64,000 bases of DNA from Ceratotherium simum simum. Its lineage: Eukaryota; Chordata; Mammalia; Perissodactyla; Rhinocerotidae. The translations under genes were made by a program, and so were the position numbers. The stretch's first letter is position 1. The number at the start of each line of letters is the position of its first letter. Under the pieces are notes generated by a model. It was not told where the DNA came from. It saw only the letters and a list, made by a program, of their open reading frames with translations, and searched no databases. Below are positions 1 to 64,000 of this stretch, piece after piece. The stretch spans positions 1,573,438-1,637,437 of the forward strand of contig NW_004454173.1 of assembly GCF_000283155.1 (NCBI RefSeq), written 5' to 3'.

Positions 1-300
1 CAGAATAAGAATGTAGCCAAAAAGGAAAGGATTTATATACTTGTCTGCATAAAAATGAAAACTCTTGTATGTCAAAAAGTATGCAAACCAAATTAAACAG
101 CAAATGAGAAACTTGGGAAAAATATTTGAATGGTGTGTGTCAAACACAACTATAACATCTTACATATATAAAGGACTCTTAGAAATCAATTAGAGAAAGA
201 TGAATACTCTCAATGGAAAAACTAAGGAAATGAAAAGACAATTCACAAATGACAATAGACATAAAAAATGTTGATGGTATATAAACACAGAAAAAACGTT
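1..300 (+). mobile_element. L1 LINE fragment (ORF2 3' part), old
   Basis: The stretch around 190-290 follows the usual order of the L1 ORF2 3' region in sense orientation (the 'caattcacaaa...' segment followed by a 'aataaacat...gaaaa'-like segment) but is heavily diverged. No open frame survives. It continues off the left edge of the window. The family assignment is by eye only. Confidence 0.45.
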
Positions 301-424
301 GGAAGCCTGAACTCTCATAGGAAGATGGGTTGTTTTGCATTGTTGAGTCATATTGAGGGGCTAAGAAAGGTGACTTGGGGCATCAGGGGAATAGAAATTT
401 ACAGAGAGAAGTGAGTCCTTTCCT

Positions 425-1110
425 TTCGGATTTCTGTAAGTCTTTTATCCACCATGGCCCCATGTTTTGCTTTGTTTTTTAAAATACAGATATTCAGTTG
501 TTTCAGCACCATTAGTTGAAAATATAATCCTTTCTTCATTGAATTTCCTTTGCATCTTGTCAAAACTCAATTGTTCATCCATATAAGTCTATTTCTATAC
601 TCTCTTTTGTTCCATTGATTTTTGTATATACCCATTTGCCAATACCATATTGTTATGATTAATGTAATTTTTAGTAAGTGTTGAAAGCAGGTAGTACAAG
701 TCCTCCAACTTTGTTCCTGTTTTTCAAAATTGTTTTGGCTATTCAAGATCCTTGGATTTCTCATACATATAAATTTTAGAATCAGCTTGTCAATTTCCAA
801 AAAAAAATACTCCACTGAGATTTTGATTGGGATCATATTGAATCTATAGGGCCCTTTTGAAGAAGAATTGAAATCTTAACATAACAATGTGGAATCTTCC
901 AACCTATCAACACAGTTTATCTTTCCCTTTATTTAAGTCTTCTTTAATTTCTTTCATCAGTATTCCGTAGTTTTCAGCATACAGATCTTGCATATGTTTT
1001 GTCTGATTTGTACCTAAGTATTTTATGTTTTGGGTGCTATTTTAAATTATACTGCTTTTAAATTTTTGAGGTGCAAGATTAATTAAATAGAGAAAGGGTA
1101 GTCTTTTCAA
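425..1110 (-). mobile_element. L1 LINE fragment, antisense ORF2 region
   Basis: Read on the minus strand this is the middle-to-late part of L1 ORF2. The plus strand shows the familiar antisense order: a 'ttccattgatttttgta' segment, 'caataccatattgtt', then 'tccaactttgttcctgttttt' and 'ttgttttggctattc'. The minus-strand frame at 567-836 keeps an ORF2-like block but is short and carries no complete domain. It is a dead 5'- and 3'-truncated copy. Confidence 0.8.
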
Positions 1111-2290
1111 TAATTGGCACTGTAACATTTGGACCTTCATTTGTAAAAAAAATAATGAACTTTAACCGATACCTTGCAATCCATACCTTGAACCTCAACC
1201 CGTACCTGAAACAATTATCTCTAAATGGATCATAGACCCAATATAAAACTTAAAACTTCAAAACTTCTATAGGAAAACATTGGTGAAAAGTTTTGTGCCG
1301 TTGGATTATGCAAAGATTTCTTAGAGATGATACCAAAAACATAATCTCTTAGAAAAAAATTGATAAATTGGAATTTACCAAAATTATGAACTTCTGCTCT
1401 TTGAGGGACATTCTTAAAAGAATAAAAAAAAAAGCCACAAAATATTTTCAAAACACATAATTGAAGAAGTACTTGTATCTAGAATGTATAAAGAACTCTC
1501 AAAACTCAAGAAACCAAACAACTCAATAAAAAAAGGGGCAAAATATTTTAACTGATACATCACCAAAGATATATCGATGATAAATAAGAACATGAAAAGA
1601 TGATCAACATTAGTCACTAGTGAAATGCAAATTAAAACCACACGCGATATCACTACAGACCCATGAGAACGGCTAAAATAAAAATCCCTGACAACACCAA
1701 GGTTTGATACGGATGTGGAGAAACTGAAACTCTCATTTATTGCTGGTGAGAAAAAATGTACAGCCACTTTGCAAAACAATTTGATAGTTTATTATAAAGT
1801 TAAATGTATACTTACAATAAAATCCAGCAATTTCACACCTAGATATTTACCCAATTGAAAGGAAAACTTATATTCACATAAAAAACAATTATAGAATAAA
1901 CATACTGTGGTACATCTGTACAATGGATTATTGCTCAGTAACAAACATGGATGAAGTGTTGATAAATGCAACAACATTGGTGAATCCCAAATGCATTATT
2001 CTAGGTGAATGAAGAAGCCAAGCTCAAAGGCTATATATTCTATATATTATATGGCATTCAAAGCTATAAGCTAAGAAAGCAGGTGAGAATTGGTAAGGTC
2101 TGGGGCAGAAGGTGCAGTTGACTAAACAGTGCATGAGGGAATTTTGGGGGTGATGAAATTCTTCAATATCTTTTATTGTGGTGGCAATGTAACTGTATGA
2201 ACAGAACACTAGAAAGGGTGAAATTTATTGTACATAAATTTTACTGTGTATAAATTTACTGTATATAAATTTACTTAATAAAAATACATT
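1110..2290 (+). mobile_element. L1 LINE 3' fragment, old
   Basis: Sense-strand L1 ORF2 C-terminal region. The order matches L1: 'aaaagatgatcaacatt' near 1595, 'atgcaaattaaaaccaca' near 1624, 'gatgtggagaaactg' near 1712, then segments equivalent to the zinc-knuckle-side end and a short AT-rich 3' region. The frame is broken throughout. It abuts the antisense L1 to its left, so the two are separate insertions or an inverted pair. Confidence 0.8.
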
Positions 2291-2489
2291 AGTCTAGAGA
2301 AAAATCCCCCAACCAGTGCAGAACCCTATATTTGGTCCTACTGTTGATTCTAATCCTTTACATTGGAAACCAGCAAGTCAGTTGTAAATTGCAAAATAGG
2401 GGAGAGTTCTTTGGGAAAGAGAAGATGCAGTCCCGTCTGTATTATCTATATAGATGATGTGTTTATCACTAAAAATCAAACAAGCAAAC

Positions 2490-3765
2490 AAAGAATCTAA
2501 AACCTTATGATATATTCCGTGTTCATGGAAGAATTAATATTGTTAAAATGTCCATACTACTCAATGTGTCTACAGATTCAGTGCAATCCCTATCAAAATT
2601 CCAATGGCATTTTTCACAGAAATAGAAAAAACAATCCTAAAATTCATATGGAACCACAAAAGACTCCAAATAGTCACAGCAATCATGAGAAAGAAGAACA
2701 AAGCTGGAGGCATCACACTCCCTGATTTCAAACTATATTGCAAAACCATAGTAATCAAAACAGTATTATTTGGCCTAAAAACAGATATGTAGATCAATGG
2801 GAGAAATAGAGAGCCCAGAAACAAACCCATGTATATATGGTCAATTAATTTTTGACAAAGGAGGCAAGCATATACAATGGCGAAAGGATAGTCTCTTCAA
2901 GAGATGGTGTAGGAAAAACTGGACAGCCACATGCAAGAGAATGAAACTAGCCACGTATTTTATAGCACACACAAAAATCAACGCAGTGGACTAAAGACTT
3001 GAACAAAGACCTGAAACTGTAAAACTCCTAGAATAAAAAATAGGGGGTAAGGTCCTTGACATCTGCCTTGGCAATGATTTTTTGGATTTGATAACAAAAA
3101 CAAAGGCAACAAAAGCAAAAATAAACAAGTGAGACTATATTAAACTAAAAAGCTTCTGCATAGCAAGGGAAGCCATCAACAAAATGAAAAGGCAACCTAC
3201 TGAATGGGAGAAAATATTTGCAAATGATGTTATCTGATAATGGGTTAATATCCAAAACACAAGGAACTCATACAACTCAATGGTAAAAACAAACAAACAA
3301 ATAACCCAATTAAAAAGGATTAACAATGGACATAGAGTTATATGTGAAATCTAAAAAAAAAAGAAAAAGTTGAACTCAAAGAAACAGGATAGAATGGTGG
3401 TTGCCAGGGGCCAGGTGGGCAGGGATGCAGGGAGAGGCTAGCTGAAGGGTACAAACTTTCAGTTATGAGATGAATAAGGTCTGAGGACCTAATGTAAAGC
3501 ACAGTAACTATAGCTGAGAACGCTGTGTCGTATAATCGAAATTTGCTGAGAGAACTTAAGTGTTCTCACCAAAAAGAAAAAAAAAAAGGTGACTATGTGA
3601 GATGATGGATGTGTTAATTAAGTTGATGGTGGGAATCATCTTAAAATGTGTATGTATATCAAATCTTCATGATGTACACTTTAAATACATTACAAATGTA
3701 TATGTCAATTATACCTCAGTAAAGCCGAAAATTCTTTTTAAATGAAGATGTAAAAAATAAATAAA
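2490..3765 (+). mobile_element. L1 LINE fragment with ORF2 and 3' UTR, internally deleted
   Basis: This is a less diverged L1 than its neighbours. From about 2570 to 3320 it reads as sense ORF2; at about 3330 it jumps to an L1 3' UTR segment ('gaatggtggttgccaggggc' near 3391, then 'atgatgtacactttaaat' near 3668). The expected end of ORF2 is missing, so an internal deletion is likely. It ends near the 'cctcagtaaagc' segment at about 3725. Confidence 0.85.
2604..2792 (+). pseudogene. L1 ORF2 reverse-transcriptase-side fragment
   Basis: A 63-codon open stretch in which '[10 protein letters not shown]' and '[15 protein letters not shown]' are visible. Both are hallmark segments of the L1 ORF2 protein downstream of the reverse transcriptase core. 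The full protein is about 1,250 residues, so only about 5% remains here. The frame closes at the stop after 'LKTDM', and the following sequence continues ORF2 in other frames (for example 2797-2994). It has no independent start or promoter and is a non-functional remnant. Confidence 0.85.
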
Positions 3766-4439
3766 ACTCTATGGTATATTTTAAATCTCACATGTTGTAT
3801 GGCTAGCGTTTTGTCTTCATTTCATTTTCCTCATGGTGGGGTGTTGGTTATTCAGCCGGCAAGCCCAGCTATACTCCTTCCTCAGAATGAATGATTTCAA
3901 ACTCTTCTAAACTTCTCATTAAGGTAATTTTTATAGTAGAGAATTGCTACATTAAAGGCCACATAAAAGGTCTGATGTCAATGAGTTCTATTAAACACCC
4001 CGTTTGAAACATGCTACCATGAATTGCATTTAAAAGAACTCGAGCCTCTGGAGATTTAAATCAAGCCCAAATGGAATTTTTTTTCTTTAAATCAAGGAAC
4101 TCTTTTCAACTGAGACTTTCTATAGTTAGTTTGCAGCACAGTTTATCATATGGTTTATTAACCATGAAAATAGTAAATTAAAATGAAAGTACTAACAGAC
4201 TTGTCTAGTGTTGGCATCTGTAATGTGAGAGAGATGTTGAGGATATCTCTTTTTATTTTTCACTCAGCCGATCTGTGATCAGCGTATGTCGGATGTAAAT
4301 TTAACAAGTAGCGAGAGCTGAGGACTGGCCAGCACTAAACAAGTCAATTCAATGCCTGGAAGTGTTATTGAGTAACCGTAATCTACTGTCCTCACAGAAT
4401 CCTGGGAAATTCTAAAACCCAAATCTGTCACTTAGGCTC
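3766..4439. other. Unassigned single-copy sequence
   Basis: AT-rich sequence with no ORF of note, no clear repeat match and no convincing splice sites or promoter. I see nothing to annotate. Confidence 0.5.
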
Positions 4440-4620
4440 TCCATTGTCATGAGATAAAGTTCAAAATCCTTACACGATTTCTACGGCTCATCTTATGCTA
4501 CTGTGTCTCTCACACTCCAGTCACTCTGGAGTTACTTATTTTTCCAATTCTCCAAGCTCAACACCCCTACTCCCAAGCCTACATTCGTGGATAGTAAACT
4601 GTTTTTGTAAACTGGCATTT
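4440..4620 (+). mobile_element. L2 LINE fragment
   Basis: The segment 'ataaagttcaaaatcctta' near 4454, followed by a 'ctcatcttatgctactgtgtctc'-like region, follows the L2 ORF 3' region order in sense orientation. It is strongly diverged, as expected for this ancient family. Confidence 0.55.
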
Positions 4621-6415
4621 TAACTGGCATACATAAAATTTCAAATACTCTTTTGCATCAGATCTAAGTCACGTTAAAAAAATCAGTGTATGGTACCATA
4701 TGTACGAAGGTATCTGTAAATCCCCCAGGGGTAGTTTAGCACTATTGGAACTACAATCACCACTTCCTTCCCATGTGTAGAATGGCGTGCTTGTTGGGAC
4801 AGCTGCTACTCTAAGACAAACACAAGAGGAGGGGGCTTTGGCACAGAGCTAGTGAGCTTTGCCTCCTAGAGAGCTTCAGTAATGGATTTGCCCTTAGCAA
4901 TTTTCCATGGGATTAGTGGGGTTTGAAATTGGTTGATGTTTTCTGAGGACACACTGGAGTAAAAACACACAAAAATATGATTCTTGGGGATAAATTCATT
5001 GAGACCTTGACATTTGCCCCATAAAACTAGAAAGTATATTTGAAATCTCAGAATATATTGTGTGAATAGAGTATATTGAAGACATTTGTGTATTTCTTTA
5101 AGAAGAGATAATGGCACTGTTTATTATTCTTTGTCTGAGTCACATTTTAAGGTGACTTTTCTTTGTTCTCTATTTTTCTTTATTTGAGTCAGTAATTGGA
5201 CACAGCAAATCGTCTGTAGCTAAGACTTTCTCTATCAATGGGCAACCATATCTGCATGTTATTCACTTTCAAACCAAAAAAGGGCATCACGCACTTTGTC
5301 CAGCTCTGAGAGCAAAATTTTGTTAAGAAGTTGGCACATCACTACTACTGAACACATTTCCTATATGAACTATAAGAGAAAAAGCCAATGAAATAGCAGA
5401 GAGCATGTATCATGGGGAGACTATCTTGTTGAGCTGGATCACAGCTGCCATTGTGTACCCTGTTATTTCTTGATGAACTGGGTATTTTAAAATTTAAAAG
5501 TTGCAATAAGTCATCTAATTCATTAGCTGGATCCTAAAATATTTTTAGGAAGGAAAAATCACTGTTAAAAGAGAAAATATGGCTTAATAAAGCTTTCCTA
5601 GCCTTTAAAATGCCTCTGTTCCATATTGATTTTGAATATATGAGCTATGGTATACAATCAAGGAAATAAAAAGTGACATTTGAAACAGTGCTTCTTTGGC
5701 ATGTTCATCAATTTGTCCGAAGGAACTAGAGAATTGGTGGAAAATCCATCAGTTGGCCATATTATCCTACTGTTTTCATTATTACAATGGTAAGTGCATT
5801 TTACGGTCTGGTTCAACCCTTCCAATGGCCAAATCAGGGTACTTGCATGTGTTATGATTAATGATTAATCTGCATTGGCCACAGATTGGTAAATACGTAT
5901 TTTATATACCTGACATCAAATATAAGATGAATTTCCCCCCTCAAATGATCACTCAGAAAGGAGAAAATCACATTATGTTCAAATCCCTTCAAAATCTCTT
6001 GTATGATGATTACATTTTGAACAAAAAAGTAGTGTTTAAGAAAGGTACATTAGCTTAAAATGATCTCAATCCACTCTAGTATTGAATGCATATGTAGATC
6101 ATCTGATAGAATTCCCTAAAAGACAAGACAAACGTAGCAAAAGTTCACAGTGCTTACATCAGCATGTTTTAAAAAACTCATTACTTTTTAACAGGACAGA
6201 CTCACATGGTACAACACCCAAACTATTCAAAAGAGTGTACAGTAAAAAACAAAATCCCAAACCAAACACAAACAAAACCCTCCCCCTAAGTCTTGTCCTC
6301 GAAATACCCAGTTCCCCTCGCTGGAGACCGTCAATGTGACCATAACTACACCACTTCAGAGATCTCTTTACAAATCAATATAGTGCAGGGTCACCTTGTA
6401 TTCATGGGATGAATG
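4621..6415. other. Unassigned sequence
   Basis: About 1.8 kb without a recognisable repeat or gene. The short frames at 4866-5117 (minus), 5861-6058 and 6082-6339 (plus) have no recognisable motif, no flanking splice sites and AT-biased composition. I treat them as chance ORFs. Confidence 0.5.
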
Positions 6416-6425
6416 GAAATATCAG

Positions 6426-6432
<7 letters not shown>

Positions 6433-6456
<24 letters not shown>

Positions 6457-6682
6457 GGTGAGGAAGGTTAGCCCTGAACTAACATCCAATGCCAATCCTT
6501 CTCTTTTTTGCTGAGGAAGACTGGCCCTGGGCTAACATCCGTGCCTATCTTCCTCCACTTTATATGGGACGCCACCACAGCATGGCCTGACAAGCGGTGA
6601 GCGCCGGGATCTGAACCTGCGAACCCCGGGCCACTGAAGCGGAGTGCATGCACTTAACCACTTGTGCCACCAGGCTGGCCCT
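6433..6682 (-). mobile_element. ERE SINE (tRNA-derived), minus strand
   Basis: A poly(T) run begins the copy and 'ccaccaggctggcc' ends it, so it lies in reverse orientation. It is flanked by a 17-bp target-site duplication (gaaatatcagaggtttt) at 6416-6432 and 6683-6699. The body includes the 'gctaacatcc' and 'tcctccactttatatggg' segments of an older ERE subtype and a B-box-like region near 6610-6625 in reverse. Transcriptional competence is unlikely given divergence. Confidence 0.93.
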
Positions 6683-6899
6683 GAAATATCAGAGGTTTTA
6701 ATGTCCTCAAAATGGGTTGTTTGGGGCTTGGAATTGAATTTCAGGGGTATCCTACAAAGAGTCCAAAAGAGCTGTACCACAAATATCTCAGGTGGAAGTG
6801 AAGGGTGTGTGCCAGGGGCAACTGAATTGGAGGACAGGTACTTCTACTGCTGCACATTAAGGTAGTCCTATGGTCTAACATTTATAAATTGTGTGTACT

Positions 6900-7090
6900 G
6901 AAATAATTCATTCATTTCTTTACTAACATATGTTTAAAACCTACCTGTCAGGTACTGCAATAGGTATGAGATGAAATTGTGAACAAAAAAGACATAGTAC
7001 CTGCCCTCAAGAAGCTTATGTTTTAGAGGACTTGGCTAAAATGAATAAGAAATTTAGAAGTTATCATTAAAAGCCCTGAAAATGGGCAAA
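6900..7090 (-). mobile_element. L2 LINE fragment
   Basis: Antisense L2 3' region: a 'cattcatttctttactaac' start, then 'cctgccctcaagaagctta' near 7001, the usual L2 segment preceding 'atgttttag'. Diverged and non-coding. Confidence 0.65.
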
Positions 7091-7379
7091 CATATTTAAA
7101 AATTTATAAAGCATTGCAAAATGACTCCATAGCACAACATCGTCACTATTTTGAAAACTAGTGAATACTCTTCTTTTGGCGAAGTTGTCATTTTGATTAA
7201 AGAGTTGGGCCATCTAGCATGCTTTCAAACAAATTGCTTTTTTTGGCCAAATCGTTAGAATATAAGGCATTCTGATCACCCCAGTTCACATTCTCTCTCT
7301 GTGCTTCCGTAGTTACCCATCACTCCTCCATGAGAACCTCCATGATGCTGTGGTGTAATTTAGGTTCACCTGCCTTTCT

Positions 7380-7510
7380 TTCCCGGTATGATGGACTCGC
7401 TGAGGACAAGCAATGTTTTATTCCTCTTAGCATTTCCAGCTCTTTTATAAGCGTACCTGTCATATAATAGATGCAATAAATATTGACTGAAAGAGTGAAT
7501 AAATGAATAA
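7380..7510 (+). mobile_element. L2 LINE 3' end
   Basis: Sense L2 3' terminus: a 'gctgaggacaagcaatgtt' segment, then 'tagatgcaataaatattga' and a tail of 'gaataaatgaataa' type. This is the typical last ~130 bp of L2. The ERE at 7534 inserted just downstream. Confidence 0.7.
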
Positions 7511-7533
7511 TGGTCCTAAAAGTTGTAATATGG

Positions 7534-7780
7534 GGGGCCTGCCCAGTGGTGTAGTGGTTAAGTTCATGTGCTCCGGTTCTGGGGGCTGGTGTTTGCAGGT
7601 TTGGATCCCAGGCACGGACCTATGAACCCCTCATCAAGCCATGCTGTGCAGGTGTCCCATATGCAAAATAGAGGAAGATGGGCACCAACTTAGCTCAGGG
7701 CTAATCTTCCTCAGCAAAAAGAGAAGAATTGACAACAGATGTTAGCTCAAGGCCAAGTTTCCTCAAAAACAACAACAAAA
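7534..7780 (+). mobile_element. ERE SINE, older subtype, plus strand
   Basis: The element starts with a GGGCCTGCCC-like head and 'gtggtgtagtggttaag', and continues into 'ttagctcagggctaatcttcc' and an A-rich tail. It is flanked by near-identical 16-bp duplications at 7518-7533 and 7781-7796 that differ at one base (t versus c), which fits an older insertion. Confidence 0.93.
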
Positions 7781-7956
7781 AAAGTTGCAATATGGGTTTT
7801 TTGATCTCTCCTATTCTATTCACAAAGGATGTCTTTTTGCTGTTTAATCAAAATGCTTCTGGCCTCATCCTTCTGGGAAGAGGCCATCCAAAGGAAATGC
7901 CTCTTTCTCTCACAACTAATGAGCCATCCAGTCTCCATTAATTGCTATGACTTTTT

Positions 7957-8172
7957 TTTTTTTTTTAAAGATTTTATTTATTTATTTATTTTTTCCCCCA
8001 AAGCCCCAGCAGATAGTTGTATGTCATAGCTGCACATCCTTCTAGTTGCTGTATGTGGGACACGGCCTCAGCATGGCCGGAGAAGCGGTGCGTCGGTGCA
8101 CGCCCGGGATCCGAACCCGGGCCGCCAGCAGCGGAGCGCGTGCACTTAACCGCTAAGCCACCGGGCCGGCCC
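7957..8172 (-). mobile_element. ERE1-type SINE, minus strand
   Basis: A reverse-oriented, well preserved ERE. A poly(T) start, 'cccccaaagccccag' near 7995, a 'gatccgaacccgggc' B-box complement near 8109, and a terminal GGGCCGGCCC. The 13-bp duplication gctatgacttttt occurs at 7944-7956 and 8173-8185. The many intact CpGs suggest a fairly recent insertion. Confidence 0.95.
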
Positions 8173-8185
8173 GCTATGACTTTTT

Positions 8186-9750
8186 AAGTGTACATTTGCA
8201 GGGGTTTCAAAAACCATTTGGAAATGTAATTATCATGTTTTCCACCTACATAAATACACAAGGGATGGATTTATTTATGTGGTTAGGTATATAATACATG
8301 TCCTGTTTTTTTTCCCCTTAGAATTTTCCCTTTTTCAGCAGACATTTCTGGGGCAAAGAAGGTTATGCTACGTTTTCAGTCACCGTCCATCAAAGGGGAC
8401 CTGGAGAAAATGTGCATATACCCAAGAGCACCCTTCTCACAGGCCTTGGAGAATGACTCGCTGCTGTTTACAAGAGGATTTTGCCTCATGTGAAGCAGGT
8501 GTTGAAACATTTGGACAGCTCTGTAAAAATTTTGGTGAAATGCTGTGAGCGTTAATCATCAGCCTGCATATTTTTTAAAAGTGCTTTTGGTCCTCCGAGC
8601 CACCTTCAGGTTGCAGAGCAGCCCTTTCTCGTGTTCCTTTGACCTAGTGTCCCTCCTGTCTAGTAGCCTTCGTTCATAGCTCGCATACCCTCAATCAATG
8701 ACTCTCACCACCCCCACCTCAGCTCACCAGCATCCGTCATTTTTAGTATTCATCCAGCTTCTGAAATTTCTCAACAAATTACACTGCTAAGTGAAAGTGA
8801 AGCCGCAGTTCCCTTGGTGTTGTCTGAACATGCGCGCCCAGGGGTTTTCTCTGTACCAAGCCACACTGCATAGTGGGTCACAGCAGTGGGTACTGCTTAG
8901 TGGGTCACAACAGTGGGTAACGGGGGACGAGCAGAACCTCAACAAGGTCAAAGGCGTTACTGCGAAATTCCTCAGGGCAAACCCCAGCCTGAATTGCTGC
9001 AGTACGGAACTACAGGAATGTTTTAAAAGAACAAAAATACTAGTATTGTTTCGCAGTGTTGCCTGGATAAAATTTTCCTCACTTTCCACCTTAATTATCT
9101 TACTATTTTTTACAAATTTATATTATACCAACCAAGCTCATCAGAAGTCCCTTTTTTTTTAGTTAAAAGATGGTGTTAATTAAGAAGGCAGAAAATACCA
9201 AATCATTCTACTTCAGAAGGTAACCCCAAATCACTAAATCCTTTACTTTGTACTGTGGCAAGTCTTCCAAAAGTAGTTGTAAAATCAATAACTGATGGCC
9301 TTATAGGAGATATTTCTAGCAGTTCTGCTGCTGTTAATTTACCTGGAGAGGAGAAACACAGTAACATCTCCCTGCTCCCTCTGCGCTCTAGACCTAGCAT
9401 GATATGAATCTCATGACCTCAATAACTGTCAGAAACTCATCCTAATCTAGCTCCACCCTTCCCAGCAAAGACTAAATCTTCGTAGTAAATAAGAGGGAAG
9501 CAAAGGACCAAAAAGTACATCAACTAGAATTCATCGTTTTTCTGATTATCCAACTTAACTCCATAAAGACACTGAAGGCAGATCATGAAATATAACTCCA
9601 GACCTCAGTACTCTGTGGACTTTGTTGCTTCATGTTGAGGGGTAAGAAAGTTGCATAGGCCAATCTATTTTTTGTTAGCCTTCTGCCTGGCTATGTGATG
9701 TGGTTAACTTTTTTCATTTGGCTTCTAAGGCCCAGTTCCCCCACTGGCTC
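8186..9750. other. Unassigned sequence with chance ORFs
   Basis: No repeat recognised across most of this stretch. It contains frames of 90-123 codons (8279-8548 and 8791-9162 plus, 8787-9089 and 9203-9400 minus) without recognisable domains. A pyrimidine-rich tract ending in 'ccccttag' at about 8305-8321 resembles a splice acceptor, but no matching donor or coding signal supports an exon. A short tandem repeat lies at 8871-8922. Confidence 0.45.
8871..8922. repeat. Two-copy 27-bp tandem repeat
   Basis: The unit beginning 'tagtgggtcacagcagtggg' at 8871-8897 is followed immediately by a second copy beginning 'tagtgggtcacaacagtggg' at 8898-8922. There is one substitution in the first 21 bases. 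It is a simple local duplication. Confidence 0.9.
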
Positions 9751-9759
9751 TTCCTATGA

Positions 9760-10271
9760 GACAGCTCCTCTCCTATGAGAGATGCTCCTCCTCCCCCAAA
9801 TTATAACTGTTGAGGTACTCTAGGAGTCAGTCCTAGGACTCCTTTTCTGACCAGATAATCTCAGCGAGTCTCATGGCTTCAAATATGATCTATGTGCTGA
9901 CAACTCCCAAATCTATGCTTCTAGTCTCAATCTCTTCCCTGAGCCCCAGACTCACAGAGCCAACTGCCTACTCAACATCTCTTCTTGGATGTCTAATAGG
10001 CACTCCAAACTTAGCATATTCAAAACCAAATTTGTGATTTCTCCCCCAAAATCTGCTTTTCCCTCAGTTTTCCCCATCTCAGTCAATGGCATCTCTACAT
10101 TTCCACTTGCTCAAGCCACAAACCTTACCACCGTCTTTGACTTTTTCCTTCTTATTACATGATTTCTATTCAAACCATCAGCAAATCCCACTGGCTCAAC
10201 ATTCACAGTATGTTCAGATCAGATTCTCTCATCCTCACTGCTTATCCTCTGAGCTCTGTCCACAGTATTGA
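9760..10271 (+). mobile_element. L2 LINE fragment, long
   Basis: Sense L2 3' half. The order of segments is diagnostic: 'ctcatggcttcaaatatga' near 9871, 'ccagactcacagagccaact' near 9946, 'ttggatgtctaataggcac' near 9986, 'ccccatctcagtcaatggc' near 10072. The frame 10086-10271 lies inside it and is part of the decayed L2 reading frame. Confidence 0.8.
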
Positions 10272-10689
10272 AACAGTTGTTACAACTCTGCGATATATAG
10301 ATCTGTCTTCACCAGACAGTTGATTGTGTTTGTGAAATTTAAGTCTTTAAAAATGAAAGTGAAATTCTCTGGCTTATTTGACTCAACTTTGTTGTTGAGA
10401 ACAACTTAAAATTTAGATAAAAAAATTTTTTTTAAGTTTTAAAGAGAATCAAGGAGCTCTCAAGAGAGTAAGGAATTATAAGGCTAAATCTGCAGAAAAT
10501 GAGAACCCAGATAGATTAACCCATCAGTCAAAGCTGATTTGGCCAGGAGGGAAGTTGTCAATTTGAAGAAAAGAGCTGCAGACCTGAGCTGCAGTTTTGA
10601 TAGCTTCATGAGATAAGGCTGACTGAAAAATGATTAACAAGTGACATGACTGTGGACAGAGAAAATCCTTCCAAAATCTGCAGATACTT
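10272..10689. other. Unassigned sequence
   Basis: About 420 bp between an L2 and an L1 fragment with no recognisable repeat, ORF or regulatory motif. Confidence 0.45.
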
Positions 10690-11195
10690 TTTTGAAATTA
10701 ATAAAAACCCAACTTATTTCTATACACAAACAAGAAACAATTAATAGATGAAAAAAAAAACTTTTACAGTAACATCAAAAGTATGAAGTAGCTAGGAACA
10801 AATCTGACAAAAGCTAATAAGACCTCCATGGAGAAAGTTATAAAAAAATTTTTGAAAGTCATTAAAGAAAACTTAAATAAATGGAGAGATATACAAAGTT
10901 TATGAATTGGAAGACTCAATATTATATAGATGTCAATTCTCCCCAAATTTGATTTACAGATAAAAATTGAAAATGTTAGTTTTATTTTTTAACTTGACAG
11001 GATGCTTCTAAAGTTTATATGGGCTAAGAATAAACAAAACACTTGAAAAGAAAGAAGTGTGAAGATGTGTTCTACCAGATATTAAGAACTCTACCAAACC
11101 TATTATAATTAAGATAGTGTGATTTTGTCACAGGGCTACATAAATTGACCAATGGATACAGAACAGAATCCTCCAGGTAGACTAATGCATGTGTG
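10690..11195 (+). mobile_element. L1 LINE fragment, first part
   Basis: Sense L1 ORF2: 'gaatttatgaattgg...gactcaatatt'-like order near 10900-10925, 'aaagtttatatgggctaaga' near 11011, then 'accaatggatacagaacaga' near 11148. At about 11190 the L1 order stops and resumes around 11565, so this is the left half of a split copy. Confidence 0.8.
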
Positions 11196-11564
11196 GGCAC
11201 TTGAGATGGGATGTGAGGGACTCAGAAGATAGGGGAGAAAAGGACAGTGTCTTAGGTTGAGTTTCCCGGAAGCAGACACTTAGATTAGGATTTGTGTGCA
11301 AAAGAATGCACAGGACCCCACAGGGGAACACTCGAGTGTGAGTCATGCCTCTGGATTGTCCAGAAAGGCAAGGAGTTTCATACTCTGGCATCCTCAGTCA
11401 CCGGCTAAGGGCCACCCCCGGGCCATGTCAATTCCTAGGAACTTCCAAGGCTTTCTAAATGGAGAGGCAAAATGGTCTCCAGTGGTCCAAGGACAGTCCT
11501 TCATAAAAGATCGGCAGCTATTACCCGTTGGAAGCAAAAGCATACCTGTTCAAAAATTTAAAAA
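11196..11564. other. Unassigned ~370-bp block interrupting an L1
   Basis: The L1 order breaks off before this block and resumes after it, and base composition rises in GC. The segment starting 'ggttgagtttcccggaagca' near 11254 has the look of a transposon or LTR piece, but I cannot name a family and see no clean terminal duplication. The frames 11296-11574 (plus) and 11182-11391 (minus) fall inside and show no domain. Confidence 0.5.
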
Positions 11565-12900
11565 GTCAATCTGAGGTGATCTGGATGGAGTAGCAACATT
11601 GTTTGGTACAGAAAGACTTCCATAAATGATGCTAAGACAGCTGGATATTGATAACAAAAAACTGAAATAAGACTCATAAAACATATGAGTTGCAGTAGGA
11701 TAAGACAAATTAGAAAGCCAAAACTACAACACTTTTATAGTATACTACAGTATAGGAGAATATCTTCATTATTTTAGAGTTGGGAAAGGATTTCTTAAAC
11801 AAAATGTTAAGAACATTAACCACAAAGGTAAAAATCAACAAATTTGACTACATTAAAATGAAAAGTTTCTGTACACCAAAAGCCGTCAACAGAGTAAAAT
11901 GGAAGTAATCGGTGGAATAAGCTGTGTGTAGCACACATGTGTGGCAAAGGGTTAGAGTCCAGAATATATAAAATCTGGTATAAACCAATGCGGAAAAAGA
12001 GAGACAAGCCAACAACAAGTAGAAAAGGCTTGATCGGGTACATTACAAAAGAAAAAATTTGAATGGCAAATAAACATATGAAAAGGTGATCAATCTTATT
12101 ACTAATCAGAAAAATGCATATTAAAGCTCCAGTGAAATACCACTATACACCCGTCAGACTTGCAATAATGAAAAAGTCTAAGAATACCAAGTGTTAGTGA
12201 GGATATGGAGCAACTAGAATTCTCATTCACTGGGGGAGTGTCAGTTGGTATAATCACTCTGGAACACAGCTTGGTATTATCTAGCAGAGCTGAATATAAC
12301 ATACGTACCCTGTAACTCTTCAGAGCCACACTTTGGTATATCCTCCAGAGAAATGTAAGAACATGTGTGCCAGAGTCTCCAGGTAAGAATCTTCATAGCA
12401 GCATTTGTTGGCAATAGCCAAAAACTGGAAACAACCCAAATATGCAACTCTAATAGGATAGATCATTTATTTTGGTATGTGAACACAATGGAAATGAATG
12501 AACCGTACCTACCAAGAACAAAATAAAAACATTCAAAAACAGAACGTTGAGTAAAAGAATCCAGAAACATGGGAAGACTTAAAGTGTGATGCCATTTCTA
12601 TGAAGTTCAAACCATTCCAAACTCAGCAATGTTGTTTAGGGATGCATATGTAAACACTCAAACTATAAAGGAGAGGGAGAAAATACTCTCCCAGAAGATA
12701 AGTGATTATCTAAAGAGGGAAGGAGAGAGCTACAATAAGGAAGGGGCACAACTGGAGATTCTGGGGTGCCTGTAATATTCTATTTCTTGATCAGATAGTA
12801 GTTACACCGGCTGTATCTTGATATTTGTTAAACTTCTATATTCTACATTCTTCTATGTGTATGTTATATTCCACACATAAAAAGTTAAAAGGAAATATGA
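11565..12900 (+). mobile_element. L1 LINE fragment, second part with 3' UTR
   Basis: Resumes L1 ORF2: 'aaatgatgctaagacagctg' near 11624, 'catatgaaaaggtgatcaat' near 12075, 'aatgcatattaaagctccag' near 12113, 'agcagcatttgttggcaata' near 12397, followed by an L1M-type 3' UTR segment 'gcctgtaatattctatttct' near 12768. All frames are broken. Confidence 0.85.
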
Positions 12901-14080
12901 AAGTCAGTTCTGGTTTAAGCAGGGCGAGGTGGCAGGATGTGAACAACAGATGGAAGCATAATACATTTCAGTGCAGAGGACTCTGTTTTGGTTGTTTTAG
13001 CTAATGAATCTCAGCTGATGAGTCCCCAGAAGCACCTACTTTGAAAAAGGCTTCCACGTGTGTCAAAACATATTAACTCTAAGCTCTGCTCAGTTTTGGG
13101 GGTAACAGTCAAATTTGTGTGTTTTCCAGTTGTTTTATCATTATTATCCATTATGATCACAATCTTGATGATGATCATCATTTCTCAGCAGAAAAGATGC
13201 TCCAGTGGATAGCAGGAACAGAGCAGGAGTAAACTTGACTGGCACAAAACATCTGTGGGCTACCCCTTCCCTTTGGCAAAAAGCTACAGGGACTCAGTAG
13301 GGCAACTTCATTAGTAAGAATTATTCACACATTACTCTTTGATCTTAGGCCATTGCTTGTACTCTTTGAGTACGTTGATGTATTCATATATATGTTGATA
13401 TTATCTATTTTGATGTCTAAACTCCTAAGGTTGGGGGACAGTTGTTCAATTTCTTTCTTCATTAATTAGGAGAGTATAGCTGAGTATATTTTAAAAATCC
13501 CTGAGTCTAAATTAATTTTTACTCCCAAATAATGAATTTGCTCAGAGGACAAGCGATAAAGTTGACAATTGGAGATATCTAGTGGTCATTGGCACTAGTT
13601 GATTGGCTGCTTGTTACGTGGTTTTGCAGAAAGCGGTCATATTTTCAGTATACAAACTGTGTGATGACTTCAAGTAGTTAAAAGCGGCCAGAGTCAAATA
13701 ATTGCATCTGTTTATGTTTGTGTGGCTACAAACGGCCATTCATTGATTTACCTAATAATTTGATGTCTAATTTTATACTTAGTTTACAAGAAGAATACAC
13801 ATACATTTATACTTATCCTTGATGAGCAATTTAGAGAACCGTCTCTTTTTCATCCCTTTGAGAAATATATAAACTCAAGACTGGCTCCTAATTTTGGAAA
13901 CAAAACACGAAAACAATTACTCCCAAGAAGATATCATGAAAAATTCCTGCTCTTGTTCTTCCCTTGCCATGACCCAGAATTCTCACACATTCGAATTACC
14001 ACCCAATAGTCTGTCTGTCATTCCAGTACGTGCTTTAAGCCTCCCAGTCTCCAAGGGTTTCTTCACACTTTTTCTTCTAC
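12901..14080. other. Unassigned sequence
   Basis: About 1.2 kb without a recognised repeat. The ORF at 13894-14085 (63 codons) has no known motif. Three 'cggcc/cggtc' pairs near 13630-13740 are ordinary. I see nothing to annotate. Confidence 0.45.
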
Positions 14081-14390
14081 CTTAACTGTTTCTCACCCTT
14101 TCCTGACAGTCCAAATCCTACTAATGCTTCAATGCTCAGGTCAAATGTCTTCTAATCCATGAAGACTTCTCCAGTCCTCTCAGTTGGAAATAAACCCATT
14201 CTCTTCATCATTTCCATAGCACTTTGCCTAACTCCCATGTAACACCCATCATTTTATCTTATATCTGTCCTGTTAGATAGTAAAGTTCCTTGAAGGCAGT
14301 GATTGTGTCTTTTTCATTCTTGATCTTTAAAGCACCTTGTACATAGTAAGTGCTGAACCATCTTTGTTGAGTGAATGACTAAATCATAGC
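14081..14390 (+). mobile_element. L2 LINE 3' end
   Basis: Sense L2 terminus: 'aatgctcaggtcaaatgtct' near 14131, 'agttccttgaaggcagtgat' near 14284, 'acatagtaagtgctgaacca' near 14341 and a final 'tgttgagtgaatgac'. This order is the classical L2 3' UTR. Confidence 0.85.
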
Positions 14391-14479
14391 CAATGGAGTT
14401 TTTATGTCATTATTACAGAAATGCTTGATGTTAAAAGGTAGGATATTGGAGATATAATCCTCAGAGATTTGTCCTTTCT

Positions 14480-15420
14480 CTTTTTTCAAGACTATTTTTC
14501 TAGAGCAGTTTCAGATTCACAGCAAAATTGAGAGGAAGGTACAGAGATTTCCCCTATACTCCCTGCCCCCACTCATGCATAGTTTTACCCATTATCAACA
14601 TCCTACACCAGAGTGGTACATTTATTACAATTGGTGAACCTATGTTGACTCATCATGATCACTCAAAGTCCATGGTTTACATTATGATTCACTCTTAGAC
14701 TTATAAAATCCATGGGTTTGGACAAATGTATAATGACATGTATCCACCATTATAGTAACATACAGATTATTTTAACTGCCCTAAAAATCTTCTGTGCTCT
14801 GCCTATTTATCCCTCCCTGACCACCAACTCTTAACAACCGCTGATCTTTTTCCGTCTCCATAATTTTGCCTTTCCAGAATGTTGGATTTATACAGTATGT
14901 AGCCTTTTCAGATTGGCTTCTTTCATGTAGTAATATGCATTTAAGATTCCTTCATGTGTTTTCATAGCTTGATAGCTCAGTTCTTGTTAGCATCAAATAA
15001 CATTCTGTTGTCTGGATATACCACAATTTATTTGTCTATTTCCCTACTGAAGGACATCTTGGTTGCCTCCAAGTTTTGGCAATTATGAATAAAGCTGCTA
15101 TAAACATCCATGTGCAGGTTTTTGTGTGGACATAAATCTTCAACTCCTTTGGGTTAATACCACGGAGTGTGATTGCTGGATCATATGATGAGAATATGTT
15201 TAGTTTCGTAAGAAACTGCCAAACTGTCTTCCAATATGGCTGTACCATTCTGCATTCCCACCAGCAATGAACGAGAGTTCCTGTTGCTACACATCCTTGC
15301 CATCATTTGGTGTTGTCAATGTTCTGGAGTTTGGCCAGGTTAAAAGGTATGCAGTGGTATCTCATTGTTGTTTTAATTTGCATTTCCCTGGTGACATATG
15401 ATATGGAGTTTTTCCTTACC
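14480..15420 (-). mobile_element. L1 LINE 3' half, antisense
   Basis: Antisense L1M: the 3' UTR lies at the left ('agcaaaattgagaggaaggt' near 14521, 'accattatagtaacatacag' near 14747) and ORF2 to the right ('gcaattatgaataaagctgc' near 15080, 'cattcccaccagcaatga' near 15252). The minus frame at 15036-15248 keeps the ORF2 C-terminal segment with 'YDPAITLRGINPKE' and 'IIAKTWRQPRCPSVGK'. The copy is dead. Confidence 0.9.
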
Positions 15421-15454
15421 TTCTTCTCTTCTCACTTAGAGAGGAGATGGAGGA

Positions 15455-15655
15455 GGAAGCTAACATCCATTGAGGATCTGGTTCATGCCGGATATTGCAA
15501 TAAGTACTTTATACATATTATATCAATAATTCTCAAAAATAACATCACTTTACAGGTGTTAAAACTGAGGCTCAAAGAGATTACCTTATTTGCCTGGACT
15601 CACAAGCAAATAAGTAGGAAATTTATATTAAATCCAGCTTTCTTGAATTCCAAAT
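15455..15655 (-). mobile_element. MIR SINE
   Basis: Antisense MIR: 'taagtactttatacatatta' near 15501, 'aaaactgaggctcaaagaga' near 15560, and a 'gactcacaagcaaataagta' segment equivalent to the core-SINE portion. Ancient and diverged. Confidence 0.85.
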
Positions 15656-17219
15656 GCTGATGGCCTTTTTTTAATCAAGTACATTTGGTTGCTATAAATA
15701 GAGATACCTCAGATTTATTGGAGTAAGAGGATTTATCGTAAAGATGAATTTGAAATGATTAGAAAGATGACCCTATGAAAGTCCAAAATATGAGCCATTA
15801 TAGAGCTGAGCCCATAGTCACTGGGACCGGACTATGGTTCTGGAGTTCAAGTGTCTCATGGAAACTGTGTTGTTGAGTTCATCATTTTCACACCATCATT
15901 CCTTCATTGACACGGCTCAGCCACTCTTAGTGGGTTCCCTTGTTTCTATCCTGTCATCCATTGGCTTTCTCTAGCTAATCGGTTTCTTCTCCCTATTCCC
16001 TGGGCTCACACATTGCTGTGGCTTACTCTGCATGGCCCTGTGAGCCTTGACTCAGCCTCCTGACATCTCTACCTTCTCTTCCAATTGGCAAGCACATTTT
16101 GGATTTCTTAATTCAAATTCCATAGCCAGAAAGAATTTGATAAAAATAGTTCTTTTTGAACTAGGACATGAAAATTAGGTGTGTTTGTAAATTTGTCACC
16201 CTGGGGAATGGCCTCCCTCAGACTCTCATCAACAGAATCGAGAGCTGTGGGAGGTGTTGGTGCAGGTGTGACCAGGCTATACATAATAATCATCTCTAGA
16301 CCAATCTCCAAATAAAGACATCCAGTCTAGATTTGTTTCTGAGCTCCAGATCTTATTTTCTATCACTTATTGGACATTTCCCCCTGCATGATGCAGATCA
16401 ATCTCAATAGCAGTATGTTTAAGATTAAATTCATTATGGTATCACCAAAAAACCCTACTCTACGCTTTGTCCTCCAACTTGGCTCCAGAACTACCTCAGG
16501 CTTTGTAACAATCTTTCCTTTGTGTTCAGGCACCATTACTTTCTAAGGGGAATGTCATCGTTGGTGTTCATAAGGTGCCAGCACAAATATTCAGTGAAAA
16601 TTGTTGTTAGATATTTTAAAATTAGACAATCGATATAGCAGATAAAATAAAATATGGAGTACTTCAACAACCACACATTTTTGACTAAGTAGAAATACAA
16701 AGTGTATAGCTTATATAATTATAAGTAGAAAAGTATTTTAAAACAATTTAAAAATAAATTCTATTAAAGAACATTTGGCTTTTTTTTAAAGTTGGATGTT
16801 GCATATCAGCTCATTTGGTCTCTTGAAAATTAAATTTAAATGAAGGCATAATGTTAATGAAAGGGATTAGTTCTCTACACCACTTGAACTTTTTGCATAA
16901 AATTATAGCTGTGAAAACTATTTATATTGGGAATGAGTCATTGACACTTGTGGGAGTTTTTCAACTAAACACAATCTTGAAGATTTGCATTAATAAGCAA
17001 GAAATGCAAACAAACTATGAATATTTAATTTTTGAAAACAACCATTCTGTAACTGAAGATAGAAAATATGTTCATGTCCCTCTTAGAGAGGTGGACTTCT
17101 TATTTTTATCTGGAACACTCTGGAATGGACGTGTACCTTGAATTGTGCCCAACACATTCAATGGGAAAAGTCTTGCATGCTTACTCAAGCTCAATATTTT
17201 GCTATGCAGAGTTTAATTT
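15656..17219. other. Unassigned sequence
   Basis: No repeat family recognised with confidence. The ORFs at 16108-16311 (minus) and 16851-17141 (plus, 96 codons) lack recognisable motifs and splice context. The region 16600-16850 is AT-rich. Confidence 0.45.
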
Positions 17220-17236
17220 TCCATCACTATTTTTTT

Positions 17237-17736
17237 TTAAATGTTTTGTTTATTGCAGTAACATTGGTTTATAACGTTGTATAAATTTCAGGTGTACATC
17301 ATTATACTTCTATTTCTGCATAGATTACATCATGTTCACCACTCAAATACTAATTACAACCCATCACCACACACATGTGCCGAATTATCCCTTTCGCCCT
17401 CCTCCCTCCCCCCCCCCCCCTTCCCCTCTGGTAACCACCAATCCAATCTCTGTCTCTATGTGTTTGTTTATTGTTGTTATTATCTACTACTTATTGATGG
17501 AAATCATACGGTATTTGACCTTCTCCCTCTGACTTATTTCACTTTGCATAATACCCTCAATGTCCATCCATGTTGTCGCAAATGGTTGGATTTCATCGGT
17601 TCTTATGGCTGAGTAGTATTCCATTGTCTATATATACCACATCTTCTTTATCCATTCGTCCCTTGATGGGCACTTAGGTTGCTTTCAAGTCTTGGCTATT
17701 GTGAATAACGCTGCAATGAACACAGGGGTGCATGTA
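17237..17736 (-). mobile_element. Young 5'-truncated L1 with target-site duplication
   Basis: The insertion reads antisense from a T-rich start, through a pyrimidine-rich 3' UTR with a 14-C-scale run near 17408-17421, into the ORF2 end ('gcataataccctcaatgtcc' near 17546, 'ggctgagtagtattccattg' near 17607, 'gtgaataacgctgcaatgaa' near 17701). A 17-bp duplication (tccatcactattttttt) is present at 17220-17236 and 17737-17753. The ~500-bp length shows strong 5' truncation, typical of target-primed reverse transcription. Confidence 0.95.
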
Positions 17737-17753
17737 TCCATCACTATTTTTTT

Positions 17754-19166
17754 AAGTGTCTGAGAGCAATTGTGGCTTACGTGGGACTTCAAGTAAGCTG
17801 AAAATGTAAGAGATTTGTTTAAGCATTAATCCTGTCAACTTGGGTCAAATAAAATCACAATCTAAAACTGTTGAAATAGAGATAAAGCTATCACTAAGAA
17901 ATGAGATTGATTTTGAAACCAGACAAAATGATAGCAGCATTCAGAAGGAGCATTCAGAAGAGATGCTGTGAGTCTAGGCATCAAATCTTGGGTGTTTTTA
18001 TTACTGAATGAAAAGGATATGATTTTCAAGGCCATTAAATTCTCCATAGGCAGGAGTTCAGGGCTGTAGACTCAAGTTTAGTGCACACTGAGACACCAGT
18101 GTGTCTCAAAAGTGTAGTTCATTGACCACCTGCAGAAGAATGGTGGGCACAGGTGCTGTATAAAAAAAAATAGAAAAGAAACTCCACCTAAATTCTACTC
18201 TAAGTTTCTACATTTTAAATAATCTCCCCAAGAGAGACTTATACAGAGCAAACGAACACTGGGTTAGGTGAACCCTTGGGGAAGGTCTGTTGAGCTTTCC
18301 TGATAACTATAGCTCAGGATGCCAGGGCCAGCAGGAAAGCAGATATGGAAGCTGTGAAGTAGGTAAGATAATGGGAAGGGAAGGGTGGGACACAAGAGGA
18401 ATTGGAGAGGCAGTTCCCTTTTAAAGACATTCATTTACATTTTAAAAACCTGTTAGTTAACAGAAAATATCTGTGAAAATTGCAACATCCACAAATTTAA
18501 CTTGAAGGAATCTTGAGTACCTGCCTGAGGGGTGTTGAACTTGAGGATTTACATGGTTAGCCATTTAATTTTTCTTTTAATCTACTTGATTTTTATTCCA
18601 TAGTCTCCTATTCTCTTAACTTCTGTTTTTATGTTTTGATACTTTAGGCTTGCTTATTATCCTTTGTAATCTTCCAGGTTGTTTGTTTTAACTGATTTAC
18701 TGTATTCTCATTTTTTGTGGTTTGCTGTATCCACAGCCCAGGTAGAGTATTTAGCGACTTCCTCGGCTGACAGACACAAAGTGAACCCTGCCTCACAGAT
18801 GTCGTGATAGGTAAACACCTGTCAACTGGATTACACACCTGCCCTTATCTAACAGCATGTGACACCTGGATGCCATGTGCTCCCCAGAAAGCACTGATGA
18901 GCAGCTCCTATTTGAAGCCTGAAGGAGAATAGTTGTAGATTTGGAAGACGAGTTGACAGATCTGCCTTTGAACTACTATTCTGACTATCCCAAATCTCCT
19001 CCTAAAACACATTAGGCAGAAGAGTATTTCCTCGGTTTCTCACAAAATCACCATCAGAGAGTGCATGCCTTTATCAAAAGTCACTAGAAGAACAATGTTA
19101 GGGATTCCAAGGTATTCTAAAATTTTGCCCCAAATCAACCCGAAACTCAGCGATCTAGAGTTTAAG
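17754..19166. other. Unassigned sequence
   Basis: No repeat named with confidence. A 'gtctcaaaagtgtagttcat' segment near 18104 is reminiscent of hAT-type short elements but too weak to assign. The minus frames 17862-18047 and 18644-18838 lack recognisable domains. Confidence 0.4.
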
Positions 19167-20570
19167 ACGTGGTTCTCAGAGTGTGGTCTGGGTCCCCAAG
19201 ACCCTCTCACGGTTTCTCAAGGTTGAAACTATTTTCATAAAAAGCAAACACTAACACATTATTTGTTATTTTCACTCTCATTCTCTCGTGAGGGCACAGG
19301 AGAGTTTTTCAGAGACTACACGATGTGATGATGTCATCATTCTAACAGTAAAGGAACGTATGCTTTGATATTCTTGTGTTTTCTAGAATTTTCTAAAGTA
19401 GTGGGTTCAAAATATGAATAAATATGTACATTTTCAGAGATTGTTTTTTCTCAGTATTTCTACTGTGCTCTTATGATGCTTCTTTGGTTTTACCTGCTAT
19501 AATATCTGTAACATCATTATCATCCAATAAATTGCTGTTTTCAAATTCTCAAGTTTTCCTCATATGTGAAAACACATAAAGAATAAGCAAACTTTGTTGT
19601 CTTGGTTGGTAAGAGTATTTTTGAATTTTTTGCGAAACTTTTCTAAACTTAGAAATCTTATATATCTTATTTTAGAATTGTATAGTACTTTACTTTTAAA
19701 TGAAAGACATTATATTATAAATAAATTTATATGTAGTGATAGATTGTTGAGTTAAATAAGGAAAATGAGGAGACTCACTTTCTCAACCAATGGTTGTACC
19801 GTCTATGTCTCAAGATGTTGAAAACGATGAAACTGACATATCACAGGACGGAGGAATCTACACGAGTGCAACTGTGAACAAGAAATAAAAATATGGTGAA
19901 AGCTGTCATCATAGAGGTTAACAATTTACTTTATTGTGTCTCAAGCAACAGAACATTTTTGAATAGTATTATGGCCTCAGTTAAGTTGCAGCATCATTTT
20001 GAGTTACAAAAAAAAGGGTAGGGTTTGGATATTTTAAAAATAGACATGATAACTCTTTAAAAGCCAAAAAAAAAAAAATTGTTACAGCTTTCCAACTAGA
20101 AATGAAAAAGCCACTGACACATTTTCAAGGCTAAGTTACCACGTTGCATTGGCTGAAGGAGCACACACAATAGCTGAGACACTAAAAAAGCTTTGTAGAG
20201 TTAACCTTACTGAATGCTTGCTGCATGAACGGGAGTAAAAGGAAGCGCTGGATCGCCATTTTTCAACAATACGGCAACACGTAAAATTAAAAATTTACTT
20301 GCAAACATGAAGACTAGGTTAGCATATCATCTGCAGAATTATACTTTGCCTTACAAATGGATGAGCTGCTGACAGGATTAAACTTGTGGTTTTGCTTACA
20401 TTTGACTGATGTCGGCATCAACTTGTTGAAGACGTTTTTTTTAGTGAATGGTTGGCAATAAACACAAATGATGCTGAAATTTTCAGTGTTAAATTGTTCT
20501 TTGAGATCTCATGATTTATCCTGAATTAACTTAAGAATGTCCTTGATGAAGTTGCAAAATTAGTATTAGT
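19167..20570 (+). mobile_element. hAT-superfamily DNA transposon fossil
   Basis: The left end 'gtggttctcagagtgtggtc' near 19170, followed by 'ccccaagaccctctcacgg' and 'ctattttcataaaaagcaaa', has the terminal and subterminal character of mammalian hAT elements of the Charlie/Zaphod sort. A decayed transposase region follows at about 19900-20480 (see separate entry). The right end was not found with certainty, so the end coordinate is approximate. Confidence 0.7.
20130..20440 (+). pseudogene. Decayed hAT transposase (RNase-H-like part)
   Basis: Conceptual reading gives 'SYHVALAEGAHTIAETLKKL' starting at about 20134, and later, in a different frame from about 20345, 'FALQMDELLTGLNLW'. These two blocks match the conserved order in hAT transposases and their domesticated relatives: the 'PHTIAE'-like segment before the catalytic core, then the 'F-LQ-DE' motif whose aspartate is the likely first catalytic acidic residue. 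The frame shift between the blocks and in-frame stops show that the gene is dead. Family resemblance is from memory of motif patterns and was not searched. Confidence 0.65.
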
Positions 20571-21180
20571 TATTATTTGGTTATTTTTAGTGAGACTGTG
20601 AATTGCACTCATCTTGGCCTTGAGTACACGTCTTCTCACTGGTTTAGGACATTCCTCTGTGCACTTTTCCATCTGCTGCCTCTCAGAACCTCTACCCCTA
20701 CAAGCTCTCTGATAATGGTTACTCACTTCATCTTCCTGATTGGAAAGTTCCTTACTTTTAAAATGGAAAAGCTAATTTCTAACTCACAGAACTGTGGTGG
20801 GGATAAGATAAGATGATTATGTGACTTGTTGCGTAAGGCATAAGCATAGCCAGAAATTGGGTAGTAGTCCCATTCATTCTATACTCTACCTTCTAAAAAT
20901 AAAATTGTTTGCAAGATGGGTCAAGAATCTATTTGCTGTACCTGTAGCTAAAGAGGACGGAGAGCAGATGTCTGGCCTGCTGAAGGCCTCATCTCTGCTT
21001 CATTCTAACTCTGTGACAGTTTTGAGGTTAGTGTAAAAACATAGTCAATACTCTTCATCTGTTTGGGTAGTTTTGGTGTATTTTCACAATCCTATCATTT
21101 GTGTGACTTTTTCTTTTTGTTCAAATCCAAATAAATACTCAGCACAGAGATTCTAACACCAAGGCTGTAGATTTCTATGC
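20571..21180. other. Unassigned sequence, possible MIR trace
   Basis: A 'ttaaaatggaaaagctaatt' segment near 20758 could be MIR core but is too diverged to call. The 79- and 71-codon frames at 20577-20816 and 20821-21036 have no recognisable motif. Confidence 0.35.
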
Positions 21181-21189
21181 AAGCATACA

Positions 21190-21440
21190 CCTTATTCCCA
21201 TGCACCTCCACTACTAATCCACTGACCCCTTTCCAAGTAACCCCATGGTTACTCGCATTTTTTTCTGCACTATTGCCTACACTATACTTTTTGATGCATT
21301 CTCTTCCAAGGCTTCCATCACATTTTTCTTCTTTGTCTTGTTACTCTTCTGAAGACCCTTTGGTCTTCACAGGCATCTTTTCCTTTGCCCACTTATCAAT
21401 GTGCTGTCAATACTCTCAGACCTTGCAAAGTGCCTGTGAA
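21190..21440 (+). mobile_element. L2 LINE fragment
   Basis: Sense L2: 'aaggcttccatcacattttt' near 21309 followed by a pyrimidine-rich 'ttcttctttgtcttgttact' segment fits the L2 ORF 3' region. Strongly diverged; the 107-codon frame 21177-21500 overlaps it and is not a gene. Confidence 0.5.
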
Positions 21441-21494
21441 ATAGTCATGATCTCCATCTTCAAGAATAAACAGAGATTTATTCCTTTATTAAAT

Positions 21495-22070
21495 CGATAA
21501 ACATTTATTGAGTGTCTACTATGTACCTAGGCAGCATGCGATGTGCTGAAATTACGATAAGGAGCAACAACAAACATGGTCTCTGTCGCTAACAGAACTT
21601 AGAATCTCTTGTGGGAAATGAACATTCGTCAGATAATGACCTAAAAAAGTCAGAGTTTAATTGCACACAGAAATAAATGCTGTGAAGGAAAAATACTTGG
21701 TTCAATGAGAACATATCACCAAGGAAACTGACCCAGATTTGGGGAGGAAGAGCAGGGAGCAAGGAAAGGTTTTGCTGAGGACACCAATATTTCAAAGAAG
21801 AGTCAAGTTTACTAGGTGATATGACGGGTTCAAGGGGGGCTGCAGGTGCGGGGAATGGCATGTGTAAAGGATAGTGTGACTAGAGCTAGAAGACCAAGGA
21901 CGGGAGTGCTACAAATTGAGGCTGCAGATACAGGCAGAAGCTGGACCCTGTGAGGCTTCCTAGGGCTGCCAAGGCTTCTAAGCACAATGGAAAACCATGA
22001 AAGGGTTTCAAACTGGGGCTCTAGGTTGAGGGGAGCAATGCCCTCTGGATTAACTTGGTAACATTCATTT
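21495..22070 (-). mobile_element. L2 LINE 3' region, antisense
   Basis: Starts with 'acatttattgagtgtctact' near 21501 (the L2 tail in reverse), then the 'taaatgctgtgaaggaaaaa' and 'gggaatggcatgtgtaaagg' segments, ending near 'ccatgaaagggtttcaaact'. The order is that of antisense L2. The minus frame 21589-21861 is the coding side of this L2, decayed. Confidence 0.85.
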
Positions 22071-22074
22071 TAAA

Positions 22075-22679
22075 AGAACACTTACAATTGTTGTGTCTCA
22101 TCAGACTCAATATGTGAAGCTGCTTCTGCTGGCAAGAGAGTCTCCGTGGGATTTGGGTGTTTAGGTATTTAGGCTACTTCATTAAATCGTTTAAATCCTC
22201 TCAGACATCCCAACTCCAATTCTCAGGGCCTAATTCTTTCCCAATCAATTCCATAACTTTTTATGGTTATCAAGTCATATGACTTTGATTCAATCTGCAG
22301 TATAATTCATCTGTCTATAGGATTGAATGGTGTTTGATTTATGACTAGAATAGCCCTGTGCATATAAGAGAAAAGAGACTCTCTTAGGGCAGTATGGAAT
22401 GCTTCTGACTTTTAGACAAGGATTTTAGCCAAAGATTTAAAATCTTGAGTTTCTTTCTCTGTTGTAAGCCCTCTGACATAGTTGGAAGCAGCCATTCCAC
22501 CCCACAGTCCTTGTATTCCTCACGACCTTCAGAATTTTCCATGTCAGCACCTCAGTTTATCCAGGCTTTGCACTTCTTTCTAAGTGGTCATTGCTGAAAT
22601 TTAAAAAGCCTTTTTACCCCTGCTTATCATGGACCACCAGTGTCCCATCCTGTCATATCAACCAGATCCTCACTTCCTT
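22075..22679. other. Unassigned sequence
   Basis: About 600 bp with no recognisable repeat or gene. Confidence 0.45.
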
Positions 22680-23690
22680 AAAACCCAATGGCAAATTGGA
22701 TTACATTAAAACTAGGAAACGCTCTCCATCAAAAAACATCATTAAGGGAATGAAAAGGCAATTCCCAGAGTGGAAGGAGATATTTGCACCAAATATAACC
22801 AACCAAGGTTTGTCTTACTAATTAGTAAGGAAAAGCAGACAACTAGGGGGAGAAATGAGCGAGAACTTCAGCTGTTTCAGAAAAGAAGATGCAAATATCC
22901 AATCAGTGTAAGATGCTCTGCTTCTTACGACACCAGAGAATGCAAATCAAAAGCACAACAAGTTTTCAGTACGTACTATCAGAATGACTAAAATTTTAGA
23001 CTGACAAGTTTAAAAGACTTATGCTTGGTAAGTGTCAGAAAAATGTGGCATAGTTAAACTTTCATGCACTTCTGGTGAAGTGTGTAAATTGGTATGATCA
23101 CTTTGGAAAACTCTTTGGTATTTTCTCCTAATGCTGAATACAAGCATACTTTATGCACCAGCAACCACTTCTATATACACATGTATCCAAGAGGAATAAG
23201 TACAAATGTGCACCAAAAGATGTACAAAAATACTCACAGCAACATTATTCATAGTAGCCAGAAAACAACTCAAATGTCCATCAACAGTATAATGGATAGA
23301 AAAAAATTGTGATGTATTCACATATTCATACAAAGAGATGTCATACAGCAAAGACAATGGATGTGGCCATATACAATATGGATGAATCTCACTAACAATG
23401 TTAAGGAAAAGAAGCTAATCACAATAGAATGCATAGTGTATGAGTTCATTGATTTAAAATTTAAAAAGGCCACCCTACCTTTGCTATTAGAGGTCAAGAG
23501 AGGGACTACCTTTGGAGAAGAGATAGGAGCACAGAGATGGATGCTTCTGGGTACTGGTAATGTTCTGTTCCTTGACCTGGGTGATGGTCACATGGAGATT
23601 TGGGCACTTGAATATATATGTGTGTGTATGATACGTATATATATGATATGATATATAAACACCATATGTAAATACCATGTATATTTAACT
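22680..23690 (+). mobile_element. L1 LINE 3' fragment with 3' UTR
   Basis: Sense L1: 'gggaatgaaaaggcaattcc' near 22747, 'gcaacattattcatagtagc' near 23240, 'caaatgtccatcaacagtat' near 23271, then a 3' UTR segment 'ctgggtactggtaatgttct' near 23547 and a TA/TG-rich tail at 23610-23660. Frames in both orientations are remnants. Confidence 0.88.
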
Positions 23691-24440
23691 GGTTTAGTTA
23701 ACCAATCCCAGATTCTCGTTTCCTTGAGGGTATATTATGCAATCATTCCCCCTGAGACTTACCAACTCATTCAAAACAGAATCTACTCTGGCTAATCTGA
23801 GCAAAGAGAGATATGTAGAAATTGTCAGGCAACTCACAGAAATTCCCAGAGGGCCAGAGAAAAGTTGGGATGTGATACAGACAGGAGCAATGTAGTTGGG
23901 GACAACACCGGCCCACTGCTGCTGCCTGTGGCTCACCACAGTCCCTGCAAAAAGTCCGGGGGCTTCTGCCAACAAGCTTGCCTGGTGTTCAGGCTCCCGG
24001 TCATGGGGTTCCTGCCTCGTGTTGCTCACTTCTGCCTCCCACTCTTGCGTTGCTTTTGATTCATGAAATCTAGGTTCTACGTCTGCTTCCCATCTGAAAG
24101 GGAGTCTGGAAAATACAGGAGCTCTGCCTTGGGCATGCAGGACTCACAATGTGGGAAACAGCAAACCATCAAAATGTTGTTCAAAAGGTACTGGACACTA
24201 AAAGTAACAGATTTCTACCACAGTTATTACAGTAATTATAGTAGCTCATGCATAGGCCATGAGACTACTACAAATTAACAGTAGACAATGGTTGGTGGTT
24301 CAAACAATAGTTTCTTTGGAGAAATATACATAATTTATTAAACAGTAAAGATTCTCTTTCAAATCATCAGGGAAAAAATGGATTTTTCAATAAACATACT
24401 ATTTTGAAATATGAAAGATGGATTAACACCTTATTTCTCA
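23691..24440. other. Unassigned block, repeat-like
   Basis: The block 23740-24130 has higher GC and segments such as 'aattcccagagggccagaga' near 23841 that look repeat-derived, but I cannot name a family. The minus frame 23694-24029 (111 codons) shows no recognisable domain. Confidence 0.4.
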
Positions 24441-24860
24441 ACCTCGAATAAACTCATACTGTTTTATAATAGCAAAAATATTGAGAAGAACCTAATCTTT
24501 ATCAATAATGCACTAATTAAATAAAACACAGACTTGGGAAGATGTCCAAGACAAATCGATATGTGAACAAAACTAATTGCAGAACAATAAATACAGTAAA
24601 TATAGTATGATTTTATTAGTTTAAAATCTATCATCTAACTAATCTATCTATTTCACATATAGTAATATGCTTATATGTGCAAAAAAAAATTCGAAAAGGA
24701 CATCCTGTGTACAGCATGATCTAAAAGTGAGTGATGTCAGGGTGTAGATGGGGAAGATCTTATTTTCATTTTTAAGTTCTTTTCCAATAAGCATATATTA
24801 CTTTGACGTTTGAAAAAAAGATATTAATACAGTTGAAAAAAAATAAAAGGAAATGCTTAG
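24441..24860 (+). mobile_element. L1/HAL1-type LINE 3' end, ancient
   Basis: 'ataatagcaaaaatattgag' near 24466, a 'cagcatgatctaaaagtgag' segment near 24712 and a 'ggggaagatcttattttcat' segment near 24750 fit the 3' end of old sense-strand L1M or HAL1 copies. Confidence 0.6.
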
Positions 24861-27420
24861 GACCCGGAAGCTAGATAGCCACTGAATTCAAGCCAAGTGT
24901 ACAGATAGGAGTGTCTGAAATGGCTTTCCCACTTCTGATGATGATAGATTTGGAAAGGTCTAGTGGAGTGTTTCTAAGGAAACTTAGCAGTGAAGTCCAA
25001 AACCGCCATCTCTATCAAAAAAAGGGAGTTGGTCTGTACGTTACGGGAAGATAAAAAGGGGAAGTGAACTGAATATCACATTAATAACAAAAGTAAACAT
25101 CTTTGTTTAAAACAACAACAATTCTGCAGCTATTGAATCTCAGCAGACAGAACCAGACGAGAACAGGACTAACTGCCCAGATAAGACCTTGCCAAGAGTG
25201 AAAGTATCAGCAAAAGGAAATGTATGCTCGTCTAAAACTCAATTAATTTCATCAAGGGTATCACTGAAAACAAATTATCATGTCTGATAACAGAAAACCC
25301 TAGCAAGCCACAGGACAAAGATAACACTCAAGTTCAAAGGCTTGCAGTTTACTTTGTTTTTAGTAAGCTACATTTTCTCAAAACGTAAAAGGAATAATTA
25401 AAGGATGTTTCCTGTGCTGTTTCTGGTATTAATTAAAGCTGTCCAGTGGTACCGATATGAGAACAATAGTAATAGAGCCAGCCAGTTTCATGTGAACTGC
25501 TTTTTGAAAATCAACGAAGGAATTTGCTTTGTGGTAGTAGCTGAATATCACTTGTTCATATTTGGAGTTAAAGCAATGCAAAGTGTATCTTTTTTCTCAA
25601 CAGTTGCCCTTCACTTTTTCTTTGGTGAAATTAAGAAACGAGCCAAGTGAAAGCTTCGTGTCTGCACAAGCATAGGTAGGCATTGCTCTGTCGGTGGCTC
25701 AAGTCTTCCCACAGTAGCCATTGGCTCGTGGACATCTGATTACAATTGTTTGGCCACTCAAATGTGGTTGTTTTTTGAGGTATTAAAGAAAAATGTAGAG
25801 TTGAGGAAACAGCTCAGGAATGAAGGCTGTGGCTCTGTATTCTCACTCCCAACTGTGACTCATATCTCTAAAGAGGCTGCAGCAGGCCATTTAACCCTGT
25901 CTCAGTGTTTTCATCCATAAAATGGAAATAGTCACAGCACACACTCTGCGAGGATTTTTTTTTTTTGAAATTAGCTAATCAGTGTGAAGAAATATGAAAA
26001 AGAAAATCTATCTATTTATCTATCTATCCATCTATGTATGTATGTATGTATCTATCTATCTATATCTCTCAGCAATAAGAGTTGCTAAATGATAAAACAA
26101 ATTGTTGTCAAGGAGTAGTATCTCCAGGGCAGACCTTTTAAGAATAGAATAAGTTTCCACTTCTCTGGGGTGGTCCTAAAGTATCCGAAGGCAAATATCG
26201 GGACTAGATAACCTCCTCAGGTCTCTTCCCTTTGTATGACTTCATAGTGCCAAATCTTGAAAGATTGTCTGGGTGTTATCTACTAAAATGTACATATTGT
26301 TCTAGTCATAGACCATAGTTCTTGTGTGTTTTACAAAGTGGACAAAACTGATGCACTATGAAAAAGTTTTAAAACTCAACTAGTATAGCTCTTACAAACT
26401 TCAGGAAATGTTCTAAAATCTTGACTAGTGAACATGAATTTCAGCAAAGACATTGATTTACTTTCTTTCAATTAAAATTCTAAAGGAGCCCAAGGGTCTT
26501 GAGAAGAAAAGATACACAAGCTGCTTTCAAATACTGATAAACACACACACAAATAATTTAATGAACATGTGGATTTTTGCAAATGCTGAAGCTTGCTGCC
26601 AATTTTGCAGTTAGTATTTCTGAAAGTCAGCATATGCTGATCACCATGTGTTTATAAAACACTCTCGATAGTGAAGACGAAAGCGTGCACTTTGGCACGT
26701 TTACTGACCACATGGGCAATTATATCAGACTCTTACTTCACCCAAAAACCAGGCGAGTCAAGTCAGGAAGCCTCGTCTGCAGCTTTATGTGATCTGTGTT
26801 AATACCTTAGGACTCCTGACGTAATTGCTTTCTGTGTGAAAAGCTCACCAACACGAAAACAAACAAAAACAGTTCTTTAAGTATTTAGTAATTGTAAAAA
26901 TATTTGGGAAGATAAAAACATGGGATTTTGTGTGATATTTTCCAATGACAGCTGGAAATATGATTTTTCTTTACTTCAGGAAACTAAAACCTCTGGGATT
27001 TTTCAAATGTTTATTTTGGACAAAGACTATGAAAACATTCAGTATTTACCCTGGTGCCATTTGAAGCTCATGTTTTGTATGTTTGGGTCATTTGGGCCTG
27101 GGATATGCTCAAGCAAATTTTCGTTTGAGTAGATGTAGCTTTGACTTGGAGCAAAATGCTATCTGTCACAGGCTTGTTGCTGGAGAAAACTCAAACCATG
27201 AATTAGTATCTTTAAAAATGTCTTTTTTCAATGTCTCCCTTCTTTGGGGAGGTCTGAAAGTCAGGAATTTAAGACTTTCCCTAAATAAAGTTCTGCTACA
27301 TCTGGAAGATGCATTTTTTCCTCTTCCATGCAGAGGCACTGGCTTTCAAGCTAACCTACCCATTGAGATATCAGGAGAACCCTGCAGTCTCATCTCTGTC
27401 TTCTCTACTCAGGACTCATC
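24861..27420. other. Mostly unassigned sequence
   Basis: A MIR trace in sense orientation is visible near 25885-25960 ('catccataaaatggaaatag'). A tetranucleotide microsatellite lies at 26007-26066. Frames 25405-25650, 26920-27132 and 27083-27574 have no recognisable domain; the last runs into the ERE at 27442, which shows it is a chance frame. Confidence 0.45.
26007..26066. repeat. ATCT/GTAT tetranucleotide microsatellite
   Basis: Runs of 'atct' with a central block of 'gtat' units over about 60 bp. An interrupted simple repeat, likely length-variable. Confidence 0.9.
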
Positions 27421-27441
27421 AGAAGAAGAGCAACAGTCTCT

Positions 27442-27664
27442 GGGCCGGCCCCGTGGCTTAGCGGTTGGGTGCACGCGCTCCGCTGCTGGCAGCCCGGGTT
27501 CGGATCCCGGGCACGTACCGATGCACCACTTCTCTGGCCATGCTGAGGCCGTGTCCCACACATACAGCAAATAGAAGGATGTGCAGCTATGACATACAAC
27601 TATCTACTGGGGCTTTGGGGGAAAATAAATAAAACAAATAAAATTATTAAAAAAGAAAAAAAAA
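27442..27664 (+). mobile_element. ERE1-type SINE with perfect 21-bp duplication
   Basis: The head is GGGCCGGCCCCGTGGC, the B-box-like segment 'gggttcggatcccgggc' lies near 27495, and the tail 'ctactggggctttggggg' near 27605 precedes an A-rich tract. The 21 bases at 27421-27441 are repeated exactly at 27665-27685, a perfect target-site duplication. This is one of the youngest-looking insertions in the window. Confidence 0.97.
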
Positions 27665-27685
27665 AGAAGAAGAGCAACAGTCTCT

Positions 27686-28724
27686 GATGATATATGGAGT
27701 AAGACGGCACTTGTATAACAGACTCTCTGTCAGCTCTGCTCTCAAGAGCTACACCTGTGCCTTCTCTTCCTGGGGGGAGGGAGGGAGACGGCTTGTTTTG
27801 ATTTACTTTGTCAGCAAGTCTTGCAGAAGCATCTCATGTCAAAGTGTTCTCCTATTTCACCCCCCTGTTTTTCCACCTGGTTAAGGTTATAGGTTCACAA
27901 TCATTTCAGCATCTTAAAATGATTTCCCACTCTTGACGTAGGTAGTGAGGAAGTGGGTTTGAGAGAGACAACGATGTAGGCAAGGAAACCAGCTAATGTA
28001 GGCAAAGCAGAGCAGGGTCAGGGAGTAGTCTGGGGATATTTGTGTGGGAGCAGGTATTGCTTGAGCTGGAGGAGTGAGAACTGTCTATGGAGATGAGACT
28101 TAGTCTTTCTAGAAGAAGGTTTCATCTAGCTCATGTCTGCCCAGAAGTCTCACAGTAGAGCCCAGAAAAAAACTGCTTAACTTCTTGTCCCCATTGTGGT
28201 CCCTTGGCAGAGGGACCTGGACCAGCAGACTGTCTAGTAAAGCATTGAGCTCCCTAGCCCTAGAAGAGTACAGGCAGAAGCCAGAGACCTATGTGCTCAG
28301 GTGTGGCACACATGGGCATTGTGACTTTTCACTATAATTTTAATGTAAATATTAATCTCTTCTTGAATCAACATCAAAACCTAGTTAACTTAATTTTTAG
28401 CCAATGAGCCATGTCTTCAAAAGAAAACTTGTGTGAAAACCTAGTATATAAAGCAGCTAAAAGTAGGGCTGTTCTTGGTCCGTGGTAGGATCAGGGCCTG
28501 AGACCCAGCTAACCCAGCCTTCCCGCAGTCTCTGAGAACCTGTCCTCAGATCATCACGTAAAAGCCATTGCTGTAACCAAACGTGTCTGCTATTGAGTCC
28601 ACACACACCTAGCACAATACGTACTTACAAATGGATTCTTTTTCTCCATTGTGAGTAATATACTACCAGGGGTCAGTATTCCTATGGCCTCTACATGAAA
28701 CAGTCCATAGATTGTCTCCACTCG
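27686..28724. other. Unassigned sequence with promoter-like motif pair
   Basis: No repeat named. A CCAAT at 28401-28405 precedes TATATAAAG at 28445-28453 by about 40 bp, followed by GC-richer sequence, an arrangement found in LTRs and some promoters. No transcript or LTR boundary can be shown. A 'tggggggagggaggga' purine run lies near 27771. Confidence 0.4.
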
Positions 28725-28835
28725 TTCACAAATGCTTACTAACTGCCTATTATGTGCCAGGCACTGTCCTAGTAACAGGGATACAGTGATGAGTCACATA
28801 GCCATGATCCCTGCCCGCAGAGAAATGTATTGCAT
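28725..28835 (-). mobile_element. L2 LINE fragment
   Basis: Antisense L2 tail: 'ctgcctattatgtgccaggc' near 28743 and 'catagccatgatccctgccc' near 28798 follow the L2 order. Confidence 0.7.
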
Positions 28836-29645
28836 AATGAGCTTTAGTGAAATGATGAAGTGGTTGCAAAAACATCAACGTCCCCATTCCCATCCTCCTC
28901 CCTCTTTGCCTTCTTCTCCTCTTTTCCACCTCTAACTCAAGTGCTCTAATGGTATCTTCATCTGTCTCACTTGACCAGATCAAGACTCGAGGTGAATTCT
29001 TGAACAATTAAGCTGGCATTGGAGGGGGAATTGGATCATGTCACAAATCATCTGAAAAAGCTGGAACTTTTCGTCCACTACATGGCGTGAATGGATTACA
29101 AAGACCTAGGCTGCATGAATAGGAACATAGTTCCCAGTGGAGTGAATTTCTAGCCTAGCTCTCTTCTCTCTCTTCAGACCACTTCCAGGGACCAGGACAA
29201 GTTCTGGGAGTCATTTTGATAAGGAAATTGACCAACTAGAAGGCATCCCAGTAGGTAAAGTAGGACCATAGAAGATCCAGAGGCTATTTAAAAGAAGAAT
29301 GCCTCAAGGAGGTGGGGATATTTAGCCTGAAGAGGACAAAATGCCTTTACTCTGTGTGTGCTCAGAGGAGGGGGAGGGAGAGGACAGGTGTGTGAAAGTG
29401 ATAGGTGACCATTTGATAGGGCTGTTGTGTTAAAGAGGGAACAGCTTGGTCTATATATTCTACAAGGCACAGCCAGGATCAATGAGTGCACGTTAAAGGA
29501 AAGAATCTTTGGGCTCAATATAAGAAAGATTTTCATAATTATTACAATGTTCTAAACATGAAATGGGCTGCCTCAAAAAGGAGTGAGTGCCCTGCAACTG
29601 AAAACATTCAGGCTAGGATTAAATAACCATCAATTAGGGTGATGT
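28836..29645. other. Unassigned sequence
   Basis: About 800 bp without a nameable repeat. The minus frames 28750-29007 and 29288-29536 are low-complexity or Pro/Ser-rich chance frames. Confidence 0.4.
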
Positions 29646-29649
29646 AATG

Positions 29650-30260
29650 AAGATTCCCGCCACTGTTTCAACAAGCATCTGTTGTGTAGCAGTCACGTAG
29701 ATACCGAGAGACACAGAGAGGAAGGAAGAATGCTTCCTCCCTCAAAGAGCTCACTTCTAAGGAGACCGACATGTAAACAAACCAATAATGATAATTTGGT
29801 ATAACAGGTGCGATTAAAGGAACATGCACCGAATTCTAACTAGTAGAGAGAGAAAAATTGATGCTTGGCTGGGAGTGGGAGGAGACTGAAAATGGAATCA
29901 GAGAAGACTTTAGGGAGAAGGTAATGCTTGAGCAGATTTGAGTGATTAGCAGGAATTTTTTTGTAGATCTTGTTGTTCAATAAGTGGTGGTCCACAAGGA
30001 GGACATTCAGGATAAGCCTGGGCCGGGGGGTGTATATGCAAAAGGCATGAGTGTAGGAACAGCATGGCTTATCACGGAACCAAATGGTTTGAAATGTCTA
30101 GAGCATGAGGTGGTGGCTGAAGTAAGGAAATGAGAAGTGGCATGATACCAGAGGAGATGAGAGGCCAAGAAAGAGAATGACCTTTAATCTTGAACAGAAG
30201 GAATTGTCTCACAGAGATGAGAGGAAATGCATGGGGATATGGGGGAAGTAAGAACTGGTC
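29650..30260 (-). mobile_element. L2 LINE 3' region, antisense
   Basis: 'ctccctcaaagagctcactt' near 29737, 'aggagaccgacatgtaaaca' near 29760, 'gatttgagtgattagcagga' near 29935 and 'aaggcatgagtgtaggaaca' near 30041 give the antisense L2 order over about 600 bp. Confidence 0.8.
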
Positions 30261-30264
30261 ACTA

Positions 30265-30575
30265 AGATAAATATGGTTGGTGTCAACTTATTTTTCAGTG
30301 AAGTAAGAGATGAACGGCTCACGATAAGGGGAATGAGGGTTGTCTGGGTGTCTTGTAGAGACTGTTACAAAGAGGTAGCATAATTGTGGGCAATGTGCAA
30401 GAAAGATAAAATAATTGATAGATGGCATTGAGGACACAAAACGAGAATGAAACTCATAGCATCAGTCTGCACGGGCCTGTGATTTTCTTCAGAGCACTCA
30501 GATGTGTAGGAGGTCAGACTAGAAGGCTTCTAAGGTCTTTTCTAAATTTAGGATTCCCAAATTCCATGCCTTGCC
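30265..30575. other. Unassigned sequence
   Basis: About 310 bp. The end carries a 'gactagaaggcttctaaggt' segment (near 30518) of a common ancient repeat motif, also present in variant form near 26203, but the family is not assigned. Confidence 0.4.
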
Positions 30576-30579
30576 ATCA

Positions 30580-31135
30580 TTCCTTCTTGGGTTATGGGAT
30601 ATTTCTTAACAGCTTCTTTTGCATATACCATACAATTTACCATGTGAAATTATATAACTCAATGGTTTTTAATATATTCACAGAGTTGTGTAACCATCAC
30701 CACAATAGATTTGGGAATATTTTTATCACCCCAAAAAGAAACTTTGTACCCATTAGCAGTCACTCCCCATTCCCTCTCCACCTTACCCCAGCTCCTGGCA
30801 ACAACTAATCTATATTCTGTACCTATAGTTGTGCCTATTCTGGATATTTCATATAAATAGAATCATATAATATGTGGCCTTTTGTGACCAGCTTTTTTCA
30901 CTTAGCATAAAGTTTTCAAAGTCCATCCATGTTGTAGCATGTATCCGGAGTCCATTCCTTTTTATGGCTGGATAACATTCCATTACATAGATATACCACA
31001 TTTATTTATCAATTCATCAGTTGATGGGCATTAGATTGTTTCTACTTTTTGGCTATTTTGAGTAATGCTGCTATGAACATTCATGTACAAGTTTTTGTGT
31101 AGACATCTGTTTTCATTTCTTTTGTCATACTGAAT
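30580..31135 (-). mobile_element. L1 LINE 3' end, antisense
   Basis: Antisense L1M 3' UTR and ORF2 end: 'caccacaatagatttgggaa' near 30699, 'ctggcaacaactaatctata' near 30795, 'tagcataaagttttcaaagt' near 30904, 'agtccatccatgttgtagca' near 30920. The plus frame 30422-30808 crosses its edge and is not a gene. Confidence 0.9.
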
Positions 31136-32825
31136 ATTTTTGACCCCCACTGCCTGGGCTATCATAGTATAGGTTCACTGTGTTTTCAGAACTACCACAG
31201 CATTTCTGAGCAATATTGTGGAATTTTCATCTCGCCAACTCACAAGAAGTACAAAACAGTAGCACCTTTGGGTCTATCTGTAGACCTTTATTTTCTTCCC
31301 AAGGGAGGCCTGCCTGCAGTTTCCAGGGCATGAGGCATATCTAAAGAGGCCATGTATGCTGTTGCCCTCACAAATCATATATAAAATATATATATATATT
31401 TACAGTGTTTGTATTACAGATTACATTTATTATGATAGGGTGTTATTATTTTTTTATCTGATTAAGGAAAAATCTTTTTCCCCCTAGCTATGGGCTCGTA
31501 GCCATTTCATCATCTTGAAATGATTCTTCTCTCCTGTCTACTTTGCCTTATAAGGACAATTAAAAGGGAACAATCGGGCAGCAGATGCCTTTTTCATGGC
31601 AGAAGAGAGATCCCTGGTCAAAGCACTCCTGTGTAACTTTATATAGGGGAAGGAGTGTGGTTAACTCTTTACTTGCATGAGTTCCTACTCAGCAATCCTG
31701 AAGAGGAAAACGGAAGAACGAGACCCATTGGATGGTCCAAGTCTTCATACTTTAACACAGGGATGAATAAGGGGGATTTATTAATAGGAAACTGGCTCAA
31801 ATAGCATTACTATTAGAGCTTTTATGTAGTGACTGGGTCCTATAGGCCGCCATCTCCAGAAGGGCCTTCTCTCAAGACCACTCATAATGTTACTAAGGAA
31901 GAAAACAATGCTCTCTGTCCTTAGGCCTGCAGGATCCCTGGCATTGGCTCTTAATTAACTCTTCACTGAGATCCCCTCTGCCTGGGGCCCCTCTTTCACC
32001 TCTATTCTCAAGAGCTACTTCTGCGCCTTCTCCTAGTGAGGATTTTTCTTATTCACTGTACCTCCAACTCTTGCAATAGGATCTCTGTTTCCCCTAGCTT
32101 CGCCCCCATTTCCATGCTTCTCTGAAAATCTACACAGATCCAGGGATATAGGAAGGAGGTAGAGTTGAGATGCAGACTCATTAAGAAAGCTTTGAAGGGT
32201 TTCTTTCCAGCACCTTGACTCTCGTCTGCTCCAAGTCCTTTCACACTCCTCCATACTCCCAGGTTGTTCTTTCCTCCATGTGTTTCCCATCTGCCCAGGA
32301 GCTTGCTCTCTCCATTCTCTTCAGTGAACTAGATGTGAGGACATTCACCTGCTCCCATCGGGGGAGGGGATCTTATCCCAGAGTGATGTATAATCTAGCT
32401 TAGAGATCAGTATTTTATAAGAAACTTCCCAACAGCCACCATGGAATATTCTTACAAATTCAGTGAGATTCATACTGACATTATCTATTTTAATAACAGT
32501 CTACCAACAGATACGGAGATATTGCCAGCCTTGTAAAAGTGGACCAGTGAAAAGAAAAATTTAACTGTCAGAATGGAACTGGACAGGTGAGGGCATGCTT
32601 ATAATCAGAAGAAATCATTTAAAGTATTATAAACTGTTATCTGCCTGTGGTCAAACCTAAATCTTGCAGCTAGTTCCTGAGAGTTTAGCAATAAATGTTT
32701 TTAGCAGAAAATAATACAATTAGGAAATTTAAAAAATATTTTTAAACGGTGATTGAGGGCTTCTGTTTTTAAGTAGGATTAGGAAGGAGCAGAACACTCA
32801 CTGTAATAACTAAAAGAGCCAGATA
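31136..32825. other. Unassigned sequence
   Basis: No repeat or gene recognised. An alternating TA run lies at 31383-31400. The minus frames 32033-32290 and 32053-32244 overlap in different registers and have no recognisable domain, so both are chance. Confidence 0.4.
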
Positions 32826-32829
32826 ATAT

Positions 32830-32981
32830 GGAAAAATATATATATATACACACATACATATACATATAATTTAATATGCCTTAAAACATAGATATAACAT
32901 ATGTAAATATATATTTATATAAATACAATAAAAATTATATACATTAAAATATATACATTATAAATATATTTATATTAATAT
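32830..32981. repeat. TA/CATA-rich tract, left of a Tigger-like element
   Basis: Alternating 'atatatat' and 'acacatacatatacatata' sequence; the same character resumes at 33552-33650 on the other side of the Tigger-like insertion. Confidence 0.8.
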
Positions 32982-33551
32982 AAGTTAACCCTCATTATTC
33001 ACAGATTCCTTATTTGAGAATTTCCCTATCCACTAAAATTTATTTTTAATGCTAAATTCAAAGTTCACAGCACTTTTGTGGTCATTTGTGACATGCACAT
33101 GCACAGAGTGGCAAAAATCTTGAGTGGCTGGACACGCACATTCCCAGCTGAGGTCAAACAAGGCAGTGCTCTGCTTCTTGTTTCAGCTGTCATACTGTAA
33201 ATGTTTCCTTTCCATAGTCTATTTAGTGCCACATTTTTTGCGTTTTTGTACTTTTTGTTGGTGATGTTGCTATTTAAAATGGCCCGCAAGTGTAGTGCTG
33301 AAGCGCTGGTTAGTGTTCCTAAGCACTAGAAGGCTGTAATGTGCCTCACAGAGAAAATAGGTGTGTTAGAAAAGCTTCACTCAGGCGTGAGTATAGTGCT
33401 GTTGGCTGTGAGTTCAACGTTAATGAATCAACAGTATACATTATGTAGCTAATCCTGTATTTCCTCCAGGGGCAATGATTCAATATTTGCTAATTCAGTG
33501 TTTGTGGTGACTTTATAAAACATAACTACATCAAATACTGAGAATCAACTG
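32982..33551 (+). mobile_element. Tigger-like (pogo-type) short DNA transposon
   Basis: Imperfect terminal inverted repeats: 'agttaaccctcattattcac' at the left and the complement of 'ctgagaatcaact' at the right. A degraded start of a pogo-type transposase is visible from 33279 ('MARKCSAEALVSVPKH', then a stop, then 'KAVMCLTEKIGVLEKLHSG'), which resembles the N-terminal helix-turn-helix of Tigger transposases. Only the start of the gene is present, so the copy is internally deleted and non-autonomous. It sits in TA-rich DNA, the expected target for TA-specific transposases. Confidence 0.82.
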
Positions 33552-33650
33552 TGTGTGTGTATAATTTTTACATATATTTTTTATATTTATGTATATTTGA
33601 TAATTTTTATTATTTATATACAATTTTTACATATATATGTATATACATTT
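33552..33650. repeat. TA-rich tract, right of the Tigger-like element
   Basis: 'atatattttttatatttatg'-type sequence continuing the simple tract interrupted by the insertion at 32982-33551. Confidence 0.75.
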
Positions 33651-34280
33651 TAAGACATTGGAGAGATGTGGTGCAAAAAGGACTGAGTGAACTAAACGAG
33701 AGGAGCAAGCCCTTCCAAGGGGTGTAGACTATTGTTTGCCACTTTCTGACCTGGGGTATTTGAAAATTGTGGGTGGGGACTGAAGATTGGACCTAAGGGA
33801 AAAGAGAAACCAACGAGGCTTTTGGTGGTTGTGCAGGTCTATGGTAACAGATCGGAAACTTCAGGAGCTCTAAAACATGGTGGCCATTTTTCCCTCGAGT
33901 TCATTTGCTGAATCTACATCTGTGTGGGAGGCTAGAGACTATACAAAATGCAGACAGTAATCCCTCTTGTCTGGGAATATTTGCAAGACAAAGAACTACA
34001 TGTTCATTAAACACAGGGCTGGTCCTCTCCTTGAGACATTTAAAATATTTGCCAGATCATGGACCAGAAGTCTAGAGAACACATCTCAAAACTATCAGAG
34101 AGCGCATTGACTCACTCAGTCTTTCACAGGGGGTGGGGCAGAGGGGGGTATAGAGACCTGCCAGTCTCTCAGTCACAAGTTGGGAAGGTTTCTCCCTTGA
34201 GACATTTAAAACCAGAGGTAGATTGACTTTAATTAAAGCTATAATCCAGTTCTATCCCAATTCAGTTTCTGATTGCATCT
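33651..34280. other. Unassigned sequence with a repeated 17-bp segment
   Basis: The segment 'ccttgagacatttaaaa' occurs near 34031 and again near 34196, about 165 bp apart, within otherwise dissimilar context. No family or gene is recognised. Confidence 0.45.
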
Positions 34281-35064
34281 AGAAAGGGAAGGTCCTTTCT
34301 GAGAAGAAAATAATATAAACTTCCATCTCTATAATTAGTTTATATACAAAGTCTGGCATAAAATTAAGAAAACAAAGAACAGAACGTGTGAAGCAACATA
34401 AGAACAGTGATTGAGACCAAAAGTAATCAATAGGAGCAGACTTACAGATGATTCAAATGTTGGAATTAGCAGACAACACCTAAAAGAATTATAATAAATG
34501 TGTTAAATAAAATATAGGAAAATATGGGAAAAATGATTGAAAAATTAATAATTTTATCAGAGAATTAGAATCTATAAAATCAGAAGAATCTTCTAGAACT
34601 GAAAAATACAATATCTGAAATTAAAAACTTAGTGGATGAAGTTTAGAGCAGTCAAGACACAGCAGAAAAAGGTCAATAAGAATACCTTCAAACTCAAGGT
34701 CATAGAGAAAAAGAACAGAAAGTGATAGAACAGAGTGAAAGAGATGTAGGATACAGGGAACCAATCTAACGTACATGTAATCTGCATTTCAGGAGAGGAG
34801 AAAGAGAACAAGGCAAGAGCATTATTTGAAGAGATGATGGCCAATATCAACCTATAGATTTAAGAATCTCAGAGAACCTCAACCAAGTAAATAAAGAAAA
34901 TCATAGTTAGGCACATGATAGTCAAACTGCTGAAAACATGAGATAAAGAGAAAATCTTAAAAGTTGCTGGAGGAAAGAAACATTAACTTTAGAGGAACAA
35001 TGATAAGAATTAAAGACGACTTCTCAGCAAAAACCATGGAAACAGAAAAGAGTGGAATGACATA
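34281..35064 (+). mobile_element. Ancient L1/HAL1-type LINE, left part (ORF1 region)
   Basis: Sense orientation. 'caggagaggagaaagagaac' near 34791 and 'gtcaaactgctgaaaacatg' near 34921 are typical of the L1/HAL1 ORF1 region, followed by 'ttgctggaggaaagaaacat' near 34964. The element is interrupted at 35064 by Tigger1 and resumes at 37959. Confidence 0.85.
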
Positions 35065-35485
35065 CAGGCATACCTCGTTTTACCATGCTTTGCTTTATTG
35101 CTCTTCACAAATATTGCGTTTTTTACAAATTTAAGGTTTGTGGGAACCCTGCATCAAGCAAGTCTATTGACATCATTTTTCTAACAGCATTTGCTCACTT
35201 TGTGTCTCTGTGTCACATTTTGGTAATTCTTGCAATACTTCAAACTTTTTCATTGTTATTATATTTGTTATGGTGATCTGTGATCAGTGATCTTTGATGT
35301 TACTACTATAATTGTTTTGGGGTGCCACACACTGCATCCATATAAGATGGTGAACTTAATTGATAAATGTGTGTGTTCTGACTGCTCCATGGATCAGCTG
35401 TTCCCCCATCTCTCTCCCTCTCCTTGGGCCTCCCTGTTCCCTGAGACACAACAATATTGAGACTTGGCCAATTAATAACCCTACA

Positions 35486-37209
35486 ATGGCCTCTACGTGT
35501 TCAAGTGAAAGGAAGAGTCACATGTCTCTTAAATCAAAAGCTAGAAATGATCAAGTTTAATGAGGAAGGCATGTCAAAAGCCCAGATAGGCTGAAAGCTA
35601 GGCTTCTTGGGCCAAACAGTTAGCCAAGTTGTGAATGCAAAGGAAAAGTTCTTGAAGGAAATTACAAGTGCTACTCCAGTGAACACGTGAATGATAAGAA
35701 ACTGAAACAGCCTTACTGCTGATATGGAGAAAGTTTCAGTGGTCTGGCTAGAAGATCAAACCAGCCACAACATTCCCTTAAGCCAAGGCCTAATCTAGAG
35801 CAAGGCCCTAGCTCTCTTCAACTCTGTGACGGCTGAGAGAGGAGAGGAAGCTGCAGAAGAAAGGTTTGAAGCTAGCAGAGGTTGGTTCCTGAGGTTTAAG
35901 GAAAGAAGCCGTCTCCGTAACATAAAAGTGCAAGGTGAAGCAGCAAGTGCTGATGTGGAAGCTGCAGCAAGCTACCCAGGAGATCTAGCAAGGGTAATTA
36001 ATGAAGGTGCTACACTAAACAAAAGATGTTCAATGTAGGTGAAACAGCCTTCTATTAAAAGAAGATGCCATCTAGGACTTTCGTAGCTAGAGAGAAGTCA
36101 ATGCCTGGCTTCAGAGCTTCAAAGGACAGGCTGACTCTCTTATTATGGGCTAACACAGCTGGTGACTTTAAGTTGAAGCCAATGTTCATTTACCATTCCG
36201 AAAATCCTAGGACCCTTAAGAGTTACGCTAAATCTACTCTGCTTTTGCTCTATAAATGGAAAAACAAAGGCTGGATGACAGCACATCTGTTTACAACATG
36301 GTTTACTGAATATTTTAAGCCTGCTGTTGAAACCTACCGCTCAGAAAAAAGATTCCTTTCAAAATATTACTGTTCAATGACAATGCACCTGGCCACCCAA
36401 GAGCTCTAATGGGGATGTACATGAGATTAATGTTGTTTTCGTGCCTGCTGACACAACATCCATTCTGCAGCACATGGATCAAGGAGTAATTTCAATTTTC
36501 AAGTCTTATTGAAGAAATACATTTCATAAAGCTATAGCTGCCATAGATTGTGATCCCTCTGATGGATCTAGACAAAGTAAATTAAAAAGCTTCTGGAAAG
36601 GATTTACCATTCTAGATGCCATTAAGAATATTTGTGATTCATGGGAAGAGGTCAAAATATCAACATTAACAGGAGTTTGAAAGAAGTTGATTCCAACCCT
36701 AATGGATGACTTTGAGGGGTTCAAGACTTTGGTGGAGGAAGTAACTGCAGATGCGGTGGAAATAGCAAGAGAACTAGAATTAGAAGTGGAGCCTGAAGAA
36801 GTGACTGAATTCCTGCAATCTCATGAGAAAACTTTAACAGATGAGGAGTTGCTTCTTATGGATGAGCAAAGAAAGTGGTTTCTTGAGATGGAAACTACTC
36901 CTGGTGAAGATGCTGTGAAGATTGTTGAAATGACAATAAAAGACTTATATAAACTTAGTTTATAAAGCAGTGGCAGGGTTTGAGAGGATTGACTCCAGTT
37001 TTGAAAGAAGTTTTACTGAGGGTAAAATGCTATCAAACAGCATCGCATGCTACAGAGATATCATCTGTGAAAGGAAGAGTCAATCAAGGTGGCAAACTTT
37101 GCTGTTGTCTTATTTTAATAAATTACCACAGCCACCCCAGCCTTCAGCAACCACCACTCTGATCAGTCGGCAGCCATCAATAACTGAGGCAAGACCCTTC
37201 ACCGGCTAA
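35486..37209 (+). pseudogene. Tigger1 transposase pseudogene
   Basis: Pogo-type transposase: it would cut and paste its own element through a DDE/D nuclease after N-terminal CENP-B-like helix-turn-helix DNA binding. The start codon at 35486 opens 'MASTCSSERKSH'. A second open block (35826-36038) covers the second helix-turn-helix ('[14 protein letters not shown]'). A third (36065-36409) covers the start of the catalytic core ('[20 protein letters not shown]'). The second acidic motif 'NDNAPGH' is readable near 36376 but in another frame, and the acidic C-terminal block ('[16 protein letters not shown]') is open at 36687-36965. The final frame ends at 37209. Several frameshifts separate the blocks, so no functional protein is made. 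Human relatives domesticated from this group include TIGD genes and CENP-B (established knowledge). Confidence 0.95.
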
Positions 37210-37269
37210 AAGATTATGACTCGCTGAAGGCTCAAATGATGGTTAGCACTTTTTAGCAATAAAGTATTT

Positions 37270-37553
37270 AAATTTTTTTTGTTGTTTATTTAATGGGTCA
37301 ACTCTTTTTTTTTTTTTTTCTGGGAAAGATTTGCCCTGAGGTAACATCTGTTGCCAATATTCCTCTCTTTTTTTTTTCCTCCCCAAAGCCCCAGTACCTA
37401 GTTGTATACTCTAGTTGTAAGTCCTTCTAGTTCTTCTATGTGAGCTGCCGCCACAGCATGGCTACCGACAGACGAGTGGTGTCAGGAACCGAGCCCAGGC
37501 TGCCAAAGGAGAGCGCACTAACTTTAACCACTAGGCCATCAGGGCTGGCTCTG
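37270..37553 (-). mobile_element. ERE-type SINE inside Tigger1
   Basis: A reverse-oriented, old ERE: T-rich start, 'ccccaaagccccagtaccta' near 37382, and 'taggccatcagggctggct' at the end. Tigger1 sequence 'taaagtattt' lies on both sides (37260-37269 and 37554-37563) as a 10-bp duplication. The tail side includes an unusual A/T-rich spacer (37270-37303). Confidence 0.9.
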
Positions 37554-37626
37554 TAAAGTATTTTTTAATTAAGCTATGTACGTTTTGTTAGACATGATGC
37601 TATTGCACACTTAATAGACTATAGTA

Positions 37627-37830
37627 CAGTCTTGCACTGTATAATGACATTTTGGTCAATTATGGACCACATATATGATGGTGGTCCCGTAAGATTAGTA
37701 GCATAGCCTGGGTGTGTAGTGGGCTATACCATCTAAGTTTAAGTCCACTTCATGATGTTCATACAACAATGAAATCGCCTAACAACACATTTCTCAGAGG
37801 GTATCCCTGTAGTTAAGCAGTGCATGACTG
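37627..37830 (+). mobile_element. Short Tigger-type element (Tigger3/Golem-like), nested in Tigger1
   Basis: A 204-bp element with inverted ends 'cagtcttgcactgtataatg' at the left and the complement of 'gttaagcagtgcatgactg' at the right. It interrupts the Tigger1 3' region exactly at a TA, duplicated at 37625-37626 and 37831-37832. The internal segment 'gggctataccatctaagttt' links it to the copy at 61119-61324. It has no coding capacity. Confidence 0.9.
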
Positions 37831-37958
37831 TATAGTGTAAACATCATTTTTATATACACTAGGAAACAAAAAAATTCATGTGACTCACTTTATTGCAATA
37901 TTCACTTTATTGTGGTGGTCTGGGACCAAACCCACAATATCTCCAAAGTATACCTGTA

Positions 37959-38185
37959 TTTAAAGAGCTAAAGGAAGAAAGCTGCCAACCTACAATTGAA
38001 TACCCAGAGAAAATATCTTTCAAAAATGAAGCCAAATTAAAAGCAAAAGGTGGAATTCATTTCCAATAGCTCTGTACTACAATAAATAAATTTCTTCAGC
38101 CTGAAGGATATATGTATAAATTTATCAAGCTGTCACTTGAGATTTATTAACTTTACTGTATTAAAATTTTTTAAAATATATAATA
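37959..38185 (+). mobile_element. Ancient L1/HAL1-type LINE, right part
   Basis: Resumes the LINE split by Tigger1: 'ctgccaacctacaattgaat' near 37982, 'aatatctttcaaaaatgaag' near 38014, and a 'ttcttcagcctgaaggatat' segment near 38092. The order fits an ORF1-to-downstream junction. Confidence 0.8.
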
Positions 38186-39364
38186 AATGAGTTGACTCTC
38201 AAAATTAGAGGATTCTCAGCCTTTCTTCCCATTTCAGGACTTCAAGCCATTCACTCTGTTGCTTATTTCCCTTGTGTGACTAGGAAAACAAGTGTCTTCA
38301 GTAAATGCCTCCAATAGGAACTCTGAACATCAATTAAATCAGTGAAAGAACAAGCACGGAATATGATGACAAACATATGAAACAAACTACAGCCTCAGTG
38401 ATTTACTGACTTTTAACCTTCCTTTGCTCAGAATCGTGAGTTTCATACATTTCTGGTTATTTTCCAAAAGGTTGCTGCTGTCCTTTTTGCCTTCCAATAT
38501 AACTCGGGAAAAGTGTCTGTCTGTTGGATCCTGATTCTCTGTACTGTAAAATAACCTCCAATGAATTCTAAAGTGTGTATTGGATTATGTGTGACCTCAC
38601 ACAATGTAGTTATGAATTATATCCTATCTTGGGCTATTCTCTCTTTATTTCCTGTCTTGCCTTCTCAAGTTTCTTGTGGGAGCAGATTAAAGAAGATATT
38701 TTCTAACTGAAGGCCTTTTCTGCTTCCTAGGCATATATTTATTTCTGAGATATACTGCCCTCCCTTCCAAGCTTTTTCCTGAATTTCCTTAGATTTCTAT
38801 AGGTGAATCTGCCTTGCCAGTCCCATATATTGGCATGCAAACAATCCAGCTAAGATCCTAAATCAAGATTTATAAATTTTCCTCCTTGTCTCCCATGGCT
38901 ATGCAAAAGTTCTCTTCCCATTTATCATTACTCCACATATATACCTTACGAACTAAATCTTTTTTAGTCCCTGGTTCATTGTTGTAACTTTAGATGTATA
39001 TTGTTATGGACCCACTTGTTATTTATTGAGTTATCACAAAAATAATCCCAAAGATAGTCTTCCTTGATTTTAGTCAAGTCTACAAAAATTGTGCAAGTTT
39101 TAATTCTCTGTGCAAGATTATACCCTCATGGACTGACGTGTGGAAACAGAGAATATCATGAAGAAATAAATTCTCTGGGAATTTACAGATTAAACCCAGG
39201 GTTGAAGGCAGTGATGTTCTGGATTCTCATAGGCCTTGAAATTAGCAGTTTAATCCAAGGTCATTAAAATCTCCAAGGAGCACTAGGCTTCAGATGACTT
39301 CTTGGCAACAGATGTAAATTTAACTAGTAATGTGCAGTAAATTAATATTTAGCAAATATGTATT
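38186..39364. other. Unassigned sequence
   Basis: About 1.2 kb with no nameable repeat or gene. The frame 39064-39267 has no recognisable motif. Confidence 0.45.
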
Positions 39365-39378
39365 AATAATGTATAGTC

Positions 39379-39695
39379 GGGCCGGCCCCGTGGCTTAGCG
39401 GTTAAGTGCGCGCACTCTGCTACTGGCGGCCCGGGTTCAGATCCCAGGCTCGGATCCCTGGTGTGCACTGACGCACCGCTTCTCCGGCCATGCTGAGGCC
39501 GCGTCCCACATACAGCAACTAGAAGGAGGTGCAACTATGACATACAACTATCTACTGGGGCTTTGGGGGAAAAAAGGAGGAGGATTGGCAATAGATGTTA
39601 GCTCAGGGCCGGTCTTCCTCAGCAAAAAGAGGAGGATTAGCATGGATGTTAGCTCAGGGCTGATCTTCCTCACAAAAAAAAAAAGTTAAAAAAAA
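39379..39695 (+). mobile_element. ERE SINE, long form, plus strand
   Basis: The head is GGGCCGGCCCCGTGGC. After the usual 'ggggctttggggg' segment near 39557 it continues for over 100 bp with two related units ('agatgttagctcagggccgg' and 'ggatgttagctcagggctga') before the A-rich tail. The 14-bp duplication aataatgtatagtc occurs at 39365-39378 and 39696-39709. Confidence 0.96.
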
Positions 39696-39709
39696 AATAA
39701 TGTATAGTC

Positions 39710-40425
39710 AATTCGTATTTAATAAACAATTAGTGATGTGTAGTGAATTAGTAATTAGTAGTAAATGCTCTTTAGTGAGTTGTAATGAGTGTGACTCATG
39801 GAGGGCTGCTAGGTGGCATGTCCTGCCTCTCTCCCAGTACTCCTGGGAATATCAGGAAATGGGGCGAGCATCTTTTCACAAAGTCATATTAAAAGTTCAA
39901 TTAACCCAAAATTCTATATTAAAAAAACTTTCCTGTACTCTGTAACATTTAAAAGTAGTAAAGAAAAAAATTCCACGCTCTTGAAGACAAAAATTGGTAT
40001 GACCCAGCAAAAACATCTATCTGTTGACGGAAGCTCAGCTCCTCTGTCTGCCCGGCTCCTCTCTCCGCAGTCTGCTCTCCCCTCCAGAGCCTCAGGCTGC
40101 ACTCTTTTCACATTCTGACTTTTGGGAAACTACGAGATCAAGAAGCAGTGCCCTCCCGGCTCACTCTCCTCTGGCACACTCATGTTGCCAAGAGAGAGAA
40201 ATTCACTGTCTACCAGTTCCTCCGTCTCATTTTCCTCTACAATCCCCGTCAGATTTCGTTTCTTGGCCAGAGTCACTTCCCATATCCATGGGGTCTTCTG
40301 AGGGAAGCCCCTAGTCGTTTGAGCCCTACCCATTCTACAGTCCTTCTCTGCATTACAGCCTTGCTAGAAAAAGGTACAGCTGAATCTAAATGAGACAATA
40401 TGTTCATTGTTTTTTAAAATTGTAA
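39710..40425. other. Unassigned sequence
   Basis: A GC-richer block at 40030-40340 gives overlapping frames on both strands (39813-40118, 40024-40314 and 40148-40393 plus; 39914-40111 and 40130-40333 minus). Frames open on both strands in the same place indicate composition and not coding. No domain is recognised. Confidence 0.4.
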
Positions 40426-40429
40426 ACAG

Positions 40430-40665
40430 CAGTTTTAGAATCAGACCAGCCTGCGTTCAAATTCTGACTCTATCACTCAATATTGGAGAGACTTGAAGGA
40501 AGCTTGACATAACCTCTCTGAATTTATTTCTATAAAAGGTAATGATAAGACCTACTTTGTAATGCTATTGTAAGGATCAGGGATAATTTATGTAAGATAC
40601 TAGGATGATGCCTGGACAAAATAGGTGCTCAATCAACGGTAACTTGTTTTTCTTAGAGTAGCTTC
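40430..40665 (+). mobile_element. MIR SINE
   Basis: Sense MIR: 'tagaatcagaccagcctgcg' near 40435, 'cattgtaaggatcagggata'-like region near 40567, 'gatgcctggacaaaataggt' near 40607 and 'gctcaatcaacggtaacttg' at the end, giving the full SINE order over about 235 bp. Confidence 0.9.
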
Positions 40666-40995
40666 TCTAATATAAGAAACAGAGTTTCCTGGTGTAAAAT
40701 AAACAACTATTTTGCTTCTGTGGAAGCAAGGGGGTCATTTAACAAAGTGAGTATCTAGCTTTGTACAGTAAGCATTCAATAAATTCTAGTGAATGAACGG
40801 TAACAGACACTGTTTCCTTTTTATACCAGAAGGATATCTTTCTTTTTCCCTAAACAGCTTATGAAAGTCATTGTCTTCAAGTGTTCCTTGTGCTCTGACA
40901 TTCTCCGTTGTAAAATGCAGTGTGCAAGGACCAATACACTCTTAGCTGCAGATTACGAAATTGAAAGCTCTTAATTAGAATGTCAAGGCTTTGAT

Positions 40996-41209
40996 GGGCC
41001 GGCCCCGTGGCTTAGTAGTTAAGTGCGCGTGCTCCGCTGCTGGTGGCCCGGGTTCGGATCCCGGACGCGCACCGATGCACCGCTTCTCTGGCCACGCTGA
41101 GGCCACGTCCCACATACAGCAACTAGAAGGATGTGCTGCTATGACAGACAATCATCTACTGGGGCTTTGGGGGAAAAAGTAAGTAAGTAAAATTAAAAAA
41201 AAAAAAAAA
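40996..41209 (+). mobile_element. ERE1-type SINE with perfect 19-bp duplication
   Basis: Head GGGCCGGCCCCGTGGC, B-box-like 'gggttcggatcccgga' near 41050, tail with 'ggggctttgggggaaaaagt', short 'aagt' repeats and a pure poly(A). The 19 bases agaatgtcaaggctttgat at 40977-40995 recur exactly at 41210-41228. A young copy. Confidence 0.97.
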
Positions 41210-41605
41210 AGAATGTCAAGGCTTTGATAATGCCATGATAAAGAGTGCTGACAACAAGACCTTGATTACTGAAAGATCTGGAAGTATTTTCTGGATCATC
41301 AAAGACTAAATTGATTCAACATGATTTTTCTATTGAGTATATTTGTGATATTCACAGTCTTTGAAACTGGTAACCTAGGGAAGCTCCTAGTGTAATCATC
41401 TAGTCACACCACACCTAGAGAAGTAGGAGCTAAACAGATACTTGTTGAACTTAAAAAAAAAGAGAGTGGGAATTGGTAAGGTATGTAGCATACATAGCAA
41501 TTCAGTCTTCTAACTAGGGATTTAATTAATAAGAACATCATATTGTTAAACCAGAATAGAAAACAGAGCTATCATTAAAGGTTAGGTGCGTTAACATTAC
41601 TATTT

Positions 41606-41901
41606 TTTGTGTGTGTGTGTGAGGAAGATCAGCCCTGAGCTAACATCCGTGCTAATCCTCCTCTTTTTGCTGAGGAAGACCGGCTCTGAGCTAACATCTA
41701 TTGCCAATCCTCCTCCTTTTTTTCCCCCAAAGCCCCAATAGATAGTTGCACGTCATAGTTGCACATGCTTCTAGTTGCTGTATGTGGGAAGCGGCCTCAG
41801 CATGGCTGGACAAGCGGTGCGTCGGTGCACGCCCGGGATCCGAACCCGGGCTGCCAGTAGGGGAGCACACGCACTCAACCGCTAAGCCACAGGGCCGGCC
41901 C
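41606..41901 (-). mobile_element. ERE SINE, long form, minus strand
   Basis: Reverse orientation: a (TG)n run at 41609-41622 replaces the usual poly(T), then two 'gagctaacatc' units, 'cccccaaagccccaatagat' near 41724 and a final 'agggccggcc'. The 13-bp duplication aacattactattt is at 41593-41605 and 41902-41914. Confidence 0.95.
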
Positions 41902-42285
41902 AACATTACTATTTAAATAGCAGAATTTCTTTATGAAATGGAATTTCTCTAGCTATGCTGCCTAGTGGGCCACCTTATTATTTTCTCATTTGTATGAACA
42001 GCGATTTCTAAAGATAGATAGAAGTGCAAGAGAGAGGTTTCCTAAACACACAGGCATTCCCCAAATTTGGCAATGTTACTTTCACAAAATAAGCACTTTA
42101 AAAAAGTATATGTTGACTCCACAACAGATTTCTACACACCAGATTTAGCCTGTAGAGCACCAGCCAATGACCTAATAGTGCAGCCATCATTTTTATAGCT
42201 GCCTGCCAGACAACAGTTTAATGTTGGTGTCATCACCTTATTTGTCCCCAGAGCAGTTTGTATGGTTAAAAAATACATATATTTT

Positions 42286-42532
42286 GGGGCCGGCCTGGTG
42301 GTGCAAGCAGTTAAGTGCGCACGCTCTGCTGCGGCGGCCCGGTGTTTGCGGGTTCAGATCCTGGGCATACACCGACGCACTTCTTGTAGAGCCATGCTGT
42401 GGTGGTGTCCCATATAAAGTAGAGGAAGATGGGCACAGATGTTAGCTCAGGGCCAATCTTCCTAAGCAAAAAGAGGAGGATTGGCATCAGGTGTTATCTC
42501 AGTGCTGATCTTCCTCACACACACAAAAAAAA
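42286..42532 (+). mobile_element. ERE SINE, older subtype, plus strand
   Basis: Head 'ggggccggcctggtggtgca', 'gtttgcgggttcagatcctg' as the B-box region, 'ttagctcagggccaatcttc' unit and a CA/A-rich tail. The 11-bp duplication acatatatttt lies at 42275-42285 and 42533-42543. Confidence 0.94.
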
Positions 42533-42543
42533 CATATATTTTA

Positions 42544-45500
42544 TAATGTTTCCATTATAGTTTTATAAAAATATTGCTACTTGTAATAAGAAGCATAGTT
42601 CTAATAAACTTTATAACATTGAAACAAAGAAAATAATTATCAGGCAATCCAAACCAGAAAACATTATTCTCCAATTAGAAATTTATTTAACTTAAGTTGG
42701 TCAAAGATCAGAGGTATGAAATGTTGCAAATATATCATCAAAGATTAGCTCTAAATAAATGGTCAGGTATAATTGTGAATTTTTAATCTTTTACAGATTT
42801 CTCCTTATGACATACGAGTTTCTAAACAAATATAACTTTTCAGAAACACGTTTTGTAAAACAGGATGGAATACCCTGTAACTAAACAAGGAGATTGTAGG
42901 TGTAACAGCAATGAAGAAGACTTTAGGAGCTTTTCCCTATTTGTCCACTTTTCTATAACAATGTGGGTTTTTTTTGTAGCCCTAGCTTAAAATACTGACA
43001 TATTCCATTTGGAACATACATATATTCTCTTTCTTCCTCTCAAATGGAAACAAAGTCAAGTCTCTTAACTCAATGAGATTATGATTCTTGAAATGCAAAA
43101 CGGGCAGTACTACAAGACTTAACCCCTTGAAGATCAGCCTTGCTGAAGCTAACGGCTAAGTGAAGACAATTTAAGAGAAGAGAAGGCAGCAAAGTGATCT
43201 ATGTTGAAAAGAAATGACCAGCCTTCATACCTCATACGTTACTTCACTCTTTATGTCAGAAGCCGTATCTCGCCTAGTAGGTGTTCCTTTTCACCAGCCT
43301 CTGTTCATGCCAGATCTCTGAGTGACCTTCCCAATGATGCGGAGCTGTGCCAGGCACATTCACACATGCCCTGCCACCTCCAGAACGCCTCACACCCGGA
43401 CAGACTGCTGGTTCCTGTGCTGCCCCAGAACCTGCAGTCCAGGATTTCTTTGTCTTTCCAGAACATCTGCTTAGAAAAAAGGGAATTTTCCCCAAAACTG
43501 ATGTTTTATTTTCCCATTTCTCTTTTGGATCTAAATCTTTCATATTTGCTAACCTAAATGTATAATGATATGCTTTTTGTGAATTTTTGTTTTGAACCAG
43601 ATACACCAAATTTAACCTAGTGTTCTTGGGAAAATCGTAAAATGACTGCTTTAGCTGATTTTTTATTGAATTAAGACATATATTACAACATCTGTTTCAT
43701 AGTTACTATAGTAAATAATGTTTTACTTCTCAAGACTGAGTTATAAAAATAATTGATCTTGACATTAGCCCATCTATTTAATATGGTCTATAAAATGTTC
43801 AAAAAATTCCAAGTAATATGATGGCCTGACACTGGAGCCAATCTGCTAGCTGGATGAGGACTTTGGCGCACTGTCTGGGGGACTCTACAGAAACAGTCAC
43901 CAAGACTATGTACCAGCTGTCTCGTCCCGATGTTTGTTTCTCACGCAGCAGAGCTCTGGGTGAAAGCCTGCATTTGTTTCTATGGTTATAAATGGTCCCA
44001 CCCTTTTGGACATTTACATTGAATCAGTCAGCCAGCCAGCCAGTTGTGCAAAAAAAGGGTCTGGGAGTAATTAAAATGAAAGTTATAAAAATTTTTTTGC
44101 CATTTTACTATTTCTTTGTCAGATTCTAACAAAACCAACATATCTGAAAATGGTGGAAATATACCAGCAAACATAAGAACATATTAGTAATTAATTCCAG
44201 CTATTAAAGGCATATGGATCTTCCCTACCCCCCACCAGCTGTGTTTACCGAAGGAATGCAAACAAGTCCAGGCAGGCCTGGCCAACTGGGGGGCAGGCCC
44301 CGTGGGGCATGAAATGTGTGAGGAGACCTGGAGGCCCCTGGGAAGGAACTCCTTCTAAGGAGACGAAAGGTTAACCCACGGGTTTGCTCTAGTAACAGTG
44401 CTTCAGCTGTCAGAGGAGATGGGGATGAGCAGAACAGAGAAGAATTTGTCACTCATATTTGTCCTTCAACGTCCTCTTTAAGAACTGGCACTGAGGGAGC
44501 TGCCAATAACGGTGGAAGCAAGCCTCTGTGACGTCTGGAGAGGCGGGAGACTCTTCCCTGGCACAGAGTGGCTCTAGAGCTTTGGTGGCACGAGCAGCAA
44601 GGACATTGTGGTGGTGGCAGCACCAGTGCTGGAAGACCCCAAGATCCACTTTGGTAGAAAGAGAGGGATGGAGAGCCCTTAGCAGGCCCCTCATATGGCC
44701 TCACCACCACAGACTAATTTATTGAACTCAGTTTCTATTTTGTGTGGGAAAGGGTTGAAGGAATGGTTATAGTTCTGAGAATATCAAGCTTGAGCCCCAC
44801 TCTGTCTACACAGGCAGGCTGAGTCTAGGGTCCAGGGCTCGAAGATTGGCCTGATGTCCCAGCAGAGCCATCCTGTTTTATGGAACCTCACAGGTTTGGA
44901 CAATGAGCATGTGTGCAGGCCCTTCCCAGATATTTGGGACCACATACAACTCCTAAGACCTCCCCAGGACCAGTAGGCCCCAGACAATGACAGACTGTGT
45001 TCCCAGTTTGGCAGGATGGGAGCTAGAAACATATTTAATTTGATTCGGAAAAATTTTGTCAAATGTACCATTTCTTATGTTAGAGTATTGTGGTGGAATC
45101 ACATCCATGATTGCTGCATTGGCAGGAAAAAAAAGAAATTCTATCTGTGACTGCTAATGACTCCATTTTTATTCTCAGGCTAGAATATAAAGGGTTACAA
45201 AACCAAATGCTGAGAAGTTGCTGGATTTTCTGAGGTAACATCTTCGGTTAACGTCAAACACTTATGTAGAGTAAGTGGTAGAAAAGAAATGTGTGTTGCA
45301 AGGAAAAGAAAAACATACAGCATTTCTCTGGCCCAGTTACAAGCACCAATTTCTAAACAGAAATCTTTTACTTATCTGGTAAATTGTTGATTAAATGGCC
45401 ACAGTAATCATAGACTTCAGTTTCATCTCACCTGTGAAGGAGGTGTACTTCGCTCGTGCTGACGACCTGCCTGTCCTCACTCATGTCAACTGTACCTGAT

Positions 45501-47570
45501 CTACAAGCCCAGTGTCTGTCAAAGGGCATCGCGCTCCATGAGGAAGGCCTGCACACAATTGCCTTATGACCACCACCGTTCTGTTCTGGCATGAAGACAG
45601 TGATCACGGAAGTCAAATACTTACTAGTGCCAGGCTGGTCCAGGAATGTCTGTCCAGAAGGATGTGAGGGTCTGGGGTGGGAGAAAGGAATCAACATGAT
45701 ATTTTATACAGATCACACATAGTTAGCACGAGCATCAAGAAGTTTCAGTGAACAGTCTTGAAACCCAGCCTTGAACAGTAGTGGGATGGTCTGTGGGGCA
45801 AAAGGGAACATATGAGAATTTCTGTTTGTATGTTTATCTTATTTATGTAATCCTCCATGATTTTAAACCTATGGATTGACACTGGTGCCGTCTTCCATGG
45901 GTCAGAGGTCATGTGCCATAAATGGAAGAGGAAGTAGCGACCGCCAAGCACAGAAAGGCTGCAGGCATGGCTCTCACTGCTGAGTTTGCCGTCAGGACGT
46001 TGAGACACGTCACTGTGCCCAGTTCAGTGAATTTATTCTAATTCACAAAACGGACAATTTAGTCTAATTTACAAAACGGACGAGAGGATTAACAATATTC
46101 TTGAAATGAAGTCTCAAATTGAAGTATTCCCAATAATGCAAATGAGTACAAACAATAAGAGACTGGCAGACCAGACACTTCACCTTCCCTCAGTTACGAA
46201 TTGAAAACAAGGAAGTTAAAAAAAAACTATCCAGAAGTTGTTTAGAATTATTAAGGACAGTATTTGAAATTACAAATTCATAGTCACTCTCGTCAAAGTT
46301 GAACTTTATACTAATATAAAATTACTTAGAATATTAGCTAATAACATTTAGAAGCATCACTATCAGCAAGTCATTTAAAAACTGAGAAACTAGAATATTA
46401 TTAATATGAATTTTAGTGAAGGGACATATTTTTGTGCTTTTAATTTTTGAAATAATGGTAAAATATTGCTTATTTCATCTTTATCTTACTCTTTTACAAT
46501 TCCTTGTGTCTGTTATATATTGTACCTATGAGGGCATGTGAGAAAAAGTTTTATTAATATGGGTGGATCAATAAATTTCAGAGACTACTGGTGTAATTCC
46601 AGATCAAGAATGTACACAAAAGTATTTCACAGACGGCTCTGCAGTCTCCCTCTGCACCATGTTGAAATCTTCTTCCAAAATCGGGCCTCAAGTATTTAAT
46701 TAAAGGATTCTGAGACTGAGAATAAAGTTTTGCAACCACTTAGCTAGACAGTCTTATACCTTAATCTATGACAGGTAGAAAAAAATCCACCCATTTTAGA
46801 AATATTCTCCTAATCATTGTTTAGGAGATGGAAACTCCTAAACTATTCACTGGAAACATATAAATCCTGTTGTTAAAGCTTTAAGTCAATATAATTGCCA
46901 TGATTCTACCAATTCCTCCATGGAAGCTCAAGAATGAAAGGCATAGGGAGAGCAATTAGCTTTATTGTCCATAAGCGACCACTGGTTTTGATAACAATAA
47001 AATGTCATGTACTGAGACATAATATACATTTCTTTACCCATTTTTAACCTAACTAGCTAAGCTAGCTCTTAGCTAGACATACTTTCAAAGCCGAGATAAA
47101 GATTAGTCGTAGTCTTAGTGTTTCAGTCTTATTCTTTAAGATGCTGAGAAGACAAGTCATTCAGAAAGAAAAAGAAAACGTCGTTTTAAAATCTGAACTC
47201 TTTTCACTATTCTGCATGCTTAAAAATGTTCATAACACAATGTTGAAAAATTGGCCTTTTTCTGGCTTGAATGTGGAAACATAATTTAAGGTTTAAAGAT
47301 GTGGAAATTCATATAAAAGTATAAATTAGAAATAGAAAAGACAAGGTGTAAGTTAGAAACGCAGCTGTTGCTCGTGATCTTTTAAACTTGCTCCTTCTAT
47401 TTGCACTATTAGATCCCATGCATATGAAAAACGTGTATGGATTCACAAAGGAGAGGCTAGATCAAGTGTGATGTCCACCTTCTATACGCTAACGAAACTA
47501 CGTTGTAGGAATTACGATGGAACAAATTATTAAATTTTAACCAAACCCAGTTAGAAACATAGAATTTGAG
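42544..47570. other. Unassigned sequence, 5 kb
   Basis: The longest stretch in the window with no transposon I can name. Its frames (43201-43557 plus, 118 codons; 43274-43609, 44449-44694, 44784-45071, 45428-45697 and 45745-46008 minus, 81-111 codons) do not show recognisable domains. Several overlap frames on the opposite strand. GC rises at 43270-43450 and 44220-45020, so conserved non-coding or a lineage-specific transcript is possible but unproven. Confidence 0.4.
46037..46083. repeat. Two-copy 26-bp tandem repeat
   Basis: 'tctaattcacaaaacggaca' begins the first copy at 46037; the second, at 46063, begins 'tctaatttacaaaacggacg'. One substitution separates the shared first 19 bases. Confidence 0.88.
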
Positions 47571-47574
47571 AAAC

Positions 47575-47710
47575 AAAATTCACCCCACCTCTCATTTTAT
47601 AAAGGAGGGAGCAGAGCCACAGAGAGACCCAGTGACTACTGAGGGTTGCGTGGCTTGTGTGCAGAGCCCAATGCTGTGGTCTTTCCGCCACATCACACTG
47701 CTTGTCAGGA
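47575..47710 (-). mobile_element. MIR or L2/L3-type 3' end fragment
   Basis: 'tcattttataaaggagggag' near 47592, 'agagccacagagagacccag' near 47613 and 'gtggtctttccgccacatca' near 47676 follow the order of an ancient antisense SINE/LINE tail. The exact family is uncertain. Confidence 0.55.
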
Positions 47711-47719
47711 GCGCTATAC

Positions 47720-49119
47720 ACACACTTATATATATATATATTTTAAATGGCATTAAAAATAAAATTAAATCAAATAGTATTTTTTTCACTGACATGCCCC
47801 TTCTCTCTTCATATTTCCTCTTAATAAGGGACAGTGACCTCCAGGGACAATAAATCAAGATGGCATTTTTTCTTTTATGAGACTGTGATATTTCATGAAG
47901 TTTAACACCTTGACTGCTTGAAGCCCAGATCTTCTCATTTGAGGTGCATGATGACTGGCTACACTTTCTCTTCTGTTCGCCCTGGTTTTATTCCTTTCCT
48001 CTGAGTCAAGGTTTTACTCACTCGATTCCCATTTATTAGGCAAATGGTGCCAGATGCTGGGGATTTACAGGGAAATGGACCCCAGCTCCACCCTCAAGGA
48101 TCTCCATCAGGTGGGTAGGGAAGTGAAGCATTCACTCCTTCTCTCATACTCTTGTTCCCACAGTGCCAAGGGTTGCAAATTGCAGAGCAACGAATCATCC
48201 CAGGTTGCACCTGAGACATGTGGGTGCTCAGGTAAGGCTAATAATTTGTCATCCTTCCAAGTGATATTCTTTGAATAGTTTTTTGAAAGTACCTAGAGGA
48301 GCAGCTAAGTGCAAGAGAAAGGAAGAAAAAGGAGACTGGTGTCCCTGTTCAGTGTTGCTTATGTGATCCCAAGAACACTGAGCAAACTTTTTGTGTTGAG
48401 AGGGACAGAAGTAGGGTTGGGTGGAGCCCCAACTAACATCTGTATTTTATCAGGCCGTTACTTTGATGAACATTTTCCCTCTGAGAGTATGCCATGAACT
48501 TGTTGTATGTCTGATTCTCTGGTGGATGATGTTGTAACAGGGTTCTAATTTATGTTCTCTCCTCTTCTCTCACTTAAATTCTTTCCCTGTTATACAAAAT
48601 TCTTCTATGTCTCTAGAAGTTAAATATCTTGAGATCTTGAGATTTTGGCTTCTTTGTCATGAAGCCCCCTGACAATGGGCTAGGTCTTTGATTCTCATAG
48701 AAATCTGACATACACTTATGACAAGCTATTTGCTTGGATCCACACAGGTCAAAATGAATACAATTGATCTATAGGCTCTTTCTAGATATTTAGATGATTG
48801 CTTTGACTGTTGTGCTTAGACCATTTTTGGCCCTATCAGCTGATAGACCTTTTTTCTTTTTATCCTATTAGAAATATGGTATCCCTGGAGGGCTCATGAT
48901 TTCCTGTCCCTCCCCACCCTTCCCACACTCTCCTCTGCTTCCCAGATGTGTAATTGTTATTTTGGCTGTGCCCAATCACCTCGATAATGTAAGACATGGT
49001 GATCAAACTAATAAAGTACAAAAGGTTATTAAGAGAAAAAAATTCCATAAATATCTATAGGGCAATGGAACCGTGAGCAGTAGGCTTCATGAGCATATAG
49101 TAATATGACTTTGTGTCTT
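47720..49119. other. Mostly unassigned sequence with an L2 trace
   Basis: A TA run at 47729-47741. An antisense L2 trace at about 48020-48115 ('cccatttattaggcaaatgg', 'ccaccctcaaggatctccat'). The remainder has no nameable repeat; frames 48054-48278 and 48309-48497 have no recognisable domain. Confidence 0.45.
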
Positions 49120-49270
49120 TCATGAGGCTCTCTCAGTGCTTTATGTACTGGTCAGTATTATTAGCCTACTTTACAGCTGAAGACATTAACACATAGAGAG
49201 ATGTACATTCCCAAGGTCATACACTGCATCAAGAGCAGAGCAGCAAGCAGAGGAGTGAGCAGGCATCCTA
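49120..49270 (-). mobile_element. MIR SINE fragment
   Basis: Antisense MIR: 'cagtgctttatgtactggtc' near 49135, 'ttattagcctactttacagc' near 49159, 'cattcccaaggtcatacact' near 49206 and 'agagcagagcagcaagcaga' near 49232. Confidence 0.8.
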
Positions 49271-49584
49271 TAAAGCTATGTTTATACCAAGTGTGTTTTG
49301 GGAAGAATAAAGCTTGCTAGTGAAAACAAAGCTGTTACAACTAGCAGCACCACCTATTTCTCCCATTCCAGATAAAGATCTGAGGGAGGAGAAAGAGAAA
49401 AAGACAGCAATGTTAGAGTTTACAACATATGATGAGAGAGAAAGATATTTGTCTGACATTTGGTTTTAAAAAATTTTTAGGCTACAACGATGCAAATAAT
49501 TCCATGAACCAAAGTAAAACATGTAGTTCAACGTTAACTTCTCCTTCCCATTCTCATTTAAATCCTACACAACCCCAATGCCTC

Positions 49585-49840
49585 CACCAAGCCCACTATG
49601 TGCCAGATACAGCACCATGCTTTGCATATATTGATTATTCACTTCTCTTCCGAGGGCCTGGCACATCATAATCCCTCAAAGAGCTACTGAATGAATAAAT
49701 GATAGATAAATAGATATTAACACCTATCTTAATATTAATATCAATACCATCTTAGTGATGAGTAATGTCAGCAAAGAACAATTAATTTGGACAGGGTTAT
49801 ACAATGAGTTCATGACAGAGCTGACATTTTTAATTCTCCC
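49585..49840 (-). mobile_element. Degraded MIR/L2-like remnant crossing the inverted-repeat boundary
   Basis: 'cccactatgtgccagataca' near 49590 looks like the tail of an antisense MIR. 'accatcttagtgatgagtaa' near 49746 and 'acagggttatacaatgagtt' near 49791 could be its core. Between them lies 'gggcctggcacatcataatc', a second tail-like piece. If the reading is right, the ancient element runs unbroken across 49733, the outer edge of the left arm. Confidence 0.5.
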
Positions 49841-51117
49841 TCCATCTCCTCAAGCTAAAGGGCTTATCAAAGTATTTCAACCACATACAGTACTTTTCTT
49901 AAAAGAGATTCAGCAAATATAATGCTCTCTATTTTATTACATTTCCAAGAGTATTCAAGTATCTGATGATCTTTCTACTATCCTACACTGTCTAGGTCCA
50001 CCTTAATCCTTCAACTCATAAAACAATGGTTTATGTCACTAGGTTAGCAATGAAATATCATTTCATTGTGACATCTCTGGTGCTATTATTTCATTTAGCA
50101 TATTTTATAACTTCAATTCAATCTTAGGTTCTTTGAAGGCAGAGATTTGGTGCTATTTACATTTTTGCATTACCCTCATCATCTCATGGTGTGTTGATCA
50201 CATAGTAGTAGATATTTAGCATTTTTAGCAAACTGATTACAATGAAAAGACACTATTGGTGCCACTCTGTGATCAGACATCAAGAGACACTGAGGAGGTT
50301 TCTTTAACTCTCACAGCCAACATCTTATCACTACAAGGACCATTGAAACAATAATCAATGATCCAGACCTGGCCCATGAGACAGGTCCAAAAAATAAAGA
50401 AATCTAATGTATCAAGATACAGTAGCCTCTATTGCTTGCTTCTTCTTCTTCTTCAATAAACAATGATACATATTTGAGTTAAAATGAAATAATTCAAAAA
50501 TTCAATACTTTTTTGGTCCCGCTAGAATTGAGAAATTTTGAGGCCTTTAGGACCACATTATTTCCAAGAGGAGATTTTTTTACAGTTCATGTGTATTCCT
50601 TTGGTTTAACCAGAAACCATGTATGTGACCATTTCCCGCATTTATAACTTGATTGGCAGTTTCCACTCTCCTCAAAGTGAAAGGAAAGCATTGGTTGTAC
50701 CAAAGTGGGGCCACATAGCCAACGGGTTCCAATGGAGTAAGCACCGAGATTTACGAAAGTGTTCAGTGAATGTACTAATCCAAGGAAGTCGGTGGGCCAT
50801 GTTTGTTAAGTGTGGAACTTTATAGCACAGGTACTGACAGCTAGTAATGAGATACAGAAACTTTTACCACATCAGTAGCCCAGTCCTTCCTGGCTTGGAG
50901 TTGGCCCAAGATCTGTGCCCTCTGCTACCATGTTTATGATACACAGCACAGCACGGGCTGCTGAAGATGCCCATTTTTCAGTTCAAGGGGTGCTCAACCA
51001 TTTCTTCCACATCTTTACTCAGGAGAAGTGATTTTCTAAATTCTTGGATGCTGGAAATGACCCAAACACAGCTCACTAAACTAATTTCTCTCAGAATTTT
51101 TAAATGCGTGTGCATTT
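49733..51117 (+). repeat. Left arm of a 1385-bp perfect inverted repeat
   Basis: Every base compared in this arm pairs with the reverse complement of 53327-54711 (paired positions always sum to 104444). Reading line by line I found no mismatch. The match stops at 49732 (a against a) on the outside and after 51117 on the inside. The arm contains an old L2 3' end (about 50125-50240) and no transposon termini at its edges, so it is a segmental inverted duplication and not a mobile element. The 68-codon frame at 50619-50825 appears in both arms purely because the DNA is duplicated. Confidence 0.98.
50125..50240 (+). mobile_element. L2 LINE 3' end inside the left arm
   Basis: 'ggttctttgaaggcagagat' near 50127 and 'gttgatcacatagtagtaga' near 50194 fit an L2 3' terminus. 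Its mirror image lies at 54204-54319. The element is ancient, so both copies must derive from one L2 duplicated recently. Confidence 0.65.
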
Positions 51118-53326
51118 GAGCATAAACACTATCCATATGTTTCTGATTCATTTACACTGAACTCATCAAAGGGCTGTGTTGTAAGAGCTGTTTGATGTCA
51201 GGAACACTTGAGGGTTTTTTTTAAAGGAATTTTATACTTTCTTTCACCATTTTCCTTAGGAAGCCAAACGTTGTTGAGAGTAAACAAACTTGGACCCCCA
51301 AGGATCTGGGGTTTACCCTCATATTCAAAACGCGGGAGGAGGTAGGTCGGCAGCTTGGCAGGAAAGGCATGCCTAGCCTTGGCTGTATCTTGGCACTATT
51401 CCCCAAAGGATAAGCAGGCCTAAGGCTGAGCAGGGAAACCCCTTTTGAGAGGCCTTCTTTCATTTGGTGGCTTATTCATTCAATTTTAAAAAGTCACCTC
51501 AAACTCTTGGAAGCTACTTGGGGTCTGTCCCTTGCTAGTTGGAGAAGAAGGCTTTAAACTGTTGCTACTGCAATTGCCCTTCAGTTTTTGGAAGGGAACC
51601 AGAGGAGGCTTTTTAGAAAACGGTATTTGTTCACCTGACTACATCATGTCCTACACTGATGTGCTCAAGAGACAAGACAAGCATCTCTGGCTACAGCTGA
51701 GAAGCAATTAAAGTTGCTCTTTTACAAACATGTGGCTCATTCCATTTTTCCTTCATTAAGAACAAAAGAGAAGGAGGGTCATTTATTGCCATGAGTCACT
51801 TGAGGTATAATGGAAGGAATTCCAAGACGCTGCTGAGACAAAACAAAACTGACATTATGAAAGCCATGTCTAAACACTAATTTAAACTGTCAACTTCCTA
51901 CCAAGGAAGACTCCTGACATACAGAGAATTAAAGCTTTAAAGATCTCGTAAATCACTGAGGAGATTAGCACCAACGTGGACGAGGTAAAATGCATTTCTG
52001 CCTCTGGAGGGTTGGAGCGGTTCAAAGCTGTCCTCTAGGATTGGACAGGAAAATTAGTTGTAATAACTAGGAAGAGAAGAATTCTCAAACGTAGCTTCTT
52101 GGGGATTTCAGAGTGCAAGCTTCGCCCACCACAGTTATTTCAGGTACTCGAGTTAGTGAAATATAATATAGACGCTTTCAGGATCCAGCATATAGTACAA
52201 TAAAAATGACTTGAAAAATGTTAGAATTCAAAAACATTATTTACAAATACCGAACATTTTTCCAACCCCAAACCACTCAAATAGCTAAAATGTCAACCCA
52301 AGTGTCTGACTTCATGGTGGCTTTAACACCACTCTGTCCATCTCCTGTTTTCCATGTGTGCCTTTCTCCAAGGATCTTGCTGCATATGTATTGTTCTCCG
52401 GCAAGATCCATCACCATGTCCCCAGTTATAACGGTGAAGTTTCCAAGTTCTGTCGCCACACCAAGAAGTCTTCAGAGAAAACTTGGTTGGGATTTCCATC
52501 AATTTTTATATTTCAATATTGCCACTTCAGGGCTTTTGAGTTAAGAATAAAGGAACCACTGGCTCCAGTGTGAGCATCCTCAACCTCACCCACTGCAGAT
52601 AGAATGAGCATAAGGAGGTCCTGTTCCCCAGTGGTCTGCACCCAGAGAGGCTGAGACCCTGCTAGGAGAGAGAAGCAACTGAGTGTTGTGCAAACCTTTC
52701 AAGAGAGAAGAGGCAGAGAACTGTGAACTTGAAGAGCTAAATCACACTGCACTAACTCTTCTCCCCACTCCCGAGGTCTCACTAACCATTTCTCTATGGG
52801 TTCTTTCCCAAAGACCCCATCAAATAAAACTGTTTCCTAAGTCACTGGTGCACTCTAGAGGAATCTCTTTGATTTGGATCCTACCACATCTCCTCCAGTC
52901 CAGAAAGGACTTTCTGAAGCACATGTTGATCTGGTCTCTTCCTTCCCCAAATTGGAAACTTTTGCATGCAGTAATTTTATTCCATTCTTTGATTTTTTCT
53001 TCTTTTGGCTTAAATTGAAGTGATACAGAAATCCACACAGAGAAGAGTGGAATATAATTGCTACGATCTTCAGACTGAATCAGCCTCATCCAAGATATAG
53101 CTGCTATGTTCTCCTTTCTTCTCAGGCATTTTGCTTCTTTACCTCTGCACTCCTATTACTGGCAGTTGTCAGAAGAGTCAGAAAAGGGTTTATGTGGCTA
53201 ATGGAGAACACTAGCAGAACATTTAAGGAAGCATCTTGAAGTGAAACCAGTTGATTCAACCACACACATCCAGCTGTGGGACACTCACTCCCAAGTTCCA
53301 AGACAGAAAACTTAGACCCCAGCTTT
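51118..53326. other. 2209-bp spacer of the inverted repeat
   Basis: Single-copy sequence in this window, not self-complementary. No repeat is named. Frames on both strands (51221-51463 minus, 52218-52544 plus, 52277-52459 minus, 52683-53018 plus, 52820-53089 minus) have no recognisable domain. A pyrimidine tract ending 'ttttccttag' near 51248 resembles a splice acceptor but has no partner. The spacer could invert by recombination between the arms. Confidence 0.6.
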
Positions 53327-54711
53327 AAATGCACACGCATTTAAAAATTCTGAGAGAAATTAGTTTAGTGAGCTGTGTTTGGGTCATTTCCAGCATCCAA
53401 GAATTTAGAAAATCACTTCTCCTGAGTAAAGATGTGGAAGAAATGGTTGAGCACCCCTTGAACTGAAAAATGGGCATCTTCAGCAGCCCGTGCTGTGCTG
53501 TGTATCATAAACATGGTAGCAGAGGGCACAGATCTTGGGCCAACTCCAAGCCAGGAAGGACTGGGCTACTGATGTGGTAAAAGTTTCTGTATCTCATTAC
53601 TAGCTGTCAGTACCTGTGCTATAAAGTTCCACACTTAACAAACATGGCCCACCGACTTCCTTGGATTAGTACATTCACTGAACACTTTCGTAAATCTCGG
53701 TGCTTACTCCATTGGAACCCGTTGGCTATGTGGCCCCACTTTGGTACAACCAATGCTTTCCTTTCACTTTGAGGAGAGTGGAAACTGCCAATCAAGTTAT
53801 AAATGCGGGAAATGGTCACATACATGGTTTCTGGTTAAACCAAAGGAATACACATGAACTGTAAAAAAATCTCCTCTTGGAAATAATGTGGTCCTAAAGG
53901 CCTCAAAATTTCTCAATTCTAGCGGGACCAAAAAAGTATTGAATTTTTGAATTATTTCATTTTAACTCAAATATGTATCATTGTTTATTGAAGAAGAAGA
54001 AGAAGCAAGCAATAGAGGCTACTGTATCTTGATACATTAGATTTCTTTATTTTTTGGACCTGTCTCATGGGCCAGGTCTGGATCATTGATTATTGTTTCA
54101 ATGGTCCTTGTAGTGATAAGATGTTGGCTGTGAGAGTTAAAGAAACCTCCTCAGTGTCTCTTGATGTCTGATCACAGAGTGGCACCAATAGTGTCTTTTC
54201 ATTGTAATCAGTTTGCTAAAAATGCTAAATATCTACTACTATGTGATCAACACACCATGAGATGATGAGGGTAATGCAAAAATGTAAATAGCACCAAATC
54301 TCTGCCTTCAAAGAACCTAAGATTGAATTGAAGTTATAAAATATGCTAAATGAAATAATAGCACCAGAGATGTCACAATGAAATGATATTTCATTGCTAA
54401 CCTAGTGACATAAACCATTGTTTTATGAGTTGAAGGATTAAGGTGGACCTAGACAGTGTAGGATAGTAGAAAGATCATCAGATACTTGAATACTCTTGGA
54501 AATGTAATAAAATAGAGAGCATTATATTTGCTGAATCTCTTTTAAGAAAAGTACTGTATGTGGTTGAAATACTTTGATAAGCCCTTTAGCTTGAGGAGAT
54601 GGAGGGAGAATTAAAAATGTCAGCTCTGTCATGAACTCATTGTATAACCCTGTCCAAATTAATTGTTCTTTGCTGACATTACTCATCACTAAGATGGTAT
54701 TGATATTAATA
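53327..54711 (-). repeat. Right arm of a 1385-bp perfect inverted repeat
   Basis: Exact reverse complement of 49733-51117. The inner edge is 'aaatgcacacgcat' at 53327; the outer edge is 'tgatattaata' ending at 54711, after which the two arms differ. The frame 53619-53825 (minus) repeats the left arm's 68-codon frame residue for residue. The outer edge falls where the left-arm sequence appears to continue an ancient repeat, which favours this arm as the derived copy (inference). Confidence 0.98.
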
Positions 54712-54713
54712 AA

Positions 54714-54733
54714 AACTTGCAAAGATGCAAGTT
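54714..54733. repeat. Perfect 8-bp-stem hairpin at the outer junction
   Basis: 'aacttgca' is followed by the 4-base loop 'aaga' and the exact complement 'tgcaagtt'. It lies two bases outside the right arm. It has no counterpart outside the left arm. Confidence 0.9.
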
Positions 54734-57070
54734 GCTCCAGAATCCTTTTGTCCAGGGTCACATCTATATCAGTCTTCTGCTCAATGGGAAACTTAGTTTA
54801 AATTTTTAGTGGTGCTATAGAGGTTTAATTACAGTCATGTTACTCTAAATTCAGTTCTTTATTGCCAAAACTATTGCATTTTATTCCTTTTTGGAAGAGA
54901 GGCACAAAACACACAATGTAATGGAGATCCCTCCTTGGGCTTCGCTTCCAGATTCCAAAATAAAACTCAGATCAGAAACTGCAGAAGTGGTCTCAATAAA
55001 ACTGTTGTAAAGGACATCCTGCTTCTTTGAGGGTAGACTTGATAGTATGCCCATAAACTCCCACAGAGCCACAGACTCATCCCCAAACTACTCTTTGGCT
55101 GATTGTAAGATGGAAGACACTCAACTCCATCCCTCACTCAGAGCAAGACTGCTGCTCTGTCTCACACCTTCTGAATCTGTTCCAATCAGCAAGTGGTAAT
55201 TGCCATAAAACTTCAAAGGAGAATTATAAGAAGTGCCTTGTCTGAAGACAGGACAGGAAACTCAACAGTGAAATCTACCTGAGTATGACACCCTCTGAAA
55301 GGAACTGAATTATCAGGATCTGCTATCTGCTTCTGAATACCATTGTCTGCTTTTTAGTGATCACTGGATCTCAAGACCGAAGCTGCCTGAAAACCCCACC
55401 AGCCCAGTTCAAATGGCTTGCAGTTATTTCTGGGATCTTAATTCATCATGAACTCATAGCTGTTTTCAGGTTCCTGTGGTTCCTTTTAAGCTTTAGTCCA
55501 CAGAAAAGTACACCAGGTATTAGGCAGAAACTCTGGCATCAGGAAGGTGCTGGCTTGCCAGCACGGGAAGTGCAGATGAATGATTTGGTTTGATTACACT
55601 ATTTAAAGCTCCAAGTGCAGGGAACACCTTGCGTAGCCAGAAATCATCTTTTCTGTTTATAGGTCAAATGACTAGCCACTGAGAGAATCCTAAAGATCAT
55701 ATTTGGATTTGGCCATCTCTTGCTGACATTCCTCTTGTGTTTGTAAACATTGCAGACTTTGACCCCAATCTCTCACAAATCCACGACCAACACCAAACAG
55801 CCACAGAGGAGCTGCAGAACATAATGTGATTCTGTAATGCAAGACAGGACGGCTTTCTAAGTGTGCAGATCTGGAAGAATTCCTGGCATAATCCTTCTTA
55901 CGTTATGATAATCACTTCCATCTTCAGAACACACGCAAACAGTGCTCCCTTGGACATTGCTCCTGGAAGCTGGAGTGCACTCTCTTCTGCTGGGTGAACT
56001 GCATATGGTAGGGCACTAGGGCAATGAGTATGTGAGCAGGACACAATAGTTCCTGCCAAAGTAGAAACAAGCAAAGAAAACCCAGAGACTGATTAACTGC
56101 TGCAGAAGGAGAATGTGTAAGACAGCAACCACTCTCCAAAACTTGAAAGTCAGCTCCAGTCATGATTTACTCCTCCCTGTATTCATTTAATGGACACTTA
56201 TCGAGTGCCTACTGTGTGCCATAGGTGCACTGTGTGGGAAAGGACCATTTATGAGTAGGAGACTATGAGTTGAAATTTATTTGTAATCTCACATTTTAAT
56301 AGTCATGCCAAACAAAGTCAGTCTCACCTCACAGAGCATAGAAATAGAGTCTTCAGAGTGGACTGGGAATATTTGCTTAAAGTATAGTTACCATTTTTAA
56401 ACAGGTAAAAACTCTAAAACATTGAGGAGACTAAAAATGGGAGGAGCCTAAGTTGATTAAATAAACAAAGGAAAAAAGTTGGATTCTGATTTCCACCTAC
56501 TCAATCCCTTGTAGAAATGCAGTCTAGAATCAACTCTTCTCAACTTCAGTTGTCAGGACACATGGACGGCTTTTCCCTAGGGAGTCAGCTTGTAAAGCAA
56601 ATGTATAAGGATCCTTATATCTTTTATTCAAAACCCCAGTCCAGTGCAGTTGCAAGGAAACCAAGTAAGTGGGCACAGGGCCAAGGTCCTGAGTTACATC
56701 CCTTGTGTCCAATATCTGACAGACTTTAAGGAGAATTTTGCCCTTGGATCATTTATACAGTCTTGCAAAATACCAGGAGAAAAGCAAAGGAGCGTGGATC
56801 GGCTCTGGGACAAGTATACGGTCACGGGCACGTTTTATTCGTACAGTTGTCACACTTTGTACCTCAGGGATGAGAGAATTTCAAATCTTGAAGACTTTAT
56901 AACCAGTCTAATAGATAACTAGTTCTTAAATTTGTTGCTGAGTCATAGTAGCAGTAAGTATAGTCCAAAACAATAGAGAGCAGAAAAAAGCAGAGGCTTC
57001 GAACCCAAGAAAGAATACCATAATAACATGATAATAAATGACCATATCTGCAGAGCACCCTACTGTATGC
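54734..57070. other. Unassigned sequence with an L2 trace
   Basis: No gene seen. An antisense L2 trace lies near 56170-56235 ('cgagtgcctactgtgtgcca'). Frames 54881-55072, 55357-55593, 55924-56163, 56517-56729 and 56644-56922 show no recognisable domain. Confidence 0.45.
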
Positions 57071-57074
57071 AGCA

Positions 57075-57260
57075 GTTTTCTTTACCATACATTATTTCAC
57101 TTTTTTTCCTTACAACAATCTTGTGAGCTAGACATTATTAATCCTTTCCAGTAGACAGGAAAAGAGACTGATGGAGATCAAGCCTGCCCTAAGATTCCGC
57201 AGATTCCACACCTAAAGCCGGGCTTCTGCTCCTAAGACCTGTGCTCCTTTCCTTGTAACA
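57075..57260 (-). mobile_element. MIR SINE fragment
   Basis: Antisense MIR: 'acattatttcactttttttc' near 57089, 'caatcttgtgagctagacat' near 57116, 'aggaaaagagactgatggag' near 57158 and 'taagacctgtgctcctttcc' near 57233. Confidence 0.75.
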
Positions 57261-60160
57261 CATTGTCAAAGGTGTATTTGGAGACTTTGCACAGAAAAAT
57301 ATTGATATCAGTTCAGAGGAATGTTATATGCAATGCAGAAACAACATTATTACATTGTTTTTACATAGCCATAATAATACGGTAATAATAATAATACCTA
57401 ACCCTGATTTGTACAGGGATTTAAAAACACACAGTGAAGATCGCCCAGGGACAGCAGCACAGCATCTGCAAGCTAGCATTGTGCCACTTTGTTGTGAGAT
57501 GTTTTCTCAAGGAGGGACTCTTTCGTGAATATATCTGAGTAACTGTGCGACCTACACCAGATTCAGAGAAAAACTTACTCCCTAGGAGTCTGGAGACCTA
57601 ATCCAATCCAAGACTTAAGCTGCAGATGCTCTGCCCATACTTCTTATCTGTATCTTTTTTTATCTCTCTGGAAATGTTAAATATTACCCTAGAAACCCCA
57701 TACACTTTACTTTTTACATGGCAACTACCATGTCCCAGATGTTAGAAAGAACAAAATTGATGTTGCTGTTGTCTTAGCATGGAAACGCAATTCCAAGACC
57801 ATCAAATGTGAAACCTATCAAACAATGAACCATCAGGCTTCGCAGAGGATATCTTTCCACGTTCCTCACTGGTGACTTACTAAGCTCGTTCTACACAAGA
57901 AGAAGACAAAGCCCCACGCAGGATCGTGGTTTTAGGTGAGAAATTTGTGAGAGAAGTGCTGGCTGAACAAAACCATGCAGATCACATTCCATTATCAACA
58001 TATCTGCTCAGAAAACTAGATTCAGAAAGTTATATAGCTAAAAAAAAAAGACACATACTTGAGAGTAACCAGAAATTTTGATTTTTCTATTTTCATCAGA
58101 GAAAATCCTAAAATTGAATGTGTAGATTTTGTGAAAAAGAAAAAGTTAAGCATGAGCTGAACCTGAAATAAGAAAGCTCTTGGGATGAGAAGCTTCTTCA
58201 ACGTTCCTTACAGACAGAATGTCCCAAGTCTGCTAAAATGAATAATTAAAATTCAGGTCAGGTTAACAAATTCATAGTAAGTACAAGCCATGACCAAAGA
58301 ATTGTGCTAGGTTCTAACAGGGTTGAAGAAAGGATGCAACAAAGTTTAAGATTCATGTATTGCCCTCGAGGAACATATAATCTATAGAAGAAGTGACTAC
58401 CTTCTTTTTGCTATTCTCCTCTCTTCCAGTAAAGAAATGTAATAACACATAATCAGACCAATTTTCATCAGTTTATCTGGCACAAAATGGAGGCAAAACT
58501 TACTGGGTAAAGTCTGAATAAATGGTGTGCTTAACTGAGAGTACTGGATTTTTCTCTAGTTTCCAGGTAAAAATCAATTACAAAGGTCAAGGCTTGTTAA
58601 GCCTTTTAAAATTCTGCTTCCCGCTTTCCATCTTTAAGGGGATGCAAATAACGTATGCCACAACCTTCCTCCCATAAGGAAATAGCTAAAAACTTTAAAC
58701 TTCCTTTTCAAGTAGAAACTTTAATCAATCAAATGTAATTTAATCATCAATCAAAGAATAATTGCACAAGTAAAAAACAGAAGGCAAGGAGGAGAGATGT
58801 AGGTATTCACCAAGTTAATGTGTCACTCGGTATGTCTAGATGACCTAATAATGACTGAATGGTTGTTCTCAGCTTGTAATTCAGCCACTCAAGATGGATT
58901 ACTATTATATAAAATTATGTCATCACAAATACTCTGTTCAGATTTAGAGTTTGTCATAAGGTACCTAGAATTTCACTCTGGTTAAAGAAAGGAAAAATAT
59001 ATAATCAAAGCCAATCTTTTAACCTACTACTTGAGATAAAATGTGGAATTAAAGTTTGAATAAAATCCAACTATAACAGCAATATTGGATCAGAAGCTAA
59101 GTTGTAGTGACAACCAAGATGAGGAAGGTTAAAAACGTTCTGAGAAAACCTCTACCCACCTACAGAATTATAGATGCCATTCAGGAAAAGTTAGCATAGA
59201 GCAGGGGGTTGGGGTAGGGCACCAAATTGGAAGCTATGAGGAATGCCAAAAGATTCTTCATCTCAAAGAGTTTACCACCTATTTGAGAACAAAAGCTACA
59301 CATGTGAAAGGACCAAAGGACATTTGTGCAGAGTGGAGGTGAGGTGGGGAGGGGAAAAGAGTCAAGGAAGAGACAATCAGTGGCTCTATCTTCTCTCTCC
59401 TCCAGGAATGTCAATAAACCTCAAATATTGGGGACTAGTAGTGGAAGCTTCCTGGGAATTTGAGAAGACAAGGGTTCAAAATCTATACGTAGATATGAAT
59501 TTTCCTTGTGGAACCCTGGAATAGATGATCATAATAGTAAGCACTTAATAAATGGATATTTATTACTACCACTATTCTTCTTGTTATTAGAAATTATTAG
59601 GCTGATATATATTAGTTATAGAGAGCTCCAATGTAGCTTCACAGAGCTCCAATAATACTCCCTAATTTTAACAGGTAGTTGCTAAAGATAGTGGTGGGTC
59701 ATAGGTAGGGTGACCACACACCCAAGTTGAATGAGACAGTCTGGGGTTGCATCCATTGGCCCAACTTAATTGTAACTGAGACTTCTCTTATTCTCATAAG
59801 TATCCTGATTTGGGCAGTGAATAGCATGGTAACTTAGTTACAGGACAGATTAAGAAATCTCCATTTGAAACCCCCTTTATCCCTGCCAATAAAAGCCTTT
59901 CCAAAGCAGCACTGTGAGGAGGTTCAAAGGCAAGAGCAGACTCTCCAGAACACAAACTGAGAGGCAGAGTGTTTCCTCCAGGCTCAATCTCTCCCCGATT
60001 GAGGAGGCATGAGTATTCAGAAGGCAAACACAGCTCCACCTATAACTGAAATGGAGAACAGGCAAATTTAGATACCAAGAGTTGGCCCCTGGCATAGCAG
60101 ATTTCACCAAGAATGGAGCAGAAACCACATATCCTGGCTCAGTCCATGATTCTGACTCTC
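57261..60160. other. Unassigned sequence, 2.9 kb
   Basis: An AAT/TAATAA simple run at 57369-57396. An antisense L2 trace near 58300-58400 ('ttgccctcgaggaacatata'). An octamer-like ATGCAAAT at 58634-58641 is a common chance match. Frames 59181-59414, 59243-59524, 59794-60039 and 59877-60167 overlap one another on both strands and lack domains. Confidence 0.4.
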
Positions 60161-61118
60161 TTTTCACTCTCTTAAGTCTACTGAATCGCTGATCTGGTGA
60201 TATAAACTTACATTAACCAGAACCTCAGCTGAAGATATGAGAGAAGAATCCAAAAAGCATCCCAGTAGCAGCAAGGGAATCCAAGAAGATCCCACCAATA
60301 CTCTACTGGGCACAAATTTCAACTTTGGATAGCATCTTGTTCTAGAATTATTAACCTAAAAACAACAACAATAATATAAAATAAGGTGTTATGAAGAGCT
60401 AAAATTTGAAAATAATTGACTACAAATAACTCAAGTCAACTTTAAACAGCATCTGCTTTATATTCTCAAGGAAATCAAGGAATATCTGAAATCTGCGAAA
60501 TAAGAGATAAGATGAGAAGACAACTGACCGAAATGAAAAAGAAGGGGGTTAGAAGGCATGAAAAATATTTTTAATGCTATATGAAAAATAGAAGACTTAA
60601 AAATAAATTTAGTATTAGCTTTAAAATGAACACAGAGGCAGCAAAAATAAGAATTAACCCTATAAAAGTAAAATCTGTGATATAGAAGGCAAGGTTAAGA
60701 AGCTCTCTATGAATGGAAAGAAAAAGACAAGGAGATTAAATCCACAAGAGTAAAGATTGTGGATAGGAAAATTGACAAAGGAGATCTAACCAGTGTGTAA
60801 CAAGACAAATGGAACAGATTGAATCATCAAAAATACAAAAGAAGAAAATTTTACTGAAATGAGAAAGACCTAATTATAAATTAAAATACCTCACATGAGT
60901 CAAACAAATTTAATGAAAAGAAAATAAACCTAGACTTTGGTGAAAATTATAAATTTTAAGGAAAAATAAATAAGCCTAACATCAAGACAGAAAACAACAT
61001 AAAAAATTAGATTTTTCCTTGACATTAAATGCTAGAAGACGATAGAGTGGTAACCACTTGAAAAAAAAGGTTCTGACCCAAGATTTTACATTTAGTAACA
61101 TAAAGAGGTTCTCAGATA
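60161..61118 (+). mobile_element. Ancient AT-rich L1-type LINE, left part
   Basis: Sense L1 5' and ORF1-like order with poor conservation: 'attgaatcatcaaaaataca' near 60818, 'aatgctagaagacgatagag' near 61027, 'gacccaagattttacattta' near 61075. It is interrupted by the short Tigger-type element at 61119. Start is approximate. Confidence 0.65.
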
Positions 61119-61324
61119 CAGCCACATGTTGCTTAATGACAGGTATACATTCTGAGAAATGTGCCCTTAGGTGATTTTGTCGTTGTGTGAACATCACAGA
61201 TTGCACTTACACAAAACTAGATGGTATAGCCTACTACACACTTAGGCTCTATGGTACTAATCTTACGAGACCACCGTCGTATATGCAATCTGTCATTGAA
61301 ACATTATTATGGGGTTCACGATTG
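61119..61324 (-). mobile_element. Short Tigger-type element (Tigger3/Golem-like), second copy
   Basis: A 206-bp element with inverted ends 'cagccacatgttgcttaatg' and the complement of 'ggggttcacgattg'. A TA flanks each side (61117-61118 and 61325-61326). The segment 'gatggtatagcctactacac' is the reverse-strand counterpart of that in the 37627-37830 copy, so the two are relatives in opposite orientation. No coding capacity; the 62-codon frame 61187-61375 crosses its end. Confidence 0.88.
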
Positions 61325-61326
61325 TA

Positions 61327-62640
61327 TATACAAATTTACAACTATACCATTCACATGGTATATTTTTTCCTTTAAATTTATATCAAAAAACGAATCAAAA
61401 TAGATACCACTAAAAGCAATACTTTAACAATAACTAACATGATCAAATGGTTTCCGTCATAAATGCAATAAAACTAAGAGACGAAATAGAAGAGATTTAA
61501 AGCAAATAAAAGTAGATATTTATCTCACTGTATGTATATAAACAATCATCTGGATTGTAATCAAACAATCCACAAAAAACTTGGTTATTAAAGTTGAATT
61601 CTAGATGAATTAAAACAGGACATAAAACTTTAAATTATTGAGGATAAATGAAGTTGGTATGGCAAAATACCAATAACAAAGGAAAAATCAAGAGGACAGC
61701 AAAAAGAAGAATAAAATAAGGTAACAGAGGTAAGAACAAATATAGTTATGACAATAATGGTTAAATTATCATTAAAAAAACAACACCCAGAATGGGACAA
61801 ATTTCTAACATTAGAGTTTATAAAGTCTAAAGAGAAATATACATAACAGTTTGAGAAATTTTTAAAGTAATGGAATGGACAAAGACATACACAACTACTA
61901 CAAACTAAGAATCATTATGACCTAATGATCTCAATATTTACATCAGATGAAGTAAAATTCAAGTTAAAACACTTTTTAGAGGGCAAATTAGGTCATTTTG
62001 TATTAATGAGTACATTTCTCAATAAGAATATTTCATTAGTATTAATATGCTAAATAAAACATAAGAATAATACCTGTATGTCTAATTAACAAACTTCTTG
62101 ATGGACCAAATAGGGGAAAATAAATAAGAATGTAAACAATCTGAATTATATAATTAAAAGCATTTCCATAATAAATATTTAGCAAATTAAATATGCTATT
62201 AACAGAAAATAAACTTCCTTTTTAAATGTCCAGCTAACATTTATAAAAATTCGACCTTATAACATGTGAAAAAGACAAACTTAATTCCTAAAAGGAGAAG
62301 GTCATATTCTGTGACCACAGTGAAATAAAACCAAAATTATTAACAATGCATACACAAATAAAAATGCCAAAAGCTTTCTTTTTAGCCTAAAATTCTACAC
62401 CAAGTCAAGCTATAAATCACAAATGAGGACAAAGTGAAGATATTTTCAGATACATGAGAACACAAAAAAGATCTGAAGGAGTTACATGAGAACCTTGTCC
62501 AGTAAATTGAGAGTTAACAATAAGAAAGAAGACAGCTTGAAATCCAAGGAGACCAGGAAAGAGAAATCCAGAATGACTATTGGACAACAGGCCTTGAAAG
62601 TAATTATTCTAAATTAAAACAGTTGGCTCCAAATAAACAG
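61327..62640 (+). mobile_element. Ancient AT-rich L1-type LINE, right part
   Basis: Continues the LINE: 'attctgtgaccacagtgaaa' near 62308, 'ctaaaattctacaccaagtc' near 62387, 'gaagatattttcagatacat' near 62435. The low-complexity AT-rich middle makes orientation of the parts uncertain, and more than one LINE copy may be present. Confidence 0.6.
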
Positions 62641-64000
62641 GAAAGTATAAACCCCAAATATTTTGATTGAGCCTTGTTTAAAATTACCGGTGAAACCGTA
62701 TGTCATGAAGCAAAATGGTATTTAAACTAGAACCATGAAAGCAAAAAAGATTGTTGACACAACCCTTTGTTTTAAAGATGAAGGAGAAGGTTGAAAAATT
62801 TGCATAGAGGAACAAAGAGCTGTAGCCAAGTGGGTGAAGTTTCCGTAAAATTTAATTTATACTTATTTGTATCTCATCATCAAGGAATTTAGTTTTGATC
62901 TAGTCTGTTTATCAAGAGGGAAAAAGAATTTCCAATGATTTTTCAAATAATCATCTCCCGTGGACTGTGACCTGTGACCTTGGGACTGCATATGTTTGTT
63001 ATTGGAAACTGCACTTGTTGGAACGTTTTGTCCTTAAAAATTGAATTTGCTCACAACCTTGTGATAATTAATCTACCAACTATGTCCTCATGTATCTTGT
63101 TATAATTAACCTAACTAGTATATAAACTAGATTGTCTTGCAAATTAGGAAACACGTTTTACGATTTTCTCACAAGGCATTTTGCAAATAAAATATATTTT
63201 ATAATAGGTTCATTTTTAAAATACAAAGCAAAATCTTTCATAGCTCCAAAAAATTTATTGTCAAGAAGAAAGAAGTGGATTCCAAGCAAAAGACAGAACA
63301 ACTAAGGACCTGGATGGTATTAGTGCATAGTGAAGAAAGGATATGTTTCTTCTCCTAAAAGAAAAAAGAATGGCAAGTAGAAATTCAAGGAAAAATACAA
63401 CGTACAAGAAAGTCACGGTCCAATTATGATGCAAACTCAAATGTGAACTAATTGTGAACATTCAATGGAATGCAAGAAAAGGTCAAACTTTGGACTTGGA
63501 TCTTTGCTGTTTGGTGAGATGGATATAACTTTGGACCCACAGCGAGGAAAATAAAATATTAGCACACTACCAGGTTCTGTAGTGAACAATATTTACCTGG
63601 TCATAACATTACATATAAACAACATAAATCTTAGGTTCAAATTATAGAATAAAATTTTAAGAAAATCACCCAGAAATTAAATGTAGTTACAGGTCAGATT
63701 TTGACAATATAAAATTAAAGATATACCTGATAGAGTGTGGGAAGTGGCAAGATGAGTCGGGGCTATAATAGCGCCTACTGCAATATAGGAGTCAAGAAGT
63801 ATCAGTTTAGGTATAATGTTTAAAGGTATAACGAAACTGATAAAATAACAAAAAGAATTATCAAAAATTGGAATAAAGTCCTCAGTCTCATATTTAGGTT
63901 CTCCAGAATGACGACCAGTGACCCTCACTTACACTAAGGCAAAGCCTGCTGGGTGACAAGCCTCACCCACAGCCACAGAGCTCCCAGTCATCCTCTCTAA
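62641..64000. other. Unassigned sequence, LTR-like motif pair
   Basis: TATATAAAC at 63119-63127 and AATAAA at 63186-63191, about 60 bp apart, is the arrangement seen in solo LTRs, but no terminal TG...CA boundary or duplication could be fixed. The minus frames 63261-63461 and 63677-63928 have no recognisable domain. Confidence 0.35.

Follow-up and report, generated by a model that had tools for sequence, protein, structure and literature searches.

How did a 1385-bp segment come to lie twice in close proximity, in opposite orientations and with no difference between the two copies? The original prediction, made for the stretch of DNA analysed here (64 kb; hereafter, the window), was of perfect arms with abrupt ends around a 2.2-kb spacer. 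Self-alignment of the window confirmed this: the two arms, A on the forward and B on the reverse strand, are exact, gap-free reverse complements over 1385 of 1385 positions, and the identity of both arms breaks off sharply at all four edges (Table 1). The 2209-bp spacer occurs in single copy in the window, and single-copy flank continues to the right of arm B up to the window end. Within the window, the runner-up among exact inverted matches is only 37 bp long and joins two SINE copies, and all remaining self-BLAST pairs (whole window; pairs >100 bp, E <= 1e-10) are at most 90.6% identical, so that a chance origin of the 1385-bp match is excluded. A nearby second inverted copy with a single-copy spacer is what characterizes inverted duplications as a structural-variant class; if real, the structure belongs to this already known kind of variant.

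Table 1. Features of the inverted repeat and its edges, in window positions
Feature	Position	Strand	Remarks
Arm A	49733..51117	+	1385 bp; more likely the template (original) copy, on a weak directional basis
Spacer	51118..53326	.	2209 bp; the empty site can be written for either spacer orientation
Arm B	53327..54711	-	1385 bp; inverted copy, more likely the inserted one
MIR remnant	49733..49828	+	At the outer end of arm A, with its mirror image at the same end of arm B
Outer-edge hairpin of arm A	49714..49735	.	Spans the edge; 7-bp stem, 8-nt loop; 17.5% of 4000 random 40-nt windows as stable, unremarkable
Inner-edge hairpin of arm A	51102..51117	.	Ends exactly at the edge; 6-bp stem, 4-nt loop; 5.8% of random 40-nt windows as stable
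Inner-edge hairpin of arm B	53324..53345	.	Across the edge; 9-bp stem, 4-nt loop; 1.1% of random 40-nt windows as stable
Hairpin 2 nt beyond the outer edge of arm B	54714..54733	.	8-bp stem, 4-nt loop; single-copy flank; 2.8% of random 40-nt windows as stable
AAAACTT direct repeat	53307..53313 (left), 54712-54718 (right)	+	Left copy ends 13 nt before arm B

The arms had been described as holding remnants of both L2 and MIR, of which only MIR withstood scoring against shuffled sequence. Against a MIR consensus, the arm's first 130 bp reach a score of 157, above the peak of 147 among 300 shuffled 400-bp chunks. L2 within the arms is unsupported: its scores of 88-89 stay below the shuffle maximum of 91, the 99th percentile of the shuffles being 88. 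A better match to an L2 3' end, scoring 116, is located at 49653-49702, in the flank to the left of the arm. Continuity of the MIR beyond the arm was uninformative as a test of polarity: extension gains 16 in the flank of arm A and 7 in that of arm B, values equalled by 44% and 73%, respectively, of 2000 random flanks (median gain 14, 95th percentile 45). The EreA SINEs of the window point to a rhinoceros as the probable source of this DNA, where an equid had been assumed.

Nothing suggests a function for the structure, and the duplicated stretch seems to be non-coding. Rfam returned no match in the window at the gathering threshold, and Pfam returned none at E <= 0.01 among the 10 stop-free ORFs scanned, a small part of the 240 ORFs of at least 60 aa in the window. 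Three of the scanned ORFs lie in the spacer, one overlaps arm B together with its outer flank and six lie elsewhere, none being wholly within an arm; among the four that overlap the structure, no gene was recognised at that threshold. A 31-base exact pattern from the arm had no match in viral_contigs or genome_contigs, both of which are non-mammalian collections and hence uninformative here. Among the papers listed for palindromes and inverted repeats of the horse genome, no title or abstract opening concerned such a locus.

The locus is probably a recent interstitial inverted duplication, produced by fold-back or microhomology-mediated template-switch synthesis, as judged from the arms and their junctions. 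Zero differences over the arms would imply, absent gene conversion, an age below about 1.2 My. Of the earlier statement that old sequence had undergone a recent inverted duplication or ongoing conversion, the former part is the best-supported reading, with a MIR remnant in the arm and zero divergence between the arms, and the latter is not needed.

Copying quite likely proceeded from A to B, a direction favoured because it finds 3 bp of microhomology (AAA) at the inner switch, whereas arm B as template leaves 0 bp at both switches. A strand synthesised from left to right through the spacer would have halted at 53326, beside the hairpin in the flank of arm B, and its 3' end, sharing AAA, would have annealed to the complementary strand where arm A has its inner edge (51117). 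Arm A would then have been copied backwards for ~1.38 kb until the template was left at 49733, the site of another short hairpin. A second switch, or end joining, would have reconnected the strand to the original flank on the right (from 54712), where microhomology is 0 bp with arm A as template. The four-point order of template switching would be 3-2-1-4; the locus would have gained 1385 bases and ended up with two perfect arms around an unaltered 2.2-kb spacer. Human inverted duplications mostly carry 1-15 bp of breakpoint microhomology, interpreted as replicative (PMC12350158); the 3 bp at one switch and 0 at the other, if A was the template, are to be read against a chance of at least 3 bp that is 6.4% for a single switch and 12.1% for either of the two. 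Against this reading stand the outer rejoining with 0 bp of microhomology and a length far above the human median of 284 bp; its polarity and the reality of the structure, both read from one assembled sequence, are unproven.

In an analysis devised post hoc, hairpins with a stem of at least 6 bp and a loop of 0-8 were found within 3 bp of all four edges, against 7.5% of positions in the background; both inner edges have common arm sequence, which leaves about three independent sites. At its inner edge arm B carries one of the six hairpins in the window with a stem of at least 9 bp and a loop of 0-8, an arm-internal 6-bp hairpin with 3 bp gained at the junction. Combined over the three ancestral breakpoints, folding energy gave p ~0.012 for A to B and 0.013 for the opposite direction, and so was uninformative as a test of polarity. 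The junction signals (chance roughly 0.3-12% each) are partly correlated, post hoc and weak. A kilobase-scale template switch with a hairpin at each breakpoint, stalling at the 8-bp, landing at the 6-bp and being released at the 7-bp hairpin, is conceivable and, in our judgement, doubtful.

The junctions of arm B also bear on two other origins of the second copy. The empty site of arm B reads ...CCCCAGCTTT|AAAACTTGC..., and arm B terminates ...GATATTAATA, followed by AAAACTTGC of the site. Target duplications had been said to be lacking, which is correct for the immediate edges; a 7-bp direct repeat, AAAACTT, nevertheless flanks arm B at a 13-nt offset, a length reached or exceeded by 1.2% of 5000 random pairs, and the repeat around arm A is 2 bp. 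On neither strand does the window contain the 13 nt a second time, and a local template for a filler was thus not found. An endonuclease-initiated or retrotransposition-like insertion, whether started by an L1-type nick within the TTT|AAAA of the empty B site or made as a retrocopy of an antisense arm A transcript, could draw on this repeat and on the site itself, which is a form of the L1 endonuclease target (counting both strands, exact TT|AAAA occurs at 0.3% of positions in the window). We nonetheless consider such an insertion very improbable, since those 13 nt intervene between the left repeat and the arm, arm B carries at its 3' end no poly(A) tail of the kind expected of a retrotransposed copy apart from the site's own A run, and a retrocopy is not expected 2.2 kb from its source. 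Moreover, the extinction of L1 in rhinoceros is reported to date back about 20 My (PMC5872511); Ere SINEs are reported to have been active there later than the L1 extinction (PMC11240701). The same class of event in reverse, with arm B original, arm A inserted and the order 1-4-3-2, would have the 9-bp and 8-bp hairpins at the inner and outer edges of B both pre-existing; we regard it as rather unlikely, given the lack of microhomology at either switch, the direct repeat of at most 2 bp around arm A and an empty A site without stable structure.

Two further explanations concern the identity of the arms. One copy, most likely arm B, may be a contig piece or gap fill that was duplicated and set in the wrong place in inverted orientation, the animal having the arm once. 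Exact identity over 1385 bp would then arise automatically, and some perissodactyl assemblies were gap-filled with error-prone long reads, as described for horse EquCab3 with PBJelly (PMC6240028), though the window is probably not horse. Working against an artefact are the absence of any N in the window and the microhomology and hairpins at the edges, features not required of an arbitrary contig edge. Of the common chimeras, amplification palindromes and missed adapters are described (PMC6218980); both would bring the arms together and would leave neither a 2.2-kb single-copy spacer nor a return to single-copy flank. The caution voiced earlier about an assembly artefact stands, and to this explanation we assign a minor and still appreciable likelihood; an assembly error would merit flagging in the assembly. 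It is improbable that an old inverted repeat has been kept free of differences through gene conversion between its arms, as happens in palindromes of the sex chromosomes. Conversion is compatible with zero differences and with a short hairpin at every edge; a young duplication accounts for the same facts more simply. At the rate of 2.2e-8 per site per 25-year generation given in PMC13296254, the probability of zero differences after 6.8 My without conversion is 6.3e-8, so conversion would have to have kept 1385 of 1385 positions identical, both ends included; nor was a gene recognised in the four overlapping ORFs. The palindromes share with this locus identical inverted arms around a spacer (PMC6218980, PMC7999016), but the arms of human Y P1-P8 are given as 8.7-1450 kb (PMC6218980) against 1.4 kb here, and the comparison with X/Y palindromes that had been drawn is unsupported. 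Extrusion of a cruciform, suggested at the same time, is unlikely: extrusion is described as beginning at the palindrome centre, with a risk that falls with longer spacers (PMC7999016), and the spacer here is 2209 bp. Inversion of the spacer by recombination between the arms is possible.

A recent inverted duplication, the preferred reading, has its closest counterparts among human germline variants. Inverted duplications are reported as the commonest class of the 733 non-MEI inversions seen in 1,019 people, with 277 events of median length 284 bp (PMC12350158); the locus resembles them in its nearby inverted extra copy and lack of long breakpoint homology, perhaps also in few-base junction microhomology, and differs in length and in coming from another mammalian order. 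The fold-back reading is supported by the spacer, whose length falls inside the 766-70,466 bp given for human fold-back inverted duplications with a disomic spacer, as the 3 bp of inverted microhomology, if A was the template, would fall inside their 2-8 bp (PMC3907307). Those duplications are described as large and accompanied by terminal deletion, translocation or ring (PMC3907307), whereas this one is interstitial, 1.4 kb long and rejoined to its own flank; because single-copy flank continues after arm B to the window end, the locus works alike and is not filed as a member of that class.

At the smaller end of the scale, the four-point model of short-range template switches yields one perfect inverted repeat in the orders 3-2-1-4 or 1-4-3-2, as found here, but its fragments have a reported median of 12 and maximum of 128 (PMC7954356), against 1385 and a 2.2-kb jump. 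At breaks in yeast, foldback-templated inverted insertions combine a microhomology fold-back at one end with end joining at the other, which fits the absent microhomology at the outer rejoining; they are mostly about 5-34 bp (PMC11724301). Also in yeast, according to work cited in PMC7999016, palindromic duplication can be driven by short inverted repeats (5-9 bp) that are separated by 3-12 bp.

If real, the locus would offer a clean and almost scar-free case of a young inverted duplication from a rhinoceros lineage. Its length would place it between template switches on the nucleotide scale and clinical inverted CNVs, and it could serve as a marker of one species or subspecies. Were the hairpin-guided reading true, a process of tens-of-bases fragments would also work over kilobases in the mammalian germline, and would bridge micro-inversions and disease CNVs in scale.

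Reading arm B against arm A, its inverted counterpart, we found all 1385 of 1385 bases identical as reverse complements, with the identity ending sharply at all four edges, so that the perfect inverted repeat of the original prediction is correct as an observation. The arms (37% GC, 8 CpG) are separated by a spacer of 2209 bases. Apart from this pair, exact inverted matches within the window reach only 37 bp, between two SINE copies, which rules out chance and ordinary repeat pairs.

Features of the inverted repeat and other elements of the window
Feature	Position	Strand	Detail
Arm A	49733-51117	+
Arm B	53327-54711	-
L2 3' end	49653-49702		score 116; left flank, outside the arm
Direct repeat AAAACTT	53307-53313, 54712-54718		7 bp, around arm B
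Hairpin	49714-49735		7-bp stem
Hairpin	51102-51117		6-bp stem
Hairpin	53324-53345		9-bp stem
Hairpin	54714-54733		8-bp stem
EreA_2TD SINE	39360-39710	+	two terminal domains; 88% identical to the next, inverted
EreA_2TD SINE	41600-41925	-	two terminal domains
EreA SINE	7940-8190	-	no terminal domain; 4 overlapping AATAAA signals
EreA SINE	27430-27690	+	no terminal domain; 3 overlapping AATAAA signals; TTATT replacing terminator
EreA SINE	40980-41240		fifth copy; no AATAAA; uninformative on lineage
Open frame	36681-36962	+	94 aa

The arrangement is the expected product of fold-back or template-switch synthesis, in which a 3' end would use the opposite strand close by as template before being joined again to the flank it came from. 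At 21 of 21 sequenced junctions, fold-back inverted duplications in humans are reported to enclose a single-copy spacer, with a range of 766-70,466 bp and a median of 3,428; 13 of the junctions show 2-8 bp of inverted microhomology, 3 lie in long repeats and 5 have insertions, but these duplications are terminal and large, unlike the structure here (PMC3907307). A survey of 1,019 human genomes describes 733 non-MEI inversions, of which inverted duplications form the largest class: 277 events with a median of 284 bp, the majority bearing 1-15 bp of microhomology (PMC12350158). Short-range template switches reported in apes reach 128 bases at most (PMC7954356). A misplaced contig piece would give precisely the same 1385/1385 identity. 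Yet the window contains no N, and the palindromic chimeras described in PMC6218980 have directly joined arms; neither a single-copy spacer of 2.2 kb nor a return to single-copy flank is expected of them; we consider an assembly error unlikely.

If arm A was the template for a fold-back copy, the site before insertion of arm B reads CCCCAGCTTT joined to AAAACTTGC, with 3 bp of microhomology (AAA) at the inner switch and 0 at the outer; with arm B as template, both switches have 0. At least 3 bp arose in 6.4% of 20,000 random arrangements at a given switch and in 12.1% at either. The left AAAACTT copy lies 13 nt from arm B (1.2% of 5000 null cases), the best direct repeat around arm A being 2 bp, and the empty site is TTT/AAAA, exact TT/AAAA occurring at 0.3% of positions. 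Microhomology, direct repeat and empty site share a common A run and hence are not independent signals; together they make arm A quite probably the original copy. In the yeast fold-back insertions of PMC11724301, one end shows microhomology and the other end joining, which the blunt outer junction here would fit.

A perfect hairpin (stem at least 6 bp, loop 0-8) is found no more than 3 bp from each of the four edges, the inner edges having arm sequence in common; the background is 7.5% of positions for stems of at least 6 bp, 2.8% for at least 7, 0.9% for at least 8 and 0.25% for at least 9. Folding energy gives thinner support: at the ancestral breakpoints with arm A as template we obtained 2.8%, 5.8% and 17.5% at half-window 20 (1.9%, 5.3% and 35.6% at 25; 4.3%, 6.4% and 22.2% at 30), and with arm B as template 100%, 2.8% and 1.1%. 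The combined p values (about 0.012 at half-window 20 and 0.013, respectively) were no help as to direction. The hairpin test was post hoc, conceived after inspection of the edges, and the bearing of the hairpins on the breakpoints is suggestive only.

Ancient L2 and MIR remnants had been proposed within the arms. Aligned with a MIR consensus, the arm's outermost 96 bp scored 157 (maximum of 300 shuffles, 147), whereas L2 within the arms reached 88-89 with a shuffle 99th percentile of 88 and maximum of 91; only the MIR part stands. MIR was no help in pointing to the original arm. No RNA family reached threshold anywhere in the window. The Pfam scan of the structure took in four ORFs, three of them in the spacer and one crossing arm B's outer edge, without a match; ORFs confined to the arms, which reach 72 aa at most in arm A, lay outside its set. 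The 94-aa frame, reminiscent of a Tigger/pogo-type transposase fragment, had no Pfam match at E up to 0.01. No function is indicated for the repeat. Cruciform extrusion is described as starting at the palindrome centre, its risk falling with longer spacers (PMC7999016); inversion of the spacer through recombination between the arms is possible.

The SINEs of the window are Ere elements of odd-toed ungulates; three EreB copies were left out of the lineage comparison. According to PMC11240701, the EreA_2TD subfamily is numerous only in rhinoceros, EreA copies carry one AATAAA signal in equids and three on average in rhinoceros, and TTAT/TTATT is frequent in the latter. The two EreA_2TD copies and the four and three overlapping signals found here thus make the window probably rhinoceros and not equid as first supposed. 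The black and the white rhinoceros, split 6.8 My ago, are reported in the same source to differ in tens of thousands of Ere copies, which fits uneasily with PMC5872511, where L1 is reported to have been extinct in rhinoceroses for some 20 My.

The interpretation originally offered holds in part: provided that the assembly is correct, we are dealing with a recent inverted duplication of a type already described. With horse parameters (7.242e-9, 8 years; PMC7723042), zero differences between the arms limit the age to 1.19 My at most, unless gene conversion acts. At 2.2e-8 per site per 25-year generation (PMC13296254), the probability of zero differences after 6.8 My, the black-white split quoted in PMC11240701, is 6.3e-8; without gene conversion, the duplication therefore postdates that split, and the sister genus is expected to lack it.
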